From the NCBI GenBank assembly GCA_003164715.1, contig PLTZ01000001.1, positions 1-57,242 on the forward strand: a DNA stretch of 57,242 nucleotides, written 5' to 3'. Below the pieces are notes generated by a model. The model saw nothing but the letters and a program-made list of their open reading frames with translations, was not told the origin of the DNA and did not search any database. A program made the translations under genes and the position numbers. This document shows positions 1 through 57,242 of this stretch, piece by piece. Source of the stretch: Opitutaceae bacterium. GTDB lineage: Bacteria; Verrucomicrobiota; Verrucomicrobiia; Opitutales; Opitutaceae. The stretch's first letter is position 1, and every line of letters starts with the position of its first letter.

Positions 1-31
1 TGTCCCCACTTCATGGTGGAGAGCCGAAAAT

Positions 32-107
32 TGGTGGACCCGATCAGGTTCGAACTGACGACCTCCTCAATGCCATTGAGGCGCTCTTCCAACTGAGCTA
101 CGAGCCC
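32..107 (-). tRNA. tRNA-Ala (anticodon GGC)
   Basis: The minus strand folds as a full cloverleaf. The acceptor arm is GGGCTCG with CGGGTCC, the anticodon stem is CCTCA/TGAGG around loop ATGGCAT (anticodon GGC at plus 74-72), and the T-loop is TTCGAAC. A 3' CCA is encoded after the discriminator A. The third acceptor pair is G-U, the classical alanine identity element. It reads GCC/GCU codons, which suits the strong GCC bias of the genes here. Confidence 0.96.
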
Positions 108-195
108 ATTCGCGTGTGCGAGGATAAGAAAAATCGGTCTTTCCGGGCGGAAGGCAAGGAGTTTTTGGGTACCGAGGAGGGCACTCGGCCGAGCG

Positions 196-963
196 TCAGC
201 CATTGATCACGGGTGGCTCTTCGGCAGGCGGGGTCGCCAAATGCTGAAGCAGGGCCTCGCGCCAATGAGCCTCCTCCAACTCCCGGCGCAAGACCGCGCG
301 GTATTCCGCCTCACCGGCCAGGTAAATGAAGATGAAGATCGCAACGACCAGATACCTGCCCCTGTAGAGCTCCCAGATGATCGCGGGAACCATGATGACC
401 TTCGCGACAGTGACGGCCCAGTAAGTGGCCCGGAGATAGGGCAGGCGCATCGCGAGGATGGAGCGAAGGATCCGGCCCCCGTCCATCGGGAACGCGGGGA
501 GCAGGTTAAAGATGCCCATCCAGATGTTCCAGACGAGGAGCGTCGTGCCGAGGTCAAGGATGGAGCCGCTCGCCGCATCCGTATTCCCTCGGCCCGGCAG
601 GTCGATCACGCACCACAGGAGCGCCGCGATCGCAAAGTTGACCGCCGGGCCCGCGATGGTGATCAGGAACTCCTGGCTGGGCAGCCGGGGAATCCGGTCA
701 AACTCGGCCATGCCGCCGATCGGCATCAGGAGTATCCGCCTCACGTGGACACCAAACCGCATGGCGGTGAGCGAATGCCCCAGCTCGTGGAGGACGACGC
801 ACGTGAAGAAGGCCAGGAAGGTCGCCGCGCTCCACCAAAGCCCCGTCATGCCGGCCTCCTGCCAGCCCTCCTCGCATACGTAGGCCAGCATCAGCAGGAA
901 GCTGAAGTGCAGGGATATTCTGATTCCCCGTATACGGAACAAGTTGATTGACCAGCCAAGCAT
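196..963 (-). CDS. Site-2-protease-type intramembrane zinc metalloprotease (M50)
   Basis: A 255-residue multi-pass membrane protein that cleaves substrates within the membrane. The zinc motif HELGH is at residues 59-63, and the second site [11 protein letters not shown] at about 153-163 supplies the third ligand Asp161. Both are hallmarks of the S2P family. There is no PDZ or CBS domain, so it belongs to the short rhomboid-sized S2P group. I start it at the ATG just before LGWSINLF because the upstream in-frame extension reads as the shadow of the divergent regulator gene. That ATG lies in a CATG (961-964) that also gives an ATG for the opposite-strand gene. The substrate is unknown; regulated proteolysis of a signalling protein is typical of the family. 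Confidence 0.9.
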
Positions 964-2404
964 GGCGTCTAATGAAGCCGGGTTACGCGAAATCGCGAGC
1001 CGAACCTTGGACACCCACATCAAAGCACCCACCATCCTCGTCATCGACGACGACGCCGAGATCCGCTACTCGCTCTCGCGCGTGCTCTCGTCGCGCGGCT
1101 ACCAGGTGTCGGAGGCCCCCAGCGGCGAGCAGGGCGTGGCCATGGTCAAGAAGGGTCCCTTCCCCGACCTCATCTACCTGGACATCCGCATGACCGGGAT
1201 GAGCGGCCTGGAGGCGCTCCAGCACATCCGCTCCGCCAACCCGAAGCAGCTCGTGATCCTGATGACTGCGTTCGGGACCGCGCAGACGGCCATCGAGGCG
1301 ATGAAGTTCGGGGCGCTCGACTACGTCATGAAGCCCTTCGACCCCCAGAAGGTGCTGGCCCTGGCCGAGAACGCGCTCAAGACCCATGCCGACCTACGGG
1401 CCGTCGGCGAGTACAAGCCGGTCATCAACACCGAGGACTACAAGGAGGGGATCGTGGGGTCCTCGCCCGTGATGCAGGAGGTCTTCAAGGTGATCGGCCA
1501 GGTCACGGCAAGCGACGTGACCGTCATGATCACCGGGGAGAGCGGGACCGGCAAGGAGCTCGTGGCCCGCTCCATCTGGAAGCACAGCCACAGGGCCGCA
1601 AAGGCCTTCATTGCGGTCAACTGCGCGGCGATCCCCGAGAACCTGATCGAGAGCGAGCTCTTCGGGCACGAGAAGGGCTCGTTCACGGGCGCCACAGGCC
1701 AGAGGATCGGAAAATTCGAGCTCTGCGACGGGGGCACCATCTTCCTGGACGAGATCGGCGACATGGCGCTCGCCACCCAGACGAAGATCCTGCGCGTCCT
1801 GCAGCAGGGGGACATCCAGCGGGTCGGGGGGACCGAGACGATCAAGGTCGACGTGCGGATCATCGCGGCGACGAACAAGGACCTTGAGGCGATCGTCAAG
1901 TCCAAGGCGTTCCGGGAGGACCTCTACTACCGCCTGAACGTCGTGAGGATTCGGATGCCCCCGCTTCGCGAGCGCACCGAGGACATCCCGCAGATCGTCG
2001 ATTTCTGCGTCCAGAACCTGGTGAAGCAGAAGAAGGCGCGCACGTCCAGGGTCTCCCCGGAGGCGATGGCCGTTCTGACGCGTCACGTCTGGCCGGGGAA
2101 CGTGCGCGAGCTGGAGAACGTCGTGTACCGGAGCGCCGTCGTGGCCCAGGGCGACGCGATCCTCGTTAAGGACCTGCCGCCCGAGATCCGCGGGTCGTCC
2201 GGCGAGTCCGCGCCGCCCCTTGCGCTCACCGTGGACTCGGCCCTCGATTACCTTGCCGACCAGCTCAAGTCCTCCGAGGAGCCGATCCTGGCCCACTTCG
2301 AGCGCGAGATCGCCCGGAGGGTCGTCAAGGCGCTCGGGGGCGACGAGGCGGCGGCCGCGAAGCGGCTCGGCCTAACGAAAGCGGCGCTCAAAAAGCGGCT
2401 CTAG
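944..2404 (+). CDS. Sigma-54-dependent NtrC-family response regulator
   Basis: A 486-residue activator with three domains. The receiver spans about 30-145, with the acidic pair DDD at 35-37 and phospho-acceptor Asp80 in YLDIRM. The AAA+ core spans about 165-400, with Walker A GESGTGKE, the sigma-54 contact loop GSFTGA (a Ser variant of GAFTGA) and Walker B FLDEIGD. A Fis-like helix-turn-helix lies at the C-terminus. It should drive promoter opening by sigma-54 polymerase after phosphorylation. No histidine kinase is adjacent, so its partner lies elsewhere. Starts at 944 and 962 are both possible; the second is head-to-head with the S2P start. Its stop overlaps the convergent galE stop by four bases. 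Confidence 0.93.
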
Positions 2405-3393
2405 CGTCCTCCGAACCCGTTCGGGTGGGTGCGGTGCCAGTTCCAGGCCGTGGCGACGATCGAGTCGATGTCGGGAAACTTGACCTTCCAGCCGAGCTCC
2501 CGCTTCGCCTTGGCCGAGTCGGCGTAGAGCGCCGGGGGGTCGCCGGGACGCCTGGGGCTCTCGACCACCTTCACCTTCCTGCCCGTCGCCTTCTCGACGG
2601 CATGGATCACCTCCCGGTTGGAGGAGGGTGTCCCGGTCCCCAGGTTGTAGAAGTGAGCGGCGCCGGGCTCGGCCAGCTTGTCGAACACGGCAATGTGGGC
2701 GCGGTTCAGGTCGTCAACGTGGACGTAGTCGCGCAGGCAGGTGCCGTCCGGGGTGGGGTAGTCTGTTCCGAACAGCTGGAGCGAGGGGCGCTTGCCGACG
2801 GCCGCGTCGATCGCCAGCGGGATCAGGTGCGTCTCCGGGTCGTGGTCCTCGCCGATCGAGCCGTCCTCGGAGGCGCCGGCCGCGTTGAAGTAGCGGAACA
2901 CCGCGAAGGAGAGCTTGCCGGCGCGGGCCAGCGCCTTCAGGGCGTTCTCGATGTCGAGCTTCGTCTGGCCGTAAGGGTTGATCGGGGCCTGGGGGAGCGT
3001 CTCCGGCATCGGGAGGGTGTCGGGAATCCCGAACGTGGCGCAGGTCGAGGAGAACACGAACTTGCGGACCCCGGACCCGAGCATCGCGCTCAGCAGATGG
3101 AGCGTCGCCGCCGAGTTGTTCAGGTAATACTTGAGCGGATCGGTGACCGACTCGCCGACGTAGCAGAAGGCCGCAAAATGCATGACGACGTCGATCTTTT
3201 CGCGCGCGAGGATGTCCGCGACCAGGCGCTCGTCGCCGAGGTCGCCCGTGTGCAGGGGAACCCCGACCGCGACCGCGCCCCGGTGCCCGTAGACGAGGCT
3301 GTCGAGAACGACCGGCCTGTGGCCGGCGGCGGAGAGCTGCCGCACGCAATGGCTTCCGATGTATCCCGCGCCCCCGACGACAAGTACGTTCAT
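2401..3393 (-). CDS. galE: UDP-glucose 4-epimerase
   Basis: A 330-residue extended short-chain dehydrogenase that interconverts UDP-glucose and UDP-galactose for envelope polysaccharides or galactose use. It starts [15 protein letters not shown], the NAD-binding GxxGxxG. SSTCATFG carries the catalytic Ser/Thr region and YGQTK is the YxxxK pair. The C-terminal half ends with [22 protein letters not shown], typical of GalE. It is convergent with the sigma-54 regulator and divergent from the FabF-like gene, 63 bases away. It is a true epimerase, not the OleD-type reductase one might look for beside oleA/oleB. Confidence 0.95.
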
Positions 3394-3456
3394 TGAGAGG
3401 AAGGTTTTATTGCGTTCCGACGGTTGTTGGCTAGCGATTTCCTCCTTGCGCAGCAA

Positions 3457-4695
3457 ATGATCCTCCCGCGAATCGTCATCACAGGCGTCGGCCTGACCGC
3501 CCCAAACGGCAACTCCCTCATGGAGTTCCGGCGCAACCTGCTGGCCGGAGTGGCCGGAATTGAGTGGCTGGAGGTGCGCTACATGGGCCGGCTGCTGGCC
3601 GGCGTATGCCACTTTGACCCCCTTAGGCACCAGAAGAGGAAGGAGGTGCGGGTCGGGACCCGCGCGGGCAGCATCAGCATCTGGTGCGCCCGAGAGGCCC
3701 TGGCGGACAGTGGCATCGGCTTCGACGCCTTCCCGAAGGACCGCGTGGGCATCTACATCGGCTGCACCGAGCACGGCAACGTCGAGACGGAGAACGAGAT
3801 CTTCGCCATTTCCAAGTTCGGCTACGACACCAAGTACTGGTCCCACTACCACAACCCCCGCACGGTCGCCAACAACCCTGCGGGCGAGGCGTCGCTGAAC
3901 CTCGGCGTCACGGGGCCCGCCTACACGATCGGGGCCGCGTGCGCCGCGGGCAACATGGGCCTCATCCACGCCTCGCAGATGCTCCGGCTGGGCGAGGTCG
4001 ACCTTGCTGTCTGCGGCGGGGTGAGCGAGAGCATCCACACCTTCGGGATCTTCGCCGGCTTCAAGTCCCAGGGGGCTCTCGCCACGAACGACGTCCCCGC
4101 GAAGGCCTCGCGGCCGTTCGACAAGGCCCGCAACGGGATCGTGGTCTCCGAGGGCGGCTGCCTCTACACGCTTGAACGGCTGGACGACGCGCTCGCCCGG
4201 GGGGCGCGCATCTACGGGGAGATCGCCGGCTACGGGGTCAACAGCGACGCGAGCGACTACGTCCTTCCCAACCCCGCCCGCCAGGCCGAGTGCGTGCGCA
4301 AGTCGATCGCCCACGCGGGCCTGACGCCCCCCGACATCCACATCGTCAATACCCACGCGACGGCCACGCCGCTCGGCGACATCCAGGAATGCGAGGCCAT
4401 CCGGGCCGTCTTCGGCACCGGGTGCCCGGACACCTACATCAACAACACGAAGAGCTTCATCGGCCACTGCATGGGCGCCGCCGGCGCCCTCGAGCTCGCG
4501 GGCAACCTTCCGTCCTTCGACGACCTGACCGTGCACCCGACCATCAACGTCGACGACCTGGACCCGGCGTGCGCGCTGCCGGGCCTGGTTTTCAACACCC
4601 CTGTCAAGGCCGCCAGGGTCGACACGATCCTCAACAACTCCTTCGGGATGCTGGGCATAAATTCCACGTTGATTGTGAAGCGATTCGTGACATAA
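3457..4695 (+). CDS. FabF-like beta-ketoacyl-ACP synthase (KAS II family)
   Basis: A 412-residue condensing enzyme that extends acyl chains with malonyl-ACP. The Cys-His-His triad is visible as Cys162 in GAACAAGNMG, His300 in NTHATATPLGD and His337 in SFIGHCMGAAGALE. The family start motif RIVITGVGLTAPNG begins at residue 5. I chose the ATG at 3457 over the TTG at 3424 because the motif then sits at the usual distance. An ACP gene follows 20 bases later, then desaturase-like, dehydratase and reductase genes. It is therefore probably dedicated to a special fatty acid rather than housekeeping FabF. Its lineage within KAS II cannot be told by eye. Confidence 0.92.
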   Translation: MILPRIVITGVGLTAPNGNSLMEFRRNLLAGVAGIEWLEVRYMGRLLAGVCHFDPLRHQKRKEVRVGTRAGSISIWCAREALADSGIGFDAFPKDRVGIYIGCTEHGNVETENEIFAISKFGYDTKYWSHYHNPRTVANNPAGEASLNLGVTGPAYTIGAACAAGNMGLIHASQMLRLGEVDLAVCGGVSESIHTFGIFAGFKSQGALATNDVPAKASRPFDKARNGIVVSEGGCLYTLERLDDALARGARIYGEIAGYGVNSDASDYVLPNPARQAECVRKSIAHAGLTPPDIHIVNTHATATPLGDIQECEAIRAVFGTGCPDTYINNTKSFIGHCMGAAGALELAGNLPSFDDLTVHPTINVDDLDPACALPGLVFNTPVKAARVDTILNNSFGMLGINSTLIVKRFVT

Positions 4696-4715
4696 AGGAC
4701 CGCGCCGACTCACAC

Positions 4716-4979
4716 ATGACCAACGACGAATGCAAGAAGGTGGTGCTCGACATCATCGCCGACATCGCCCCCGACGAGGACCTATCGAATGTGAAGCCCG
4801 ACGTGCGCCTGCGCGACCAGCTCCAGCTCGATAGCATGGACTTTCTGGACATCGTCATGGAGCTGCGCAAGCGCCACGGGATCGAGGTGCCGGAGGCCGA
4901 CTACATCCGCCTGGCGAGCCTCGACAGCAGCGCCGAGTACCTGACGCCGAAGTTCAACGCGCTCGCTGCGAAGAGTTGA
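4716..4979 (+). CDS. Acyl carrier protein
   Basis: An 87-residue acidic helical protein that carries the growing acyl chain on a phosphopantetheine arm. The attachment site is Ser40 in LQLDSMDFLD. Helices I-III are recognisable, with KKVVLDIIADIAPDEDL at the N-terminus. The start ATG lies 20 bases after the FabF-like stop. The sequence is not the standard AcpP type (which has ADSLD), consistent with a specialised carrier for this cluster. Confidence 0.93.
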   Translation: MTNDECKKVVLDIIADIAPDEDLSNVKPDVRLRDQLQLDSMDFLDIVMELRKRHGIEVPEADYIRLASLDSSAEYLTPKFNALAAKS

Positions 4980-4989
4980 GCCGAGTCTC

Positions 4990-5202
4990 GTGTCGTGGGC
5001 CGAGGTGGGGCGCCTTAATTCGCCGATTCCGCGGTCCGGCTGGCGGGTTGAAAGGGACGGCCGGGAGTTCGTCTATGCCGAGCAGATGCTGGGCCGGGCG
5101 CCCGCCAAGGTCCGGCTGCGCATCTCGCAGGCCAAGCAATTTGCCGAGAAGATCGGCATGCCTGTCCAATTCTTCAGCGGCGTCCTCGACTACCTGAAGT
5201 GA
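4990..5202 (+). CDS. Small hypothetical protein in the fatty-acid cluster
   Basis: A 70-residue basic protein starting at GTG, ten bases after the ACP stop. Codon use matches its neighbours, with most third positions G or C, so I take it as real. It has no signal peptide, membrane segment or cysteines. A short beta-like half (WRVERDGREFVYAEQMLG) is followed by a helical half (KVRLRISQAKQFAEKIGM). I do not recognise a family. Its place between ACP and the first CrtI-like gene suggests a role in the same pathway. Confidence 0.6.
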   Translation: MSWAEVGRLNSPIPRSGWRVERDGREFVYAEQMLGRAPAKVRLRISQAKQFAEKIGMPVQFFSGVLDYLK

Positions 5203-5362
5203 AGGCGGCTCGGCCATGGCCGCGCAAGGGCGCGGTGGCCAGTGGGAGCTTGCGCCCACCCGGCGCCGATTCAAATCTCTCGGCCCTAAAGCCGCCGCCG
5301 TAGGCCTCGCACGGTGGCCGACCCAAGCGACCCGCCGACCCAAGCCACACTCCCTCCGCGTC

Positions 5363-6796
5363 ATGCTCCGCCCCCCGTCCCCGAAGTACGATGTCGCCAT
5401 CATCGGAGCCGGGCTCTCCGGCCTGGCGGCGGGGATTAGGCTGGCGCACTTCGGAAAGCGCGTATGCATCTTCGAGCGCCACAACGCCGTGGGCGGACTG
5501 AACGGCTTCTACAGCCTGGACGGGCGCAAGTACGACGTCGGACTGCATGCCGTCACCAACTTCGTCCCGCAAGGAGTCAGGGGGACGCCTCTCGGCAAGA
5601 TCCTGCGCCAGCTGCGGATCGAGCGGGAGCAGTTTGCGCTTTGCCCCCAGAAGGGCTCGCGGGTCGCCTTCGGGCCCCGCGGGGAGTGCGTGCTCAGATT
5701 CAGCAACGACTTCGCGCTTCTCGAGTCGGAGGTCGTGTCGAGGTTCCCGGCGCAGGCCGACGGGTTCCGCAGGATAGCCCGGTTCGTGCGCGAGGCCCCC
5801 CTCATGGGCGCCGGTTCGGGCGCCTCGGCCCGCGGGTACATCCGGGAGGCGGTCTCCGACCCGCTGCTTGAGGACATGCTGCTGTGCGCCCTCATGTTCT
5901 ACGGAAGCGCCCGGGAGGACGACATGGACCTGGACCAGTTCACGATCATGTTCCGGGCCCTCTTTCTCGAGGGCTTCGCCCGCCCCTTTGAGGGCGTGCG
6001 CGTCATGATGCGCGTCCTTCTGGCAAAATACCGCGAAGCGGGCGGCGAGCGCCGGATGAAATGCGGCGTCAGGCGGATCGTCGCCCAGGCGGGCCGGGCG
6101 GCGGCGCTCGTCCTCGACTCCGGCGAGGAGATCACCGCGAGCCACGTCCTCTCCTCGATCGGCGCCGCGGAGACGGCGGCCCTGCTGGGCGAGCCGCCGC
6201 AGCCCGGGCGGACGCTCGGCTACGTCGAGACCATCTCGGTGCTGGACCGCCCGCCCTCGGCGCTCGGCTGGGGCGACGACACGATCGTGTTCTTCAACGA
6301 CTCCGAGCGCTTCAGCTACCGCAACCCGGCCGAGCAGGTCGACCCCCGAAGCGGGGTCATCTGCTTCCCAAACAACTTCGACTACGGAGCGGGCCGGGAG
6401 CTCCCGGAGGGTTTCTTCCGGGTCACCTGCCTCGCCAACTACGACCGCTGGGCCCGCCTTCCCGAGGAGCGCTACCGGGCCGACAAGACCCGCTGGTTCG
6501 GGGAGATCCAGGAGTCGGCCAAGCGGTTCCTCCCCGCGCTTGCCCCCGGGGACGCCCTCGAGCGGGCGATCGTCGCCCGGGACATGTTCACGCCGACGAC
6601 GGTCGAGCGGTACACCGGTCATTTTCGCGGCGCGATCTACGGAGCGGCGGTGAAGGCCAGGGACGGGCGCACCGCGCTGTCCAACCTCTACCTCTGCGGC
6701 ACCGACCAGGGAATGCTCGGGATCGTGGGCTCCATGCTGAGCGGCATCTCCATGGCCAACGGGCACATACTGAAGGCCCCGGCCCCGGAGCCCTGA
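5363..6796 (+). CDS. CrtI-like FAD-dependent desaturase/isomerase, copy 1
   Basis: A 477-residue flavoprotein of the phytoene desaturase/carotenoid isomerase superfamily. The dinucleotide fold is near the N-terminus (YDVAIIGAGLSGLAAGIRLA, then the acidic FERHNAVGG). The C-terminal flavin motif ends NLYLCGTDQGMLGIVGSMLSG. The ATG at 5363 is chosen because the fold then begins at residue 9; an upstream 49-residue extension reads as non-coding. The neighbours are fatty-acid enzymes, not carotenoid genes, so an acyl-ACP or acyl chain is the likelier substrate. It and copy 2 share layout but are clearly diverged, which suggests different steps rather than a recent duplication. Confidence 0.88.
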   Translation: MLRPPSPKYDVAIIGAGLSGLAAGIRLAHFGKRVCIFERHNAVGGLNGFYSLDGRKYDVGLHAVTNFVPQGVRGTPLGKILRQLRIEREQFALCPQKGSRVAFGPRGECVLRFSNDFALLESEVVSRFPAQADGFRRIARFVREAPLMGAGSGASARGYIREAVSDPLLEDMLLCALMFYGSAREDDMDLDQFTIMFRALFLEGFARPFEGVRVMMRVLLAKYREAGGERRMKCGVRRIVAQAGRAAALVLDSGEEITASHVLSSIGAAETAALLGEPPQPGRTLGYVETISVLDRPPSALGWGDDTIVFFNDSERFSYRNPAEQVDPRSGVICFPNNFDYGAGRELPEGFFRVTCLANYDRWARLPEERYRADKTRWFGEIQESAKRFLPALAPGDALERAIVARDMFTPTTVERYTGHFRGAIYGAAVKARDGRTALSNLYLCGTDQGMLGIVGSMLSGISMANGHILKAPAPEP

Positions 6797-6850
6797 CCGC
6801 CCCGAAACCAGTTGCCGACCTCCGGGCCGCTGCTCCACCATTGATCCTCC

Positions 6851-8296
6851 ATGGCTTATGACTGGCTAAAAGGGGTCGCCGACGAGTATGACGTGATCGT
6901 CATCGGAAGCGGCCTGGGCGGGCTCACCGGCGCCAACGTGCTCGCGAAGGCCGGCCACCGGGTGCTGCTCCTCGAGCACCACTACCAGTACGGCGGCCTG
7001 GCGACCTGGTTCACCCGGAAGGGGGGCCACATCTTCGACATCTCGCTGCACGGCTTCCCCGTCGGGATGATCAAGTCCTGCCGCAAGTACTGGACCCGCG
7101 AGATCGCCGACTCGATCGTCCAGCTCAAGGACATCCGCTTCGTGAACCCGCAGATGGACGTCTGGACCACCTTCACCCGAGAAGACTACACCCGCGTGCT
7201 GGTCGAGAAGTTCGGGCTCGCCCGCGAGCACGTCGAGCGGTTCTACGAGCACCTGCGCGGCATGAACTTCTACGACAACAACCCCGAGACGACCGGCGAG
7301 ATGCTGGAGCGGTTCTTCCCGGGCCGCAGCGACGTGAAGCGCCTCCTCATGGAGCCGATCGCCTACGCCAACGGCTCGACGCTCGACGACCCGGCGATCA
7401 CCTACGGGATCGTCTTCTCCAACTTCATGGGATCGGGCGTGTACACGTTCCGCGGCGGCTCCGACCTCTTGATCGAGAAGATGACGGCCGAGCTGAGGCG
7501 CAACGGGGTCGAGCTTCGCAAGAGGGTCCTCGTCGAGCGGGTCCTCGTCGAGGAGCGGGGCGGCGCCCGGTATGCGTGCGGGATCGTCGCCAAGGGCGGC
7601 CGGGTCGTCCGCGCCAAGGCGGTCCTCTCCAACGCCAACATCAAGAACACGATCTTCCGGCTGGCGGGCGCCGAGAACTTCACGCCGGAGTACGCCGCTG
7701 CCGCCCAGGCCGTCCGCATCAACTCGAGCTCGTGCCAGGTGTACCTGGGCATACGCAAGGGCGAGACGATCCCCCACATCGGGGACCTGGTCTTCACGTC
7801 GGCCAGCCCCTCGTTCAGCAGCGGGGAGCTCACGGACCTGCGGACGACAAGCCGGACGTTCTCGGTGTACTACCCGGAAACGCGTCCGGGGCTCGGGAGG
7901 TACACGATCGTGGCGTCCCTCAACGGGCTCTACTCCGACTGGAGCCGCCTTTCGGAGGCCGAGTACGCGGCCGAGAAGGAGCGCCTGATCGAGGAGTCCC
8001 TCGCGGCCCTGGAGAAGTTCATCCCCGGGGTCCGCGGGCTCATCGACTGGAAGGAGGCCGCGACGCCGCGCACGATCGAGCGCTACACCACCCACTTCGG
8101 CGGCACGTCATTCGGGACCAAGTTCGAGGGGCTCAAGGTCTCCATGGACCTGCCCGACCAGCTCCCCGGCCTCTACCACGCGGGCTCGGTCGGAATCATC
8201 ATGTCGGGGTGGCTCGGGACCATCAACTACGGGGTCATCACCGCCAACAAGGTGGACCGCTACGTGTGCGCCCAGAAGCAGGGGAGGGCGGCATGA
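6851..8296 (+). CDS. CrtI-like FAD-dependent desaturase/isomerase, copy 2
   Basis: A 481-residue flavoprotein with the Rossmann motif [21 protein letters not shown] at about residue 16 and an acidic [11 protein letters not shown] turn. The C-terminal [17 protein letters not shown] region closes the FAD site. It follows copy 1 by 54 bases and overlaps the FabZ-like gene by ATGA, so all three are probably co-translated. Long families of such enzymes desaturate or isomerise polyenes. Paired CrtI-like genes next to FabF and ACP genes are also a feature of the gene sets proposed for ladderane lipids in anammox bacteria. The reaction here is unknown. Confidence 0.88.
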
Positions 8297-8739
8297 GCTT
8301 CGCGTCAGCGGAGGTCCTCAGGCGGATCCCCCACCGCCCCCCGTTCCTCTTCGTCGACGAGATCGTCTCCGAGGCGCCCGACTGCCTGGTGGCACGGCGC
8401 TCGTGGCGCAAGGAGGAGGACTTCTACGGCGGGCACTATCCAGGCGCCCCGATCACTCCGGGAGTCCTCCTGTGCGAGGCCGTGTTCCAGGCGGGCGCCC
8501 TCTACCTGGCGGGCGCCGCCGCCGGCGACGCCCCGAAGGGCGTCCCCCTCCTCGTGAAGATCTCCAATGTGCGCTTCCGCAACCCCGTCTACCCGGGCGA
8601 CACGGTCGCGATCGAGGTCAGGCGCAAGGAGACCGTGGGCGGGTTCTACATCATGGCGGGCACGATGAAGCGCGGGGACACCCGCATCCTGGCGGTCGAG
8701 TTCTCGGTCGCCTGGAGAAATCCGGAGGCCCCGAGATGA
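8293..8739 (+). CDS. FabZ-like 3-hydroxyacyl-ACP dehydratase
   Basis: A 148-residue hot-dog-fold protein. The N-terminal [13 protein letters not shown] and the active-site helix [18 protein letters not shown] (catalytic His and Glu) match FabZ, with Tyr in place of the usual Phe of HFPG. It should remove water from 3-hydroxyacyl-ACP to give the enoyl form. Its start overlaps the preceding flavoenzyme and its stop overlaps the enoyl reductase start, both as ATGA. No FabG-type ketoreductase is present in the cluster, so that step would be borrowed from the housekeeping pathway. Confidence 0.92.
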
Positions 8740-9545
8740 GCTTCCTGGGACTCGAGGGGAAGGTCTTCGTGGTCTTCGGCGTCGCGAACAAGCGCAGCGT
8801 CGCCTGGGCGATCGCTCGCTCGCTCGAGGACGAGGGCGCCCGGGTCCTCTACAGCGTTCGCTCTGAGGAGAGGCGCCGGTCGCTCCGGGCGCTGCTGGGC
8901 GACCGCCCGGCCTTCGTGTGCGACGTCGAGCGCGAGGGCGAGGTGGAGCGCCTCGCCGCGGAGGTCGCCGCGTCCGCCAAGGCCCCCGTCGCCGGGATCG
9001 TGCACTCCATCGCCTTCGCGAACTACGCGGGGGGCCTCAAACCCTTCCACGAGACCAAGCGGGGGGACTTCCTGCAGGCGGCCGCCGTCTCGTCGTTCTC
9101 GCTGGTCGAGATCGCGCGCGCCTTCGCCCCCCACCTGGCCCGCGACGCGTCCGTCGTGACGATCGGGATCTCATCCCTCCTGGTCACCCCGGACAACTAC
9201 GGCTACATGGGCCCCATCAAGGCGGCGCTCGAGTCGACGGCGCGCTTCCTTGCCAAGTCCTTCAGCGCGCAATCCGAGGTCCGGTTCAATGTCGTGGGGT
9301 CCGGCCCGCTGAAAACCAGCGCCTCGGCCGGCATCCCGGGCTACCTCGAGAGCTACCTGTTCGCGGAGAAGCTGACCTTCAGGAGGCGAAACCTCGAGAC
9401 CCAGGAGGTCGCCAACGCCGCCCTCTTCCTCTTGAGCGGGCGCAGCAGCGGGATCAACGGGGCGACCCTCGTGGTCGATGCGGGCCTCGGGTGCAACATG
9501 TTCGACAAGGACGTGATCAGGCTGGCCATGAGGCCGGGCCGCTAG
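8736..9545 (+). CDS. FabI-like enoyl-ACP reductase
   Basis: A 269-residue short-chain dehydrogenase. The FabI-type cofactor motif [13 protein letters not shown] replaces the usual GxxxGxG. The catalytic YGYMGPIK shows Tyr and Lys seven residues apart, as in FabI. HSIAFA and [12 protein letters not shown] are further family marks. It reduces the enoyl-ACP double bond with NAD(P)H. Coupled by overlap to the FabZ-like gene and followed 23 bases later by oleA. A reductase beside two oxidising flavoenzymes suggests that double bonds are placed selectively during chain growth. It could also be the chromosomal housekeeping FabI. Confidence 0.9.
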
Positions 9546-9568
9546 GTGCGGGCCGCCCCCGGGGATCC

Positions 9569-10603
9569 ATGCGCTTCACGAACGTCTGCCTGGAGTCGAT
9601 CGCGGTCGTCCTGCCGGGCGAGACATGGACCTCCGCGCAGATTGAGGAGCGCCTCAGGCCCCTCTACGAGCGCCTGCGCCTGCCGTTCGGGCGCCTGGAG
9701 CTGATGACCGGGATCCGTGAGCGGCGGATGTGGCCGGACGGAACGCTGCCCTCGGAGGCGAGCGCCGCGGCCGGCCGCGCCGTCCTCGGCGTGTCCTCCC
9801 TCAGACGCGAGCAGATCGGGCTCTTCATCCACGCGGCCGTCTCTCGCGACATGCTGGAGCCGGCGTCGGCCTCCTTCGCGCACCACAAGATCGGGCTTGC
9901 GGCCTCGACCCAGGTGTTCGACCTGTCGAACGCCTGCCTCGGGTTCCTCAACTCGATCGTGGTCGCCGGGGCCATGATCGAGAGCGGCCAGATCCGGTCG
10001 GCCTTGATCGCCGCGGGCGAGAACGGGCGGCCGCTCGTCGAGGAGACGATCAGGACCCTCCTTGCCGGCTCGCTCGACCGCAATGCCATCAAGCCATTCT
10101 TCGCCAACCTCACGATCGGATGCGGCGCCGTCGCCGCGGTCGTCTGCCACCGCGACCTGGTCAGGGGCCGGGCGCGCAGGATACTCGGGGGCGTGTGCCG
10201 CTCCGCGACCGAGCACAGCGAGCTCTGCCAGGGCAACACCGCCGAGGCCGGGGCCCTCGCGATGCAGACCGATTCGGAGCGGATGCTCCAGGCGGGTGTC
10301 GCGCTCGCCAAGGAGACGTGGGACGAGTTCACCCTGGCGACCGGCTGGACGCGCGACACGGTGGACCGCGCGATCTGCCACCAGGTCGGAAGCGCCCACC
10401 GGCGGCTCCTCTTTGAGACCCTGGGCCTCGACCTCGCCAAGGACTTCTCGACCTTCGAGACCCTGGGCAACATGGGCTCGGTCTCGCTGCCGGCGACCCT
10501 CTCGGCCGCGGTGGACGCGGGCGCCGTGCGCGACGGCGACCGCGTCGCCCTGATGGGGATTGGCAGCGGCCTCAACTGCCTGATGCTGGCGCTCGAATGG
10601 TGA
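9569..10603 (+). CDS. oleA: OleA-like thiolase (head-to-head acyl condensation)
   Basis: A 344-residue thiolase-superfamily enzyme that joins two fatty acyl thioesters to a beta-keto acid in long-chain olefin or ketone synthesis. The catalytic residues are Cys123 in SNACLGFLN, His271 in HQVGSAH and Asn301 in GNMGS. Glu97 in VSRDMLEP matches the conserved Glu that separates OleA from FabH. The C-terminus IGSGLNCLMLALEW also matches the remembered Xanthomonas OleA closely along its length. The product would form a ketone spontaneously, or feed OleD, OleC and OleB. The start is ATG, and the stop overlaps the next gene's start by seven bases. Confidence 0.9.
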   Translation: MRFTNVCLESIAVVLPGETWTSAQIEERLRPLYERLRLPFGRLELMTGIRERRMWPDGTLPSEASAAAGRAVLGVSSLRREQIGLFIHAAVSRDMLEPASASFAHHKIGLAASTQVFDLSNACLGFLNSIVVAGAMIESGQIRSALIAAGENGRPLVEETIRTLLAGSLDRNAIKPFFANLTIGCGAVAAVVCHRDLVRGRARRILGGVCRSATEHSELCQGNTAEAGALAMQTDSERMLQAGVALAKETWDEFTLATGWTRDTVDRAICHQVGSAHRRLLFETLGLDLAKDFSTFETLGNMGSVSLPATLSAAVDAGAVRDGDRVALMGIGSGLNCLMLALEW

Positions 10604-11508
10604 CCGCCCCACACCCAACCGGGCTTCCCGGCTGGCTCGCGCGCCTCTATCCGTTCCCGACCGGGTCCTTCCACACGCCGTCCGGGGCGCGGATGAGCTA
10701 CGTGGACGAGGGGCCCCGCACGGACGAGGCCGTGCTCATGCTCCACGGCAACCCCACCTGGTCCTTCCACTACCGGGACCTTGTGCGCGAGCTCTCGCCG
10801 TTTGTGCGCTGCGTCGTTCCGGATCACGTGGGAATGGGCCTTTCCGAGAAGCCCGCGCACTACGACTACCGCCTGGCCACCCGGATCGCGGACATCGAGG
10901 CCCTCGCCGAAAGGCTGGGCCTGCGCCGCATCCATCTCGTCCTGCACGACTGGGGAGGGGCGATTGGCTTTGGCGCCGCCGTGAGGCGCCCGGAGCGTGT
11001 GGGCCGGATCGTGATCCTCAACACGGCCGCCTTCCCCTCCGGCCGGATCCCCGCGAGGATCCGGCTCTGCCGGATCCCGCTCGCGGGCGAATTCATCGTG
11101 CGCGGCCTGAACGGTTTCGCCGAGCCGGCCACATGGATGGCGATGGCGTCGAGGAGGCTCACGTGGGACGAGAGGAGGGGCTACCTCTTCCCCTACGACA
11201 GCTGGGCGAACCGGATCGCCGTCCACCGCTTCGTCCAGGACATCCCGATCGAGCAGGGGCACCCGAGCAGGCGCCTCCTGGAGGAGATCGCGGCGGGCCT
11301 GCCGCGGCTCTCCGGACACGAGAAGCTGATCCTGTGGGGCTGCCGTGATTTTTGCTTCGACGGCTCCTTCCTTTCCCGTTGGCTTGGGCTCTTTCCCGAC
11401 GCGCGGGTTGAACGCTTCGAGAGGGCCGGACACTATGTCCTCGAGGACGCCGGGGCCGACGCCCGCGCGAGGATCCGCGACTTTCTCACCCGGCCTTCTT
11501 CACCATGA
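10597..11508 (+). CDS. oleB: OleB-like alpha/beta hydrolase (beta-lactone decarboxylase family)
   Basis: A 303-residue alpha/beta hydrolase of the haloalkane-dehalogenase superfamily. The oxyanion motif is HGNPTW (50-55), the nucleophile is Asp118 in LHDWGGAIG and the catalytic His is in GHYVLEDA near the end. In the Ole pathway OleB converts a cis-beta-lactone to a cis-olefin with loss of CO2. Direct overlap with oleA favours that role over haloalkane dehalogenase. OleC (AMP-forming lactone synthetase) and OleD (reductase) are not in the window. Its stop overlaps the following VOC gene as ATGA. Confidence 0.85.
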   Translation: MVTAPHPTGLPGWLARLYPFPTGSFHTPSGARMSYVDEGPRTDEAVLMLHGNPTWSFHYRDLVRELSPFVRCVVPDHVGMGLSEKPAHYDYRLATRIADIEALAERLGLRRIHLVLHDWGGAIGFGAAVRRPERVGRIVILNTAAFPSGRIPARIRLCRIPLAGEFIVRGLNGFAEPATWMAMASRRLTWDERRGYLFPYDSWANRIAVHRFVQDIPIEQGHPSRRLLEEIAAGLPRLSGHEKLILWGCRDFCFDGSFLSRWLGLFPDARVERFERAGHYVLEDAGADARARIRDFLTRPSSP

Positions 11509-11894
11509 AATTCGAACACTTCGCCCTCAACGTTCCCGACGCAAGGGCCGCGGCCCGCTGGTACGTGGCCCATCTGGGCCTAAGGGTCGCGCGCAGCCGC
11601 GACGATTCGCCCTATACCTCGTTCCTGGCCGACGACTCGGGCCGGGTCATCCTCGAGGTCTACAGCAACCCGGCGGCCCCTTACCCCGACTACAAGGCCG
11701 CGCATCCGCTCTGCTTCCACGTCGCCTTCATCGCAGCCGACCCGGCCGCCGTGCGCGCGAAGCTCGTAGCCGCGGGGGCGACGCCCGCCTACGAGGAGAC
11801 GCTCCCGGACGGCTCGTTCCTCATCATGGTGCGGGACCCCTGGGGCGTGCCGCTGCAGCTCGTGCGCCGGGCGACCCCGTTTCCGTCCTCTTGA
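11505..11894 (+). CDS. VOC-fold (glyoxalase/bleomycin-resistance-like) protein
   Basis: A 129-residue protein with two beta-alpha-beta-beta-beta modules. It opens MKFEHFALNVPDARAAARWY (His6 is a likely metal ligand), has a second metal-type HVAFI near residue 65, and ends DPWGVPLQLVRR. Family members are metal-dependent lyases, dioxygenases or binding proteins, so no reaction can be named. ATGA overlap with oleB and a TGATG junction with the acetyltransferase place it in the same translationally coupled operon. Confidence 0.82.
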   Translation: MKFEHFALNVPDARAAARWYVAHLGLRVARSRDDSPYTSFLADDSGRVILEVYSNPAAPYPDYKAAHPLCFHVAFIAADPAAVRAKLVAAGATPAYEETLPDGSFLIMVRDPWGVPLQLVRRATPFPSS

Positions 11895-12517
11895 TGGCGG
11901 CGCCCGAATTCCGAGTGGATCCCGCCGCGGTCCTCGAGGGCCGCGGCATCCGGCTCGAACCCATGCGCCGCGAGCACGAGGCGGACTTGCGGGCAGCCGC
12001 CGCCGACGGCGAACTCTGGAAGCTGACCTTCACCTCGGTCCCCGAGCCCGAGAACACGCTCGCCTACATCGAGACGGCGCTCGCCGACCGCGACCGGGGC
12101 GTGCGGGTGCCCTGGGTCGTCCGCGAGCTGACGAGCAACAGGATCATCGGGTCGACGAGCTACCATGACATCATCCCAGCGGCCCGGCGCGTCGAGATTG
12201 GCTACACCTGGTATTCGAGGAGCTGGCAGCGCACGCACGTGAACAGCGCCTGCAAGCTGAGGCTCCTCGAGCACGCGTTCGACACCCTGGGCTGCGCGGT
12301 CGTCGGGCTAAGGACGGACAACCTGAACACGCGGTCGCAGGCGGCCATCGAGCGCCTCGGGGCGAAGAAGGACGGCGTGATCCGCCGGCAGGCGCTCCGG
12401 CGCGACGGCACCGTCAGGGACACCGTCATGTACAGCATCACGGACGACGAGTGGCGCGCGGGGATCCGGGAGCGCCTCACGGGGTTCGCGGAGCGCGGCG
12501 GGGCAGAGCGGGCTTGA
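11894..12517 (+). CDS. GNAT-family N-acetyltransferase (RimJ/RimL-like)
   Basis: A 207-residue GNAT. The fold starts with RGIRLEPMRREHEADL. It has central VPWVVRELTSNRIIGSTSY and RRVEIGYTWYSRSWQRTHVN, which is close to the RimJ/RimL signature, and then LRTDNLNTRSQAAIERLGA. It transfers an acetyl group from acetyl-CoA to an amine, with protein N-termini or small amines the usual targets. It is the last gene of the coupled fatty-acid run and may simply be a passenger. Confidence 0.85.
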   Translation: MAAPEFRVDPAAVLEGRGIRLEPMRREHEADLRAAAADGELWKLTFTSVPEPENTLAYIETALADRDRGVRVPWVVRELTSNRIIGSTSYHDIIPAARRVEIGYTWYSRSWQRTHVNSACKLRLLEHAFDTLGCAVVGLRTDNLNTRSQAAIERLGAKKDGVIRRQALRRDGTVRDTVMYSITDDEWRAGIRERLTGFAERGGAERA

Positions 12518-12568
12518 TCCCGGGTTCGGAAGGGATCAATCCTAGGCCTCGCCCAGAAACCCCATCGA

Positions 12569-12583
12569 GCCGCCGCAGGCGGC
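12569..12583 (+). promoter_or_regulatory. Short GC hairpin just before the permease start
   Basis: A perfect six-pair stem GCCGCC/GGCGGC with a three-base loop, ending ten bases before the ATG at 12594. It occupies the place of a ribosome binding site, so it could limit initiation or attenuate read-through from the upstream operon. No U-tract follows, so it is not a classical terminator. Confidence 0.3.
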
Positions 12584-12593
12584 CCGCCCAGGC

Positions 12594-13610
12594 ATGTTCA
12601 TCGTCCAGTCATACCCCCTCGCCGTCACCCTGTGCGTCGTCACCATGCTCTGCTGGGGGTCGTGGGCCAACACCCAGAAGCTCACCCGAGAGGGCTGGCG
12701 CTTCCAGCTGTTCTACTGGGACTACGCGGTCGGCGTGTTCCTGCTCTCGCTCCTGCTCGCGTACACGCTCGGAAGCTCCGGGGCGGGCGGGCGGCCCTTT
12801 GCCGCGGACCTGGCGCAGGCCGAGCCGCACTGGCTGCTCTACGCCTTCGTCGGCGGCATCGTCTTCAACCTGTCGAACATCCTGCTCGTGGCCGCGATTG
12901 ACATCGCCGGCATGGCGGTCGCCTTCCCGGTGGGCGTCGGCCTTGCGCTCGTCCTCGGGGTGCTGACCACGTACCTTTCGACGAGGGTGGGCAACGTGCC
13001 GATGCTGGCGGCCGGGGTCGGCCTCATCGGGGCCGCTATCGTGCTGGACGCCCTCGCCTACAAGAGGCTCTCGGGGCCGAACAGCCGAGCGTCCGCAAAA
13101 GGGATTGTGCTCTCCATTGCAGCGGGCGCCCTCATGGGCTTCTTCTACAAATTCGTGGCCCAGTCGATGGGGCGCATCGACACGCAGGGGGCGCTCCCGG
13201 TCCTCGAGGCCGGGAAGCTGAGCCCCTATACCGCGGTCGTCCTGTTCAGCGCGGGTGTCCTGCTCTCCAACTTCATCTGGAACACGGCGATCATGATCAG
13301 GCCCATCACGGGCGATCCCGTTCCGTTCTCCGACTACTTCACCAAGGGGAGCATGAAGCTCCACGCGGTGGGCATCCTCGGCGGCGTGATCTGGAGCACG
13401 GGCATGGCATTTAGCATCATCGCCAGCACGCGGGCGGGGGCAGCGCTTTCCTACGGCCTGGGACAGGGCGCCACGCTGGTCGGCGCCCTCTGGGGTGTCT
13501 TTGTCTGGAGGGAGTTCAAGGGCGCCCCCAAGGGCACCCCGGCGCTGCTGGCGGCGATGTTCGCCTGCTACGTCGCAGGACTCGCCCTTCTGATCCTCTC
13601 AAAGTCCTGA
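12594..13610 (+). CDS. DMT/GRP-type permease, probable nucleoside or ribose transporter
   Basis: A 338-residue protein with about ten membrane segments, beginning MFIVQSYPLAVTLCVVTMLCWGSWAN. The CWGSWAN signature and length resemble the GRP sugar/ureide permease branch of the drug/metabolite superfamily. The next two genes encode ribokinase and a nucleoside hydrolase. I infer uptake of ribose or nucleosides; the family alone would not give this. The stop overlaps the ribokinase ATG (TGATG), so expression is coupled. A sugar other than ribose remains possible. Confidence 0.8.
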   Translation: MFIVQSYPLAVTLCVVTMLCWGSWANTQKLTREGWRFQLFYWDYAVGVFLLSLLLAYTLGSSGAGGRPFAADLAQAEPHWLLYAFVGGIVFNLSNILLVAAIDIAGMAVAFPVGVGLALVLGVLTTYLSTRVGNVPMLAAGVGLIGAAIVLDALAYKRLSGPNSRASAKGIVLSIAAGALMGFFYKFVAQSMGRIDTQGALPVLEAGKLSPYTAVVLFSAGVLLSNFIWNTAIMIRPITGDPVPFSDYFTKGSMKLHAVGILGGVIWSTGMAFSIIASTRAGAALSYGLGQGATLVGALWGVFVWREFKGAPKGTPALLAAMFACYVAGLALLILSKS

Positions 13611-14563
13611 TGGCCCGGCCGATGCCAGAAAAGCCCGCAAGCGCGAAGGGACCGGCCGTCGTCGTGGTCGGTAGCTCCAACACCGACATGATCCTTCGGG
13701 TCGCCCGCGTGCCCAGGCCCGGCGAGACGCTGCTCGGCGGCCAGTTCAGCACGGCGGCTGGGGGCAAGGGCGCGAACCAAGCGGTCGCCGCGGCCCGGGC
13801 CGGTGGCCGTGTCGCCTTCGTCGCCCGAGTCGGCCGGGACTCGTTCGGGGACGAGGCTTTGGCGGGATTCAAGAGGGAGGGGATCGCAGTCTCCCACCTC
13901 GTGCGAGACCCCTCACATCCCTCGGGAGTCGCGCTCATCTTCGTCGGCGGCGACGGCGAGAACAGCATCGGGGTCGCCGGCGGCGCCAACCTGCGGCTAT
14001 CCCCGGCCGACGTGGCCGCCGCCCGCCGGGCCATCGCCGGCGCCCGCGTCCTTCTCGTCCAGCTGGAGACCCCCCTTGCAACGGTCGAGGCCGCCGCGAG
14101 GCTGGCCTTCCGCGCGAAGGTTTCCGTGATCCTGAACCCGGCACCGGCCCGGCCCCTTCCCGACAGCCTGCTGCGCCGCGTCTCGGTGCTTACGCCCAAC
14201 GAGACGGAGGCCTCCCTGCTCACCGGCATTAGGGTGAGGGACGTCGCGTCCGCCGCCCGCGCGGCCCGGGCGCTAAGGGCCAGGGGCGTTGGCACCGTCA
14301 TCGTAACCCTGGGCGCCAAGGGAGCGCTGGTCGCCGGTGCGGACGGGGAGCGCTGGATCCGGGGCTTCAAGGTGAGGGCCGTTGACACGACCGCGGCGGG
14401 CGACGTCTTCAGCGGGTCCCTCGCCGTCCGGCTCGCCGAGGGATGCCCTCTGGCTGAGGCCGTCCGCTTTGCGCACGCGGCGGCGGCCATCTCGGTGACG
14501 CGCGCCGGGGCGCAGCCCTCGATTCCCACCCGCCGGGAAATCCTCTCCAAGCTCCGCCGATGA
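13610..14563 (+). CDS. rbsK: Ribokinase
   Basis: A 317-residue PfkB-family kinase that phosphorylates ribose at O5 for the pentose phosphate pathway. The N-terminal VVVGSSNTDMI and GGKGANQAVAAARAGG are ribokinase marks. The C-terminal DTTAAGDVFSG holds the anion hole and catalytic Asp (the Asp of AAGD). It sits between the permease and the nucleoside hydrolase with overlaps on both sides, so it would use ribose released from nucleosides. Confidence 0.92.
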   Translation: MARPMPEKPASAKGPAVVVVGSSNTDMILRVARVPRPGETLLGGQFSTAAGGKGANQAVAAARAGGRVAFVARVGRDSFGDEALAGFKREGIAVSHLVRDPSHPSGVALIFVGGDGENSIGVAGGANLRLSPADVAAARRAIAGARVLLVQLETPLATVEAAARLAFRAKVSVILNPAPARPLPDSLLRRVSVLTPNETEASLLTGIRVRDVASAARAARALRARGVGTVIVTLGAKGALVAGADGERWIRGFKVRAVDTTAAGDVFSGSLAVRLAEGCPLAEAVRFAHAAAAISVTRAGAQPSIPTRREILSKLRR

Positions 14564-15552
14564 AACTCCCCCGACTGCCCCTGCTTCTGACCGCGCTTCT
14601 GGCGCCCCTCGCGTGGGCGCAGGGGGCCCCCATGGCGGCCACCCGGACCCCCGTGGTGCTCATCACGGACATAGGCACCGACATCGACGACAGCTGGGCG
14701 CTGGCCCTCCTCCTGCGTTCGCCGGAGCTGGACCTCAAGCTTGTGCTCGTGGACCCGGCCGACACGCAGTACCGCGCCAAGGTGGCGGCAAAGTTCCTGG
14801 AGGCGGCCGGCCGCGCGGACATCCCCGTCGCGATCGGGGACAACTCCGGTGCGATGGGGGACGGCTTGAAGACCCTGACCGCTTGGATCGCCGGTTACGA
14901 CATCGGGAAATACCCCGGGAAGGTGTACGCGGACGGCGTCGGCGCGCTGATAGACGTCATCGAGAAGTCGCCCGCCCCCCTGACTATCGTCGCTATAGGG
15001 CCGGCCCACAGCATTGCCCTCGCCCTCGGCCGGGCGCCCGGCATCGCGTCAAAGTGCCGCTTCGTCGGGATGTACGGCAGCTTTGACGTGGGCTACGGCG
15101 GCGGCCCGCCCTCCGCGGAGACGAACGTGCGGGTGGAGCCGGCCGGCCTGCGGGCGGTGCTGGCCGCCCCGTGGCGCGACATCCTGCTGACGCCGCTCGA
15201 CACCTGCGGCCTCGTGAGCCTCGGCGGCGAGCGCTACCACGCGATCTGGAGCGCCACGGGCGATCCCACCCTTCGCGCGCTGATCGAGAGCTATTGCCTC
15301 TTCTCGAACCAGCAGAACTGGATGACGTGCGACTACTTCGCCACGCGCTCGACGACGCTGTTCGACTGCGTCGCGGTCTACCTCGCCTACTCGGAGGACT
15401 TGGTCGAGACGGAAACGATCACCTTCCAGGTGACTGACGACGGCTACACGCGCCGTTCGCCCTCGGGGCCCTACAGGGCAAGGGTTGCGATTCGCTGGAA
15501 GAACAGGGACGGGTTCGAGGCCCAGCTGGCCGGCCGCCTGCTGGCCCACTAG
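14560..15552 (+). CDS. Exported inosine/uridine-preferring nucleoside hydrolase
   Basis: A 330-residue nucleoside hydrolase that splits nucleosides to base and ribose. The N-terminus has a signal peptide (MKLPRLPLLLTALLAPLAWA, then QGAPM). The calcium-binding motif DIGTDIDDSWA follows at about residue 37, and TIVAIGPAHSIALAL matches the substrate-pocket strand. A signal peptide implies periplasmic hydrolysis, with ribose then imported by the permease and phosphorylated by ribokinase two genes upstream. The start overlaps rbsK as ATGA. Confidence 0.88.
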   Translation: MKLPRLPLLLTALLAPLAWAQGAPMAATRTPVVLITDIGTDIDDSWALALLLRSPELDLKLVLVDPADTQYRAKVAAKFLEAAGRADIPVAIGDNSGAMGDGLKTLTAWIAGYDIGKYPGKVYADGVGALIDVIEKSPAPLTIVAIGPAHSIALALGRAPGIASKCRFVGMYGSFDVGYGGGPPSAETNVRVEPAGLRAVLAAPWRDILLTPLDTCGLVSLGGERYHAIWSATGDPTLRALIESYCLFSNQQNWMTCDYFATRSTTLFDCVAVYLAYSEDLVETETITFQVTDDGYTRRSPSGPYRARVAIRWKNRDGFEAQLAGRLLAH

Positions 15553-15566
15553 CTCCCAGCCGGTCC

Positions 15567-15605
15567 GGGTGCCCGGCTCACGATCCCGGCACCCCCACCA
15601 TTTTT
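15567..15605 (+). terminator. Probable terminator after the nucleoside-salvage operon
   Basis: GGGTGCC (15567-15573) pairs with GGCACCC (15588-15594) around a 14-base loop, and a run of five T follows at 15601-15605. The gap between stem and T-run is a little long, so the call is moderate. Confidence 0.45.
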
Positions 15606-15661
15606 GTCGCCTGAAGCTCCGTGCAGCGGTATGTGAAAAGGCCTGTAAGAGCACACCTGAT

Positions 15662-15958
15662 ATGAAGCGCGACCTAGAAGACCAATTGCTTGAATTCTGC
15701 GTCCAGCAGAAGGAGAGATTCGGGCTTTCGCCTTGGCTAGATCTTCCTGTCTCGAACGATGCCAAGGCGACAGTGGCTCTCTATCTGGCCAATACCTCCT
15801 GGTTTGGACACAGGCATCAACTCTTGGCTGTCGCGGAGACGCTGCGTCAAGGATGCGTCGGGCATTTCAGCGAAATGGCAAGGCTGACCGCCTTCGACCC
15901 AAGCCGTTTTAGAGGCCGCCTCCAGGCGAGACTTGCCCATGAACAAAGCGTTTCCTGA
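15662..15958 (+). CDS. Small helical protein, possible partner of the nucleotidyltransferase
   Basis: A 98-residue protein starting MKRDLEDQLLEFCVQQ, mostly predicted helix, without signal or membrane segments. Base composition is lower in GC than the flanking operons. It overlaps the next gene by 20 bases, as antitoxin-toxin pairs often do. I do not recognise a family. The context suggests a regulatory or neutralising partner of the DUF6036-like protein, but this is inference. Confidence 0.6.
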   Translation: MKRDLEDQLLEFCVQQKERFGLSPWLDLPVSNDAKATVALYLANTSWFGHRHQLLAVAETLRQGCVGHFSEMARLTAFDPSRFRGRLQARLAHEQSVS

Positions 15959-16589
15959 GCTTTCACAGGCTCTTAGCGAGCTTCTTGACCAGATGGATGC
16001 CTCTATCAAAAGGGGCGGTTATGACGGCCCCCCCATCACCATGTTCCTGGCCGGTGGCATGGCTGTGAATTACTACTGTGGAACCCGATATACGGAGGAT
16101 GTCGATGCCTTCTACACTCGCCGCGTGCATGTTGGACCTTGCGAGGTAGTTTACCGGCACCGGGATGGGAAACCCTCGTTTCTTTATCTGGACAACAACT
16201 ACAACCCAACCTTTGGGCTCCTCCACGAGCGCCATGACAAGGATGCTATAGAGTGGACGGGAATCGGCAACGAAAGGCGAAAGATTCATCTCTTCGTTCT
16301 GTCGCCCGTCGATCTCGCCGTGACGAAGGTTTCGCGTTACTCGCCCCAGGACCGCGAGGACATACTCGAGCTGGCCAGCATCGGCCTGTTTTCAGCAGAC
16401 CAGCTTCGGAATAGGGGGATGGAGGCGCTGGTGGACTACGTAGGCGACCGCACCCCGGTAATTACAAGCATTAATCTCATTTGCCGGCAGATTTCTGCCG
16501 GAAAATCGCCACATTCTGGTCGCAATCCCGAAATCCCCATTGATGCTCCGTCCAAGAACCAAGGGAAGGAGCGGGACCTCGAGATCTGA
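15939..16589 (+). CDS. DUF6036-like nucleotidyltransferase
   Basis: A 216-residue protein with a nucleotidyltransferase core. FLAGGMAVNYYCGTRYTEDV is followed by DAF, giving the GG motif and DxD pair (DVD). Later HLFVLSPVDLAVTKVSRYSPQDREDI fits the family, with a Lys and an acidic motif. Proteins of this superfamily (AbiEii, MNT and DUF6036 types) act as toxins or in phage defence by adding nucleotides to RNA or proteins, though many are untested. Codon use is less GC-biased than the neighbours, suggesting transfer. The C-terminal 40 residues (after about 175) are polar and probably disordered. Confidence 0.7.
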   Translation: MNKAFPELSQALSELLDQMDASIKRGGYDGPPITMFLAGGMAVNYYCGTRYTEDVDAFYTRRVHVGPCEVVYRHRDGKPSFLYLDNNYNPTFGLLHERHDKDAIEWTGIGNERRKIHLFVLSPVDLAVTKVSRYSPQDREDILELASIGLFSADQLRNRGMEALVDYVGDRTPVITSINLICRQISAGKSPHSGRNPEIPIDAPSKNQGKERDLEI

Positions 16590-16841
16590 GTCGCCCGGAT
16601 TGCTCATCGGAATCGGTTGCGAGAGTCAGTTCCCATGAGCTGGTCGGCTCGAACCAAATTTGAGCGATCTAGGACAATCCACACTTTCAAGGAAGGCGCG
16701 CGAAATCTCCCGAAGAAGACAGACGCCCCGCTCATGAGGAGCCGTCCCAAGGGGTTGCTCGGGCAATCGTCGCGTTCCATGACACCCGCCTGCGCAACGA
16801 TCCCCATCTACGAGAGGGCTCTGTTGCGCCGGCCACGCGCC

Positions 16842-17279
16842 TCAGTCGACCTCGTCCGCCTCAGGGGGCCTCGCGGGAGGGTCATCCTTCGAGCGCGGAA
16901 ACGTCCTCGCGAGCATCTCGCCGGCGCGTTCGATCCCGTGGATAATGCCGTCGGTGAAGTCCCCGCGCCTGAAAAAGTCGCCCATTGCCTTCGCCAGGGC
17001 CGTCCAGAAGGCGTCGCCGCATTTCTCGTGCACCCCCGTGTCACCGATCACGGCGAAGCGCCGCGACCTCGGGGCGACGAAGATGAGCACCCCATTGCGG
17101 TGCGGTGAATTCGCCATGCCGAGGCTCTTAAAGTAGGACTGCGCCGCCGCGACGGGGTCCGCGGCCTTGTGGCGGGCGATCAGGACGCGGATCTCGCCGG
17201 AGGTCCCGGCCTCCGCCTTGCGGATGGCCTCCAGCACGCGCTTGTGGGCGATCCGCGGGGAAAGGAAGGGCAGGTTCAT
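16842..17279 (-). CDS. TPM-domain protein (short, soluble)
   Basis: A 145-residue protein. The TPM fold is visible in TSGEIRVLIARHKAADPVAAA, the NGVLIFVAPRSRRFAVIGDTGV strands, and FFRRGDFTDGIIHGIE. Unlike its upstream neighbour it has no signal peptide or Gly-rich tail; the start used is MNLPFLSP. It is the last gene of a lemA-TPM-TPM operon and starts five bases after the preceding stop codon. Such pairs of secreted and short TPM proteins with LemA recur in bacteria. Function is envelope related but not established. Confidence 0.85.
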   Translation of the reverse strand: MNLPFLSPRIAHKRVLEAIRKAEAGTSGEIRVLIARHKAADPVAAAQSYFKSLGMANSPHRNGVLIFVAPRSRRFAVIGDTGVHEKCGDAFWTALAKAMGDFFRRGDFTDGIIHGIERAGEMLARTFPRSKDDPPARPPEADEVD

Positions 17280-17283
17280 GGCC

Positions 17284-18048
17284 TCACCAACTCCCACCGG
17301 CGCCGCCGCCGCCAAAGCTGCCTCCGCCTCCCGAGAAGCCGCCACCGCCGCCGAAACCGCCGCCGCCCCCGAATCCTCCGCCTCCTGCGCCCGGAAAGAT
17401 CATCGGCACGAACCCGCCGACGCCGCTGCGCCCCCCGCCGTGGTACATGGAGCCTGCGCGCCTAAAGATCGAAAGCAGCACGATGACGAGGAAGACGCCA
17501 AAGAGCAGCACCGGGGGGGCTCCATTGCCCCGTGCATCAGCAACCGTTCGCCCCGTTCCGCGGTACTCCCCGCGGGTGGCCGCAAGAATCGCGTTAACGC
17601 CGGAGGTCACGCCGCCGTCATAGTCCCCTCTGCGGAACCGCGGGACGATCTCGTTTTCGATGATCCGCTTGGCAAGCGCATCGGGCAGGGACCCCTCGAG
17701 GCCATAGCCGACCTGCAGATAGGCCTTATGGGCCTGCGCGAAGATGAAGAGGACGGCGCCGTTGTCCTTGCCCTTGAGTCCGGCATGCCAGGACTGGGCG
17801 ACCCGCACCGTGTAGTCCTCGATGGAGGAGTCGCTCTGCATCGTCGGGAAGATTGCGACGACAAGCTGGTTAGAGGTGTCCCTCTCGAACTGTGCGAGCT
17901 TGGCGTCGAGCGCCGCAGCCGTCTGCGCGCTGACAAGGGACGCGTAGTCGTTGAAGTGCGCCCGCGGGGCAGGGGGGATGACCTCCGCCGCGCGGATGCC
18001 GAGCGCGCAGAGGGCGAGGATCGCGAAGCCTATGCCGCGCAGGCTCAC
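17284..18048 (-). CDS. TPM-domain membrane protein with Gly-rich tail (YgcG-like)
   Basis: A 254-residue protein with a signal peptide (MSLRGIGFAILALCALGIRA), a periplasmic TPM domain at about 28-160 (DYASLVSAQTAAALDAKLAQ; VLFIFAQAHKAYLQVGYGLE), one membrane helix near 182-198, and a tail made almost wholly of Gly, Phe and Ser that ends GAGGSW. This order is standard for YgcG/TPM proteins. Its start overlaps the lemA stop as ATGA. Confidence 0.9.
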   Translation of the reverse strand: MSLRGIGFAILALCALGIRAAEVIPPAPRAHFNDYASLVSAQTAAALDAKLAQFERDTSNQLVVAIFPTMQSDSSIEDYTVRVAQSWHAGLKGKDNGAVLFIFAQAHKAYLQVGYGLEGSLPDALAKRIIENEIVPRFRRGDYDGGVTSGVNAILAATRGEYRGTGRTVADARGNGAPPVLLFGVFLVIVLLSIFRRAGSMYHGGGRSGVGGFVPMIFPGAGGGGFGGGGGFGGGGGFSGGGGSFGGGGAGGSW

Positions 18049-18671
18049 GGCTTCGAGGGCGCGGCGCTGTTGAAGTCGAATTGCACCTTCGGCGGCGTCT
18101 CGGACCCGGCGGTCGCCGTGAAATAGGGCCGCGAGGTGAAGTTGAACATGCCCGCCAGGATGACCGCGGGGAACCGCTGGATGGCCGTGTCGTAGGCCTG
18201 CACGGCGTCATTGAAGCGGCCGCGCTCGACGGAGATGCGGTTCTCCGTCCCCTCGAGCTGCGCCTGAAGGTCGCGGAACCCCGCGGTGGCCCTGAGCTGC
18301 GGATACTGCTCCGCCACGACCAGAAGGCGCGAGAGGGCCCCGCCCAGCTGGCCCTGGGCCTGCTGGAAGGCGGCCAGCTGCGCCGGGTCGGTCGGCGCCG
18401 CCCAGGCGGGCAGCGACACCCGGCCGACCGAGGCGCGGGCCTCGGTGACCGCCAGCAGCGTCGACTTCTCGAAGTTCGCGGCGCCCGAGACGGTGCTGAC
18501 CAGGTTGGGCACGAGATCGGCCCGCCGCTGGTAGACATTCTGGACCTGAGCCCACTGGGCGTCCGTGCCCTGCCTGAGGCTCACGAGCCGGTTGTAGCTG
18601 GAGGTGACCATGAGCCCCGCGATCACGGCCAGGGCGATGATGCCAATCAGGATTTTTGTCGCTGTACCCAT
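18045..18671 (-). CDS. lemA: LemA family protein
   Basis: A 208-residue protein with one N-terminal membrane anchor (KILIGIIALAVIAGLMV) followed by a long helical bundle. SYNRLVSLRQGTDAQWAQVQ and YQRRADLVPNLVSTV are the conserved LemA block. It is the first gene of the lemA-TPM-TPM operon and divergent from the ArsB-like permease, 62 bases away. The cellular role of LemA is unresolved. Confidence 0.93.
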   Translation of the reverse strand: MGTATKILIGIIALAVIAGLMVTSSYNRLVSLRQGTDAQWAQVQNVYQRRADLVPNLVSTVSGAANFEKSTLLAVTEARASVGRVSLPAWAAPTDPAQLAAFQQAQGQLGGALSRLLVVAEQYPQLRATAGFRDLQAQLEGTENRISVERGRFNDAVQAYDTAIQRFPAVILAGMFNFTSRPYFTATAGSETPPKVQFDFNSAAPSKP

Positions 18672-18733
18672 GTTAGGAGATTGTGCCCGGTTGGTCGCGG
18701 TATCAAGGTCGTTCCACCCGAGCCCCAGAGCCC

Positions 18734-19981
18734 ATGAATGTCCCGATTGAACAGAGGCCCGTCGTCCTGGTCATCTTTGTCCTGACCTACGTCGTGCTGG
18801 CGATCGGCCGTATCCCGGGCCTGAGGCTCAACCGGACCGGCATCGCGCTCCTGGGCGCCATCGCGATGATGATCTTCTCCGGAAGCTCGACCGAGCAGAT
18901 CGCGGCCAGCGTCAACTGGCCCACCATCTTCCTGCTGTTCGGCTTCTTCGTGATCTCCGCCCAGCTGCGACTCTCGGGGTTCTTCGACCGCCTCGCCGCG
19001 GTAATCTCCCAGCGCCTGAAGGATCCGACCTCCTTCATGCTGTACCTGGTCGTGACGACGGCGGGGCTTTCCGCCTTTCTCAACAACGACATCGTGTGCT
19101 ATGTCCTCACGCCCGTCGTTGCCGCGGCCCTGGTTCAAAAGGGGATCAATCCCGTCGCATACCTGATCGCGCTCGCCGCCGCCAGCAACATTGGCGGCGC
19201 GGCGACGCTGATCGGACACTCGCAGAACATGGTGATCGGCACCCTGGCCGGACTGAGTTTCCTCAGGTACCTCCTGTGGAGCCTCGTCCCGGTGGCGGTC
19301 GGCGTCGCCGTCACGTTCCTCGTCGCCCGGCTGGCGCACCGCGGAGGGCCCCCCGAGCTGCGGACCGATGAGATCGATCCCGGGGCCTCGGCGACCTACG
19401 CCCTCGACCGCTACCACGCCGCCAAGGGCGCAGTGATCCTCGCCGCGGTGATCGCCCTGTTCTTCACCCCGGTGCCGAGGGAAGTGACCGTGCTGGTGGC
19501 GGCGTGCATGCACCTGCTGAGCACAAAGTTCCGCACCGACCAGCTGCTGGCCCTCGTCGACTGGCACATTCTTCTCATGTTCATGGCACTCTTCGTCGTC
19601 AGCGCAGCCTTCCAGGCCACGGGCTACGGGGAGCAGCTGGTGCGGTGGATGGATGGCATCGGTTTCGACCCGGGCCGCCCGGCAAACCTGGCTGTGCTCA
19701 CCGGGGGCCTGTCGGTTCTGATCGGCAACGCACCGGCCGTGATGCTCCTCGTGAAGCTCGTGCCGATCGTGCACGCCACGAACGCCTACGTCATGGCGGT
19801 GGCCAACAGCTTCGCCGGCAATGCGATAGTGACCTCGAGCCTCGCGAACATCATCGTGGTCCAGCAGGCGCGCCGCCAGGGGATCGTCATCTCTTTCGGC
19901 GCCTTCGCCCGCCTCGGGATCCCAATCACGATCGCAACGATGGGCGTCCTGATCGCCTGGTCGGCGATCGTCGGGCCATAG
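18734..19981 (+). CDS. ArsB/SLC13-type anion permease
   Basis: A 415-residue transporter with about eleven membrane segments in two halves. Re-entrant motifs FLNNDIVCYVLTPVV and LIGNAPAVMLLVKLV occupy equivalent places in each half, and AAASNIGGAATLIGHSQNMV is a binding-site element. This is the pattern of the ion-transporter superfamily that includes ArsB, NhaD and the SLC13 carboxylate carriers. The substrate cannot be assigned. No ars genes are nearby, so arsenite is not favoured. The ATG at 18734 gives the usual short N-terminus. Confidence 0.82.
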   Translation: MNVPIEQRPVVLVIFVLTYVVLAIGRIPGLRLNRTGIALLGAIAMMIFSGSSTEQIAASVNWPTIFLLFGFFVISAQLRLSGFFDRLAAVISQRLKDPTSFMLYLVVTTAGLSAFLNNDIVCYVLTPVVAAALVQKGINPVAYLIALAAASNIGGAATLIGHSQNMVIGTLAGLSFLRYLLWSLVPVAVGVAVTFLVARLAHRGGPPELRTDEIDPGASATYALDRYHAAKGAVILAAVIALFFTPVPREVTVLVAACMHLLSTKFRTDQLLALVDWHILLMFMALFVVSAAFQATGYGEQLVRWMDGIGFDPGRPANLAVLTGGLSVLIGNAPAVMLLVKLVPIVHATNAYVMAVANSFAGNAIVTSSLANIIVVQQARRQGIVISFGAFARLGIPITIATMGVLIAWSAIVGP

Positions 19982-20051
19982 CCAGCGCCGGTCCGGCATG
20001 CGGGCGCCGCGCCGAATCTTGTGCGATTTCACGTCCGGCGGCAGTATACGT

Positions 20052-21395
20052 ATGGAAGCAATGACAGATGACTCCGAACTCCTCCGGCGATACGCCCACG
20101 AGCGCTCTGAAGCGGCCTTTGCCGAGCTGGTGGCACGGCACGTCGACCTCGTGTATTCGGCCGCGCTCCGCCAGACGCGGGGCGACCATCACCGGGCCCA
20201 GGAGGTGACCCAGATGGTCTTCACCGACCTCGCGCGAAAGGCCTCTGCCCTGATTCGGCACCCGGTCCTGCCGGCATGGCTCCACCGCAGCACGCACCTG
20301 GCGGCCCTCGACCTGCACCGCAGGGAGGGCAGGCGGTCCCGCTATGAGCGGGCCGCGGGAGCCGAGACCGCCGTCTCGGAAAACCCGGTCGACTCGCACG
20401 CATGGGAGGGGGTCGGACCCGTGCTTGACGAGGCCCTCAACGAGCTCGATGAGCGCGACCGGCAGGCGATTCTCCTGCGCTACTTTGGAAACCGGCCCTT
20501 CGGCGAAGTGGGCCGCAGCCTCAGGCTTTCCGAGAACGCAGCCCGCATGCGGGTGGAGCGCGCGCTGGGCAAGCTGCAAGGTCGCCTTGCCAAGCGCGGG
20601 ATTACCTCGTCATCCGCGGCGCTGGCCGCGGCGCTAACCGGACAGGCCGTCGTGGCAGCACCGAGCGGGGTCGCGGTCGCCAGCACGTCCGCCGCAATCG
20701 CCGCCGCAGGCGGCGCCACCGCCTCCTGGGTAGCCCTTATGAGCACATCGAAACTGCCCCTCGCGCTTACGGCGCTGCTCGTGGCCGGAGGCGGCGCGAT
20801 TGTCGCGACCCAGGAGCGCTCGAGCCGAAGGAGCGCGGCGGAGATGGCCGAGCTCTCAAGAGAGGACGCGGCGTTCCCGGGGCTCCTGGCGCAGGACCAG
20901 GGTCTCGCGGCCGCGGCGGCGGCCCAGGCACGCAGCTTCAGGGACGAGGAGGCGACGGTGGGCATCCTTAGCGGCCAGGTACGGGACCTGGAGGCAAAGT
21001 CGGACGCCTCCCGGCGACCCGCGGTCGCCCACGTGCCGAATCGCCGAGCGCTCAACCTGGACGCAGGCACGTCGCTGTGGAATCCTTCGGTGCTGGACCA
21101 AATGCCGAAGATGCTGAAGCAAAACCGTCCGGAGTATCCCCCGGAGATGCGCAACGCCGGGGCCTCCGGCCAGGTCGTGGTCGACTTCATCGTCGGCACG
21201 GACGGGCTGGTCTACAACGCGTTTGCGCTCAGCTCCTCGGACCAGGCCTTCGAGGATTCGGCGGTGAATGCCGTGAGCCAGTGGACCTTCTCCTCCGGGC
21301 AGAAGAACGGCCAGAGCGTCTACACCCATATGCAGGTCCCGATCGTGTTCAAGATCGGCGAGCCGCCGGTCCCGACATCCGATACGTGGTTCTGA
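20052..21395 (+). CDS. ECF sigma factor fused to a membrane anchor and TonB-like C-terminal domain
   Basis: A 447-residue protein with an unusual order. Sigma region 2 is at about 18-90 (YAHERSEAAFAELVARHVDL; WLHRSTHLAALDLHRREG). Region 4 is at about 127-180 (LDERDRQAILLRYFG; RSLRLSENAARMRVERAL). An Ala-rich linker follows, then one membrane helix at about 236-253, a coiled-coil-like stretch, and a TonB/TolA-type domain at about 355-437 (RPEYPPEMRNAGASGQVVVD; later WTFSSGQ). It would place a DNA-binding sigma module in the cytoplasm and a TonB-like domain in the periplasm. Starts at 20052 and 20061 are both possible. Codon use is even throughout and no frameshift is evident. Confidence 0.85.
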   Translation: MEAMTDDSELLRRYAHERSEAAFAELVARHVDLVYSAALRQTRGDHHRAQEVTQMVFTDLARKASALIRHPVLPAWLHRSTHLAALDLHRREGRRSRYERAAGAETAVSENPVDSHAWEGVGPVLDEALNELDERDRQAILLRYFGNRPFGEVGRSLRLSENAARMRVERALGKLQGRLAKRGITSSSAALAAALTGQAVVAAPSGVAVASTSAAIAAAGGATASWVALMSTSKLPLALTALLVAGGGAIVATQERSSRRSAAEMAELSREDAAFPGLLAQDQGLAAAAAAQARSFRDEEATVGILSGQVRDLEAKSDASRRPAVAHVPNRRALNLDAGTSLWNPSVLDQMPKMLKQNRPEYPPEMRNAGASGQVVVDFIVGTDGLVYNAFALSSSDQAFEDSAVNAVSQWTFSSGQKNGQSVYTHMQVPIVFKIGEPPVPTSDTWF

Positions 21396-21399
21396 TCCG

Positions 21400-22173
21400 A
21401 TGAGCCGAAACCGCCTTTGCTGGGTCCTCTTCGCTGCGGCGGCCGTCGCGGTATCGGTCGCCGTGGCGCGCCGCGAACTCCGCCTTCTCGGGCAGGCGGA
21501 CGCGCTCGCCGCGGAAAGGCAGCGCCACGCTGAGTTCGCCGGGCTCCAGAGCGAAAACGGCCGACTGAAGGCGGAGCAGCCTTCGGAATCGGAACGCAAG
21601 CGCCTCGGGCTCCGGCATGCCGAGGCGGAATCCCTTCGCGCGCGCCTGCTTGAACTCCAGGCAAAGGGCGCGCAGGCGGACTCCACCGCCGCTTTGGAAA
21701 GCGAAGCGCCCGAGGTGGTTGCGGCCGGGGACTGGATATACGCGGGACGCGCGGACCCCAGGGCGGCGATTGAAAGCGTCCTCTGGGCCGCCTCCCGGGG
21801 CGATGTCGACCAGCTCTCGGAGCTCATCGGGTTTACGCATGACGTGAGGGTTCAGGCTGAGGCGGCCTTTGCCCAGCTGCCCGCGGAATCACGGGAGGAA
21901 TTCGGCAGCCCCGAGAAAGTGGTTGCGACGCTTCTTGCGGGAAGCTTCCCAAAGGACGCGGACTCGATGACGCTTCTCCTGAGCAAGTCCTGGGACCAGG
22001 ACGCCGGCGTGCAGATGACGGTCGGGCATTCCGACGGCCACGCCCGTACCAACATCTACCATTTGCATCGCGCGGCCGACGGCTGGCAGCTCATGGTTCC
22101 GGCGAGCGTTCTTTCGGGTTACCAGAGTATCCTGAGGGGCGACCCGCAATCCCCTGAGACGCCTGCCCCATAG
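21400..22173 (+). CDS. Membrane-anchored coiled-coil hypothetical protein
   Basis: A 257-residue protein starting four bases after the sigma/TonB stop. The N-terminal anchor (CWVLFAAAAVAVSVAVA) is followed by about 65 residues of charged heptad-like helix (ELRLLGQADALAAERQRHAE). A C-terminal alpha/beta region follows, with DPRAAIESVLWAASRGDVDQ, resembling small helper domains that track sigma/TonB fusions. I do not recognise a named family. It is probably part of the same signalling unit. Confidence 0.75.
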   Translation: MSRNRLCWVLFAAAAVAVSVAVARRELRLLGQADALAAERQRHAEFAGLQSENGRLKAEQPSESERKRLGLRHAEAESLRARLLELQAKGAQADSTAALESEAPEVVAAGDWIYAGRADPRAAIESVLWAASRGDVDQLSELIGFTHDVRVQAEAAFAQLPAESREEFGSPEKVVATLLAGSFPKDADSMTLLLSKSWDQDAGVQMTVGHSDGHARTNIYHLHRAADGWQLMVPASVLSGYQSILRGDPQSPETPAP

Positions 22174-22681
22174 CATCTTTTGGGCTGCCATTGCGGCGCT
22201 GATCTCGGCGTCCGGCGCATGTACGGTGCTGGAAGTCCGGGGAAGGAGTTCGATTGAGATGCTACCGCCCATCGCCTCTCCCCAGGCGGGGACGGACAAG
22301 ACGGGTGAGGTTTCGAGCAACATCGTCATCAACGACATCCCGCCATCGGCGATAGGGGAGCTTGCGCGGCCCGCGTATCCCGCGGCCGCACTGGCGGCGG
22401 CCGCCGGCAACTGCGTCGTCTTTGCCACGATCACGATCGACGCCCACGGCCGGGTGACGGAGGTGGTGCCGAGCTGGCAGAGGCTGAACATCCCGAACCG
22501 GTTCTCCGACGAGTTCCTTGACGCCGTCAAAGCCGCGGTGGGCACCTGGAGATTCGAGCCCGCCCGGCTCGTCTACTGGGAGAAGACGGCGAATGATGAC
22601 CTCAAGTACCTCAGCACCGAGACGATTTCCGTCCGGACCGACGTCAAGTTCACCTTCGAGGCCTCGGGCGCCGTCCGGTAG
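22154..22681 (+). CDS. TonB-like C-terminal domain lipoprotein, non-ATG start
   Basis: The TonB-type domain is clear: NCVVFATITIDAHGRVTEVV, then FLDAVKAAVGTWRFEPARLV. The first in-frame ATG/GTG/TTG is GTG at 22226. The codons before it read MRRLPHSIFWAAIAALISAS followed by GAC, a good lipoprotein-type signal ending at Cys23. The frame is open back to 22136 (TGA at 22133). A CTG at 22154 would give this signal. I use it, giving 175 residues; the start is uncertain. It overlaps the upstream stop by 20 bases, so it is probably coupled to the sigma/TonB group. Confidence 0.6.
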   Translation: MRRLPHSIFWAAIAALISASGACTVLEVRGRSSIEMLPPIASPQAGTDKTGEVSSNIVINDIPPSAIGELARPAYPAAALAAAAGNCVVFATITIDAHGRVTEVVPSWQRLNIPNRFSDEFLDAVKAAVGTWRFEPARLVYWEKTANDDLKYLSTETISVRTDVKFTFEASGAVR

Positions 22682-22858
22682 CACCCCGTGCCCGGGTGTG
22701 GCCCAGTTGCCGGTGAGCCATGCGAAATGGGACTCGCCGATCGGGGGGTCCTCCAGCACAATGACCGCCTCAATCGCGCGTGCGCGGTTCCCGGAAACCG
22801 ACGCAACCGTGACGATTCCCGTTGAGCCTCCGGCGAGGGCTGAAGATCGTACCTCGCC

Positions 22859-23860
22859 ATGGAAGCTGACGACTCCCTCCGTGAAAGGCCGCGCGCCGCG
22901 GTGGCGCGCGCGATCGCGGGGATCCTCATCTTCACGCTGGGCCGGATCTCCGGAGCAATATGGGCGCTGCTCGGCGCCGGCGTAGCCTTCGCGGCTAATC
23001 AGGAGCCGCCCTCGCCCTCCTATGGTCACTCGTTCGTCTGCACCGATTACACCAAGGGCAGGGTGTGCGTGGTTTCGAGGTCCGGCGTGATCGAGTGGGA
23101 ATACCCGGCTCCGTCGTGCAACGACGTCTGGGTGCTTCCCAGCGGTAATCTCCTGTTCAACACCGGCCACGGCGTCAAGGAGGTGACTCGCGGGAAGGCC
23201 GTGGTCTTTGATTATGAGTCGAGCAGCGCCATTTATGCCTGCCAGCGGCTGGCCGACGGAAACACCTTTATAGGCGAGTGCAACAGCGGCAGGCTGCTCG
23301 AGGTCCGCCCCGATGGCCGGATCGCCAAGGAGGTGCGGCTCCTGCCGCCCGGCGTGGATGGGGGAGGGGCCTTCATGCGAAACGCCCGCCGCCTGCCGAG
23401 CGGCAACTACCTCGTGGCCCACTACGGCCTCGATGTCGTCCGGGAATACGCTCCCTCCGGCCGGCTCGTCCGCGAGATCCCCGCCCCCGGCGGGCCGCAC
23501 ACGGCGATTCGCCTGCCGGGGGGCAACACGCTGATCTCCTGCGCCGATCACCCGAATGGCACGCCGCGGGTCTTTGAGGTGGACCCCGCCGGAAAGACCG
23601 TGTGGTCGGTGGAGAGCCGAGACCTGCCGGGCCTCGCCCTCAAGTTTATGGCGGGGTTCCAGCGCCTGCCGAACGGAAACACGGTCATGGCGAACTGGCT
23701 CGGGCACGGGCATTTCGGGGAGGCCCCGCAGATCATCGAGGTGACCCCGCAGAAGCGGGTGGTGTGGACCTTTGCCGACCACGCCGGCTTCGGCACGGTA
23801 TCGAGCCTTCAGCTCCTGGACGTCCCCGGCGACGCCATTCGGGGCGAGATCTGGCGCTAG
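22859..23860 (+). CDS. Secreted beta-propeller protein
   Basis: A 333-residue protein. A hydrophobic segment near 20-45 acts as signal or anchor. A repeated strand motif follows (LPSGNLLFNTG, LADGNTFIGE, LPSGNYLVAHYG, LPGGNTLISCAD, LPNGNTVMANWL), each marking one blade, so at least five blades of a YncE/PQQ-like propeller. No catalytic residues can be named. Its stop abuts the stop of the convergent GH105 gene with no base between. Confidence 0.8.
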   Translation: MEADDSLRERPRAAVARAIAGILIFTLGRISGAIWALLGAGVAFAANQEPPSPSYGHSFVCTDYTKGRVCVVSRSGVIEWEYPAPSCNDVWVLPSGNLLFNTGHGVKEVTRGKAVVFDYESSSAIYACQRLADGNTFIGECNSGRLLEVRPDGRIAKEVRLLPPGVDGGGAFMRNARRLPSGNYLVAHYGLDVVREYAPSGRLVREIPAPGGPHTAIRLPGGNTLISCADHPNGTPRVFEVDPAGKTVWSVESRDLPGLALKFMAGFQRLPNGNTVMANWLGHGHFGEAPQIIEVTPQKRVVWTFADHAGFGTVSSLQLLDVPGDAIRGEIWR

Positions 23861-25033
23861 TCAGCGGTCGCGCCGGAACTCGATGGCGCTTGTCCCCAGG
23901 ATGAAGGAGGTGACCGGGGCGAACGGGTTAACCTCCCGTGGGGAGTCGATGTAGGCCTTGTAGTTGTCCTGGATCCCGATGCTGCTGCAGTCCCGGATGT
24001 TGACCAGGCCCGCGGCATCGATGCTGGCCTTGGTGATGATCCCGGCGTAGGCCTTCTCTACAACGGGGAGATACTCGGCCCGGTCGATGAAGCCCCTGTC
24101 GATGGAGCTCTTTATCAGGTAAAGGTACATGCCGGTGCCCGAGGTCTCGTTCCAGTTCCCGGGCTCGTTCGGCTTGTCGACGACCTGGCACCACATTCCG
24201 GTCCGCGGGTCCTGGACGGACTTGAGACCCTTGCAGAGGTTCCGGAGCGCGGTGAGCAGCTCCGATCGGTCCGGGTTGTCGCGTGGCAGGTAGTCAAAGA
24301 CATCCGCGATCAGGAGGGCGTACCAGCCGAGCCCCTCGCTCCACACCTCCGACGCCAGGCCCGTCCTCTTGTCCGCCCAACTCGCGGACCTCGACTCGTC
24401 CCAGCCGTGCAATAGGAGGCCGTTCGGCTTGAGGCAGTGCTTGAGCGCGAGCCTCATCTGGCGGGTGACCTCGCCGAACGCGTACTCGCGCTCGCCGACG
24501 TCCGCACCGTAGCGCGCGAGGAACATCTGGCCCATGAAGAGGCCGTCCACCCAGAGCTGGTGCCGGGCCCACTCGCCGTGCCAGAAGCTGCCATCCGCGT
24601 TGCGTGGGTAGCCGCGGAAGCCGTCGCGGATGTGGGTCGCCGCAATCTTGTACTTCGTTAGGCTGGTCTGCTCATACATGAACAGGATCGCGTAGCCCGG
24701 CAGGAAGTTGTCGAGCGCCTTGGGTGAGAAGTTGGGGACATTCCCCCTGTCGTCGACCTGCTGATCGACGTAGCGCTTGATGTAGTTAAAGTACCTCACG
24801 TCTCCCGTCAGCCGCCAGAGCTTCTCGAAGGTGAACATGGCGTACCCGGCCTGCCAGCTGAAGTGGTTCGGGTCGTTCACCCAGTGGATCGAATCGGGGT
24901 CGGGGAACCGCGTGAGGAAGGTGTCGGCCGTGGCCGTCGACCAGTTGAAGCTCCGGGCGGGAGCCGCGTTCTCTGCTGCGGCGCCGAGGACGGGCAGCGC
25001 GTTGACGAGGCAGAACAGGATCACCTTGCGCAT
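23861..25033 (-). CDS. Glycoside hydrolase family 105 (unsaturated rhamnogalacturonyl hydrolase-like)
   Basis: A 390-residue secreted enzyme with signal peptide MRKVILFCLVNALPVLGAAA. The (alpha/alpha)6 barrel shows HFSWQAGYAMFTFEKLWRLT, the catalytic Asp in HQLWVDGLFMGQMFLARYG, and SEGLGWYALLIADVFDYL. Family members hydrate the 4,5-unsaturated uronic acid left by polysaccharide lyases. It points to use of pectin- or algal-type uronates. No lyase is in the window. The gene stands alone on its strand. Confidence 0.9.
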   Translation of the reverse strand: MRKVILFCLVNALPVLGAAAENAAPARSFNWSTATADTFLTRFPDPDSIHWVNDPNHFSWQAGYAMFTFEKLWRLTGDVRYFNYIKRYVDQQVDDRGNVPNFSPKALDNFLPGYAILFMYEQTSLTKYKIAATHIRDGFRGYPRNADGSFWHGEWARHQLWVDGLFMGQMFLARYGADVGEREYAFGEVTRQMRLALKHCLKPNGLLLHGWDESRSASWADKRTGLASEVWSEGLGWYALLIADVFDYLPRDNPDRSELLTALRNLCKGLKSVQDPRTGMWCQVVDKPNEPGNWNETSGTGMYLYLIKSSIDRGFIDRAEYLPVVEKAYAGIITKASIDAAGLVNIRDCSSIGIQDNYKAYIDSPREVNPFAPVTSFILGTSAIEFRRDR

Positions 25034-25151
25034 GGTCGCAAGGATGCCAAAAAAAACGCCGGATGCGATCCTTCCCGTGGTCGCGGCCTCCGCGGCGCAG
25101 GGCGCAGGCGCGGCAGCAGCGGGTCCCCCGCGCCGGGCGCGCAGGCCATTG

Positions 25152-25550
25152 CTATCCTGGGCGCCTGACCGGGTGGGGCCTGCCGTGCTCGTCGATCGCG
25201 ACGTAGGTGAAGATGCCGTGCGTCACCCGGCGTTCGGTGCCGTCGGAGTAGTGATGGGTCCAAACCTCCATCTCCACCTTCATGGAGGTGCGCCCGACGC
25301 CCTGGAGGCGCGCGTAGCAGGTCACCGTGTCGCCCACGTTGACCGGCGCGACAAAGCTCATCGCCTCGATGGCGACCGTGACGACCCGGCTCTCAGCGAT
25401 GGACCGGGCCAGGACGGCGCCCCCGAGGTCCATCTGGGAGACGATCCAGCCGCCGAAGATGTCGCCGTTCGAATTCGTGTCGGCCGGCATCGCGATCGCG
25501 CGGATCACGATTTCACCCTGGGGCTTGGGGGGCGGCGAGGGGTCGGCCAT
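25152..25550 (-). CDS. yciA: YciA-type acyl-CoA thioesterase
   Basis: A 132-residue hot-dog thioesterase that hydrolyses acyl-CoA. IRAIAMPADTNSNGDIFGGW has the conserved NxxGDIFGG motif with the catalytic Asp, and FVAPVNVGDTV and GIFTYVAID follow. Single gene, divergent from the Xre/RES pair. Confidence 0.92.
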   Translation of the reverse strand: MADPSPPPKPQGEIVIRAIAMPADTNSNGDIFGGWIVSQMDLGGAVLARSIAESRVVTVAIEAMSFVAPVNVGDTVTCYARLQGVGRTSMKVEMEVWTHHYSDGTERRVTHGIFTYVAIDEHGRPHPVRRPG

Positions 25551-25648
25551 TTCGGAGGCAGGCTAAACCAAAGGTGCCCCCATGCAAGCCGCCGCGGCAC
25601 GCGAAGAGCCCGGGGTCAACGCCATGGCCAGGATCCCCAGTGGGGCTC

Positions 25649-25681
25649 TTGACAGGGTAGGGCACATGGCTATTCTGCCAT
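25649..25681 (+). promoter_or_regulatory. Promoter with overlapping palindromic operator for the Xre/RES pair
   Basis: TTGACA (25649-25654) and TATTCT (25671-25676) are spaced by 16 bases. The -10 sits in the loop of a perfect inverted repeat ATGGC-TATTCT-GCCAT (25666-25681). A partial copy, CATGACTATTCT, recurs at the start codon (25700-25711). This is the arrangement expected for autorepression by the antitoxin. Confidence 0.6.
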
Positions 25682-25701
25682 TATGATTAAGTATTACTGC
25701 C

Positions 25702-26100
25702 ATGACTATTCTCGCGTTAGCCGAACGGCCCGACTCGGAGCAGATTGCCGCCATTGAACGGGGGTTGCCGAGCAATTCCCTGAGCCAGATCGCCAAGATG
25801 CTCGGGCTGCCGAAGCAGAGGATCATCGCGGCCCTGAAGCTCGCCCAGCGGACGGTCTCCGACCGGGAGAAATCGAAAAGGCCGTTCAGGCTGGAGGAGT
25901 CCGAGCGCCTGCTGCGCGTCCTGCGCGTCCATCGCATCGCCCGCGAGGTCTTCACCACGGACGACGCCGTCGCCAAATGGCTGAGCATGCCAGACCGGAG
26001 CCTGGGAATGAAGACGCCCCTGGACATGCTCGCTACGGACGTGGGCACGGCGAAGGTCGAGAATCTCGCCTATGCGATGGTCCACGGCGTTCCCGCATGA
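25702..26100 (+). CDS. Xre/MbcA/ParS-type antitoxin (DUF2384)
   Basis: A 132-residue antitoxin. An N-terminal helix-turn-helix (LSQIAKMLGLPKQRIIAALK) is followed by the DUF2384 C-terminal region (VFTTDDAVAKWLSMPDRSLG, then KTPLDMLATDVGTAKVENLA). The C-terminus of such proteins blocks the RES active site and the complex represses its own promoter. The stop overlaps the toxin ATG as ATGA. Confidence 0.9.
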   Translation: MTILALAERPDSEQIAAIERGLPSNSLSQIAKMLGLPKQRIIAALKLAQRTVSDREKSKRPFRLEESERLLRVLRVHRIAREVFTTDDAVAKWLSMPDRSLGMKTPLDMLATDVGTAKVENLAYAMVHGVPA

Positions 26101-26570
26101 TGGCCTACCGGATCGCGCTCAGGCGGTTCGGGGCGACGGCGCGGGAGGCGCTCAACGGCAGGAGCGGGTATTGCGCCGACGGCCGCTGGCACGGCCGCGG
26201 GCGCTATCTGGACTACGCGGCGCAGGGCCGCTCCCTTGCTACGCTCGAGCGCCTTGTCCACTACAAGCGATTCGACTGCCTGGAGCCCCACGTCATCTAC
26301 ACGCTCGACGTGCCCGACGAGCATGTGGAAACGGTGCTTTCGCTGCCGCGCGGGTGGGATGGCGTCGACCTGCTTGCGGCGGCGCAGGCGATCGGAAACA
26401 GGTGGTGCGACCGGTCCGCAAGCCCCGCCTTGCAGGCGCCAAGCACTGTGACCCCCGGGGAGCACAACCTGATGCTCAACAGCCGGCACCCCAAATGGGA
26501 TTGGAAATGGGTCTCCGGCCCCAAGCCGTTTCTTTTTAACGCACGACTTGCCGAGCTGCTGAAGAAGTAG
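26097..26570 (+). CDS. RES-domain toxin
   Basis: A 157-residue toxin. The RES fold shows the start MAYRIALRRF, Arg/Tyr/Ser-type positions in NGRSGYCADGRWHGRGRYLD, STVTPGEHNLMLNSRHP in the C-terminal third, and FLFNARL at the end. RES toxins deplete NAD+ by phosphorolysis or ADP-ribosylate targets. The motif order (Arg near 29, Tyr near 38, Glu near 122) fits an active enzyme. Coupled to the antitoxin. Confidence 0.88.
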   Translation: MMAYRIALRRFGATAREALNGRSGYCADGRWHGRGRYLDYAAQGRSLATLERLVHYKRFDCLEPHVIYTLDVPDEHVETVLSLPRGWDGVDLLAAAQAIGNRWCDRSASPALQAPSTVTPGEHNLMLNSRHPKWDWKWVSGPKPFLFNARLAELLKK

Positions 26571-26623
26571 CGCCCCCGAAGGCCTCGGAAGAGCATCGCC
26601 CGGAGCGTTTATAGGGTTGGCGT

Positions 26624-27928
26624 GTGTCCAAACTCGAATCATGTGGTGGGATGGGCTGGATTCCGATTTGCGTGGGTCTCGCGGTGCTGGCGCGCCTTGC
26701 GGCCCAGCTGGCGCTTGACGCGCTGAACCAGATCGAGACGCGCCGCAATGAGGCGCACTGCCCGGAGGCGCTCGCCGGAGTGCTGGACGCGGCGGAATAT
26801 TCAAAGTCGGTCCGCTATGCCCTGGCGAAAGGGCGACTCAGCTTGGTGGCGTCATCCTTCGACGCCGCGGTGCTGCTGGCCCTCCTCGTCAGCGGCGCGC
26901 TGCCATGGTGGTGGGCCAGGGCCGACGCCCTGGCGCCAAGCGCCGCATGGAGTGGGGCGTTGTCGATCGTCCTCGCGATGGGCCTCCTCTGGGTGGTGGG
27001 CCTGCCCCTGTCCTGGTGGGCGCAGTTCCATCTGGAGGAGCGTTTCGGCTTCAACAGGAGCACGCCCGCGCTTTGGGCGGTCGACCACGCGAAGTTCGCG
27101 CTTCTTGGGCTCGGCATCGGTTTCCCGGCTGCCTGGGCCGTGCTGGCGCTGGCCGGATGGGCCGGACTGTCATGGTGGGTGTGGGGCTTCGCACTCCTGT
27201 TCGGCCTGGAGCTGCTGATGGTGGTCGCCTTTCCCAAGCTCATCCTGCCGCTGTTCAACAGGCTCTCGCCCTTGCCGGACGGCGACCTGCGCACGAGGCT
27301 CCTGTCCCTTGCGGAGCGCACCGGCTTCCGCGCAAGGACAATCGAGCTGATGGACGGCAGCAAGCGCTCCGGGCACTCAAACGCCTTTTTCACGGGCTTT
27401 GGCCGCTTCCGGCGGATCGTCCTTCTCGACACCCTGATTGCCCAGCTCAGTCCCGCGGAGCTCGAAGCGGTGCTCGCCCACGAGATAGGCCATTACAAGT
27501 GCGGCCACGTCCCGAAAGCCTTGGCCTTGTCGGCCCTCCTTCAATTCGGCGGGTTCGCCCTCGTCGCCTGGCTGATGCGCACGCACTGGATCGCCGCTGC
27601 ATTCGGCCTGCCCGAGGGGGCGCTCGCGCCGGTTCTTCTTCTAATGGCCTTGTTTGGCGGGGTCGTGACGTTCTGGTTTGTGCCTTTCGGCAGCTGGCTG
27701 TCGCGCAGGCACGAATTCCAGGCCGACGCCTTTGCGCGGAAGGTCATCGGCTCAAGCGAGCCGATGGTTGGCGCGCTGCGCACGCTCTCGCGCAGGAACC
27801 TGTCGAACCTGACGCCGCATCCGCTCTACAGCGCGGTCTTCTATTCCCACCCGACGTTGAGTGAACGCGAGCGGGCGCTGCGCTCGGAGCCGCAGTCTGA
27901 TGAGGTAATAGACCTCGCAAGATGGTAG
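26624..27928 (+). CDS. M48-family CAAX-type membrane protease (Ste24/HtpX-like)
   Basis: A 434-residue multi-pass zinc protease. The zinc motif HEIGH is in LAHEIGHYKCGHVPKA, the third ligand Glu in RRHEFQADAFA, and the substrate-region motif HPTLSERERALR is near the C-terminus. The N-terminal half is a CAAX protease 1-type membrane domain (WWAQFHLEERFGFNRSTP). It probably acts in membrane-protein quality control. The GTG start at 26624 is used; an ATG at 26651 is as likely. Confidence 0.92.
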   Translation: MSKLESCGGMGWIPICVGLAVLARLAAQLALDALNQIETRRNEAHCPEALAGVLDAAEYSKSVRYALAKGRLSLVASSFDAAVLLALLVSGALPWWWARADALAPSAAWSGALSIVLAMGLLWVVGLPLSWWAQFHLEERFGFNRSTPALWAVDHAKFALLGLGIGFPAAWAVLALAGWAGLSWWVWGFALLFGLELLMVVAFPKLILPLFNRLSPLPDGDLRTRLLSLAERTGFRARTIELMDGSKRSGHSNAFFTGFGRFRRIVLLDTLIAQLSPAELEAVLAHEIGHYKCGHVPKALALSALLQFGGFALVAWLMRTHWIAAAFGLPEGALAPVLLLMALFGGVVTFWFVPFGSWLSRRHEFQADAFARKVIGSSEPMVGALRTLSRRNLSNLTPHPLYSAVFYSHPTLSERERALRSEPQSDEVIDLARW

Positions 27929-27978
27929 GGGTAGGTGCCCACCATGGGGCTCTTCCTGCCGGCAGTTCGTTGGAGGAT

Positions 27979-28443
27979 TCAGAGTGGGTTGCGACGGTAG
28001 TGACATGAATGTCGTATTGGCCGACACGGGCGCCTTAAATGCGTACTTAACATAATATAGATTGTGCGTTTCTCCCTCTGAGGTTTCCCCTCAATCCTTT
28101 CATGCTGCGATTCGAAGGTCGCGTTCTTGTGGCTCATGTTGTCACCGACGGGATCTCCCTTGTTTCGATAGAAGACTAATACCCAGCGTTCCGGAACCTG
28201 CGGCGATTCTGCCAGTGCAGTTGGGGCGTGACGGCAAAAGAAAAGCAACCTGCGAGCCCCGCCCGGAGTAGTCGCATAGACTTTATGTAGTGTCGTTCGG
28301 TTAGGGAGCTCCCTGGCCGCTATCGCGGTTGCTAGTTCTGGTTTCTCCTTAATCTTTGCGAATATCTTCTTTGCCTCATCTGAGACCGTACCAGACATCT
28401 CCCTCTTGCGGACACTGAATGGGACAATGATGTCCATTATCAC
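27979..28443 (-). CDS. Toxin-like protein of a two-gene AT-rich module
   Basis: A 154-residue basic protein in a local low-GC stretch. The core LHKVYATTPGGARRLLFFCR followed later by VLVFYRNKGDPVGDNMSHKN looks like the strand core of a RelE/HigB-like mRNA interferase, but I cannot place it firmly. The last 35 residues after FESQHERIEGK are Arg/His-rich and look unlike the rest, so the natural end may have been lost by frameshift. The ATG overlaps the upstream gene's TGA, as in toxin-antitoxin pairs. Confidence 0.5.
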   Translation of the reverse strand: MIMDIIVPFSVRKREMSGTVSDEAKKIFAKIKEKPELATAIAARELPNRTTLHKVYATTPGGARRLLFFCRHAPTALAESPQVPERWVLVFYRNKGDPVGDNMSHKNATFESQHERIEGKPQREKRTIYIMLSTHLRRPCRPIRHSCHYRRNPL

Positions 28444-28724
28444 ACGGGCAACCGGTCAAGCGCTTGGCCGAGACGATTCATCAATGGCCGAAGGTGCTCC
28501 GGCGCCTGAACCGTCTCGATCTTCTCGATGCGAACCTTCATTGGCACCAAGACGCGAGGTTCAAGGAGAAATGAGCCGTTGGAGAGCGCCTGAACATGGA
28601 AATACTTAGCCTTGGCCTTTCGCAGGCTGATGCGTCTTTTTGCATCAGCGGCAATATCGTATACATCCACCACGGTAAGTGCGTTGGTGGACTTGCGTTT
28701 CTTATCGGTCGTCAAGGTCGCCAT
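28440..28724 (-). CDS. AbrB/MazE-like antitoxin candidate
   Basis: A 94-residue protein beginning MATLTTDKKRK. A swapped-hairpin-like core KRRISLRKAKAKYFHVQALS and SFLLEPRVLVP is followed by a helical tail, resembling AbrB/MazE-type antitoxins. Codon use is AT-richer than the flanks. The reading frame continues upstream, but those residues look non-coding. With the next gene it forms an overlapping pair. Confidence 0.55.
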   Translation of the reverse strand: MATLTTDKKRKSTNALTVVDVYDIAADAKRRISLRKAKAKYFHVQALSNGSFLLEPRVLVPMKVRIEKIETVQAPEHLRPLMNRLGQALDRLPV

Positions 28725-29340
28725 AATTTGAGGAAGGTGGGATATCCCACCTTTGTCAAGATTGGCTCGATCGTACGAATCGATATATCGCAAACGGAAG
28801 GAGAACCTTAAACTGAAAGCTGAAGCGAGCCGAGCAAACGTTCGAGAATTAGTTTCGAAATACCAAATTCTGATCGATCGACCCCCTACTCCAGCAGCGA
28901 TAGGGCTGTTGGCCAACAGACAACCGAGTTTTGCTTCCGGCTGGACATGCCGAAACTGATTCAAATCGGAAGTAAATCTCGATTTCAAAATACATTAAAG
29001 CTTCATATATAAATACCTATAAAAGTGATCGAAACAACCGACATTTGCTTCCGTTACCACCCGAGATCTCGACAAACTTTGACGACGCACAATCTGGGCA
29101 TCTAGCCCCCTTTGGACTCTGAACCTGTGCCGACCTTGACCATGCGTGCGCATAAACCCAAACCGATTTTGGTATCGAGCCAGTGGGAGCGATAGTTTTC
29201 CGCTGCGAGAGCTTTCGAACTTGCGAAGCACCCTGCCCCTTCCTGATTGCCATGGTGCCCGTCGGGCCGAAGTGGCACACGAGTGGCCTCTCAGGCGCGT
29301 CTGGACCTATATTCCCCGGAAGGCTACCGTAATCGCCCTA
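28725..29340. other. AT-rich intergenic region
   Basis: Over 600 bases of clearly lower GC than the flanks, with runs such as TTCATATATAAATACC. I see no supported gene. A minus-strand frame near 29017-29110 holds CPDCASSKFVE, a zinc-ribbon-like scrap that may be a decayed transposase or simply chance. The stretch probably carries the promoters of the toxin-antitoxin-like pair and of the GH2 gene. Confidence 0.5.
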
Positions 29341-32205
29341 ATGCCGCCACGTGCTATAACGCGTCTTCGCTTAAGCCGGTGTCTTCAGCTCGCTGCCATG
29401 ATCTCTACTGTGTGCGCTGCGCCCCAACTCCCGGCGAAGGAGGTTCTGTCGCTGGCCGGTGAATGGCGCATCGTACTGGGTGGACCGGCGCCGACCTTCC
29501 CGCAGGCGGCTTTGCCCGACATCTCTTACAATGACCGGATTGCTCTCCCGGCCACGACAGAGACGGCCGGCATGGGTCCCCTTAACGACGCCCGCGAAAC
29601 CTGGAATCTCACCCGGGTCCGCAAATACGAAGGTCCAGTATGGTACGAACGTGTGGTGGAGGTGCCGGCCGCTTGGAGCGGCAAGCATCTCGAACTGCTG
29701 CTTGAGCGAACCAAATACAGTCAAGTGTGGTGCGACGGCCAACCCGTGGGCGCCCAAGCCCTCTTTGGGTCCCCACAGGTGCGCAACCTGGGACCGGCGG
29801 TCCCCGGCCGACATAGAATCACCATCATGGTGGACAACCGCTCAGAGCGCTGGCCCGCGAAGGGATGGGACGCCCACCAGAATTCCGATGCGACGCAGAC
29901 CAACTGGAACGGAATCATCGGCCGCATTGAGTTGATAGCGCTGGATCCGATTAGCCTGAGCCGTGTGACGATCACGCCGCATCTATCCACCTCATCCTTC
30001 CATGTGCGGTTGGCCGTCAGCAATACAACCGGCAAGGAGATTTCTGGCAATTTGACCCTTTCTGCGGTCAGCACCAACCACGCGGGATCACCCCACGTGC
30101 CGACACCGGTCGACGTCCCCGTCCATCTCACGGCCGAGCCAACGGTGGAGATCGAGGCGGATCTGCCCATGGGAGGCGGCGCGCTGCGCTGGGACGAGTT
30201 TGCCCCGAGCCTTTACGCCGTCACGATCAGCCTGCGCACGCCGGCCGGAACCGAAACGCAGACCGTCGAGACTGGCCTTCGCGAATTCTCGGGAAAGGGC
30301 GGACAGTTCACGATAAACGGGCGGGTCACGTTCCTGCGCGGCAAACATGACGCCTGTGTATTCCCGCTTACCGGGCACCCGCCGATGGATGTCGACGGCT
30401 GGATCACCTACCTCGGCACGCTCAAGAACTGGGGAATCAACCAGCTTCGCTGCCACACGTGGATCCCTCCTGAAGCCGCCTTCACCGCAGCGGATCGCCT
30501 GGGCCTCTACATCGAGCCCGAACTGCCGTTTTGGGGCATATTGAACGAAAAGATTCGCGACGGCCTCATGCCTGAGGGGGAAGCCCTCCTCGCGAATCTA
30601 TGCAACCATCCTTCCTTCGTGATGCTCAGCCTCGGCAATGAGCTGCAGGGCGACCGCAAGCTCATGGCTCAAATGATCACAACCCTGCGGAGCCAAGATC
30701 CGGGCCGGCTGTATTCCGACGGGAGCAACACGATCCATTGGGACGCCCGTGAACAGCCCCACAACGACTGGAGAACGACCGCCACCGTGCCCGTGAACGG
30801 CAAGCAGGTGAAAGTCCGCGGCACGTTTGGCGGGCAATTTGCCGATGAAGGCATCGTCCAGACCGGCTTCGGCTCGACTCGCGATGACTTCAGCGAGGGC
30901 TTGGTCGGAGCGACGATGCCCCTTGTGGCGCATGAGACCGGGCAGTTCAGCGTTTTCCCCGATCTGCGGGAGATTTCCCACTACACAGGAGTGGTGCAGG
31001 CGCGCAATCTTGAGCAGGACCGCGAGACCCTCATCCGGCGCGGGATGATCGACCAGGCCCACGATTTCGTGCTCGCCTCGGGCGCGCTTGCCGCCGACCT
31101 CTACAAGGAGGACCAGGAGCGCTACCTGCGAACGCCAGGATTCGGCGGGTTCCAGGTCCTCGATCTGCAGGACTTTCCCGGCCAAGGCACGGCCCTGGTG
31201 GGCATGCTGAACGCCCTGATGGAAGACAAGGGAGTCACCACGCCACTGGCTTGGCGGCGCGCCTGCTCGCCGGTGACTGTTCTCGCTCGATTTGACCGTT
31301 GCACGTGGACGACCGACCAACACTACGTCGCCGACTTGGAGCTCGCCCACTACGGACCGGCGGATTGGAGCGATGTCACCACGGAATGGAGCCTGGTCGA
31401 TGCAACCGGCCGGATCGTAGCGCGCGGCGCATTCCGCGTCCCCGTTCTCGCCCAAGGCAAGGTTCATATGCTGGGCCGCGTTGATGTGCCTCTAGACGGG
31501 ATAGCGGCCCCGGCCCGCCTCGAATTGCTCGTTGAATCGCGCGCCGGCGCCGGCGGCCTGCGCGACGGTCAGCCCAATTTCAATCGCACTGAAAACCGCT
31601 GGCCGCTGTGGGTCTATCCGGCGGCAATAACCCAGCCCGCCGCGCCCGATGTGCTGGTCGCCAAGGATTGGAGTGCCGCGGTGGAACGAAAACTTGCTGC
31701 GAGCGGCCGAGTATTTCTCATTCTGTCCGACGACCGGGGCGATCCCACGTCGGGTGGGTATGCCAACGACTACTGGAGTTGGAATTTCTTCCACAACAAG
31801 CCGGGCACCCTCGGACTCCTCGTCGAAGAGCATCATCCCGCCTTGGCGGGATTTCCGACCCGCTTCTACAGCGAGCGGCAATGGACTGCGATCGCCCATG
31901 CAGCTCGTCCCGTGGTCATGAGCGCGTTGCCCCCTGGGACCCGACCGATCGTCCAGGTGATTGATAACCCGGTCCGCTGCGAGCGCCTCGGATTGGTCTA
32001 CGAGCTGGCCGTCGGTTCCGGTCGTCTGCTTGTCTGTGCGGCCGACCTGGATGCGCTTGCAGTGGGACACCCGGAGGCAGCCCAACTGCGTTCCAGCCTG
32101 TTGGCGTACGCCGAGTCACCTGCGTTTTCTCCTTCGATCGCGCTTACCTCGAGCGAAGCCTCCGCAATGCTGTCACTAAAGTTAGTAACCCCGGCGAAGA
32201 AATAG
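29341..32205 (+). CDS. Glycoside hydrolase family 2 (beta-galactosidase/glucuronidase-like), secreted
   Basis: A 954-residue enzyme. The signal peptide is at 1-27 (LQLAAMISTVCAA). The sugar-binding jelly-roll domain spans about 38-200 (VWYERVVEVPAAWSGKHLEL). An Ig-like domain follows. The TIM barrel (FLRGKHDACVFPL) has acid/base Glu in MLSLGNELQGD and probable nucleophile Glu in LVAHETGQFSVFP. About 350 residues of beta-rich C-terminal domains follow. The ATG at 29341 is chosen because it places the signal peptide at the start. GC and codon bias are lower than those of the esterase and oxidoreductase downstream. The substrate cannot be told from sequence. Confidence 0.87.
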   Translation: MPPRAITRLRLSRCLQLAAMISTVCAAPQLPAKEVLSLAGEWRIVLGGPAPTFPQAALPDISYNDRIALPATTETAGMGPLNDARETWNLTRVRKYEGPVWYERVVEVPAAWSGKHLELLLERTKYSQVWCDGQPVGAQALFGSPQVRNLGPAVPGRHRITIMVDNRSERWPAKGWDAHQNSDATQTNWNGIIGRIELIALDPISLSRVTITPHLSTSSFHVRLAVSNTTGKEISGNLTLSAVSTNHAGSPHVPTPVDVPVHLTAEPTVEIEADLPMGGGALRWDEFAPSLYAVTISLRTPAGTETQTVETGLREFSGKGGQFTINGRVTFLRGKHDACVFPLTGHPPMDVDGWITYLGTLKNWGINQLRCHTWIPPEAAFTAADRLGLYIEPELPFWGILNEKIRDGLMPEGEALLANLCNHPSFVMLSLGNELQGDRKLMAQMITTLRSQDPGRLYSDGSNTIHWDAREQPHNDWRTTATVPVNGKQVKVRGTFGGQFADEGIVQTGFGSTRDDFSEGLVGATMPLVAHETGQFSVFPDLREISHYTGVVQARNLEQDRETLIRRGMIDQAHDFVLASGALAADLYKEDQERYLRTPGFGGFQVLDLQDFPGQGTALVGMLNALMEDKGVTTPLAWRRACSPVTVLARFDRCTWTTDQHYVADLELAHYGPADWSDVTTEWSLVDATGRIVARGAFRVPVLAQGKVHMLGRVDVPLDGIAAPARLELLVESRAGAGGLRDGQPNFNRTENRWPLWVYPAAITQPAAPDVLVAKDWSAAVERKLAASGRVFLILSDDRGDPTSGGYANDYWSWNFFHNKPGTLGLLVEEHHPALAGFPTRFYSERQWTAIAHAARPVVMSALPPGTRPIVQVIDNPVRCERLGLVYELAVGSGRLLVCAADLDALAVGHPEAAQLRSSLLAYAESPAFSPSIALTSSEASAMLSLKLVTPAKK

Positions 32206-32538
32206 CGGCTTACACTCTTCGCTTTCACTTTCAGCCGGCGTCGATATTCCGACCATTCTTGCCCTCAGGGCAACGCGCGGCAAGCGCAGCGAACCCAACT
32301 TGGGGTTGTTCGCCGCACCCGTTGCCCCGGGCCTATCGCCTTGTGCCCGGGCGTCGCTCACCGATAGTAGAACCTATATCCAGGACCAAAGGCGCCCCCA
32401 ACCCGCCTATCGCCGGCGCTAGATCCCGGCCTGCTATGGGGCCACGTAGGTCAAGCTCGCCGCTTGCGATCAAATAGCCCCCGGATCCTCTATTCCCGGC
32501 CAGCCCGCCTCACCGTGCGCAGGCCCCACTTTCTCGCC
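32206..32538. other. Intergenic region with a possible hairpin
   Basis: No gene seen. CCCGGGC (32326-32332) pairs with GCCCGGG (32345-32351) around a 12-base loop, and AACCC/GGGTT (32292-32306) forms a smaller stem. Neither is followed by a U-tract. They lie between convergent genes and may act in termination. Confidence 0.35.
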
Positions 32539-33501
32539 TCACTTGGACGGGGTGGCAATGTCCAGCAGGCCCTGATCGCGAAGCCATTGCGCCAGGAGCG
32601 CCGGCCATTGCTCGAGGGTCGCGTCCCCTTTCCCCAGGCCCACGCCGTGGGCCCCGTGGCGGAACACGTGCAGCTCCGCGGGGACGCCCGCCTTCTTGAG
32701 CGCGCTGTAGAACTCGATGCTGGCCTCAACCGGGACGACGTTGTCGTCGGTCGTGCTGAAGATGAACGCCGGGGGCGTCCGGGCGGTCACCAGGCGCGTC
32801 GGCGTGTAGAGCTCCTCGAGGGCCGCCTGCTTCTCCTTGGGGATCTTCATAAGCGCCGGGTACGAGTCGATCATGCCCGGCTTCGCCGGCTGCATCGCGT
32901 TGATCCAGGGATAGCCGAGCACGAGGAAGTCCGGCCGGCTGCTGAAGCGGTCCACGGGGTCGGCGGCATCGGGCCTGCCGTCGTCGTAGGACGTGCCGGT
33001 CATCGCCGTCAGGTGCCCGCCCGCCGAGAAGCCCACCATGCCGATCCGGTCCGGGGCCAGGTTGTATTTCTTCGCAAGCGAGCGCACCAGGCGGACCGCG
33101 CGTTGGGCGTCCAATAGCGGCACTGGGTAGAGGTATTTCTCGCCCAGGCGGTACTTCAGCACGAAGGGGGTCACCTTCCTCTCGGCGAACCAGTCGGCGA
33201 CCTGCCGGCCCTCGTGGTTCATCGCGAGGCCGCGGTAGGCTCCCCCGGGGGCGATGACGACCGCCGCGCCATTGCCCTCATGGTAGGCCGGCTCGAAGAC
33301 GGTGAGGGTCGGGACGTCCTCGTCGGCGACCCCCAGGGCGCCCGGGGCGCCCCCATCCCAGAGCGGGAACGTGGCGACGTCCATCGACGGAAGGAACGCC
33401 GCCCGTGGAGGGGCACTGGCGGGCTGCGCGCCGGAGGCGCATAGCGCAAGAAGGACCGCAGTGATAAGGGCGCACGGGGCGCGAAGGGCGTAGGGGTTCA
33501 C
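32539..33501 (-). CDS. Secreted alpha/beta hydrolase (acetyl-xylan esterase-like, BD-FAE type)
   Basis: A 320-residue esterase with a signal peptide (MNPYALRAPCALITAVLLAL). The oxyanion turn is in VVIAPGGAYRGLAMNHEG, the nucleophile in GFSAGGHLT, the Asp in TDDNVVP and the His in RHGAHGVGLG. Homologues deacetylate xylan or other hemicelluloses. It fits the polysaccharide-use theme of the GH105 and GH2 genes nearby but is not in an operon with them. Confidence 0.88.
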   Translation of the reverse strand: MNPYALRAPCALITAVLLALCASGAQPASAPPRAAFLPSMDVATFPLWDGGAPGALGVADEDVPTLTVFEPAYHEGNGAAVVIAPGGAYRGLAMNHEGRQVADWFAERKVTPFVLKYRLGEKYLYPVPLLDAQRAVRLVRSLAKKYNLAPDRIGMVGFSAGGHLTAMTGTSYDDGRPDAADPVDRFSSRPDFLVLGYPWINAMQPAKPGMIDSYPALMKIPKEKQAALEELYTPTRLVTARTPPAFIFSTTDDNVVPVEASIEFYSALKKAGVPAELHVFRHGAHGVGLGKGDATLEQWPALLAQWLRDQGLLDIATPSK

Positions 33502-33868
33502 GTGAATTGGGCGGCTAGGACGCTACTCTGGGATGCTATCCCGCGCTCGTCCGGTTCGGCGGGACGCCGTACCCTCGCACTGGCCGGGGCGCCCCGTCAA
33601 TCGCCACCGTCGCGCGGATCAGCGCGCCGCTATCCTGCCCGAAAACGCCATTCTTCGGGACTAGCCCGCATCATGGAGCGGGAGCGGATCGCGCAGTATC
33701 GTGATGCCCGCGGCTTCGGCTCCCGTTCCGCTTCGCAGGAAAAAATCGCCGGCGCCGCGCATTTGACATTTGAAGCGGAGCGCTTCTGCCGTGAAGCTCC
33801 AGCGTTTGCAATGCCCACGATCCGGTGTAGGCCTCCCAGCCTCTTCCAATATCCCAATCCACGACCCC
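33502..33868. other. Divergent intergenic region
   Basis: 367 bases between the esterase and the Gfo/Idh/MocA gene. Open frames here lack good codon bias or any recognisable motif. It must hold both divergent promoters; I cannot place them. Confidence 0.4.
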
Positions 33869-35239
33869 ATGTCCCATCGACACGCCTGTTCCCGCCGCGA
33901 TTTCCTGAAGACGTCCCTGGGCGCGGCCTCGCTTCTCGTGCTGCCGCGCTTCGCCATCGGCCAGGCGGGCCCGCCGCCGAGCCGCAAGCTCAACCTCGCG
34001 TTCATCGGCGCGGGCGGCCAGGCCGAGGCGGCCTATTCCGGGTGCGAGGGCGAGAATTTCGTCGCGCTCTGCGACGTGGACGACAAGCGGGCCGCCGATG
34101 CCTACGCCAAGTACCCGGGGGCGAAGCGCTTCAAGGACTTTCGCGTGATGCTGGACAAGATGCACAAGGAGATTGATGCCGTCGTCGTCTCGACGCCCGA
34201 CCACACCCATTTCTGCGCTGCCTTCCTTTCCATGCAGCTTGGAAAGCACGTCTTTGTGCAGAAGCCGCTCACGCACAATATCTGGCAGGCCCGGACCCTG
34301 CGCCGGGCCGCCGCCCACTACAAGGTCATCTCGCAGATGGGCAACCAGGGCCACACGACCGAGGGCATCCGCTACATCAAGGAATGGTACGACGCCGGCG
34401 TGGCCGGCGACGTGCGCGAGGTGCATGCCTGGTTCGACGGGCCCGATTTCACCGTCGGCCCCTACTTCCGGATACCCGCCACGTTCCCGCCGGCGCCCGC
34501 CGAGGCTCCCGCGACGCTGGACTGGGACCTGTGGCTCGGGCCCACGAAGAAGAGGCCCTACAGCCCGGCCTACGCCCCGCTTGTCTGGCGGGGATTCTGG
34601 GACTTCGGCTGCGGCGAGCTCGGCGACTGGGCCTGCCACACGCTCGACGCCCCGTTCTGGGCCCTCGACCTCGGCTCGCCGAGCCGCGTGTCCGTCGAGA
34701 ACATCGAGATCATCCACGAGGGATTCGTCCCGCGCTCCTCCCACCTCAAGTTCGATTTCCCGGCCCGCGGCGACAAGCCGCCCGTCTCGCTGCACTGGTA
34801 TGACGGCGGCCAGCACCCCGCCCCTCCGCTCGATTGGGACCGCTCCAAACCGTTCCCGAAGGGCGGAATGCTCATGGTGGGCTCCAAGAACACGCTGATG
34901 ACCGGCGAGCGCCCCGACAGCCCCCACCTCCTGAACGACGCCATCTGGGAGGACTTCAAGAAGAACCTGCCGGCAAAGACCATCCCGCGCGTCAAGGGTG
35001 GGCCGTTCCGCGAGTGGCTGCGCGCCATCAAGGGAGAGGGTCCGCTGCCCGGATCGAATTTCGACTATTCCGCGCGGCTGACCGAGATGGCCCTTGTGGG
35101 CGTCATGGCGCAGCGCACGAACGAGGATATCGAGTGGGACGGCGCCAACATGAGGGTCACCAACCACCGGGACTTCGATCGGTACGTGCGCGAGCCCGCC
35201 CGCAGGGGCTGGGACTTCGGGGACGAGGTCTGGGGCTGA
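33869..35239 (+). CDS. Tat-exported Gfo/Idh/MocA-family oxidoreductase
   Basis: A 456-residue NAD(P)-dependent enzyme. The Tat signal is CSRRDFLKTSLGAASLLVLP. The Rossmann motif NLAFIGAGGQAEAAY starts near residue 42, and HVFVQKPLTHN provides the conserved EKP-like Lys (here QKP). A long C-terminal domain follows with WLGPTKKRPYSPAY and GELGDWACHTLDAPFWAL. Many such Tat-linked members occur in Verrucomicrobiota, Planctomycetota and Bacteroidota and act on sugars in the periplasm. The substrate is unknown. The ATG at 33869 is chosen because the Tat motif then sits near residue 9. Confidence 0.9.
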   Translation: MSHRHACSRRDFLKTSLGAASLLVLPRFAIGQAGPPPSRKLNLAFIGAGGQAEAAYSGCEGENFVALCDVDDKRAADAYAKYPGAKRFKDFRVMLDKMHKEIDAVVVSTPDHTHFCAAFLSMQLGKHVFVQKPLTHNIWQARTLRRAAAHYKVISQMGNQGHTTEGIRYIKEWYDAGVAGDVREVHAWFDGPDFTVGPYFRIPATFPPAPAEAPATLDWDLWLGPTKKRPYSPAYAPLVWRGFWDFGCGELGDWACHTLDAPFWALDLGSPSRVSVENIEIIHEGFVPRSSHLKFDFPARGDKPPVSLHWYDGGQHPAPPLDWDRSKPFPKGGMLMVGSKNTLMTGERPDSPHLLNDAIWEDFKKNLPAKTIPRVKGGPFREWLRAIKGEGPLPGSNFDYSARLTEMALVGVMAQRTNEDIEWDGANMRVTNHRDFDRYVREPARRGWDFGDEVWG

Positions 35240-35337
35240 CCGCCGCGTCATCCTAGAACCAGGCGAGCCGCAGGGCGCCTCGCCCCGGGGACGCTAAGCC
35301 GGTCCAATGGCCGCGGTCACCGCAGGGGCCGTGGTTG

Positions 35338-37116
35338 TCACGCCTTGACGCCGCGAAAGCTCCGCCATGACCCGAGCGGCACCAAGGCAAGGCCGATCAC
35401 GGCCAGCTGGCTAGCGACAAAGGTGATCAGGCCGTAGAAGGCCGCGCTCGTGAATCCGTAGCTGTGCAGGCCGACGCCCAGCATGTTGGTGCCGAACCAG
35501 CTCCAGGCGGTGACCACGTTGCCGAAGACCGCGAGGGCCATCATGCCCCGCTGCCGAACGAGCCCGCCCCAGCGGCAATGCAGGATGACGGCGTTCCAGA
35601 TCACGATGAGGAGCGCGCCGTTCTCCTTGGGGTCCCATCCCCAGAAGCGCCCCCAGGACTGGTCGGCCCAGATGCCGCCCAGCATGGTCCCCACAAAGCT
35701 GAACAGGGTCGCGAAGCAGACGATGCCATAGACCATGCGCGCGAGGGCGTCCGCCGTGCGCGGGTCGAGCGAGCGCGTGAGGACCCCGCGCAGGATGTAG
35801 ATGATGGCCAGGAAGCCCGCAAGGAACGTCGAGGCGTAGCCGGTCGTGACCGTCACCACGTGGGTCGAGAGCCAGAAATTCGAGTCCAGCACGGCCCTCA
35901 TCATCTCGAGGGTGTCGCCGCTGAGGGAGAGGTGGTGCGCGATGACGAGCGTGCTGAAGCCGATCATGCTGCCGGCCGCGCTCGCGACGGCGTTTCGGTG
36001 GAGCTTCTCAAGCACCAGGCAGAGCGCGACCGACCCCCAGCCGATGAACAGGGCCGAGGAGTAAAGGTTGGTGACCGGAGGCCTGCCCTCGAGCCACATG
36101 CGCACCAGGATGCCGAGCGTCGCCACCAGGAACGCGAGCCCCATGACCCGGAACGCCGCGCGCCCCAGTTCGCCGGGCCACGAGAGCCACGATATCGCCG
36201 CCAGGAGGAACGCGATCACGTAAAGGAAGAGGCTGGTGATGAAGGGCTCGGCCTGGTTGAAGAAGGCCTCCGTGTTCGAGCGCCGCGCGGCCGCCGGGAA
36301 GTTGGCCGAGAGCTCCGCCCGGTAGGACCGGACCGCCGAATTGAAGGCGTCCGGCTGCGAATCCCGCCAGCTCTTGCCGAGTGCGGCGTAGACGAGCACG
36401 TGCGGGTCGACGCCCGAGGGGGACGCCGCGCCCAGCAGCGAATGCCCGACGCTCTGCCAGCCCGCGGGGTCGCCCGAGGCCCTGGCCGGCGGCACGGCGC
36501 GAAGCGAGCTGAACGTGTCCATGGTCTCGAAGGACGCGTGGAGCGCCGCCATCCGCGCGGCGTCGGACAATTCCGCGGCCAGGTCGGCGATCCCCGGGGC
36601 CTCAAGGCCGAACTTCAGCCGGACATAGAACTCGACGTGGCTGCGCAGCTCGACCACGGCCCGCTGGAAGGCGCTCCGCTCGGCGTTCTCGACCGGCTCG
36701 GCCAGGTGGGCCTGCCGGTCAAGCTCGTCAAGCCCCGCCTGCATCTGGCGGTACGAGAAGCGCACGCCGCCCTCGCCGTCGGCCCGGGTGAGGCTGAAGA
36801 TCGAGAGGACGTCCGGGTTGTCGATGCGGAAGACCTGGTAGGCGTCCGCCGTCTCCGGCAGGAAGAAGACGTCGAGCAGCCACTCCTCGGGCGTCACCTC
36901 CTTGCCGCTCGGCGTCATTACCCGCTGGCGCCCCTGCAGCATGAGGAGCCCGGTCCGCGCGATCGTGTCGAGGGGCTTTATCCTGCCCCCTGAAAGCACG
37001 GGAAGGCGGCCGAAGCCGGCGAGATCGAAGGGCCCGGCGTTCCCCCGTGGCAATAGGGTCGCGCCCACCCAAAGGAGGCCGAGCGCAAGCGCGATGAGGG
37101 GAACGTGCTTCTTCAC
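35338..37116 (-). CDS. ccsA: Cytochrome c biogenesis protein CcsA/ResC
   Basis: A 592-residue membrane protein that, with ResB, carries haem across the membrane and joins it to apocytochrome c. The haem-handling WWD-like motif is WGRFWGWDPKE in the C-terminal half, within about eight helices. The N-terminal 300 residues form a large extra-membrane domain (FGRLPVLSGGRIKPLDTIAR). The start GTG overlaps the resB stop as GTGA. The paired system II is consistent with the many c-type cytochromes encoded just to the right. Confidence 0.92.
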   Translation of the reverse strand: MKKHVPLIALALGLLWVGATLLPRGNAGPFDLAGFGRLPVLSGGRIKPLDTIARTGLLMLQGRQRVMTPSGKEVTPEEWLLDVFFLPETADAYQVFRIDNPDVLSIFSLTRADGEGGVRFSYRQMQAGLDELDRQAHLAEPVENAERSAFQRAVVELRSHVEFYVRLKFGLEAPGIADLAAELSDAARMAALHASFETMDTFSSLRAVPPARASGDPAGWQSVGHSLLGAASPSGVDPHVLVYAALGKSWRDSQPDAFNSAVRSYRAELSANFPAAARRSNTEAFFNQAEPFITSLFLYVIAFLLAAISWLSWPGELGRAAFRVMGLAFLVATLGILVRMWLEGRPPVTNLYSSALFIGWGSVALCLVLEKLHRNAVASAAGSMIGFSTLVIAHHLSLSGDTLEMMRAVLDSNFWLSTHVVTVTTGYASTFLAGFLAIIYILRGVLTRSLDPRTADALARMVYGIVCFATLFSFVGTMLGGIWADQSWGRFWGWDPKENGALLIVIWNAVILHCRWGGLVRQRGMMALAVFGNVVTAWSWFGTNMLGVGLHSYGFTSAAFYGLITFVASQLAVIGLALVPLGSWRSFRGVKA

Positions 37117-38378
37117 GGCGATGAAGGGGCGCGCTGCGCCGGCGAGGCGCCCGAGGCGGGGCCTGCGCGCCTGCGGAAGAACCCGAAGAGGTTGATCCCG
37201 AACTGGAGCACGAGGCCGAGGGTTATCAACGCGCACGAGAGGTAAGGAATCTGCCAGCTCGGGTTGCGCACGGCCTCCAGGACCGAGGTGTGGTCATTGT
37301 TGGCAAAGCCGGCCTGGTAGAAGGCAAAGCCCCCGTAGCGCAGCGGATTGTTCATCGAGATCAGCACCGAGCGGTCGTCGCGGCCGTCGTCGCTTCGCAG
37401 CCGGATCGTGCTCGCGAAATTCTTGGGGATGTCGGTTCCCGGATAGATGTCGTGCGTGAACTTGCCGAGCGTGAGCGTGAACGGCAGGTAGTCGCGCTGG
37501 GCTCGCAGCGCCAGCTGCCACGTGCGCCCCTGGTAGGTGAAGGTCTGGGGCTGGTCCAGCATCGCCGAGACGAGCCACGTGCCGAGCGGGCCGTCGGGCC
37601 CGGCCAGCTCCACGTATCCCGTCGGGAAGTTGCCCTCGTCCGGCTTGTAGGTGACCGGGGCCGGCTCGGCGATCACGTCGGTCCCGTCGCCCATGGTCGC
37701 CATCGAAGGGGGCGGGTTGGCGACCTGGGTGCGCGAACGCAGGACGGCATTCGGGAAGAAGGCGAGCGGCTTGATGGTGAACGGGAGCTTGGGGTGCTGG
37801 ATCACGTCTTGGCCGGCCAGGCGCGCAACGGGGATAGCCACGACATCGTCGTAGCCCGGATTGGTGATGTCCGCCACGGCGAGCTCGCTCTCCCTGAAGC
37901 TTTCGACGTAGCGCTTGGTCTGGCCCACGTCCAGGCGCACCTGGCCGTCGCGCTGCATGAGGCCGGAGAGCCCCTCCCCTATCAGCAGAAGGATGATGCC
38001 CACGTGGGTCAGCCAGATTCCGGACTTGCGCCACGTGAGGCGGAAACGGTCGGCATGCGCCGTCACGAGGTTCAGGAGCAGCGCGCCTCCCAGGAGGTAG
38101 CCGCCCGGGAAGACCGGCAACGAGAAGCCGGTGCCGGCGACCTTCGCCATCACGAAGAAGGAGTGGAAGTACTTCTGCTGCACGCCCCAGACCCCGAGGT
38201 GCACCTGGTCGAGCGTGGCGACGAAGATCATCACGAGCGACAGCACCAGGAGCGCCACCGTGAGCTGCAGGGACGCAAACCCCGACACGAGGGTGCGGAC
38301 AAGCGAGGCGCCTTCCGGCCGGGGCCGCGGCGCCGCGGGCTCCGGCTTAAGGGGCTGGCCTGGTTTCCCCTTGCTCAT
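37113..38378 (-). CDS. resB: Cytochrome c biogenesis protein ResB/Ccs1
   Basis: A 421-residue partner of CcsA. Membrane helices are near 32-52 (LQLTVALLVLSLVMIFVATL), 90-110 and 126-146, and again near the C-terminus (YLSCALITLGLVLQFGINLF). Between them lies a periplasmic domain with the usual ResB features, DRSVLISMNNPLRYGGFAFY. It starts at ATG 38378, overlapping the lipoprotein stop, and ends inside the ccsA start. The first 25 residues are Pro/Lys-rich and probably cytoplasmic. Confidence 0.92.
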   Translation of the reverse strand: MSKGKPGQPLKPEPAAPRPRPEGASLVRTLVSGFASLQLTVALLVLSLVMIFVATLDQVHLGVWGVQQKYFHSFFVMAKVAGTGFSLPVFPGGYLLGGALLLNLVTAHADRFRLTWRKSGIWLTHVGIILLLIGEGLSGLMQRDGQVRLDVGQTKRYVESFRESELAVADITNPGYDDVVAIPVARLAGQDVIQHPKLPFTIKPLAFFPNAVLRSRTQVANPPPSMATMGDGTDVIAEPAPVTYKPDEGNFPTGYVELAGPDGPLGTWLVSAMLDQPQTFTYQGRTWQLALRAQRDYLPFTLTLGKFTHDIYPGTDIPKNFASTIRLRSDDGRDDRSVLISMNNPLRYGGFAFYQAGFANNDHTSVLEAVRNPSWQIPYLSCALITLGLVLQFGINLFGFFRRRAGPASGASPAQRAPSSP

Positions 38379-39484
38379 TTGGGCTGTACCGTCTTCAGGA
38401 AGGCGGCAAAGGCGGGCCTCTCCTCCTCGACCAGCGCCGCGGGGCCCGTCAGCTTGAAAAACCAGGTGCCGCCCTGCCACGGGGTGAATGCCGCCAGGAT
38501 CCGCTGCTGGCCGGAACCCTCCGGCCCCGCGAAGTCGACCAGCGTGAAATGCAGCCCGTTAGCGTCGAGGGACTCGGTGACCGTGCCGATCGCGGAGTCG
38601 TCGACGGGCGCCAGGTCCACCTGCCCCCTCCAGCGGTTCACGTTCGCCGACAGGCCTCCGACGTCGCCCGGAAACGCCGTGATGGACATGTCCGCCTCCT
38701 GCCCGCCCCGCGCGATCGTGAAGCTGCCCTTGCGGATCGCGGTCGCGGGCTTCGGCTTCCACCCGTCCGGCGCCTGCCATTTGAGGGTCCTTGCGTCGCC
38801 CTGGTCGGTCGGCACCACGGCGAAGTTGGCGCGGGGAAGGTCATTGGTGTTCGCCGCTACCCTCGAGGCGCCCGGCTCGGCGGGCGCCGTCCCTGCGGCC
38901 GCGGCCCCCTGCGAGACGGACCTGATGAACTGGAAGAAGGCCTCCTTCTGGGACTCGACGACATCCTCGGGCCCCATCATCTTAAAGAACCAGACTTGGC
39001 CCGGCTCTTCGAGCCACGCGCCGAGGATCCGCGCCGCCGCCCTTCCGTCCGCGGGCTCCCCGCGGATGTCCGCGACCGAGAAATGGCCCGCGGGCGCCTC
39101 CAGGGCGCTCACCTCGGCCGGCAGCTGCTCGGCGGAGATGGGCGCCAGCTTAAGCTGCCCGCGCCAGCGGTTTATGTTCGCCAGGGTGTCGCCGCCGGCC
39201 CCGCCGAACGTGACGACCGAGACGTCGGCCCCGGCTCCGCCCGCCTTGCCCGGCGTCAGGTAGCTGGCGACGCGCAGCCCGCTCGCGGCCTGCGGCTGCC
39301 AGGGCGCAGGCGCGTCCCAGTGGAGGCCGGGCTGCGCCCCGGGAGCGGTCGCAACGGCCGAGGGCGCCGAAGCGGCCGCGCCCGCATCCTTGGGGACGCG
39401 GTAGCTCGTGATGTCCTTGCCGGAACAGCCCGCAAGCGCGAGCACGAGGCACGCGCCCGCGTTATTTCGAAAGCGATCGGACAT
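38375..39484 (-). CDS. Lipoprotein with two tandem copies of a ~135-residue domain
   Basis: A 369-residue lipoprotein (lipobox LALAGC, Cys20). Two homologous halves at about 55-190 and 235-367 share W-x-APxxW, an AD[VM]S[VI] strand, NRWRGQxxLAP (at 105-115 and 283-293), a WFFK[ML] strand and a [FA]xFIRSV/FLKTV end. I know no named function. It lies between cytochrome c and resB with overlaps on both sides, so a role in cytochrome maturation or in the same periplasmic electron chain is likely. Confidence 0.75.
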   Translation of the reverse strand: MSDRFRNNAGACLVLALAGCSGKDITSYRVPKDAGAAASAPSAVATAPGAQPGLHWDAPAPWQPQAASGLRVASYLTPGKAGGAGADVSVVTFGGAGGDTLANINRWRGQLKLAPISAEQLPAEVSALEAPAGHFSVADIRGEPADGRAAARILGAWLEEPGQVWFFKMMGPEDVVESQKEAFFQFIRSVSQGAAAAGTAPAEPGASRVAANTNDLPRANFAVVPTDQGDARTLKWQAPDGWKPKPATAIRKGSFTIARGGQEADMSITAFPGDVGGLSANVNRWRGQVDLAPVDDSAIGTVTESLDANGLHFTLVDFAGPEGSGQQRILAAFTPWQGGTWFFKLTGPAALVEEERPAFAAFLKTVQPK

Positions 39485-39800
39485 AGGCCACGAGGGCCTT
39501 CACCTCGCCGTCGGAGAGCTTGTCGGCGAACGCCTTCATCCGCTCCTTGCCCGACGAGTCCTTGAAGCCCTCCTTGATCTGCTTGGTGGCCTGCTCGTCG
39601 GTGAAGCTCTTCTGGTAATCCGCGCTCGTCATGTCCTTCACCTGGGCCATCCGGCCCGCCTTGGTGTGCCCGGTGCCATCCGGCCCGTGGCAGGATGCGC
39701 AGTTCTTGCTCCAGGTGTCGGGGATGTCGGCCGAACGGGCCACGCCGCTAAGGAGCATCGGGACGGCGGCCGCCAACAGGGGTAACGTTATTTTTTTCAT
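39462..39800 (-). CDS. Class I cytochrome c, single haem
   Basis: A 112-residue exported protein (signal MKKITLPLLAAAVPMLLSGV) with one haem site CASCH (34-38) and a C-terminal YVRSL helix typical of small class I cytochromes. First gene of the cytochrome c-lipoprotein-resB-ccsA operon; it overlaps the lipoprotein start by 23 bases. It could shuttle electrons to the multihaem proteins encoded nearby. Confidence 0.9.
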   Translation of the reverse strand: MKKITLPLLAAAVPMLLSGVARSADIPDTWSKNCASCHGPDGTGHTKAGRMAQVKDMTSADYQKSFTDEQATKQIKEGFKDSSGKERMKAFADKLSDGEVKALVAYVRSLSK

Positions 39801-40022
39801 GTGGTTCGGTGAGTTGGTCCGCCGGCATGTTGCCTGCAGACCGCGCGATGGTTGAGGCAACAAGGACGGCTGTCCAAGGGAAACTGTGTGCAATTATTGC
39901 GATTCGCTGCGCGGGGCTTGCGTCAGGCCCCCTTTCGCGGCGGCAAAGGATGCGCAGGGATGGCCAAGGGATGGCAAGACGGCGTCCGGAACCGTCCTCT
40001 ATACTGGCCCCGCGATTATTTG
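39801..40022. promoter_or_regulatory. Divergent promoter region between the two cytochrome operons
   Basis: 222 bases separate the minus-strand cytochrome maturation operon from the plus-strand quinol-dehydrogenase operon. TATACT at about 39999-40004, roughly 20 bases before the ATG at 40023, is a fair -10 for the rightward operon; I see no convincing -35. No sigma-54 box was found. Confidence 0.35.
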
Positions 40023-40793
40023 ATGAATGGGGACCCCAAGGCTCGAAACGTCCTGGCCCTGCTGACGGCCTTATTCCTGGCCCTCGCGGTCGGATTTGCG
40101 CTTGTCCCCGCGCAGCCCGGCGCGCCGGTACGGGTCCCGATTGTCCCCCGCAGCGCCCTGGCGATCGCGCCGATGACCGTGCGCATCTCGGCCGCCCAGC
40201 TTGTGAAGAGCGGCGGCGACGTGTCGGGCCTCGACTGCTATGCCTGCCATCACAAGGAGTCCCCGCCGGAGATCAAGTCGGACGCCGCACATCGGATCGT
40301 CCTGCCGAGGGAGCATACGGACCTGATCCTTGGCATGCGCAACTGCGCCGAGTGCCACCCGCCGAGCGATCCGGTCAAGCTGGACTACGACGATTCGGGC
40401 AACGTCATCGTCCCGAAGGCGCACAAGGGCCTCGTGTCGATGGCCCACGGCCGCAACTTCCGAAACGAGAACTGCTACAACTGCCACGACCGAGACCAGC
40501 TCGACCAGCTCCACACCCCGGATGGGGAGAAGCTCAAGTTCGAGCAGGCGACCCTTCTGTGCGCCTCGTGCCACGGCCCGACCTACCGCGACTGGCTGGC
40601 CGGGGCGCACGGCCGCACGGCCGGCTACTGGGACCGCAGTGCGGGCCCCATCGACCGGCAGGAATGCGCCTCGTGCCACGACCCCCACGCGCCCGCCTTC
40701 ACCGGCCTTATCCCCATGCCCGGGCCCCACCTGCTCCATCCCCTGCCGAAGGGCCAACCCGCCCCCTCCAAACCCGACGACCATGCCCTTTGA
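40023..40793 (+). CDS. Penta-haem cytochrome c (periplasmic subunit of NrfD-type complex)
   Basis: A 256-residue protein with one N-terminal membrane anchor or signal (about 9-29) and five CXXCH haem motifs (starting at Cys72, 108, 151, 180 and 215). No other folded domain is apparent. It is followed by an Fe-S protein overlapping by 11 bases and by an NrfD-type membrane subunit. This order matches known cytochrome/Fe-S/NrfD quinol-oxidoreductase complexes, in which the cytochrome passes electrons between the quinone site and soluble carriers. Start ATG at 40023. Confidence 0.92.
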   Translation: MNGDPKARNVLALLTALFLALAVGFALVPAQPGAPVRVPIVPRSALAIAPMTVRISAAQLVKSGGDVSGLDCYACHHKESPPEIKSDAAHRIVLPREHTDLILGMRNCAECHPPSDPVKLDYDDSGNVIVPKAHKGLVSMAHGRNFRNENCYNCHDRDQLDQLHTPDGEKLKFEQATLLCASCHGPTYRDWLAGAHGRTAGYWDRSAGPIDRQECASCHDPHAPAFTGLIPMPGPHLLHPLPKGQPAPSKPDDHAL

Positions 40794-41712
40794 CACCGAA
40801 GAGGACGGCATGTCTAGGAGGAGCTTCCTTCGCACCTCGACCGTGCTCTCGGCCGGCGTGGCCGCAGTGGCGGCCGGGCTCGCGCCGCTGCGCAAGCTCG
40901 GCGAGTTCACGTCCGTGGACCAATTCCTGCAGAAGTACTACAAGGAACTGACGCCGCAGGAGATGAAGACCGTCCTGGAGCGCATCGAGACCGAGGTGCA
41001 GCGCCAGTACGGCGTCCGGCCCCACGTGCGCGACTACAAGCCGATGAACGGCGTCGAGTACGTCTACGCCCTCAACCTGACCCGCTGCGTCGGCTGCCGC
41101 AAGTGTGTCCACGCCTGCGTCGCGGAGAACAACCAGTCCCGCAATCCCGAGATCCAGTACATCCGCGTCCTCAAGATGCCCAACGACGGCACGTTCGACA
41201 TGGACAAGGGGGACCACAACTACGCGCCGAAGTCGGTGCCCGAGCCCGGGTTCTTCTTCATGCCGGTCCAGTGCCACCAGTGCAAGAACCCGCCCTGCGT
41301 CAAGGTCTGCCCCGTGAAGGCGACCTGGCAGGAGCCCGACGGGATCACGGTGATCGACTACAACTGGTGCATCGGCTGCCGCTACTGCGAGGCCGCCTGC
41401 CCGTATTTCGCGAGGCGCTTCAACTTCGCGTCCCCCTCGATCCCCAGCGAGCAGCTCAACACCAACATGTCCTACCTCGGCAACCGCCCGAGGTACAAGG
41501 GCGTGGTGGAGAAGTGCCACTTCTGCATCCAGCGCAGCCGGGTCGGCCGCTATCCCGCGTGCGTCGAGGTCTGCCCGACGGGCTCGCGCAAGTTCGGCAA
41601 CATCCTCGATCCCAAGAGCGAGGTGTCCTACATCCTGAAGAACAAGCGGGTCCTTGTCCTCAAGGCCGAGCTCGGGACACTGCCCCGGTTCTTCTACTAC
41701 TTCGACATCTGA
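40783..41712 (+). CDS. Tat-exported four-[4Fe-4S] ferredoxin subunit
   Basis: A 309-residue Fe-S protein of the DmsB/PsrB/HybA type. The Tat motif SRRSFLRTSTVLSAGVAAVA is near residue 11. Cys groups CVGCRKCVHAC, CHQCKNPPCVKVCP, CIGCRYCEAACP and CHFC...CVEVCP give sixteen ligands for four clusters. The short tail includes KSEVSYILKNKRV. It should sit on the periplasmic face, between the NrfD subunit and the penta-haem cytochrome. No molybdopterin catalytic subunit is present. Confidence 0.92.
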   Translation: MPFDTEEDGMSRRSFLRTSTVLSAGVAAVAAGLAPLRKLGEFTSVDQFLQKYYKELTPQEMKTVLERIETEVQRQYGVRPHVRDYKPMNGVEYVYALNLTRCVGCRKCVHACVAENNQSRNPEIQYIRVLKMPNDGTFDMDKGDHNYAPKSVPEPGFFFMPVQCHQCKNPPCVKVCPVKATWQEPDGITVIDYNWCIGCRYCEAACPYFARRFNFASPSIPSEQLNTNMSYLGNRPRYKGVVEKCHFCIQRSRVGRYPACVEVCPTGSRKFGNILDPKSEVSYILKNKRVLVLKAELGTLPRFFYYFDI

Positions 41713-41720
41713 CCCGGGCC

Positions 41721-43403
41721 ATGAGCAACTACCTGCGATTCCTCCGGCGCTGCGCATCGGTCTCCCTGGTGGGCGACTGGCGGTACTACACCTGGATCGG
41801 GGCCCTGACGGCGCTCTGCATCATCGGGCTTAACGCCTACGCGAAGCAGGTGGTCGCCGGCCTCGAGATCACGGGCATGAGCGACCAGGTCTCGTGGGGC
41901 GTCTACATCGCCAACTTCACCTTCCTCGTGGGCATGGCGGCCGCGGCCGTCATGCTCGTCATCCCCGTCTACATCTACAAGAACGAGGACCTGCACGACT
42001 TGGTCATCTTCGGGGAGCTGCTCGCGGTGGCCGCCATCCTGATGTGCCTGGCCTTCGTGACCGTGGACCTCGGGCGCCCCGACCGCTTCTGGCACCTGAT
42101 TCCGGGCATAGGCGTCTTCCATTTCCCGGGCTCCATGCTCAGCTGGGACGTCCTCGTCCTGAACGGGTACCTCGTCCTCAACGTCTACATCTGCGGCTAC
42201 CTCCTCTACTGCCGCTACCAGAACCGCAAGCCCTCGAAGTGGCTCTACATCCCCTTCGTCTTCGCGGCCATCGTCTGGGCGATCTCGATCCACACGGTGA
42301 CGGCCTTCCTCTACGTCGGCCTCGGCGGGCGCCCGTTCTGGAACTCCTCGATCGTCGGCCCGCGCTTCCTCGCCTCTGCGTTCACCGCCGGGCCGGCCTT
42401 CGTCATCCTGGCGCTCCAGGTGGTCCGCCGCGCCAGCGGCTCCGCGAAGGCCGTGGAACTCCCTGTATCCGAGCGCGAGGCCGCAGAGCCGCACATGATC
42501 GCAAGCCGCACCGCCACCTTCGAGGACCTCGACCGGCTCGCCAAGCACCTTCCCGAGGTGGCCGCGGTCTCGATCGAGGACCGCCGCGCCTGCCTCGTCG
42601 GGGCGACCGTCCTCAACGCGTCGCCGGGCGACGTGCTGCTGCGCCAGGGGGCGCTCGACAACGACGCCTTCTTCGTCCTTACGGGCCGCGTGGTGGTCAG
42701 GCGCGACGAGGGCGGCCGCACCCGCATCACGCGCAATGTCGGCCCGGGCGAGCAGTTCGGCGAGGTCTCCGCGATCACGGGAACGCCCCGGGTGGCCACC
42801 GCGGTCGCGATGAAGCCGAGCGAGGTCCTGTGCATCACGGCCGACGCCCTGCGCAGGCTCATGAAGACCCCGAAGATGGACGAGATCATCAGCTGGAGGA
42901 TGGGCGAGCGGCTCATGATCTCGGACCGGAGCCTCCTCATCCTCAGGGCCATCGTCCAGGTGTCGATGATCATTAACGTGTTCCTCCTGGCCAACGAGCT
43001 CTTCACCGAGTTCTACAACTCCAACCGCCATGACATCTCCTGGCGGTACCTGCTGTTCGGCCTGGACGGGCACCATGCGCTCGTGCCCTGGTTCTGGACC
43101 GCGATCACGCTCAATGTCGGCGCGATGGTGCTGCTCATGCTTCCGCTCAGCCGGAGCCTGAAGTGGCTGAACGTGGCCTGCATCATGTGCATCTTCGGTA
43201 TCTGGATCGAGAAGGGCATGGGCCTCGTGATCCCGGGCTTCGTCCCAACCCCGCTCGGCGAGCTGGTCGAGTACCTCCCCACCCTCAACGAGACCCTGGT
43301 CTGCATCGGGATCTGGGCCTTCGGGCTATTGTGCTTCACCATCCTGCTTCGGATGGCGGTGCCGATCCTGCAAGGCCAGCTGACCCGCGCGACCGAGCCG
43401 TGA
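41721..43403 (+). CDS. NrfD/PsrC-type quinol oxidoreductase subunit with an inserted cyclic-nucleotide-binding domain
   Basis: A 560-residue membrane protein. Six helices lie at about 23-235 and four at about 404-550. The first half shows NrfD features such as VSWGVYIANFTFLVGMAAAA and FVTVDLGRPDRFWHL. Between the halves, at about 285-395, is a Crp-type cNMP-binding fold: SPGDVLLRQGALDNDAFFVL and the phosphate cassette GEQFGEVSAITGTPRVATAV (Glu348, Arg357). The insert lies on a loop and both halves are in one frame with even codon use. Quinol turnover would thus be gated by a nucleotide. It follows the Fe-S gene by eight bases. Confidence 0.88.
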   Translation: MSNYLRFLRRCASVSLVGDWRYYTWIGALTALCIIGLNAYAKQVVAGLEITGMSDQVSWGVYIANFTFLVGMAAAAVMLVIPVYIYKNEDLHDLVIFGELLAVAAILMCLAFVTVDLGRPDRFWHLIPGIGVFHFPGSMLSWDVLVLNGYLVLNVYICGYLLYCRYQNRKPSKWLYIPFVFAAIVWAISIHTVTAFLYVGLGGRPFWNSSIVGPRFLASAFTAGPAFVILALQVVRRASGSAKAVELPVSEREAAEPHMIASRTATFEDLDRLAKHLPEVAAVSIEDRRACLVGATVLNASPGDVLLRQGALDNDAFFVLTGRVVVRRDEGGRTRITRNVGPGEQFGEVSAITGTPRVATAVAMKPSEVLCITADALRRLMKTPKMDEIISWRMGERLMISDRSLLILRAIVQVSMIINVFLLANELFTEFYNSNRHDISWRYLLFGLDGHHALVPWFWTAITLNVGAMVLLMLPLSRSLKWLNVACIMCIFGIWIEKGMGLVIPGFVPTPLGELVEYLPTLNETLVCIGIWAFGLLCFTILLRMAVPILQGQLTRATEP

Positions 43404-43430
43404 ACGCAAGAACCTGAACCGCCCGCCGCC

Positions 43431-43922
43431 GTGCCGCACAAACTGACCCTGGAGGACGGCCGGCAGTCGCTCGCGGCCCACGTCGCGGCCAAAGGGGCGG
43501 AGATCCGGGCGAAGTACGGCCCGGCGATCGGCTGGGCGCAGCTCACCCGGATGCTGGCCGACCGCGAATGCGTCCGCTACCCCTGCGAGCTGGCCTTCGA
43601 CGCCGCCCCGCTCCAGCCGGACGAGTGTGCGTACCCGGAGCCTAAGGGCGAGCGCCCGGAGGACGGCTTCCGCCTCTGCGTCCACCCGTATTTCTCGGTG
43701 GACCCGGACCGGGTGCCCCTGCTGGCGCTCTACCAGATCGTCTCGATCAACTACGGCGCGTTCGCCTCCCCCAACGATGCGGAGGCCTTCGGGGCGGCCG
43801 TGCTCGGCATCCCCAAGGAGGAGTATTACCAGGCGCTGTGCGCCATGGCGGACGAGATTTCAACCGGCCACCTCGAAGCGGATTCGGGCGAGGCGGGCGG
43901 CTGCCATTGCGGCGACGCCTGA
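43431..43922 (+). CDS. Cys-rich hypothetical protein of the NrfD operon
   Basis: A 163-residue soluble protein with a GTG start 27 bases after the NrfD stop. Eight cysteines are scattered (ECVRYPCELAF, DECAYPEP, LCVHPYF, ALCAMADE) and the protein ends GGCHCGDA, which suggests metal or redox binding. I recognise no family. Its place in the operon suggests an assembly or accessory factor for the quinol complex. Confidence 0.75.
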   Translation: MPHKLTLEDGRQSLAAHVAAKGAEIRAKYGPAIGWAQLTRMLADRECVRYPCELAFDAAPLQPDECAYPEPKGERPEDGFRLCVHPYFSVDPDRVPLLALYQIVSINYGAFASPNDAEAFGAAVLGIPKEEYYQALCAMADEISTGHLEADSGEAGGCHCGDA

Positions 43923-43954
43923 CCGCTCACCGCAGGTCTCCCGCAACCGAAAAG

Positions 43955-43976
43955 GGCCCGGCCGAAGCCGGGCCCC
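43955..43976 (-). terminator. Strong UUCG-loop terminator, minus-strand cytochrome/porin operon
   Basis: On the minus strand GGGCCCGGC-TTCG-GCCGGGCCC is followed at once by TTTTC. A nine-pair perfect GC stem with a UUCG tetraloop is a classical intrinsic terminator. It lies between convergent genes, so it can also stop the plus-strand operon, though there the U-tract is weaker. Confidence 0.85.
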
Positions 43977-44005
43977 AAGGGTTTGACTCGCGCGGGCTCA
44001 GAGCC

Positions 44006-46216
44006 TCAGAGCGAATACGTGAGGGAGACGTAGGCGAGCGGTCCGTTGTAGTTGGTGAACCCGCCGGCCGTCGGATCCGTCCACCGGAGGTAGCCCACCC
44101 TGCCCTCGCCGATCAGCCGGTCGCTGAACTTGTGCTTCAGGCCGACCGTGACGTTGCTCTCCTCGAAGCTCGATCCGTAGGGCTGGCCGCCCTGGGCGAC
44201 CTGCGGGTTGTAGTTGTCCGCCCGCTGGAAGGCCCACTGGAGCTGGGCGTCCGTCTGCTTGTCGAGCACGAAGCCGCAGAGCGCGCTTCCGGTCACGTAG
44301 TTGTTGTCGGCATTGTTGACGGGCGAGGCGATGTTCGTCACCGCGGACACCACGACCACCGGCCACCCGGTCTGCAGGTAGCTGTAGACGAGGTTCACGT
44401 TGCCCTGCACGTAGAACTGGCTGACGGGCGTCCAGTTGACGGTCTCGCTCAGCATCTGCCCGCGGGCCTTGCCGGAGGTGATCTCGCTGCCGAGTCCGCC
44501 GTTCGGGATTGCCGCCGTGACGGACATGTCGCCGTACTGCGGCTGGTAGCGCGTGTTGAAGGACAGCTGCGCAAACGGCTTGAAGATGATGCTCAGCTTG
44601 ACCCCGGTGAAGGTGTAGCCGGTCACAAAGAGGCCGCCGTAGCTGCCCGTGCCGATGATGTCGTCCGAGCCCACGAACCGGTTCTGGTGATCCTTGCGGT
44701 AGACCTCGGCACGCACCGTGAACATGCTCGACGCGTTCCAGTTGGCGCCGACCTTCAGGTCCTCGTAGTCCTGGTTCGCGTCCTGGAAGAAGACGCTGCC
44801 GATCGGCGTCGCGGTGTTGGTCGTGACGCCTGCGCCCGTGACGGTTGTCGCTATATACGGATTGACCCAGTGCTGGGTGCCCCGGTCGATGCAGTCGTCA
44901 AACGTCCCGTAGAGCGAGAGGCTCCGGATGCCCGTGTACTCGAGCGAAAGCTCAGGCGTCTCGGTGTGGTCGAGGAAGTGGGAGTAGGTCAGCTCGTAGT
45001 TGGTGTTGATGTTGGTCAAGGCGACCGTCTTCGCCCCGGTGGCGAGCGTCGTGTTCATGAAGCCGCCGCTGCTGCCGACCCCGTTTGACTCGTCGCGGAA
45101 TCCGAGGTCCGCCGTCAGATCCTTGATCGGCGTGTACTTCAGGAAGATGTTCCCGGTGTAGTCGTAGAGCGTGGACGTGCCATAGATGGCCGCTGCCGTT
45201 TCGGCCACGTAGACCGCATTCGGCACCGCGGCATACGTGGGGGTGAGCCACGTGCCGCCGTTGGTCGAATTCTGGTGGGTGTACATGAGCCCAACGTCCA
45301 CGGCCAGCTTGTCGTTGATGGTCGTCTCGGTCTGGTCCAGGAGGCGCAGCGAATTGGAGATCCTGCTCTCGAGGTCGTCGGTCACCTCAACCGTCGGGTC
45401 GGCAAGCACGCCGAGGGAGTTCGGGTACTTGATGTAGTCCCGGGAGTCGACGTTGTTGACCCAGTCATAGGTGAACTTGAAGGTCTCTGTGGTGCGCCCG
45501 ATCTTCGCCGTCACCCCGGCTTCGACGCTGCGGTGGTGCTCGTCCAGGATCTGGGTGTTCGGGTTGATGTACACCGCGTTTGCGGGTAGCGCGTTGCCGA
45601 CAAGCGCATTCTTCACAACCGTGACCAGCGGGTTGACGACGGGCGCCCACTCCGTCGAGTCCTTGGACCCGGTCCGGACGTCGTCCTTGTAGCTGAAGGT
45701 GAAGACCGGCTGGTCGGGCTTGGCATAGGTCGCCCCGACCCAGAATGTGCCGCGGTCGACGTGGAGCTGCTCTCCGGTGAGCCGGTAGAGGCGGTCGGTC
45801 TCCGGGAAAAACCCGCCCACGCCGTCGTAGAACGTGCGGAAGCGCTTGTAGCCCATGTCGAAGCTCCCGACGTTCGTCTCGTCGATCTTCAGGGTCGCCA
45901 GGTAGTCGTCCGTCCCCTCGAGCGCGTGGCCGTTGACGGTGAGGGTCGTCGCGTCGGAGAGGTCCTTCGTGAAGTTGAAGTCCTCGATGCCGAAGGATCC
46001 CCAGGTGGGCGTGCTCTGGCGCGCCGCGTAGGAGGCGTCGTCGCCCGATATCCACGCCGTCTGACCGGTCACCTTGATGTAGCTCTCATAGGTGGGGAAG
46101 GCGTCGCCATTGGTCGGGGCGTCAGCCGCCACCGAGAGGGACACCGTGAGGGAAAGGGCTGCACCAAGGCCGACGAGGCCCGCGATGCGGCTGAGGGAGG
46201 TAGAGGCCGTATGCAT
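44006..46216 (-). CDS. MtrB/PioB-like outer-membrane beta-barrel of a porin-cytochrome conduit
   Basis: A 736-residue exported protein (signal about 1-31, cut near AAADAPT). Its remainder is alternating polar/aromatic strands from end to end, closing AYVSLTYSL, the pattern of a large barrel of roughly 26-28 strands. The N-terminal region keeps a gene-family start (ITVTGQTAW-like VTGQTAWISGDD) and TTLTVNGHALEGTDDYLATL. The multihaem cytochrome gene lies directly upstream with a 21-base gap, so the pair matches MtrA/MtrB, PioA/PioB and MtoA/MtoB units. No outer-surface cytochrome gene is seen. The N-terminal CXXC of Shewanella MtrB is absent. Confidence 0.85.
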   Translation of the reverse strand: MHTASTSLSRIAGLVGLGAALSLTVSLSVAADAPTNGDAFPTYESYIKVTGQTAWISGDDASYAARQSTPTWGSFGIEDFNFTKDLSDATTLTVNGHALEGTDDYLATLKIDETNVGSFDMGYKRFRTFYDGVGGFFPETDRLYRLTGEQLHVDRGTFWVGATYAKPDQPVFTFSYKDDVRTGSKDSTEWAPVVNPLVTVVKNALVGNALPANAVYINPNTQILDEHHRSVEAGVTAKIGRTTETFKFTYDWVNNVDSRDYIKYPNSLGVLADPTVEVTDDLESRISNSLRLLDQTETTINDKLAVDVGLMYTHQNSTNGGTWLTPTYAAVPNAVYVAETAAAIYGTSTLYDYTGNIFLKYTPIKDLTADLGFRDESNGVGSSGGFMNTTLATGAKTVALTNINTNYELTYSHFLDHTETPELSLEYTGIRSLSLYGTFDDCIDRGTQHWVNPYIATTVTGAGVTTNTATPIGSVFFQDANQDYEDLKVGANWNASSMFTVRAEVYRKDHQNRFVGSDDIIGTGSYGGLFVTGYTFTGVKLSIIFKPFAQLSFNTRYQPQYGDMSVTAAIPNGGLGSEITSGKARGQMLSETVNWTPVSQFYVQGNVNLVYSYLQTGWPVVVVSAVTNIASPVNNADNNYVTGSALCGFVLDKQTDAQLQWAFQRADNYNPQVAQGGQPYGSSFEESNVTVGLKHKFSDRLIGEGRVGYLRWTDPTAGGFTNYNGPLAYVSLTYSL

Positions 46217-46237
46217 GGTGTTGACGTCCGTTAAGGG

Positions 46238-47038
46238 TTAGGGACGAAGTGAGGCGTTCACATTGGAGCCGTGGACATCCTCGTGGCAGCCTGCGGACCA
46301 GCAGGTGCCCTCGGAGAGCCGGGACCCGATAGAACTGGCGTGGGCGCCGTCCTTGAACCCGCCGATGTTGAATCCGGGGGTGAGGGTCTCAAGGTGGCAG
46401 CGCATGCACAGGTTGGCGTCGCGTGCCACGAGCATCTTGTCGTTGACCGTGCCGTGCGGGTTGTGGCAGGCGGTGCAGCCCTCCTCACGGATGGCCCCGT
46501 GGGGATAGGTGTACGGGCCCGCCTGCTGCGTGTGGCAGCGGATGCACGTTTCGGTCTTGGCTGTAAGCTGGGCGCCGCCGCCGCGGATCGCATTGCCCTT
46601 GTGGACGTCGTGGCAGTCCACGCAGCTCACCTTGCCGGCGAGGACCGGGTGCGTGTGCGGGAGGCTGAACTCGCCGCGCTTGTCGAGGTGGCACTGGAAG
46701 CAGGCCTCGGGTGACTTGCGGGGGTTGACGATCGTGCCGGCCTTGCCGCCGGACTGGACGTGCAGGCTTCCCGGGCCGTGGCAGGCCTCGCAGCCGGTGT
46801 CGCCCACCTTCGCATCGGCTATCATGAGCCGGGCGTGGGAGGCACTCGCAAAGTGGCTCGTCTGGTCCTCGTGGCATTGGACGCATTCCTTGCTGCCCAC
46901 GTAGGTGGCCCCCGGTGTGCCGGTGCCCGGTGCGACCACAATGCGGTCGACCGCCACGCAGGAGATCAGGAGCAGGGACCAGAGTGCGCATCCACCGAAT
47001 ATCAGGTGGGTCGCGAATCGGCGTGAGAATCTTTTCAT
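46238..47038 (-). CDS. Octahaem periplasmic lipoprotein cytochrome (MtrA/DmsE/OmaB-like)
   Basis: A 266-residue protein. The signal ends in LLLISC, giving a lipid-linked Cys27. Seven CXXCH motifs start at Cys52, 83, 113, 139, 165, 188 and 211, and an eighth atypical site is CWSAGCH (246-252), a CX4CH spacing. Eight haems match OmaB/OmaC size rather than the ten of MtrA. It should insert in the barrel encoded next and carry electrons across the outer membrane. A promoter lies about 50 bases upstream. The leader before ATG reads CAACACC, as for the barrel gene. Confidence 0.9.
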   Translation of the reverse strand: MKRFSRRFATHLIFGGCALWSLLLISCVAVDRIVVAPGTGTPGATYVGSKECVQCHEDQTSHFASASHARLMIADAKVGDTGCEACHGPGSLHVQSGGKAGTIVNPRKSPEACFQCHLDKRGEFSLPHTHPVLAGKVSCVDCHDVHKGNAIRGGGAQLTAKTETCIRCHTQQAGPYTYPHGAIREEGCTACHNPHGTVNDKMLVARDANLCMRCHLETLTPGFNIGGFKDGAHASSIGSRLSEGTCWSAGCHEDVHGSNVNASLRP

Positions 47039-47416
47039 GGTGTTGGCGTTGGGGCTTGGGGAAATCGGTCTAATCAGCTGGAACGGATCGTGCCATATAT
47101 ATCGGCAGGCATCTGCGCATCAATTGCCAACATTCGCGCATACTTTGGTCATTGTTTGTGCTTATTCAGTGGTGAAGCGCCGTAAATGCCGCGATGCCCC
47201 TAGAGCGGCCGGACCCCAGAATACCAAGCTCCAGCGAAACCGCCGCGATCCGCGCCCTTCGCCGGCGGGCTCCGACTCCCCTTCCGTTGGCCTGACGGAA
47301 ACTCGAGGCCGTGCGCACCCGGAGCAGAGCAAGAATAGCGGAGCAAATGGCAAGAGATGCGCCGACAATCGGCGCAGGCCCCACTATCTTCCATCAGCTA
47401 AAGAAAAGGTCCTACC
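47039..47416. other. Intergenic region upstream of the octahaem operon
   Basis: 378 bases with no supported gene. It contains the leftward promoter described separately and a short repeat TGCC-N9-GGCA (47091-47107) over its -10. The right part, 47200-47400, is GC-richer and looks non-coding. Confidence 0.5.
47096..47123 (-). promoter_or_regulatory. Sigma-70-type promoter of the octahaem cytochrome/porin operon
   Basis: On the minus strand TTGATG (47123-47118) and TATATA (47101-47096) are separated by 16 bases, placing the transcript start about 50 bases before the ATG. The -10 overlaps the small palindrome TGCC-N9-GGCA, a possible operator. Confidence 0.5.
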
Positions 47417-47695
47417 ATGCCGGTCATCAAAATCCATCTGGAGCACGAGGAGCTTTCAGCCATCAAGCGCCGGGCGAGCGAGCTTGGCATCAGCGTCGAG
47501 GACCTGGCCTACGGGGCGATCAACTGTTCGATGAGCCACGTGAAGGAGTCCTTCTGCAGGACGCGGATTGACCAGGCCGTCAGCGAGCGCGGGCGCGACC
47601 TGCCCCTGTGGAGCGATAGCGCCAGGTCCGTCGCCATCTACGAGAGCAAGCCCGACATCCAGCAGGCCCCCGGCCCAAAGGGCGGCCCGCTCTGA
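47417..47695 (+). CDS. Small ribbon-helix-helix-like hypothetical protein
   Basis: A 92-residue protein starting MPVIKIHLEHEELSAIKRRASELGISVEDLAYGAIN, which reads as strand-helix-helix like CopG/Arc proteins. It is preceded by AAAAGG seven bases before the ATG, one of the few plausible Shine-Dalgarno sites here. No partner toxin gene follows. The role is unknown. Confidence 0.7.
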   Translation: MPVIKIHLEHEELSAIKRRASELGISVEDLAYGAINCSMSHVKESFCRTRIDQAVSERGRDLPLWSDSARSVAIYESKPDIQQAPGPKGGPL

Positions 47696-47794
47696 GCCCC
47701 CCCGCGCCGCGAGCCTCTCGCGATTAGCCCGCACCCGGCCGGCCCCCTCGGCTGTTAGCTGACTTTCCCTGCGCAGCCGTAAGCCCCTTCCGCC

Positions 47795-49138
47795 ATGAGC
47801 ACCCGTTCGTACGCGCTTGCCCGCATTCTTGCGCTCCTCGCTGGCGCCCTGCTTCCTGCAGGCCTTGCGGCCGCGCAGCCCGCCGCCGCCGCCGCTACGC
47901 CGGCCGCCCCGCCGCCTTGGGCCCCATCCGACGGCCCCAACCATCCGATGGGGGTCGGTCGGGGGATATTCCCCGGGCGCGTGACCTGGATCCGGGACAC
48001 CTCCGCCACGCCGTGGGACGGCAAGACGGGCAACTGGTGGGACGAGGGCACGGGGATCCGGCAGCCGGCCGTCGACAACATGCTGTCGCGCTCGCTCCGG
48101 GCGCTCTCGGGCAAGGCCGAGGACCGGGCGGCGTGGGAGGCCCTCTTCCAGTATTTCAACCAGCAGCAGCGCCAGCTGAAGGCCGGGTACCGCAGCGGCG
48201 AGAAGGTGGCGGTCAAGATCAACTGCAACAATGCGTACGGCGGCTACGGGGACGTTGACGGGCAGATCGACCAGTCTCCCCAGGTGCTGCTCGGCCTGGT
48301 GGGCCAGCTCGTGAACGCCGCCGGCGTCCCCCAGGAGATGATCACGGTCTACGAGGCGGCCCGCGTCGTCCCCGACCGCGTCTACCTGCCGACGCACACG
48401 GCGTTCCCGCGCGTCCGGTTCGTCGATTCCCAGGGCAACGGCGCCAACGGCCGCTACCCCGTGGAGTACGTGGAGGAGATGCTCAACTATTCCATGCCCG
48501 ACCCGAAGGTCGGCAGGGACCTGCCGCGGTGCGTCGTGGAGGCGACGTACCTTGTCAACCTCACGCTGGTCAAGGGCCACCCGACGACGGGAGTGTCGCT
48601 CACCGCCAAGAACCATTACGGCACCGTCGACGTCCGCGACCATGAGGTCTACGTGAACGCCCATTCGCACCCGATGGGGACGTACCACCCCTTCGTCGAC
48701 ATGATCGGCTCCAGGGAGCTGGGAGGAAAGACGCTGCTCTTCATCCTGGACGGCCTTTACGGCGTCCGCGACGTCAACGACAATGTCGCCGACTACGGCC
48801 ACTGGAACAAGCTCTTCCACGGGGAGTGGCTCTCGAGCGTCTTCATGTCGCTCGACCCCATCGCCATCGACTCGGTCGGCCTCGACTTCCTGCGGGCGGA
48901 GTTCCCCTACGGCAGGTCCACGGACCTGAACTTCCAGCCAATGAGGAACGCGGACAACTATCTTCACGAGGCCGCGCTCGCCGACCATCCGCCCTCCGGC
49001 GTCCGCTATGCTCCCGACGGCGTCCCGCTCAAGAGCCTCGGAGTCCACGAGCATTGGAACAACGAGGTCGACCGAGAGTACTCCAGGAACCTAGGGCGCG
49101 ACGAAGGAATCGAACTGCGGGTCGTTCCGCCGAACTGA
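47795..49138 (+). CDS. Exported DUF362-domain protein
   Basis: A 447-residue protein with a signal peptide (ARILALLAGALLPAGLAAA) and a Pro/Ala-rich stretch. The DUF362 core follows: VKINCNNAYGGYGDVDGQID, TYLVNLTLVKGHPTTGVSLT, KNHYGTVDVRDHEVYVNAHS and DPIAIDSVGLDFLRAE. In this family the KIN and KNH blocks are conserved and some members carry Fe-S ferredoxin motifs; this one has none. Function is not established. Confidence 0.85.
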   Translation: MSTRSYALARILALLAGALLPAGLAAAQPAAAAATPAAPPPWAPSDGPNHPMGVGRGIFPGRVTWIRDTSATPWDGKTGNWWDEGTGIRQPAVDNMLSRSLRALSGKAEDRAAWEALFQYFNQQQRQLKAGYRSGEKVAVKINCNNAYGGYGDVDGQIDQSPQVLLGLVGQLVNAAGVPQEMITVYEAARVVPDRVYLPTHTAFPRVRFVDSQGNGANGRYPVEYVEEMLNYSMPDPKVGRDLPRCVVEATYLVNLTLVKGHPTTGVSLTAKNHYGTVDVRDHEVYVNAHSHPMGTYHPFVDMIGSRELGGKTLLFILDGLYGVRDVNDNVADYGHWNKLFHGEWLSSVFMSLDPIAIDSVGLDFLRAEFPYGRSTDLNFQPMRNADNYLHEAALADHPPSGVRYAPDGVPLKSLGVHEHWNNEVDREYSRNLGRDEGIELRVVPPN

Positions 49139-49498
49139 TTTCTTCCGGCTGCTTGGGCGCGCTCCGCCAGCGCTTTACGAGCGCGGCGGCCGAAGCTATG
49201 CAAATATTGGCATTATGGGTCGTGATACCCGCAGCGGACTACAGGTGGTGGATTGACGCGCGGGACACCACAACCTGTAGTGGCCAACGCCCCAGCTTTG
49301 GACACACCGATGAATTTGCTCCCTGCACCATTCTGCCCCCGTACCAACGGCTCGGGCGGCACGGCGTCCGTCCAAAACCTCGCGTGCCTTCTCTACGGCC
49401 TGTACCGTTCAACCGGTCGGGCTCCGATGCGCCTCTAGCACCCTGCCGATTGGAGTCCGAGGCTCCGACGGCGGCGGCACCCGCCACTAATTCCTTCA
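49139..49498. other. Leader region of nrdJ
   Basis: 360 bases with no gene. It carries the hairpin given separately. I searched for a cobalamin-riboswitch box and for NrdR boxes by eye and found no convincing match to either. Confidence 0.45.
49239..49280 (+). promoter_or_regulatory. Long inverted repeat in the nrdJ leader
   Basis: CTACAGGT (49239-49246) pairs perfectly with ACCTGTAG (49273-49280), extended by GGTG (49247-49250) with CACC (49266-49269) across a three-base bulge. The loop is 15 bases. It lies about 220 bases before nrdJ and has no T-run. It may be an operator or an RNA structure. Confidence 0.5.
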
Positions 49499-52003
49499 AT
49501 GATCAAGCACTCCGAAACGCACCTTTCCCCCCAACGCCCGCCGAAACTTCTGACGCGCAATCCCATCCCGCCGGAAGCCCGGCAGGTGGTCAAACGCACC
49601 GGCGAGCTCGTCCGCTTCGACCTCAACAAGATCACCCGCGCGATCGCGCTCGCAGAATTCGACACGAAGAACCCTGACAAGAAGAACCTCTATCGCGAGG
49701 ATCTCCTCGCGTGCTTCGGCCTCGAACCGGACGATTTCCTCTCGGTGACGAAGACCGCGGAGCGCGTGCAAAGCGCTTTGGAGGGGCTCTACTACCGCGC
49801 CGGGAAGCATCCCACCATCGAGCAGATCCAGAACGCCATCGTCGTCCAGATCGCGGCCGACGGCCGCTGGGACGTCGCGGCCGCGTACATGACGTACCGC
49901 CTGAAGCAGGCGGACAGGCGCCTCGCGGTCTACGCCAACAGCGGGATGTCCGACTACATCGCCCAGTCAAAGTATGCCCGGTTCAATGAGCGGCTCGGCC
50001 GCCGCGAGATCTGGGTCGAAAGCGCGGCGCGGGTCGAGGCCGTGCACCGCATGTTCTTCGAGAAGAAGCTCGACCGGCGCCTGCCGGCCCTGTTCAACGC
50101 CGAGGTGGTCGAGCTCGCGGGCCGCCACCTGAAGGCGCTCGAGGCGATGCTCGGGGGAAAGACCCTCGGCGAGATCATCGGGGACAGCTTCCAGGCCGTG
50201 GCCCGCAAGCAGGTGCTTCCCTCGATGCGCTCGCTCCAGTTTGCGGAGGCGTGCCTGAGCGCGCACGCGCGGATGTTCAACTGCAGCTTCTCGAACCTCG
50301 ACCGGTTGGACTTCTTCAAGGAGTTCTTCTACCTGCTGCTCTGCGGCTGCGGCTGCGGCTTCTCGGTGCAGCGCCAGCACGTCTCGCGCCTGCCCGCCCT
50401 GCCGAAGCGCGGCCTCGAGACCGAACTGCCGGTCGTCCACTTCATCGTGGGCGACACGATCGAGGGATGGGCGGAGGCGCTCGACGCGCTCGTGCGGAGC
50501 TATTTCAACGGTACGAAGATCGAGTTCAGCTACCACATGGTCCGCCCCCGGGGGGCGCACCTGAGGACGTCGGGCGGCAAGGCCCCGGGCCACCTGCCGC
50601 TCAAGAAGGCGCTCATCAACATCGAGTCCGTGCTGGTGGGCGCCGTGGGCCGCAGCCTCAAGCCGATCGAGGTCTACGACATCTGCATGTTCACCGCGCG
50701 GGCGGTGCTCTCCGGAGGGATCAGGCGCTCCGCCTGCATCTGCCTCTTCTCCTACGACGACGAGGACATGATGACGGCCAAGACCGGGGACTGGTTCGAC
50801 AAGCATCCCCAGCGCAGCGCCTCCAACAACAGCGCCGTCATCCCGCGCTCGATGAAGGACGACTCCGTGTTCCGCAAGCTCTTCGCGAGCACGAAGGAAT
50901 TCGGCGAGCCGGGCTTCGTCTTCTGCGACAACCCGGAGGCCGGCGTCAACCCCTGCTCGGAGATCGGCCTGCTGCCGGTCGTCAACTGGGAGCTGTCGAG
51001 CGCCGAGGTGGAGAAGCTCTACAGCTGGGGCTACACCGGCGAGCTGCCGGGGATGTCGCGGCTCTCCGGATGGGAGATGTGCAACCTGACCAGCACCAAC
51101 GGCGCCATGATCCACAGCGTCGACGACCTGATCCGCGCCACGACGCGCGCCGCCATCATCGGCACGCTCCAGGCGGCCTATACGGACATCAAGTTCCTGG
51201 GCCCCATCACGCGGCTGATCAACGAGCATGACGCGCTCCTCGGCGTGTCCATCTGCGGCTTCATGGACTCGCCCGAGGTGCTGCTCAACGCGGAGGCGCT
51301 CACGGAGGCGGCGCGCATCGTGCGGGCGACCAACGTGCTCGTCGCCGAGCTGCTGGGGATCAACCCCGCGGCCCGCACGACCACCGTAAAGCCCGAGGGG
51401 ACGACGGCGGCGCTCGTCGGCACGGCCTCGGGAATCCACCCGAACCACGCGCGCCGCTATTTCCGGCGGGTCCAGGCCGCCCGGACGGAGGCCGTGTACC
51501 AGCACTTCAAGGCCGCGAACCCGCAGATGTGCGAATGCAGCGTGTACGACCCCGACCACACCGACGTGATCACGTTCCCGGTGCAGGCGCCTGATAACGC
51601 CATTCTCAAGAACGAGATTAGCGCGATCGAATTCCTCGAGTACGTCAGCCTCGTGCAGCGGTCATGGGTGCGGGCCGGGACCAACCCCAAGGGCAACCGC
51701 TCGCCGGAGGTCTCCCACAACGTCTCGAACACCTGCGTGGTCAAGCCGAACGAGTGGGATGCGGTCGCCGACTACATCTGGACGCACCGGGAGGACTTCA
51801 CGGGAATATCGCTCCTCGGCGACGACGGGCAGACCCGCTACGCGCAGGCCCCCTTCCAGGCCCTCGAGACCGACGAGGACATCCTCCACTGGAACCGCCT
51901 CCAGCCCAAGGTGGTCGACTACACCACGCTCAAGGAGCAATCCGACAACACCGCCCTGAAGGACGTGGTCGCCTGCGCGGGCGGTGCGTGCGAATTGACC
52001 TGA
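49499..52003 (+). CDS. nrdJ: Adenosylcobalamin-dependent (class II) ribonucleotide reductase
   Basis: An 834-residue monomeric-type enzyme that makes deoxyribonucleotides using a cobalamin-derived radical. An N-terminal ATP-cone lies at about 26-115 (VVKRTGELVRFDLNKITRAI). Catalytic features are LPSMRSLQF, MFNCSF, the Cys/Gly run LLCGCGCGFSVQ, GVNPCSEIGL (Cys486, Glu488) and NTCVVKPNEW. The redox pair is at the C-terminus (VACAGGACELT). It is oxygen independent, so DNA synthesis can proceed with or without air, but needs vitamin B12. No nrdA/nrdB is seen. Confidence 0.94.
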   Translation: MIKHSETHLSPQRPPKLLTRNPIPPEARQVVKRTGELVRFDLNKITRAIALAEFDTKNPDKKNLYREDLLACFGLEPDDFLSVTKTAERVQSALEGLYYRAGKHPTIEQIQNAIVVQIAADGRWDVAAAYMTYRLKQADRRLAVYANSGMSDYIAQSKYARFNERLGRREIWVESAARVEAVHRMFFEKKLDRRLPALFNAEVVELAGRHLKALEAMLGGKTLGEIIGDSFQAVARKQVLPSMRSLQFAEACLSAHARMFNCSFSNLDRLDFFKEFFYLLLCGCGCGFSVQRQHVSRLPALPKRGLETELPVVHFIVGDTIEGWAEALDALVRSYFNGTKIEFSYHMVRPRGAHLRTSGGKAPGHLPLKKALINIESVLVGAVGRSLKPIEVYDICMFTARAVLSGGIRRSACICLFSYDDEDMMTAKTGDWFDKHPQRSASNNSAVIPRSMKDDSVFRKLFASTKEFGEPGFVFCDNPEAGVNPCSEIGLLPVVNWELSSAEVEKLYSWGYTGELPGMSRLSGWEMCNLTSTNGAMIHSVDDLIRATTRAAIIGTLQAAYTDIKFLGPITRLINEHDALLGVSICGFMDSPEVLLNAEALTEAARIVRATNVLVAELLGINPAARTTTVKPEGTTAALVGTASGIHPNHARRYFRRVQAARTEAVYQHFKAANPQMCECSVYDPDHTDVITFPVQAPDNAILKNEISAIEFLEYVSLVQRSWVRAGTNPKGNRSPEVSHNVSNTCVVKPNEWDAVADYIWTHREDFTGISLLGDDGQTRYAQAPFQALETDEDILHWNRLQPKVVDYTTLKEQSDNTALKDVVACAGGACELT

Positions 52004-52031
52004 GGGCGACGCGCTCGCCCGGCCGCGACCG

Positions 52032-52541
52032 CTAGGCGCCCGGCGCAGCCCCGGGCTGCCCGGCGCGTCGGCGCACCCTGCCCCGGTCCCCGCCCGCCGC
52101 GCCCCCGCGCAGCGCGGGCACGACCACGACGGGACAGCGCGCCCGTTTCAGGATGGCGTGGGTCGTTCCTCCGATCAGCAGGTCGTAGACCGCGCCGTGC
52201 CCATGCGAGCCCATCACGATGTAGTCGGCGCCGAAAACCCCGGCCTGCTCGAGGATCTGGACGGTCGGTATGCCCCCGACCTCGGCCACCTCGGCCTCGA
52301 CGCCGCCCGCGTTCAGCCCGGCCTTCAAGGCCGCCAGCTGGACCGCCGCGCCCGTCTCCGCCCTCGCCTGCATTTGCGACAGGTCGACGACCATGGACGA
52401 GCTGTCGCCCGGGACGATCGCGGGCGCGACGACATGAAGGAGCACGAGGCGCCCCCCGACGGCGCGCGCCAGGGAGGCCGCGTTCTCCACGACCGCCGGC
52501 GTGATCGCGGAAAAGTCAACCGGTGCGAGGATTGTCTTCAT
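52032..52541 (-). CDS. Universal stress protein (UspA family)
   Basis: A 169-residue protein. It begins MKTILAPVDFSAITP, and the nucleotide-binding loop is GSHGHGAVYDLLIGGTTHAI. It ends CPVVVVPAL followed by a Gly/Arg tail unlikely to be folded. ATP-binding type, from the G-x2-G-x9-G pattern. It converges on nrdJ, 28 bases away, and lies 21 bases after the GNAT on the same strand. A close paralogue is at 56081. Confidence 0.92.
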   Translation of the reverse strand: MKTILAPVDFSAITPAVVENAASLARAVGGRLVLLHVVAPAIVPGDSSSMVVDLSQMQARAETGAAVQLAALKAGLNAGGVEAEVAEVGGIPTVQILEQAGVFGADYIVMGSHGHGAVYDLLIGGTTHAILKRARCPVVVVPALRGGAAGGDRGRVRRRAGQPGAAPGA

Positions 52542-52562
52542 GCAAGAGATCCACCCCGGCCC

Positions 52563-53270
52563 TCACGACTTGGCGGAGCGCCCGCGCGGCGGGCGCGGCA
52601 CGGGGATCGCCGTCCCCATCTTTTTCAGGAGGGTTTCAATGGAAAAGGTGTAGGTCAGCCAGCTCGAGCCGGTGAGCGACGAAACCTCCGGGGAATAATG
52701 CGAGAAGAGCGACCGCATCGCCTCGTTTTCCCGAAGCACCTGCGCGGTGAACTTCCTCAACCCGCTTCGCTGGGCGATCTCGCCCAGGCGCCTGAGCAGG
52801 ACGCTTGCCATGCCGCACCGGCGCTTCGATTCGCGCGCGACGAACGCGACCTCGGCCACGTTCGGCTCGGGTTCCGAATAGAAGCGCCCCACGGCGTGCA
52901 GGATCTCCTGCTTGCCCGACGTCTCGAAGATCCCGAGGGCGACGTCCTTCTGCTGGTCCACATTGACCAGCTCGTAGGCCCGCTCATGGGTCATCGTGCT
53001 GATCATGTATCCGTAGCGCAGCTGGATGGTCTCCTGGGAGTGCGAGTAGAAGAAGTCCTGAAGGCGCTTCTCGTCATCCGGCCTCAGGCGGCGCAGCACG
53101 TACTCAGTGCCCCGGAGCACGACGGTCCCCTCTGTGGGGCTCTCAACGTTCACGGGCACGGGTTTGCACTCGGAGGCCATCGCGTCCAACCTTGGGGTCC
53201 CCAGAGTCTCGGCGCGCACCGGCCCGGGTTCAAGGCCTAGCTGATCTTTCTTTGTGAGGCTTTGGGGCAT
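52563..53270 (-). CDS. GNAT-family acetyltransferase
   Basis: A 235-residue protein. The GNAT core YVLRRLRPDDEKRLQDFFYS starts near residue 57, followed by AEVAFVARESKRRCGMASVL with the acetyl-CoA loop (RRCGMAS) and LRKFTAQVLRENEAMRSLFS. The 55-residue N-terminal extension is Pro-rich. Resembles the GNAT domain that is part of protein-acetylating (Pat-type) proteins, without their CoA-ligase half. Two UspA genes lie near; the pairing suggests a stress response. Confidence 0.85.
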   Translation of the reverse strand: MPQSLTKKDQLGLEPGPVRAETLGTPRLDAMASECKPVPVNVESPTEGTVVLRGTEYVLRRLRPDDEKRLQDFFYSHSQETIQLRYGYMISTMTHERAYELVNVDQQKDVALGIFETSGKQEILHAVGRFYSEPEPNVAEVAFVARESKRRCGMASVLLRRLGEIAQRSGLRKFTAQVLRENEAMRSLFSHYSPEVSSLTGSSWLTYTFSIETLLKKMGTAIPVPRPPRGRSAKS

Positions 53271-53478
53271 GGGGGCGCCGGGTCGATTCCCCGTATCTTA
53301 ATGCGGCGCAATGACCGGGCCTCCGCATCGCTTGCCGAACCCTGCGCGATTCTTGTGCAGAGCCCAGCGGCCGTGCGCGCCCAAGGACAAAATCCGGCGG
53401 GTGATCCACAAAATACGCGCAGCCCTGCCACCGTGCGGCGACTAGTATGGGCGCGGGCAGAAACGACGCCCCAAATTT

Positions 53479-54534
<1,056 letters not shown>

Positions 54535-54562
54535 AATCGGTCAGGCTCAGCTGAATACAACA

Positions 54563-54925
54563 ATGAACGACAAGATCCTCATTGCCGGGCATAATTTGAC
54601 CCTGAGTGAGGCGACCCGCGCGGACGTCGAGGCCATTGCGGAGAAGCTCCTCAAGCACCACGCCCACATTGTGCGCGTGCGCCTCGAGTCCGAGCACGCG
54701 ACCCTGCGTTCGGGCGAGCGAGCCTACACCGTCAAGGGCATGGTCGAGCTTCGGGGCCCGGACCTCGCCGCATCCTCAACGACGGACAACCTGTACAAGT
54801 CCATCCACGAGGTCGTCGACAAGCTCGAGCGGATGCTCAGCGAGAGGGCAAGCAAGCGAGAGGACAAGCGCCACCACCCGCACGGCGTCGAGATCCCTGC
54901 GGACCTTCCCAAGGTGCGCGCCTAG
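54563..54925 (+). CDS. hpf: Short ribosome hibernation factor (HPF/RaiA family)
   Basis: A 120-residue protein. KILIAGHNLTLSEATRADVE is the family start, with the strand HIVRVRLESEH and the helix DNLYKSIHEVVDKLERMLSE. It binds the small ribosomal subunit and stalls translation in resting cells. The short form lacks the long C-terminal dimerisation domain. It follows fbaB by 28 bases and is probably co-transcribed. Confidence 0.92.
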   Translation: MNDKILIAGHNLTLSEATRADVEAIAEKLLKHHAHIVRVRLESEHATLRSGERAYTVKGMVELRGPDLAASSTTDNLYKSIHEVVDKLERMLSERASKREDKRHHPHGVEIPADLPKVRA

Positions 54926-54960
54926 CCAAAGCCGGGGAAAAACCTGTTGGAACTCCGCAG

Positions 54961-55479
54961 CTAGCCCGCGTGCTCGGGCCCGGCCTCCGACTGGTCCGCC
55001 CCGAAGAGCTCCCATCCGAGCAGCCCGCAGGGATCCTCCTCGAATACCTTGTCGGGATACCTGACGAGCGCGCAGATCCTCACGCAACCGATGCATTGCG
55101 AGTCCATCTCGCGCTGGCCGAAGAAACGCCACCGCTTGCGGGCCTCGGCGACCGCGGCAGGCTGAAGTCCCTCGACTTTCGTAAGGTCCTCAAAGATGGC
55201 GATCTCCCCGGTCGCGAAGTACGACAGCGCGGAGATGAAGCCGCAAATTCCCTCGGAGTGCAGGAGACGCGTGTGGGGCTCGTGCTCCACGACCCAGTGG
55301 CGGAACGACCCCGAGTGGAGCAGCGACCGGAATTCCCCGAGCGTCGTGCTCTGCAGCTGCGAGATGGCCTCGATGTGGTTCAGCGGCCACATCACCGCGT
55401 TCCTGGAAAGCAGGCCAATCCATTTCTTCTTTGTCCGCTCTGAATGCAGAAGGACTGCGCCTGCGACGTCGCGCGACAT
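54961..55479 (-). CDS. Unknown protein with CX2CX3C cysteine motif
   Basis: A 172-residue soluble protein starting MSRDVAGAVLLHSERTKKKW. It has a His-containing central region (HWVVEHEPHTRLLHSEGICG) and, near the end, CIGCVRIC (129-136) with a further Cys at 151. The CX2CX3C spacing could bind an Fe-S cluster or zinc. I recognise no family. It is on the minus strand, convergent with hpf. The ATG at 55479 was chosen because codon bias falls off upstream. Confidence 0.65.
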   Translation of the reverse strand: MSRDVAGAVLLHSERTKKKWIGLLSRNAVMWPLNHIEAISQLQSTTLGEFRSLLHSGSFRHWVVEHEPHTRLLHSEGICGFISALSYFATGEIAIFEDLTKVEGLQPAAVAEARKRWRFFGQREMDSQCIGCVRICALVRYPDKVFEEDPCGLLGWELFGADQSEAGPEHAG

Positions 55480-56080
55480 GTGGCCCGGAGTTGTATGAAG
55501 GTTATAGGGGGGCCCAGGGCGTGGCTCCTCACTCCTTGACGATTGAAGCGCATTTATTGCCCTAGCGATTGCAGCCCGCGGGGTTAGGAAATGCCCCGCG
55601 AGGCTCTTGCGCGGGCGCCGCCGCTGTCCCTCTGGTGGCTCGGGACACCCGCGTATGCACCAATCCTGTGGCGTCATTAAGTGGCAGCGTCGGGTTGGCG
55701 AGGCCGCGATGGGCGTCGACGGTTTACGGGCTCAGGTGCGATTGCGCCGCAATGCTGCGCGTGCGGGTCGAGTCCGTGAAGCGGGCGCTTGCGAACCCAC
55801 GCAACGCGATCCGCGAGATAGCCAGCGACGAGGACTTCCGGTCGCTCTCGCTCATGAGTCGGGTTCTTGGGCACCTTGTGGGCGAGACACCCGCAGACCA
55901 CCGAGGGGCCCCCCGGCGCAGTGGCGGCGGTGTTTCGGAGTCCATCCCAGGCGACTTGCGCCGCACTGGGCCGTCGCCCTTCCTAACGGGCCACGCAGGC
56001 CGTCCATCCAGCCACGCGCATATTGTCACGGCCGTTCAATCCTTGCGCCGCAAATAGCAATTTCCGCGCAGCGCAAAGTG
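55480..56080. other. Long intergenic region with a doubtful short ORF
   Basis: About 600 bases with no firm gene. One frame, 55752-56057, is listed separately. The rest has poor codon bias. It must contain promoters for the divergent genes. Confidence 0.45.
55752..56057 (+). CDS. Doubtful short ORF
   Basis: 101 residues, of which the first 45 look coding (MLRVRVESVKRALANPRNAI, then REIASDEDFRSLSL) and the rest is Arg/Pro/Ser-rich. Good third-position GC fades after codon 45. It may be a remnant or a short gene with a later frameshift. Confidence 0.3.
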   Translation: MLRVRVESVKRALANPRNAIREIASDEDFRSLSLMSRVLGHLVGETPADHRGAPRRSGGGVSESIPGDLRRTGPSPFLTGHAGRPSSHAHIVTAVQSLRRK

Positions 56081-56707
56081 ATGCGCAGTGGTAGCTTCGC
56101 TCAGGTGAAGAGCATTCTTGTACCCCTCGATTTTTCCCCTGTTTCACGCTTGGTCGTGACGCGGGCCGTTGGGCTGGCGCAGCCTTCGAGGGCAAGCCTG
56201 GTGCTCCTTCACGTCGTGCAGCCCCCGGCCGTGCTTGCCGACTACGATCCGGCCCTGCCCGTCATCCAAACGATGAGCCGGGCCGCCGTCCGCCAGCTCG
56301 CCAAATGGAAGGCGTTCGTCGAGACCCACGGCCTCGTCGCGACGGCGGTCTGCCGCAGGGGGGTCTCGCCCGCGCAGGTGATCGCCGCCGAGGCCGAGCA
56401 GCGCGCCTGCGACTACATCATCATCGGCTCGCACGGGCACGGCGCTTTTTACGACCTGCTTGTCGGAAGCACGGCGGGCGGCGTGCTCCGCAGGGTCCAT
56501 TGCCCGGTGGTCATCGTCCCGGCCCTGCATGCCGCCAGGAGCCAGGCGCAGGCGGCCCGAGAGCGTGTCCAGCCCTCCGCGCCACTGTGCGATCCGAATC
56601 CGATCGCGCCGCGCCACCCGCACGTGGCCGCAGGCGGACCCCGTGTCCGGCCTCCCCTTTTCGGCACCGAACGACCAATGCGCTCGATCGCAAACTGCGC
56701 CAACTGA
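56081..56707 (+). CDS. Universal stress protein (UspA family), extended C-terminus
   Basis: A 208-residue UspA. The fold runs VKSILVPLDFSPVSRLVVTR to HCPVVIVPAL (end near 152), with loop IIGSHGHGAFYDLLVGSTAG for ATP. The remaining 55 residues are Pro/Arg-rich and probably disordered. The ATG at 56081 is used; a GTG at 56105 is equally good. Similar to the UspA at 52032 but clearly diverged. The DksA-like gene starts two bases after its stop. Confidence 0.88.
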   Translation: MRSGSFAQVKSILVPLDFSPVSRLVVTRAVGLAQPSRASLVLLHVVQPPAVLADYDPALPVIQTMSRAAVRQLAKWKAFVETHGLVATAVCRRGVSPAQVIAAEAEQRACDYIIIGSHGHGAFYDLLVGSTAGGVLRRVHCPVVIVPALHAARSQAQAARERVQPSAPLCDPNPIAPRHPHVAAGGPRVRPPLFGTERPMRSIANCAN

Positions 56708-56709
56708 AC

Positions 56710-57096
56710 ATGAACCCTGAGCAAACAAGCCCATCGGACTCCGAGATCGATCCACGGTGGAAGTGGCATTACAAGGCGTTGATGGGGCTGAGCGGCCGGC
56801 TCCTGACGGAGCACGAGCAGCGCCGGCGCGATGTCAACGCGTCGCTCTTGGAGTCGCACAAGGACCCGGCCGACACCGCGGCCGACAACTCGGAGCGGGA
56901 CATCTTCTTCGCCGAGCTGGCGATGGAGCGAAACTCCCTCGATGAGATCGAGGCCGCACTGCAGCGGATCCGCAAGGGCACCTACGGGGTCTGCGAGATC
57001 TCGGGCAAGCCAATCGCGCCCGACCGGCTTCGCGCGATTCCCTGGACGCGCTACTGCAGGGAGGCCGCGCCGCGCACCGAACGCAGAAAGGCTTAG
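56710..57096 (+). CDS. DksA/TraR-type protein with a two-cysteine zinc finger
   Basis: A 128-residue protein. A coiled-coil stretch (LTEHEQRRRDVNASLLESHK) and DTAADNSERDIFFAELAME are typical of DksA-type proteins that enter the RNA polymerase secondary channel. The finger is YGVCEISGKPIAPDRLRAIP then TRYCREA: one Cys of each pair is kept, at the first position of both, so it lacks the usual C4 set, as in some YteA/YocK-type relatives. It follows the UspA gene at once, suggesting co-regulation in stress. Confidence 0.85.
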   Translation: MNPEQTSPSDSEIDPRWKWHYKALMGLSGRLLTEHEQRRRDVNASLLESHKDPADTAADNSERDIFFAELAMERNSLDEIEAALQRIRKGTYGVCEISGKPIAPDRLRAIPWTRYCREAAPRTERRKA

Positions 57097-57218
57097 GGCC
57101 GCGCGTCGCCCTGCACCACGGGGGCAGGCCAAAATCCGCAGCGAAAATGCCAATTCGTGCGCAGAGTCTATTCGCAGAGACGTTACACTCGCGCTTGGAA
57201 CCGCCAGGACACCAAGCG

Positions 57219-57242
57219 CTTGACATCCTCCCGGTCTAAGCG
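57219..57242 (-). mobile_element. Possible end of an IS200/IS605-type element, cut by window end
   Basis: The last bases read TTGACATCCTCCC followed by GGTCTAAGCG. This resembles the conserved end of IS200/IS605/IS1341-family elements, which carry TTGACATCCTCCC next to a hairpin. The remainder is outside the window, so a transposase or TnpB gene cannot be checked. Confidence 0.3.

Follow-up and report, generated by a model that had tools for sequence, protein, structure and literature searches.

A cyclic-nucleotide-binding domain between the membrane helices of a DsrP-like subunit in Opitutaceae: a possible cAMP-gated quinol oxidoreductase

The protein encoded at 41721-43403 (+) in the DNA of an Opitutaceae bacterium is, by profile matches, homologues and alignment, a DsrP/NrfD-type quinone-reactive membrane subunit of 560 residues that carries an inserted cyclic-nucleotide-binding domain (CNBD). 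The window, by which we mean the whole stretch of DNA that was analysed, comprises 57,242 nucleotides of contig PLTZ01000001.1 (assembly GCA_003164715.1; the genome is G000 below). This architecture is real, conserved among relatives and apparently unreported, and it arranges known parts in what seems to be a new way. Our proposal is that the protein may be a cAMP-gated quinol oxidoreductase, with the CNBD as a cassette that is swapped in and out of an extracellular-electron-transfer operon; taken as a whole, we give this proposal slightly less than an even chance.

A single unbroken frame of 560 codons encodes six helices, the CNBD and four further helices. TM1-6 (residues 1-239; 41721-42437, +) include Y62, T67, Y84, E99, D116, S138, D143 and Y150. 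They are followed by an insert of about 157 residues (240-396; 42438-42908, +), which consists of a variable linker (240-264) and the CNBD (265-397; 42513-42911, +), the latter identified by PF00027, the model and structure matches. The phosphate-binding cassette FGEVSAITGTPRVATA (346-361; 42756-42803, +) contains E348 and R357, and TM7-10 (402-550; 42924-43370, +) are placed by alignment, model and hydropathy. Pfam NrfD (PF03916) matches residues 51-243 (E 9.8e-37; 127.7 bits against a cut-off of 25.8), Pfam cNMP_binding (PF00027) matches residues 300-383 (E 1.5e-20), and the match of the NCBIfam DsrP model NF045798, split into two stretches, reaches 399.9 bits (cut-off 350). Hydropathy gives ten helices, seen as peaks or peak groups, arranged six plus four around the CNBD, in line with the 8-10 expected of an NrfD/PsrC-type subunit. 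Pfam, NCBIfam and hydropathy thus agree with the initial annotation that an NrfD-type protein, a CNBD and membrane helices share one frame. Its description as an "NrfD quinol subunit" holds up in part: the family, the quinone-site residues and the operon partners discussed below argue for a quinone-reactive protein, whereas the name is better replaced by DsrP-like.

Structural models indicate that the insert adopts the CNB fold, as had been claimed. A fragment model of residues 255-432 (pLDDT 71.9) aligned with CNB domains of known structure, reaching Z 14.6, with matches to the CNB domains of PKG, PKA, MlotiK1 and SthK at Z 13.5-14.6, and residues 263-397 of the full-length model aligned with the CNBD of the M. 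loti channel at Z 17.0 and an rmsd of 2.1. Matches of the fragment model to the DNR sensor domain and to FNR (Z 14.3 and 13.0) were approximately equal to that with PKA; as neither protein is known to be a cNMP sensor, the ligand cannot be read from the fold alone. The full-length model (AlphaFold2, 12 sequences) has a pLDDT of 59.7 and is weak in the membrane part, where nine helices are formed and TM2 is open. This weak model aligned with the ActC chain of alternative complex III at Z 18.3-20.0 over 355-359 residues on both sides of the insert, the best alignment (Z 20.0, 359 residues, rmsd 5.0) spanning model residues 6-544. The best 50 matches of the first structure search were nearly all CNB domains or channels, the exception being the ActC chain; in the second search, all but the top four among the matches listed were CNB domains or channels.

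The domain order is conserved in sister genomes. Homologues were found in 83 of 250 Opitutaceae genomes, 33 with the insert and 49 without; the remaining one, G214, is unclear, comprises the C-terminal part only and was assigned to neither group. The 33 genomes with the insert represent 15 genera and comprise 29 continuous matches and four that are split or cut by contig ends, and six genera hold both forms. In 28 further genomes the same architecture is present in one frame, one copy being cut N-terminally by a contig end. That assembly or gene calling had fused two genes, a possibility noted in the initial annotation, was rejected because 28 other genomes, for 15 genera overall, have the frame equally unbroken and the junction is fixed; we consider its probability negligible. 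A phylum-wide sample of 387 genomes contained 17 with a homologue: five with the insert, all from Opitutaceae, and 12 without, six outside and six inside this family. The Opitutaceae assemblies include L004 and L005 with the insert, L006 with the insert but cut by a contig end, and L007 without it. Comparisons below are based on an alignment of 71 of 80 fetched entries (29 with and 42 without the insert), nine contig-end pieces having been excluded; matches in 13 Opitutaceae genomes (12 without the insert and G214) and in the non-Opitutaceae G324, G381 and G558 lie outside it. A plasmid collection held four DsrP/NrfD relatives, none spanning 80% of the query. One DsrP relative (L143, 45% identical), on plasmid p1 of Flammeovirga kamogawensis, lies beside genes for a molybdopterin oxidoreductase, NapD, cytochrome c3 and a 4Fe-4S protein. 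Judging from this plasmid, DsrO-DsrP-like modules may serve other enzymes as well.

The residues expected of a quinone site are retained irrespective of the insert. D116, S138 and D143 are present in all 71 aligned rows and Y62 in all 70 rows that reach that position; T67, E99 and Y150 are kept in every row reaching them, in both forms alike, and Y84 is present in 69 of 71 rows, with H in two of the 42 no-insert rows. The quinone and proton positions were matched by offset, that is by spacing, to the DsrP1 quinone and proton-path residues listed in PMC8076601. For QrcD, PMC13059093 reports that mutating D70, Y110, S138 or Y150 fully compromised function, and we infer that these residues correspond to residues in the present protein. 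According to the relevant sections of both sources, the proton and quinone mechanism of the NrfD family is still debated (PMC8076601, PMC13059093). Together, the family, the conserved quinone-site residues and the operon partners make it well supported that the protein is a quinone-reactive subunit. Median identity of TM1-6 between the two forms (0.858, calculated with 30 of the 42 no-insert rows after exclusion of the 12 most distant) equals that within them (0.870 and 0.854); therefore, the catalytic part is not visibly changed with the CNBD.

Charge bias puts the N-terminus and the TM6-TM7 loop, in which the insert is located, in the cytoplasm: insert forms have on average 15.5 K+R over six predicted inside loops and termini versus 6.0 over five outside ones. 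The loop between TM2 and TM3, expected to be inside, is nearly devoid of K or R. The cytoplasmic side is also where cyclic nucleotides are made.

A strong case can be made from the aligned copies that the nucleotide pocket is intact. F346, G347, E348, S350, R357, A359 and A361 are invariant in the 29 aligned insert copies. In cNMP-binding domains, the E and R of the cassette contact the ribose and the phosphate, and the initial annotation had placed both correctly, at Glu348 and Arg357. The residue after the cassette arginine varies among the 29 copies (M in ten, V in seven, A, T and Q in three each, E in two and L in one), such that 22 of 29 have M, V, Q or E at the position occupied by A in PKA and by T in PKG; two further CNB domains encoded in these genomes likewise have V there. 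The cassette as a whole is of the canonical E/R type, unlike those of FNR, FixK and NtcA, families in which the fold serves to sense something else and whose cassettes differ from this type according to Table 1 of PMC2246266.

The pattern of substitutions is that of a domain under purifying selection, weaker than on the helices, preceded by a nearly unconstrained linker. In the three closest insert pairs, dN/dS of the CNBD (265-397) is 0.16, 0.18 and 0.09 and that of the linker (240-264) is 0.52-0.94; in the next 11 pairs listed, dN/dS of the CNBD is 0.46-0.70. Over all pairs, among which the distant ones are near saturation, median pN/pS is 0.51 for the CNBD, 0.36 for the cassette, 0.90 for the linker, and 0.19 and 0.26 for the two membrane parts. 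Median identity is 0.58 for the CNBD, 0.71 for the cassette, and 0.87 and 0.81 for the membrane parts.

The domain was most likely inserted once. The 29 insert CNBDs form a single clade (support 98/96) relative to 23 other CNB domains drawn from seven insert genomes and one relative, and it is from this single clade that the single origin follows. The insert is missing as one block from 42 of the 71 aligned homologues and present in 29, and the 42 sequences without it share one common junction, to within a residue. The two forms are interleaved in the trees: the membrane-half tree requires seven switches between forms, at least three of them forced by well-supported branches, and the tree of the neighbouring DsrO requires 12, at least seven of them so forced (65 of 71 rows, 27 with and 38 without the insert; DsrO matches were kept at 52% identity or more over 150 residues). 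The common junction of the 42 sequences favours recombinational exchange over repeated independent deletion, which we consider the less likely origin of the no-insert forms. The insert thus behaves as an exchangeable cassette, and it is the trees that carry this general claim.

In one pair of genomes, the replacement of an allele is well supported. G243 (L056, with the insert) and G102 (L085, without it) belong to the same genus and have closely similar operons. Their DNA is 91-98% identical over DsrO and the start of dsrP, 82-87% over the rest of dsrP from approximately base 300, the insert excepted, and 88-93% just downstream of dsrP; third-position differences number 24 of 214 in DsrO versus 107 of 312 in later dsrP (p 8e-10). 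The control pair G243/G097, in which both have the insert and the count includes it, differs in the same direction but less strongly (p 0.005), the contrast in the mixed pair G238/G144 is no larger than in this control (p 0.006), and the pair G153/G169, both without the insert, has no contrast in divergence along the gene. We therefore reject along-gene divergence as a general proof of recombination, as it is strong in G243/G102 alone. Fission of the protein would leave a separate CNBD protein in no-insert operons, and none was found in the fetched neighbourhoods with a model built from the insert, all 35 matches of which were insert-bearing dsrP genes or pieces of them and which could miss a distant CNBD.

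The surrounding genes suggest that the subunit belongs to a multihaem electron pathway. The typical gene order is monohaem cytochrome, multihaem cytochrome, DsrO, DsrP and a 163-aa protein. In the window, these correspond to a small monohaem cytochrome c (39462-39893, -), relatives of which recur near the operon; a multihaem c-type cytochrome with five CXXCH motifs (39852-40793, +), whose true start may be internal; a DsrO-like periplasmic iron-sulfur subunit (40768-41712, +; likely start 40783 or 40810); dsrP; and the gene for the 163-aa protein (43431-43922, +), which is found in operons of both forms and has no Pfam or NCBIfam match. The DsrO-like subunit matches Fer4 Pfam families, scores 174 bits with NCBIfam DsrO, below the cut-off of 200, and has at its N-terminus what we take to be a twin-arginine-type motif. 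Across fetched stretches of 4-19 kb, some of them cut by contig ends, relatives of the multihaem cytochrome and DsrO are present in 28 of 29 stretches with the insert and in 28 of 30 from close no-insert forms; the 163-aa protein, which has relatives in 28 and in all 30 of these, respectively, is possibly a further subunit or an accessory factor.

Next to the operon lie genes for a 736-aa putative outer-membrane porin of a porin-cytochrome pair (44006-46216, -), which has no Pfam match and recurs beside a multihaem cytochrome, and for a multihaem cytochrome of the DmsE/GSU2203 type (46238-47038, -) with seven CXXCH motifs and one longer-spaced motif, both family scores being below the cut-offs. 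The pair is present in 14 of 29 insert stretches, a count in which the window's short locus was used (15 including the window itself), in 18 of 30 close no-insert stretches and in none of the 12 distant ones; it is missing from nine of 29 insert and 11 of 30 close no-insert stretches. At homologous loci, excluding the copy in G000, porin relatives of at least 200 residues are approximately 24-58% identical and the paired multihaem cytochrome 53-80%. By description, the putative pair resembles that in the verrucomicrobial clusters of PMC5615132, in which a porin gene lies beside a multihaem cytochrome gene with approximately eight haem sites. A conduit of this kind would consist of a porin with at least 20 strands and a periplasmic cytochrome with eight haem sites. 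Those clusters were proposed to function in extracellular electron transfer in a humic-rich bog lake, with the inner-membrane step left as "ET in IM" (PMC5615132), and the main text of that paper mentions neither "NrfD" nor "cyclic". We infer that the present complex is a candidate for the inner-membrane step of such porin-cytochrome pathways.

Judging from its genes, the operon appears to serve a multihaem and possibly extracellular electron pathway, and not nitrite or polysulfide reduction. A role as the DsrP of sulfate reduction was also considered and rejected for the present gene in its own genome. In G000, dsrA has no match, and DsrM and DsrK were not recognised among the ORFs annotated at 35338-49138. 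Among the 33 insert genomes, no dsrA match reaches the cut-off of 392.85; strong tandem matches below it occur in G027 and G258 and weak ones in five genomes. The tandem dsrA-like matches (G027:C14:49585-51752 and G258:C243:7524-9640) score 329 and 319 bits, each followed by a weaker match. The dsrAB-like pair of G027 shares its contig with a second DsrP, which is more distant (45% identical), lies no more than 10 kb away and lacks the insert; this again separates sulfate reduction from the present gene.

A possible source of cyclic nucleotides is present in nearly all of these genomes. Searches for cyclases, which covered class III, found them in 32 of 33 insert genomes (G011 being the exception), in 29 of 33 no-insert genomes tested, a part of the 49, and in three of three members of the genus in which the gene itself had no match at 1e-20. 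Whether a genome has class III cyclases shows no association with the insert worth claiming. G000 has three class III matches, the best of which is a CHASE2 cyclase, presumably of the adenylate type, with metal, lysine and asparagine-arginine motifs that look intact to us. G000 also contains, at L002 and L003 (G000:C24:29613-30299), an open frame of 1046 codons with two tandem CNB domains, and G005 contains a similar one.

The reading that we favour, and believe to be somewhat more probable than its contrary, is that the protein is a subunit of a quinol:multihaem-cytochrome oxidoreductase over which a cytoplasmic cyclic nucleotide, probably cAMP, exerts control in cis. It would be the quinone-reactive membrane subunit of a DsrJOP-like complex made up of a multihaem cytochrome, the four-cluster ferredoxin subunit DsrO and DsrP. 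Quinol would be oxidised at the outer face of the inner membrane, and electrons would pass to DsrO, to the multihaem cytochrome and then probably to the neighbouring porin-cytochrome conduit. The CNBD would sit in the cytoplasmic TM6-TM7 loop with its last helix a few residues from TM7; binding of a cyclic nucleotide, most likely cAMP, would move this helix and hence TM7, and the shift of TM7 would open or close quinol oxidation or the proton path, with a sign that cannot be told. The last helix of CNB domains swings over the bound nucleotide. In the fragment model this helix (384-397) is separated by four residues from TM7 (402-431), and the short distance is firm, being evident from the primary structure itself. 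Given this swing and the short link, a direct pull on TM7 is the simplest mechanism. The coupling is suggested rather than established by the models because their confidence is low at 383-401, exactly between the CNBD and TM7.

Nucleotide binding and gating of electron flow are plausible, and other readings have to be weighed against them, particularly as close relatives of the insert proteins do without a CNBD. The CNBD might control the complex in response to a ligand other than cAMP or cGMP, such as a cyclic dinucleotide, a nucleoside or another small molecule. The unusually variable position after the cassette arginine, the single GGDEF protein encoded by G000 and the presence of the insert in G011, which has no class III cyclase match, are in line with this idea, as is the recruitment of CNB domains elsewhere for different ligands (PMC2246266, in the portions concerned; trypanosome PKA). 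Against it stand the invariant E and R of the cassette and the class III cyclases of the other 32 insert genomes, and we regard it as unlikely, if worth keeping in sight. Alternatively, the CNBD might be a scaffold for assembly, dimerisation or a cytoplasmic partner with no ligand acting on it, which would fit the interleaving of the two forms without evident changes in the operon as well as the lower conservation of the CNBD compared to the helices. A scaffold has no need of a full phosphate cassette, yet the cassette is better conserved than the CNBD as a whole and its key residues are invariant; this makes the scaffold, in our view, decidedly unlikely.

The signal could also run in reverse, with the quinone or redox state changing the affinity for the nucleotide and the protein buffering or reporting cAMP. 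The short link between the CNBD and TM7 would permit this too, but the protein has no output domain and no nucleotide-handling gene was recognised among the window neighbours examined, and we consider it highly improbable. Cyclic-nucleotide control of respiratory branches is known at the level of transcription. If gating is true, a second messenger could act within seconds and without new protein, through a sensor inside the quinone subunit itself; provided that the nucleotide binds and gates, the architecture points to direct switching of an electron pathway by such a messenger. The pairs of insert and no-insert forms constitute a natural domain-insertion experiment in the NrfD family, and matched pairs in the same genera and operons make the gating idea directly testable.

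Our searches of the open-access literature found no published NrfD/DsrP-CNBD protein, and an unremarked entry in domain-architecture databases is likely. Where that literature names NrfD together with a cyclic nucleotide-binding domain, the passages concerned refer to separate genes. The portion of a 2007 survey of 30 CNB-domain families available to us includes a fusion with a pyridine-nucleotide oxidoreductase and none with NrfD (PMC2246266). Among the best 60 of 111 matches to solved structures, the best-aligned stretches are confined to either the CNBD or the NrfD part, and none of the molecules is named as if it combined the two.

The closest known systems share different parts of this architecture. 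Similarly to DsrP of DsrMKJOP, QrcD and ActC, the protein is a ten-helix quinone-reactive subunit with an iron-sulfur partner, a multihaem cytochrome and matching quinone-site residues; it differs from DsrP of DsrMKJOP by the insert with the CNBD, by the lack of a dsrA match in G000 and by the lack of a recognised DsrM or DsrK among the annotated neighbours. It resembles Bact_Pyrredox, in which tandem CNB domains are joined to a pyridine nucleotide-disulphide oxidoreductase, and the mycobacterial Pat acetyltransferase in having a CNBD and an enzyme in one chain, the first of these being likewise a redox enzyme. Both have soluble or unrelated catalytic domains and, unlike the present protein, involve no quinone chemistry. 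Finally, the covalent joining of a cytoplasmic CNBD to membrane helices is shared with HCN and CNG channels, MlotiK1, SthK and bacterial CNBD mechanosensitive channels, and MlotiK1, SthK and PKG are among the structures that the insert matches well. In these channels the CNBD is attached C-terminally to the membrane part; in the present protein, by contrast, it separates helices 6 and 7 of a respiratory subunit, and its last helix runs on into TM7.
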